This document shows, in pieces, positions 1 to 6,707 of a DNA stretch of 6,707 nt. The stretch spans positions 1-6,707 of the forward strand of contig CAOKJI010000102.1 of the NCBI GenBank assembly GCA_948468495.1, given 5' to 3'. Position numbers and translations under genes: made by a program. The notes below the pieces were generated by a model. The model saw only the letters and a program-made list of their open reading frames with translations, was not told the DNA's origin and did no database searches. Position 1 is the first letter of the stretch, and every line of letters starts with the position of its first letter. Source of the DNA: an uncultured Dorea sp. (GTDB lineage Bacteria > Bacillota_A > Clostridia > Lachnospirales > Lachnospiraceae).

Positions 1-1
1 A

Positions 2-82
2 GAAAAGGCCGTTCCGGCTGCGTATTATCCGTTAAAGCATTACAAATGCTGCGGTATCATAAAGAAACTTGCCGATGCATAA
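2..82 (+). CDS. Possible C-terminal end of a convergent unidentified gene (5' truncated)
   Basis: A frame open from the window edge ends with TAA at 80-82 and would encode the last 26 residues of a protein ending in CCGIIKKLADA. Its codons (GAA, AAG, CCG, TAT, AAA, GCC) resemble those of the clear genes here. The other plus frame that stays open, ending at about 123, is rich in rare arginine codons and looks non-coding. If real, the gene runs towards the lyase gene at 137-1108 and converges with it. The fragment is too short to assign a family or exclude chance, so I give no function. Confidence 0.33.
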   Translation, partial: EKAVPAAYYPLKHYKCCGIIKKLADA

Positions 83-113
83 GCACATCCCGGAAGATGC
101 GGGTAAAACGGCG

Positions 114-130
114 GGCCGGATGAACTGGCC
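114..130. terminator. Hairpin between convergent ends, possible weak terminator
   Basis: GGCCGG and CTGGCC flank a 5-nt loop, giving a 6-bp stem with one G-U pair on the plus strand. The hairpin lies a few bases past the stop codon of the minus-strand lyase. Read on the minus strand, a TTTT tract follows about six bases after the stem, but that strand has an A-C mismatch in the stem. No U-tract follows on the plus strand. A terminator role is plausible from position, but the structure is weak. Confidence 0.3.
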
Positions 131-136
131 GGACAT

Positions 137-1108
137 TCAAACTGTCTGGGGAATGATTCCGAACGCTTCGGCAAGGAAGCATGTTTTCCGGGCCCAGTTT
201 AAGTGGGTCTTGTATTCGTTCATCCGTTCGCCGTCACGATTGCCGGACACATAGGAATCTTTTTTGGAATTCCAGTTTATAATGCTTAAGGCGTCCTTAT
301 AATTCTTTTCGGATACCCGGTATTCTTCATTTACAACCCGGATCTGGTTGGGATGAATGACCGTTTTTCCGGTAAATCCGCATAATTTATCTTCTTTTAT
401 TTCTCTTCTCAGCCCGGCCTCCCACATGCTTCCGGAATAATATTCCCACACGGGTCCAGAGATGACATAGTCCGTCCCGTATACTGTTACAATATCTGTG
501 AAAATGTTTGAAACAGGGCCTATCTGATGGATGGATTCGTCCGGTTCCCGGCGGAAACCATATAGATGGGACAAGTCGTTGCCGCCTACGCGTATATTCA
601 GGACGAGAGGTTCTGCCGCCGTCAGTTTCTCTTTCAGACTGTATAAAATGCCGCAGCGCGTACGGAGGTCTGCGATTGCAGAGCTTTCGTAGATAGGCAT
701 CATGTATTTGGGGCTCTGAGAGATTCCGTTGAGCTCCATAATTTGTTCCATATATAAATCTACGTTTGTTAAGTCGAATTTGGGGATGATATATCCGGTT
801 ATGAGTTCACCGCAGTTTCCAAAACGGCTGGAAAGGAGACGAATCTGCTCCGGACGCCGTACCCGGATAAAAATTTTGGGCAGATAAAATTCAGAATCCT
901 GCAGAGCCTCATAAATTTCACCCACAGAAGTAATAAGCTGGTTTTCAGCTTCTTCCACAAAATAATCATTGATGGTATCCTCCAGGCACAGCGCTAGGGA
1001 GTAGCCGGTACCAAACCGTTGCGACCGGATGGAATCCGCGATGGAGGTTTTGTCCGCGGGGCAGTACAGAAGCGGACCCACGCTGTAGTAAATTGCTTTT
1101 TGATTCAT
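137..1108 (-). CDS. HpcH/HpaI aldolase / citrate lyase-like TIM-barrel C-C bond lyase, Ter-associated type
   Basis: This 323-residue protein resembles the TIM-barrel C-C bond lyases related to CitE and HpcH/HpaI that comparative genomics links to the biosynthetic module of Ter stress systems. Visible landmarks are YSVGPLLYCPADK near residues 8-20, LALCLEDTI at 38-46 with the acidic Glu43-Asp44 pair, IFIRVRR at 79-85, GYIIPKFD at 105-112, RVGGNDLSHLYGF at 173-185, and GKTVIHPNQI at 247-256, which matches the GKxxIHPxQ signature of the citrate lyase beta family. By family knowledge it should cleave or form a C-C bond in a metal-dependent way on an acyl substrate; the actual substrate is unknown. 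The ATG at 1108 is chosen because an AAAGGAG site lies 9 bases upstream and the family normally begins just before YYSVG. The frame extends to a GTG at 1213, but that start has no usable ribosome binding site. No signal peptide; expected in the cytoplasm. It is transcribed divergently from the protease gene at 1406. Confidence 0.88.
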   Translation of the reverse strand: MNQKAIYYSVGPLLYCPADKTSIADSIRSQRFGTGYSLALCLEDTINDYFVEEAENQLITSVGEIYEALQDSEFYLPKIFIRVRRPEQIRLLSSRFGNCGELITGYIIPKFDLTNVDLYMEQIMELNGISQSPKYMMPIYESSAIADLRTRCGILYSLKEKLTAAEPLVLNIRVGGNDLSHLYGFRREPDESIHQIGPVSNIFTDIVTVYGTDYVISGPVWEYYSGSMWEAGLRREIKEDKLCGFTGKTVIHPNQIRVVNEEYRVSEKNYKDALSIINWNSKKDSYVSGNRDGERMNEYKTHLNWARKTCFLAEAFGIIPQTV

Positions 1109-1117
1109 TTGAAAAAG

Positions 1118-1124
1118 CTCCTTT
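1118..1124 (-). promoter_or_regulatory. Ribosome binding site of the lyase gene
   Basis: On the minus strand AAAGGAG lies 9 bases before the ATG at 1108-1106. It decides the start, because the in-frame GTG 35 codons upstream has no properly spaced site. Confidence 0.8.
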
Positions 1125-1232
1125 ACGAATAGGATGGTAAAAATACAGCAGCATATGCAAATCCATCGAAAAAGCAGTTCGTGAGATTTACTTCGCGAAT
1201 GGGATTTGCTCACTCCTGAATCATTTCCTTAT

Positions 1233-1257
1233 GGTCTGCGTAGTAAATGTGCAGACC
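1233..1257. repeat. 7-bp perfect inverted repeat in the divergent control region
   Basis: GGTCTGC (1233-1239) and GCAGACC (1251-1257) form a perfect inverted repeat around an 11-base centre. It lies between the lyase start and the candidate minus-strand promoter, so it would be a hairpin in the lyase leader RNA or an operator for a dimeric repressor. The sequence does not tell which. A T-G pair could extend it by one position. Confidence 0.5.
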
Positions 1258-1287
1258 GATGAACAGAAACGGCAATAATATAAATAT

Positions 1288-1316
1288 ATCATATAGGTGA
1301 AAGGATTGGTAGATAA
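1288..1316 (-). promoter_or_regulatory. Candidate promoter for the lyase gene
   Basis: Read on the minus strand, TTATCT (1316-1311) and TATGAT (1293-1288) are separated by 17 bases. The -10 matches consensus in 5 of 6 positions and the -35 in only 3. The surrounding AT-rich stretch at about 1270-1320 offers other -10-like words, so the exact position is uncertain. This start would give a leader of about 170 bases that includes the inverted repeat at 1233-1257. Confidence 0.3.
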
Positions 1317-1320
1317 TTTT

Positions 1321-1349
1321 TTGACAGTATGATAAACTGTTATTATGTT
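1321..1349 (+). promoter_or_regulatory. Sigma-A-type promoter for the YceG-like/protease fusion gene
   Basis: A perfect TTGACA at 1321-1326 is followed after 17 bases by TATGTT at 1344-1349, which matches TATAAT in 4 of 6 positions. Transcription would start near 1356, leaving a leader of about 50 bases before the ATG at 1406. The -10 lies inside the word TATTATGTT, which recurs 35 bases downstream. Confidence 0.6.
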
Positions 1350-1384
1350 GTTACTGTGAACAGAGGAAACAGTGATATTATGTT
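1341..1384 (+). repeat. 9-bp direct repeat plus nested ACTGT/ACAGT inverted repeat over promoter and leader
   Basis: TATTATGTT occurs at 1341-1349, covering the -10 element, and again at 1376-1384, just upstream of the ribosome binding site. Between the copies, ACTGT (1353-1357) and ACAGT (1369-1373) form an inverted repeat, and ACTGTT at 1336-1341 can also pair with AACAGT at 1368-1373. These could be operator half-sites or leader structure. The local sequence is AT-rich, so chance is possible. Confidence 0.35.
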
Positions 1385-1394
1385 AATGTGCGGC

Positions 1395-1400
1395 AGGTGA
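1395..1400 (+). promoter_or_regulatory. Ribosome binding site deciding the fusion protease start
   Basis: AGGTGA lies 5 bases before the ATG at 1406. This favours 1406 over the GTG codons at 1388 and 1397, which have no well-placed upstream site. Confidence 0.6.
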
Positions 1401-1405
1401 TAAGA

Positions 1406-2902
1406 ATGGGGAAAGAGATTACATACCGGCATAATGTTATGGGGATTCATTCACTGGACGCTTTTTTGAACGTAAAAGGCGGATTCTGCCAAGGGCGGCG
1501 GGATGTATATTTTATTAGAGCTCTTGGCGGAGGGAGAGAGCTCGGGAAGGAGATTCTGGCTGTAGATGAGAAAATGGAACTTGAAATGCAGAAGAACAGG
1601 CTGTTCTATACCAGAGTGTCCAGACTTTTGCAGTTAACTTCGTTGGAAGATGCGGACTTTTATCAACAACAGTATGCGCGTTTCAAGACGGAGGAAAAGC
1701 TGCGGCTTAAGAATTTGAAGAATCATGAGACATTTGAAAGGACGCTGGGAAAAGCATGTTTAGAAGTATTGGATAAATACCGATTGATTAAAAATACTGT
1801 GACAGAGTCTATGGAGAGAAATTTTGCTGTGAAGCTGCTCTACTGGACGGACTGTGTGCTGGGGGAAGCATTAGCTGACTGGAATGAACGGAAATGCTTT
1901 AAAATACTGGCGGATAATGTGTACAAAGAACAGGAGTATTTGTTTTATTTCATGCTTACCTTAATCGGATGCGATGTTTTGCTGCTGGAATGCCGGGAAG
2001 ATATCGCGGCGCCGGACGTTATCAAGGCCTTGTCCGGTGAGTTTCGGCTTGGCGAATACCATATGCTTCCGATACCGGAGTATAGGCCCGTCAGGAAAGG
2101 GCTGCCCATGCCGGAAGCAAGAACCTCACAGCCGAAGCCTGCGGCAGCAGGTTTATCGCCACAAAGCCAGGGACGGCGGGAGATAAAAACTTCGCCGAAT
2201 CGAAATGGAATGATGCAGGCAAATAAGGGCGGAATCTGCCGGAATCCGCAGGGGCAGAAACCGGTTTCATCAGTAAAAGCGTCTCCAGCCCAACTCCCGC
2301 GGCATTTACAGCCTCCTATATCCGGGAATGGGGAAAAGAGTTTTGAAGAGTTAGCGCTTCTGGCCTCCTCGATTGTTATGATCGAGGTACACGACCGAAC
2401 CGGACGGGCGGTATCCACCGGGTCGGGGATTATGATTGGAAAAGACGGATATATTCTTACGAATCATCATGTGGCGGGAAAAGGCAGTTTCTTTGCAGTT
2501 CGGATAGAGGATGAAGACGCTATTTACCGCACGGACGAGATGATTAAATATAATTCAGTTCTGGACCTTGCCGTAATACGAATTGGCAGAATGCTGAAAC
2601 CGCTGCCGGTATACCAGGGCGGCAAAAAGCTTGTAAGGGGGCAGAAAGTGGTGGCCATCGGCAGTCCGTTAGGGTTGTTTAATTCTGTTTCGGACGGAAT
2701 AATTTCCGGATTCCGTAAGATTGATTCGGTGGATATGATTCAGTTTACGGCGCCGATTTCTCATGGAAGCTCCGGAGGCGCAGTGCTGAATATGCAGGGC
2801 GAAGTAATAGGCATCAGTACGGCGGGCATTGACCAGGGGCAGAATTTGAATTTGGCGGTAGACTATCAAAGTATCAATCTGTTTGTCCGGGGGTTTGTAT
2901 AG
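1406..2902 (+). CDS. YceG-like domain fused to HtrA/trypsin-like serine protease
   Basis: This 498-residue protein has three parts. Residues about 8-220 resemble one repeat unit of the neighbouring YceG-like protein: SLDAFL then RRDVYFIRALGG near the start, KLLYW near 143-147, and ILADN followed by IGCDVLLLECRED at 187-199, parallel to ILYCG and AGCDVILLQPRGD in the neighbour. Residues about 225-310 form a Pro/Gln/Ser/Arg-rich linker of low complexity. Residues about 311-498 are a chymotrypsin-fold S1/HtrA-like protease with His355 in TNHHV, Asp387 in LDLAVIRI and Ser456 in HGSSGGAV, so the triad looks intact. There is no signal peptide, transmembrane segment or PDZ domain, so I infer a cytoplasmic enzyme; substrate unknown. 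The gene is divergent to the lyase and sits 157 bases before the YceG-like/telA/terD operon, which has its own promoter. Confidence is high for the protease and good for the YceG-like homology, which was judged by eye. Confidence 0.85.
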   Translation: MGKEITYRHNVMGIHSLDAFLNVKGGFCQGRRDVYFIRALGGGRELGKEILAVDEKMELEMQKNRLFYTRVSRLLQLTSLEDADFYQQQYARFKTEEKLRLKNLKNHETFERTLGKACLEVLDKYRLIKNTVTESMERNFAVKLLYWTDCVLGEALADWNERKCFKILADNVYKEQEYLFYFMLTLIGCDVLLLECREDIAAPDVIKALSGEFRLGEYHMLPIPEYRPVRKGLPMPEARTSQPKPAAAGLSPQSQGRREIKTSPNRNGMMQANKGGICRNPQGQKPVSSVKASPAQLPRHLQPPISGNGEKSFEELALLASSIVMIEVHDRTGRAVSTGSGIMIGKDGYILTNHHVAGKGSFFAVRIEDEDAIYRTDEMIKYNSVLDLAVIRIGRMLKPLPVYQGGKKLVRGQKVVAIGSPLGLFNSVSDGIISGFRKIDSVDMIQFTAPISHGSSGGAVLNMQGEVIGISTAGIDQGQNLNLAVDYQSINLFVRGFV

Positions 2903-2949
2903 AACAGTAACACAGGCGGCATGGGATACCTTCACGCAATGAGTAAAAC

Positions 2950-2978
2950 TTGTAATGTTTGGATTTCTGTGCTAGAAT
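2950..2978 (+). promoter_or_regulatory. Extended -10 promoter of the YceG-like/telA/terD operon
   Basis: TTGTAA (2950-2955, 4 of 6 matches) is separated by 17 bases from TAGAAT (2973-2978, 5 of 6 matches). TGC directly before the -10 makes it an extended -10 element. Transcription would begin near 2985, about 75 bases before the ATG at 3060. I see no convincing terminator between the protease stop at 2902 and this promoter, so read-through from the protease gene is also possible. Confidence 0.65.
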
Positions 2979-2995
2979 CATACTTAGTACAGCGT

Positions 2996-3034
2996 CCCTC
3001 AAAGGGTGATAAAGAAAGGCATTTTCATGCTTTT
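2996..3034 (+). promoter_or_regulatory. Leader hairpins upstream of the YceG-like gene, possible attenuator
   Basis: Two stem-loops can form in the predicted leader. CCCT (2996-2999) pairs with AGGG (3003-3006). AAAGGCAT (3015-3022) pairs with ATGCTTTT (3027-3034) around a TTTC loop, with one G-U pair. The second stem overlaps a run of five T at 3031-3035, as in a weak intrinsic terminator, and lies between promoter and gene. It is not a riboswitch class that I recognise. Confidence 0.35.
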
Positions 3035-3047
3035 TGCTATAGCTGTC

Positions 3048-3052
3048 AGGAG
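3048..3052 (+). promoter_or_regulatory. Ribosome binding site of the YceG-like gene
   Basis: AGGAG lies 7 bases upstream of the ATG at 3060, which supports that start. Confidence 0.75.
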
Positions 3053-3059
3053 ATAGGAT

Positions 3060-5324
3060 ATGGACAGAAAGAGAGTTCAGAGCCTGGATGATTTTTTTGT
3101 AGAATTGAGCAGGCGCAGGGAAAGAGGAGTATATTTTTACAGGATGAATTGTATTTCGGATGATATCCGTGGATTCATATATCGGTACTATGACGCCGCC
3201 CGCAGAACGGGCGTAATCGTGGAAGGGAAGATTGCGAATCCTACTGAAGAGAATCTGTCTTATTATAGCGAGATGATGGGGCTGGAGTTTCGGTTCAATG
3301 AGGAATTTATCTCATCAGCCCTGAAAAAATGGCTTCCAAGAATGAACTTAGAACAGAGGGGATTGGTGGCTCATGCGATTTATGAGACTTTAAAGGAACT
3401 AAAAGAATCCGGCAAGACAGATAATATGCTGAAGAATGCATATATTAAGTTTATGTGCTGGTTGTACTATAAATTTGAACGGATTGTAAACCGTCTGGGA
3501 CAGGACGAGGTTCCCAAGATACTGTACTGCGGGACAATCAGCAGTTATGAATTGATGTTTATTACGATTCTGTCGGATGCGGGATGCGATGTAATTCTTC
3601 TGCAGCCGCGCGGAGATGCGGACTATCGGAAACTGGACCCAAATTCAGAAAAATCCATCGAATATGACATGTCGAAGGGCAGGGAATTTCCAAAAGATTT
3701 TTCGCTGAAGGCGCTGCTTGGGGAAGCTGAGGAGGCTGAACGGAATCGGAAGATATTCGGAACCGGGTCGGGTATTAGCAACTGTACAAACGCCTGGGCG
3801 GAAGGAAAAGGCCTTTCAGATATTCTTCAGCCGCCGGCGGCCAGAGGAGACCGGGAGGATATGTTTTATAACTGCTACTGCAGGATAAGCGGCGTTTGGG
3901 ACAAGCTTGCCTATGTGAATGAGCTGTATCAGTTTTATCTGTCTCTGACAAATGAGAAAAGAAAAGTCGTTATCGTAAATGGGGAAGTGCCGAAGCCGAC
4001 GCCGGATGAAATTGCGCGGATCCACAGAGGGAATTACAGCAGCGTCAGCCAGATGCTTGCCGGCCTGCAGGGAAATATACAGCATCCTGCAAGCGAGCAG
4101 CTAAGAGGCCTGTTGGTGCGGGCATTTGCGGAGGTTATGACGGAAGAGTCGGAAAAAGACGGGATGAGCAGGAATCGCCTGCTGAATAAAGCAGTGTATC
4201 TGCTCTGCTGGATAAATCGGTATAAGGACAGGCTGTTTGGGAATTGGAAACTGCCGCAGACGGGGTGCTTTATTTACATGGGCGGCTGTAAAGACGCGAA
4301 TGAAGCGCTGCTGATGAAGTGCTTTGCCAGGCTTCCCGTGGATGTGCTGATATTATGCCCGAATCTGAATACGCCGTGCTGTCTGGAGGATTCTCTGTTA
4401 TATGAGATTCACCATCCGGTTTCGATGGCGGTGAATCAGTTTCCTGAGCAGAACGCGCAGCTCCATATCGGAACGGCCGCCTATCATGCGGAGCGGGAAC
4501 TGGATTCGCTGTTGTACAATGATTCGGGAATGTTCCGGGACAGGCAGTTTGCAAAGGCGAATACAGTCACGCTGCGGACGATGGACAGGGAGATTGGGAT
4601 TCTATGGAACAATGATTTGAAGTTTCGGCCTAATTTCAGTACGGTAGACGGAGTTGTGAACCTGCCGGTTATATTTGCTAAGATGTCCGGCGTGAAAGAC
4701 CGGAATATTGAGAATTACTGGATTTCTATTAAGAAGCTTATGACTCCGGATACGCTGGTGGTGGATCAAGCGCCTTTGATTACCCCGGTAACGCCGAACC
4801 CTATGAAAATGTACGCGGCGGAATTTTTTAAAAACGGAAAGCTTATGAGGAGCAGGATTAAGAATCATCCGGCTTATCAGTATGGTTTTTTAAGGGAAGA
4901 GATGCAGGAGCATATTCTGGACAAGATTGAAGCGCTGATTGAGCAGAGACTCATCCGGGGAACATTTGAAAATGGGACGGAATATACCATCGTTTCTGTT
5001 GCGCTGAATCTGCCGAAAGAAGCTGCAAGATTGATTCAGAAGTTTGATTTTACAAAAAAGAACCCAAAACTGATTTATATAAATGTATCGGAGATTCTGG
5101 TTTCCCTGGAGGATTCGATTTACGCCGCTTTTTTAAATCTGCTTGGGTTTGATGTGCTTTTCTTTATTCCAACCGGATATAATATTGAGAAGTATTTCAA
5201 TAAAAAGCTAATGGAAGAACATCAGGCCGGGGAGTATGTGTACGATTTGCAGGTTCCGGACTGGGAGAGGGTTCCGTTAACTGTGCATACGTCATGGCGT
5301 GATAAACTATTTAAGAGAGGGTAG
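3060..5324 (+). CDS. yceG: YceG-like family protein (Ter-associated, B. subtilis YceG type), three repeat units
   Basis: This 754-residue soluble protein is recognised as YceG-like from its sequence style and its position directly before telA and terD. It is unrelated to the E. coli lytic transglycosylase once called YceG. I see three divergent units. Unit 1 (about 5-190) has RGVYFYRMNCIS, FMCWLYYKFE, and ILYCG followed by AGCDVILLQPRGD. Unit 2 (about 268-440) has FYNCYCRISG, LLCWINRYKD, and FIYMGG followed by PVDVLILCPN. Unit 3 (about 530-715) has VIFAKMSGV, and LIYIN followed by LGFDVLFFIPTG. Each ends in a strand, glycine turn, helix and strand pattern (hydrophobic-G ... E ... L ... G-x-DV-hydrophobic-P), suggesting an alpha/beta fold. 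No transmembrane segment or known catalytic motif is apparent. Biochemical role unknown; family context places it in the Ter stress response. It seems longer than the Bacillus protein (about 540 residues from memory), which an extra unit would explain. The next start follows the stop by 4 bases. Confidence 0.83.
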   Translation: MDRKRVQSLDDFFVELSRRRERGVYFYRMNCISDDIRGFIYRYYDAARRTGVIVEGKIANPTEENLSYYSEMMGLEFRFNEEFISSALKKWLPRMNLEQRGLVAHAIYETLKELKESGKTDNMLKNAYIKFMCWLYYKFERIVNRLGQDEVPKILYCGTISSYELMFITILSDAGCDVILLQPRGDADYRKLDPNSEKSIEYDMSKGREFPKDFSLKALLGEAEEAERNRKIFGTGSGISNCTNAWAEGKGLSDILQPPAARGDREDMFYNCYCRISGVWDKLAYVNELYQFYLSLTNEKRKVVIVNGEVPKPTPDEIARIHRGNYSSVSQMLAGLQGNIQHPASEQLRGLLVRAFAEVMTEESEKDGMSRNRLLNKAVYLLCWINRYKDRLFGNWKLPQTGCFIYMGGCKDANEALLMKCFARLPVDVLILCPNLNTPCCLEDSLLYEIHHPVSMAVNQFPEQNAQLHIGTAAYHAERELDSLLYNDSGMFRDRQFAKANTVTLRTMDREIGILWNNDLKFRPNFSTVDGVVNLPVIFAKMSGVKDRNIENYWISIKKLMTPDTLVVDQAPLITPVTPNPMKMYAAEFFKNGKLMRSRIKNHPAYQYGFLREEMQEHILDKIEALIEQRLIRGTFENGTEYTIVSVALNLPKEAARLIQKFDFTKKNPKLIYINVSEILVSLEDSIYAAFLNLLGFDVLFFIPTGYNIEKYFNKKLMEEHQAGEYVYDLQVPDWERVPLTVHTSWRDKLFKRG
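5315..5321 (+). promoter_or_regulatory. Ribosome binding site of telA
   Basis: GAGAGGG at the very end of the YceG-like coding region lies 7 bases before the ATG at 5329. It supports this ATG over an upstream in-frame GTG at 5299. The site overlaps the preceding gene, so translation of the two is probably coupled. Confidence 0.65.
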
Positions 5325-5328
5325 AAAG

Positions 5329-6498
5329 ATGGGACTTGATTTTAGCAAAATGCCGGCGGCCGCGCCTTCGGCAGCGACAGTGGAACATGAAATTGAAACA
5401 GTACAGCCGTTTGATATTGCCGCGGACAGAACGCAGATGAACGAGACCTACGTGGGATCTCAGGAAGTGGACGCGCTGGTCAGTACAATTGAAGTGAATA
5501 ATTTAGAGACGATCGTGTCTTTCGGAGCCGAGGCGGCTGAGGAGGTTTCTAAGGCGTCCGATATTGTGCTTAACAGCATGAATATGCGTCAACTTGATGA
5601 TTCCAGCGAGATGCTGACGGAATTATCCAAGATTATGTCAAAGTTCGACATTGATGAGATACGGGATGACAAAGGTATTTTTGGAAAACTGTTCACCAAT
5701 TTGCGCAAGCAGTTAGATAAGATTCTGCAGAAATATCATACCATGGGCGACGAGGTGGATAAGATCTATGTTCAGCTTAAGCAGTATGAAAGCGAGATTA
5801 AGCAGGCGAACAGAAGGCTGGACCAGATGTTTGACGCTAATGTGAATTATTATCATGAGCTTGTAAAGTACATATTGGCGGGAGAACAGGGATGTAAGGA
5901 ATTAGAGGCATATATTGCCCAGAGGCAGTCTGACTTTGAGGCGACCGGGGACAGTTCCATTCAGCTTGAACTTGCAAGTTTAAACAATTCTTTGATGATG
6001 TTAGAGCAGCGCACGCAGGATTTGCGCACGGCGGAGAATATTGCCATACAGTCGATTCCGATGATTAAGACCATGGAGTTCAGCAACATGAATCTTGTGC
6101 GTAAGATTAATTCGGCCTTTATTGTTACCCTGCCGGTGTTTAAGCAGGCGCTTGCCCAGGCAATTATGCTCAAGAGACAGAAGATTCAGGCGGAATCGAT
6201 GGCGGAACTGGATAAGAAGACGAACGAGATGCTGATTAAGAATGCAAGGAATACGGTGGAACAGTCCAAGATGACTGCTAGATTGGCGTCTGGAAGTTCG
6301 ATTAAGATTGAGACGTTAGAGACAACCTGGAGGACCATTGTCAACGGTATCGACGAGACCAGGGCAATCCAGGAGAACGCGAGAAAGCAGCGCGTGGACG
6401 ACGCCGCCAGATTAGAGACGATTAAGCAGGAATTTCTGAATACATACGGGGGAACCCGGAAAAATAACGGCTCCAATACAGCAGGAGCAAGATTTTAA
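5329..6498 (+). CDS. telA: TelA family toxic anion resistance protein
   Basis: This 389-residue protein is a typical TelA/KlaA family member, equivalent to B. subtilis YceH. It starts with the clostridial-type MGLDFSKMP and has a short Ala/Pro-rich tail before a long, mostly helical body with heptad-like charged segments at about 90-165 and 280-320. Family landmarks are QSIPMIK at 241-247, NSAFIVTLPVFKQAL at 261-275 and LETTWRTIVNGIDETR at 330-345. There is no signal peptide or membrane span. The family is associated with resistance to tellurite and with stress from toxic anions and cell-envelope agents; its molecular mechanism is not settled. It begins 4 bases after the YceG-like stop and is followed by terD after 21 bases, so all three share a transcript. 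The Ser/Gly/Asn-rich C-terminal end (GSNTAGARF) is probably disordered. Length and motifs give no sign of damage. Confidence 0.95.
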   Translation: MGLDFSKMPAAAPSAATVEHEIETVQPFDIAADRTQMNETYVGSQEVDALVSTIEVNNLETIVSFGAEAAEEVSKASDIVLNSMNMRQLDDSSEMLTELSKIMSKFDIDEIRDDKGIFGKLFTNLRKQLDKILQKYHTMGDEVDKIYVQLKQYESEIKQANRRLDQMFDANVNYYHELVKYILAGEQGCKELEAYIAQRQSDFEATGDSSIQLELASLNNSLMMLEQRTQDLRTAENIAIQSIPMIKTMEFSNMNLVRKINSAFIVTLPVFKQALAQAIMLKRQKIQAESMAELDKKTNEMLIKNARNTVEQSKMTARLASGSSIKIETLETTWRTIVNGIDETRAIQENARKQRVDDAARLETIKQEFLNTYGGTRKNNGSNTAGARF

Positions 6499-6503
6499 CA
6501 TAT

Positions 6504-6510
6504 AAGGAGG
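6504..6510 (+). promoter_or_regulatory. Ribosome binding site of terD
   Basis: AAGGAGG, a near-perfect anti-16S match, lies 9 bases before the ATG at 6520. An earlier ATG at 6513 is only 2 bases from the site and runs into a stop after five codons, so it is not the start. The strong site suggests high TerD output. Confidence 0.85.
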
Positions 6511-6519
6511 ATATGAGTT

Positions 6520-6707
6520 ATGCCAATTAATTTATCGAAAGGACAAAAGGTTGACCTGACAAAGAAAAATCCGGGACTGAAAAGTATTATGGTGGGACTT
6601 GGATGGGATGTGAACGCATTTGATTCCGGCGCGGATTTTGATTTGGACGCCGCCGCGTTTATGCTGGGGGCAAACGGCAGGTGTCCAACCGAGAAAGAAT
6701 TTATCTT
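6520..6707 (+). CDS. terD: TerD family protein, N-terminal part (cut by window edge)
   Basis: The first 62 residues are present and then the window ends. MPINLSKGQKVDLTK followed by LKSIMVGLGWD is the characteristic TerD/TerE/CABP start, and DFDLDAAAFML (residues 39-49) carries the acidic cluster used for calcium binding in the family. TerD proteins are soluble beta-sandwich calcium binders, about 190 residues in full. They act with TelA-type and TerC-type partners in resistance to tellurite and other stress. It is the third gene of the operon, and further terD-like or terC genes often follow outside such a window. The paralogue (TerD, TerE or TerZ type) cannot be decided from this part alone. 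Confidence 0.93.
   Translation, partial: MPINLSKGQKVDLTKKNPGLKSIMVGLGWDVNAFDSGADFDLDAAAFMLGANGRCPTEKEFI

Follow-up and report, generated by a model that had tools for sequence, protein, structure and literature searches.

The 6,707-nucleotide window (the whole stretch of uncultured Dorea sp. DNA analyzed here) encodes a 498-amino-acid (aa) protein in which an N-terminal YceG-like unit is fused, through a low-complexity linker, to an HtrA-fold serine protease. The gene (positions 1406 to 2902, + strand) lies beside genes of the Ter (tellurium-resistance) stress system, which is poorly understood and of which it is an optional part, and the fusion is conserved across gut Lachnospiraceae and their kin. 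We put at about even the chance that the protein is an accessory Ter protease, with the YceG unit gating or positioning it to cut one Ter-response protein. The summary of the Ter system in PMC7824862 comprises signal synthesis, ligand sensing, and membrane and sub-membrane parts, and names no protease. We found no published description of a YceG-protease fusion; the main Ter survey (Anantharaman et al. 2012), which may list it, lay outside the comparison. Parts of PMC7159879 and PMC7231995 give wider context.

Organization of the locus

The genes in the window are ordered C-C bond lyase (- strand), fusion, YceG, TelA, and the start of TerD. The frame of the Ter-associated, CitE-like C-C bond lyase (137 to 1213, - strand; PF15617, 288.6 bits) is extended at its N terminus and has a hydrophobic stretch in this extension, and since many relatives are about 320 aa long, its true start is probably internal to 1213. 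The fusion frame is open throughout. Its ATG at 1406 is preceded by AGGTG (by eye), and a database protein (P0001) that is 99% identical to the fusion is also 498 aa long; an alternative GTG start at 1388 would add six residues (the 504-aa reading, the numbering of which is used below where stated). A promoter-like TTGACA-17-TATGTT (1321 to 1349, + strand), a consensus match only with 10 of the 12 consensus bases, stands ahead of the gene.

Downstream on the + strand follow a stand-alone YceG of 754 aa with three YceG_bac stretches (3060 to 5324; 409 bits; model m5b0726921de9), TelA (5329 to 6498; PF05816, 331 bits), and TerD (6520 to 6707; PF02342, 73 bits), the 3' part of which extends beyond the window end. 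Because a further promoter-like site (2950 to 2978) precedes the YceG gene, a separate operon for YceG is plausible; this site too is a consensus match only, and the window holds seven such sites in total, against 3.2 in shuffled sequences.

The YceG model has no significant match among solved structures, so that its fold gives no functional lead and the YceG ligand cannot be read from it. Residues 471 to 497 of YceG (18 of the 27 positions identical in at least 85% of 49 aligned rows; pLDDT <50 at 475 to 497) likely form a functional loop. We considered this segment as a cut site for the protease and rejected it: by eye, YceG is similar there in a genome without the fusion (L093), and the segment is thus not specific to the fusion.

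An intact HtrA-type protease with neither PDZ domain nor visible anchor

The protease domain (2336 to 2899, + strand; S1C type) matches Trypsin_2 with an E value of 5.7e-25. The original prediction of an intact trypsin/HtrA-like triad is borne out by alignments, in which His355 (2468 to 2470), Asp387 (2564 to 2566), and Ser456 of the HGSSGG motif (2771 to 2773), all on the + strand, align with the HtrA triad. The full triad is present in 199 of 201 aligned proteins (the window protein, 80 loci, and 120 database hits), the two exceptions being a truncated protein and one with a His-to-Gln replacement. Over 12 pairs, dN/dS is 0 to 0.14 for the protease, 0.11 to 0.375 for the N-terminal domain, and 0.16 to 0.98 for the linker; purifying selection on the protease half is strong.

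The fusion shares its fold and its His-Asp-Ser triad with the HtrA/DegP/DegS (S1C) proteases but, unlike them, has no PDZ domain and no visible signal peptide. Its best score against the NCBIfam HtrA equivalogs is 111.2 bits, far below the degP_htrA_DO cut-off of 416.2. As had been proposed, no PDZ match appears in the fusion at E values up to 1 in Pfam, the same library that detects PDZ domains in ordinary HtrA proteins at two of the loci (L092 and L105). The proposed lack of an export signal and of a membrane anchor also agrees with hydropathy, by which the protein has no hydrophobic N-terminal segment and is predicted to be cytoplasmic and unanchored. A hydrophobic 19-mer (mean hydropathy of at least 1.6) falls within the first 60 residues in only 1 of the 201 proteins. 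The window protein has a single such stretch, starting at residue 178 (mean, 1.75); in the model it builds a helix-strand within the YceG core and is no anchor. A stretch of this kind occurs somewhere in 45 of the 201 proteins.

In the predicted structure, pLDDT drops below 50 in loops 458 to 461 and 481 to 485, beside the active-site Ser (residue 462 here), and in loop 427 to 431 (504-aa numbering). We take the low-confidence loops near the active site to be the HtrA activation loops, and the model thus hints weakly at a resting protease of the HtrA type.

The N-terminal domain is by sequence a single, divergent YceG unit

The N-terminal domain (1406 to 2098, + strand; about residues 1 to 231) is related to YceG according to Pfam and profile-profile alignment. 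YceG_bac (PF14266) matches residues 69 to 204 of the 504-aa reading with 34.5 bits (cut-off, 25). For profile-profile alignment we used 59 fused N-terminal domains (58 of 78 locus stretches plus the window) and 49 stand-alone YceG proteins (that of the window and 48 from a list of 55). Against whole YceG, hhalign placed the fused domains in the register of unit 1 (probability, 96.2; E = 2.7e-9; 191 columns). Against the individual units, E was 7.7e-11 for unit 1, 5e-7 for unit 2, and 0.004 (over 12 columns) for unit 3. The homology to YceG that had been noticed by eye is therefore confirmed, with unit 1 as the closest counterpart. YceG units 1 and 2 align with each other at an E value of 1.1e-7, so that the fused unit resembles unit 1 no less than unit 2 does. 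The order of strands and helices in the N-terminal domain model is close, not identical, to that of YceG units 1 and 2 (compared by eye).

In Firmicutes, YceG (PF14266) is encoded together with TelA and TerD; its unit 1 aligns collinearly with the N-terminal domain. YceG consists of three units, whereas the fusion carries one, far more divergent and attached to a protease. The mean distance across 52 loci is 0.63 for the fused unit versus 0.41 for stand-alone YceG, and many YceG-invariant residues have no counterpart in the fused unit. YceG units 1 and 2 do share Asn139, Trp147, Glu177, and Asp190-Val with the fused domain.

The fused domain had also been proposed to recruit the protease to the ligand or partner of YceG. 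Covariation between the N-terminal domain and YceG, taken as a mark of a shared partner, lends this no support: given TelA, their partial correlation is 0.026. The corresponding values are 0.283 for the protease half and YceG given TelA and 0.297 for the N-terminal domain and TelA given YceG.

Among 21 database proteins of 0.55 to 1.75 times the length of the N-terminal domain, none is clearly an intact stand-alone version of it, and most end in the linker or within the protease. The ends of P0127 and P0130 coincide with the domain border, and another two (P0122 and P0128) continue into other sequence. In P0128 (414 aa), some 200 residues that match no Pfam domain follow the fused N-terminal domain; the protein is either a further fusion or the product of a chimeric contig. 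Among these four proteins there may be a rare stand-alone or re-fused form of the N-terminal domain.

A variable linker with a recurrent motif

The linker (2099 to 2335, + strand), which had been described as disordered, is likewise predicted to be so by the model, with pLDDT <50 across residues 237 to 313 (504-aa numbering). Among 140 linkers delimited by a regular expression, the length ranges from 22 to 198 aa, and the sequence is variable too. A new observation of this analysis is that linkers of relatives share the motif P-V-[KR]-V-x-[IL]-P-E-R, after which come basic residues; the sequence around it is otherwise unconserved. The motif expression, composed after inspection of the linkers, initially matched 28 of the 140 linkers (shuffle mean, 0.08), with 61 of the 201 proteins left out because the delimiting expression missed their linker borders. 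In a non-redundant set of 85 of all 201 aligned proteins (<70% identity; at least 420 aa), it matched 37 linkers, against a mean of 0.13 and a maximum of 2 in 500 shuffles. Leave-one-out scoring with a threshold of 1% finds 52 of these 85 linkers positive and 33 without the motif; the window linker (score, -2.6) is one of the latter. At least two copies occur in 9 of the 85, with a maximum of four. At a threshold 2 bits higher, the motif was found at 59 places in 40 kaa of fusion frames versus 9 in 527 kaa of other frames, and at none in the YceG, TelA, TerD, and C-C lyase frames.

Other linker sequences were also seen. At L004, L005, and their kin, a QPERIRPTKP-like tandem repeat occupies the linker instead of the common motif, and a second motif, [QKR]RT[IV][IVL][NDS], occurs in 12 of the 140 linkers (shuffle mean, 0.05; e.g., P0098 and P0078).

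A suggestion that the linker is a site of self-cleavage found no support: linkers differ in both length and sequence, and the shared motif, in linkers that have it, places Pro directly after the hydrophobic residue. That hydrophobic residue, a would-be P1 residue ahead of Pro, raises the idea that the motif acts as an uncleavable pseudosubstrate strand. Alternatively, a partner might dock onto the motif as a beta strand; the occurrence of tandem copies would favor this version.

Distribution of the fusion

A protein search reported 4,365 relatives, a set that will include other proteases. Of the best 120, 117 align across at least 92% of the fusion and 101 carry a precomputed YceG_bac mark; both Pfam marks are present on 100, so both domains are already annotated in domain databases on these. 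Scanning a single genome of each species gave 343 places that code for a relative by the criterion of the scan, of which the best 80 were retained. Thirty-nine of these loci are titled Lachnospiraceae, and the others are mostly titled as gut Firmicutes (e.g., Dorea, Roseburia, Eubacterium, and Ruminococcus). Three are titled Aeromonadales (L042), Succinivibrionaceae (L048), and Gastranaerophilales (L062), which reflects either transfer beyond Firmicutes or mislabeled bins. In evenly drawn genomes, the fusion was found in 1 of 118 from the class (namely, the center genome of the sample) and in 12 of 250 from the family of that genome (at E = 1e-60). In one of these 12 (G367), the protease half alone is visible, at a contig end.

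Linkage to the Ter system

Among the 80 loci, YceG was found at 60, TelA at 56, TerD at 52 (53 with a full-length query), and the C-C lyase at 49, many loci being limited by contig ends. Where at least 8 kb was available on each side (37 loci), YceG, TelA, and TerD were each found at 31 and the C-C lyase at 29. The fusion thus recurs beside telA and terD; the remaining six long-flanked loci carry it without YceG, TelA, or TerD nearby. At 7 of the 80 loci (6 by a stricter script, L036 having one TerD-like gene still further along), the fusion is found past the TerD genes, indicating that its association with Ter survives rearrangement.

This linkage extends to whole genomes. All 12 fusion genomes tested contain a stand-alone YceG, 9 of them picked because no YceG lies near the fusion; in one of the 12, the fusion itself was missing from the PF14266 matches. 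B. subtilis, examined as a control, also gave a PF14266 match. Of the 250 family genomes, 25 carry YceG, and these include all 12 fusion genomes, in each of which YceG has a frame of its own (cut at a contig end in one). The chance of this overlap under independence, ignoring relatedness, is about 5e-14. The fusion is absent from the other 13 YceG-bearing genomes, and the Ter system can therefore function without it.

Further gene families found near the fusion (identified by a Pfam test of one member per family) include P-type cation ATPase (47 of the 80 loci; median position, about 6 kb past the fusion), StiP/PELOTA (42 loci), PRTase_2/TRSP (39), HAD (37), rhomboid (27), and ATP-grasp_Ter (9). 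The rhomboid protease gene (PF01694; e.g., L036:3420-4010), of which none was seen in the window, lies between the fusion and YceG at 23 of its 27 loci and was considered as a partner of the fusion. It also stands beside YceG at 4 of 13 loci from fusion-negative genomes (L081, where the contig begins 604 bases before the rhomboid gene, L089, L090, and L091), and among the 12 family fusion genomes it was found at the loci of only 2 (L096 and L103), with none at L002 (genome G001). The rhomboid gene thus goes with YceG, not with the fusion, and we rejected it as a partner.

Possible roles of the fusion protein

In the reading that we favor, a cytoplasmic HtrA-fold protease would have had its usual membrane anchor and PDZ domain replaced by one fast-evolving YceG unit on a flexible linker. 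Such a replacement suggests a Ter-specific input for a cytoplasmic protease. The YceG unit would most likely sense, or dock onto, something that the Ter biosynthetic module makes or binds; its engagement would release or position an otherwise resting protease, which would then cut one specific Ter-response protein. In a more detailed version, Ter would have a proteolytic output arm, namely, a soluble HtrA-type protease that is switched by its YceG unit acting as a sensor, with the linker motif as a control or docking element; this version is tentative and less likely than not.

Combinations of this kind have partial precedents. One TerD-trypsin protein, YP_273108.1 of Pseudomonas syringae, is mentioned in PMC2605481, where it is described as not functionally characterized. 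Likened by that description, it too has a Ter domain ahead of a trypsin-family protease, the domain being TerD and not YceG. PMC12799240 presents nuclease-protease pairs of Hachiman, AVAST, Lamassu, and DRT, the trypsin-like proteases of which are likewise grafted onto sensing systems. The same account has these proteases fused to several defense enzymes and activating a nuclease, which would fit a defense-type effector resembling the HamA, Avs1a, and LmuA fusions, one that senses infection and then either activates an enzyme partner or causes cell death. The PADLOC profile RT-Protease_XI also matches the fusion (E = 3.6e-17), but the match is confined to the protease half (profile positions 333 to 500 of 506), and Pfam finds no reverse transcriptase domain in the fusion. 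Moreover, the described proteases are N-terminal and have a nuclease gene just upstream, whereas the protease here is C-terminal, the upstream gene is the divergent C-C bond lyase, and the window contains no MBL-fold nuclease gene in that place. On this evidence, we regard a defense effector as unlikely.

The residues that the fused domain has in common with YceG units 1 and 2 would agree with a unit that retains a part in Ter biosynthetic chemistry, as enzyme or carrier, the protease merely traveling along, for instance, for turnover of complexes of YceG or of TelA. The greater divergence of the fused unit and its lack of counterparts to many YceG-invariant residues speak against this idea, and we consider it quite improbable. 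Quality control is a common role of HtrA-type proteases, and a general cytoplasmic quality-control protease might be co-regulated with stress genes by happenstance. The fusion, however, lacks a PDZ domain and co-occurs with YceG, and ordinary HtrA proteins with a hydrophobic N-terminal segment and a PDZ domain are encoded both in a fusion genome (L105) and in a fusion-negative one (L092); a quality-control role therefore seems very unlikely.

That the fusion is real and has been kept by selection in related bacteria suggests that proteolysis is one output of the Ter system, genes of which are spread across bacteria. If the accessory-protease reading is true, a gated protease tied to YceG would give Ter a covalent, irreversible output, and finding the protein that it cuts would make the pathway testable. 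It would also mean that a periplasmic-type HtrA protease has been rewired for the cytoplasm by swapping its PDZ domain and anchor for a different sensor.
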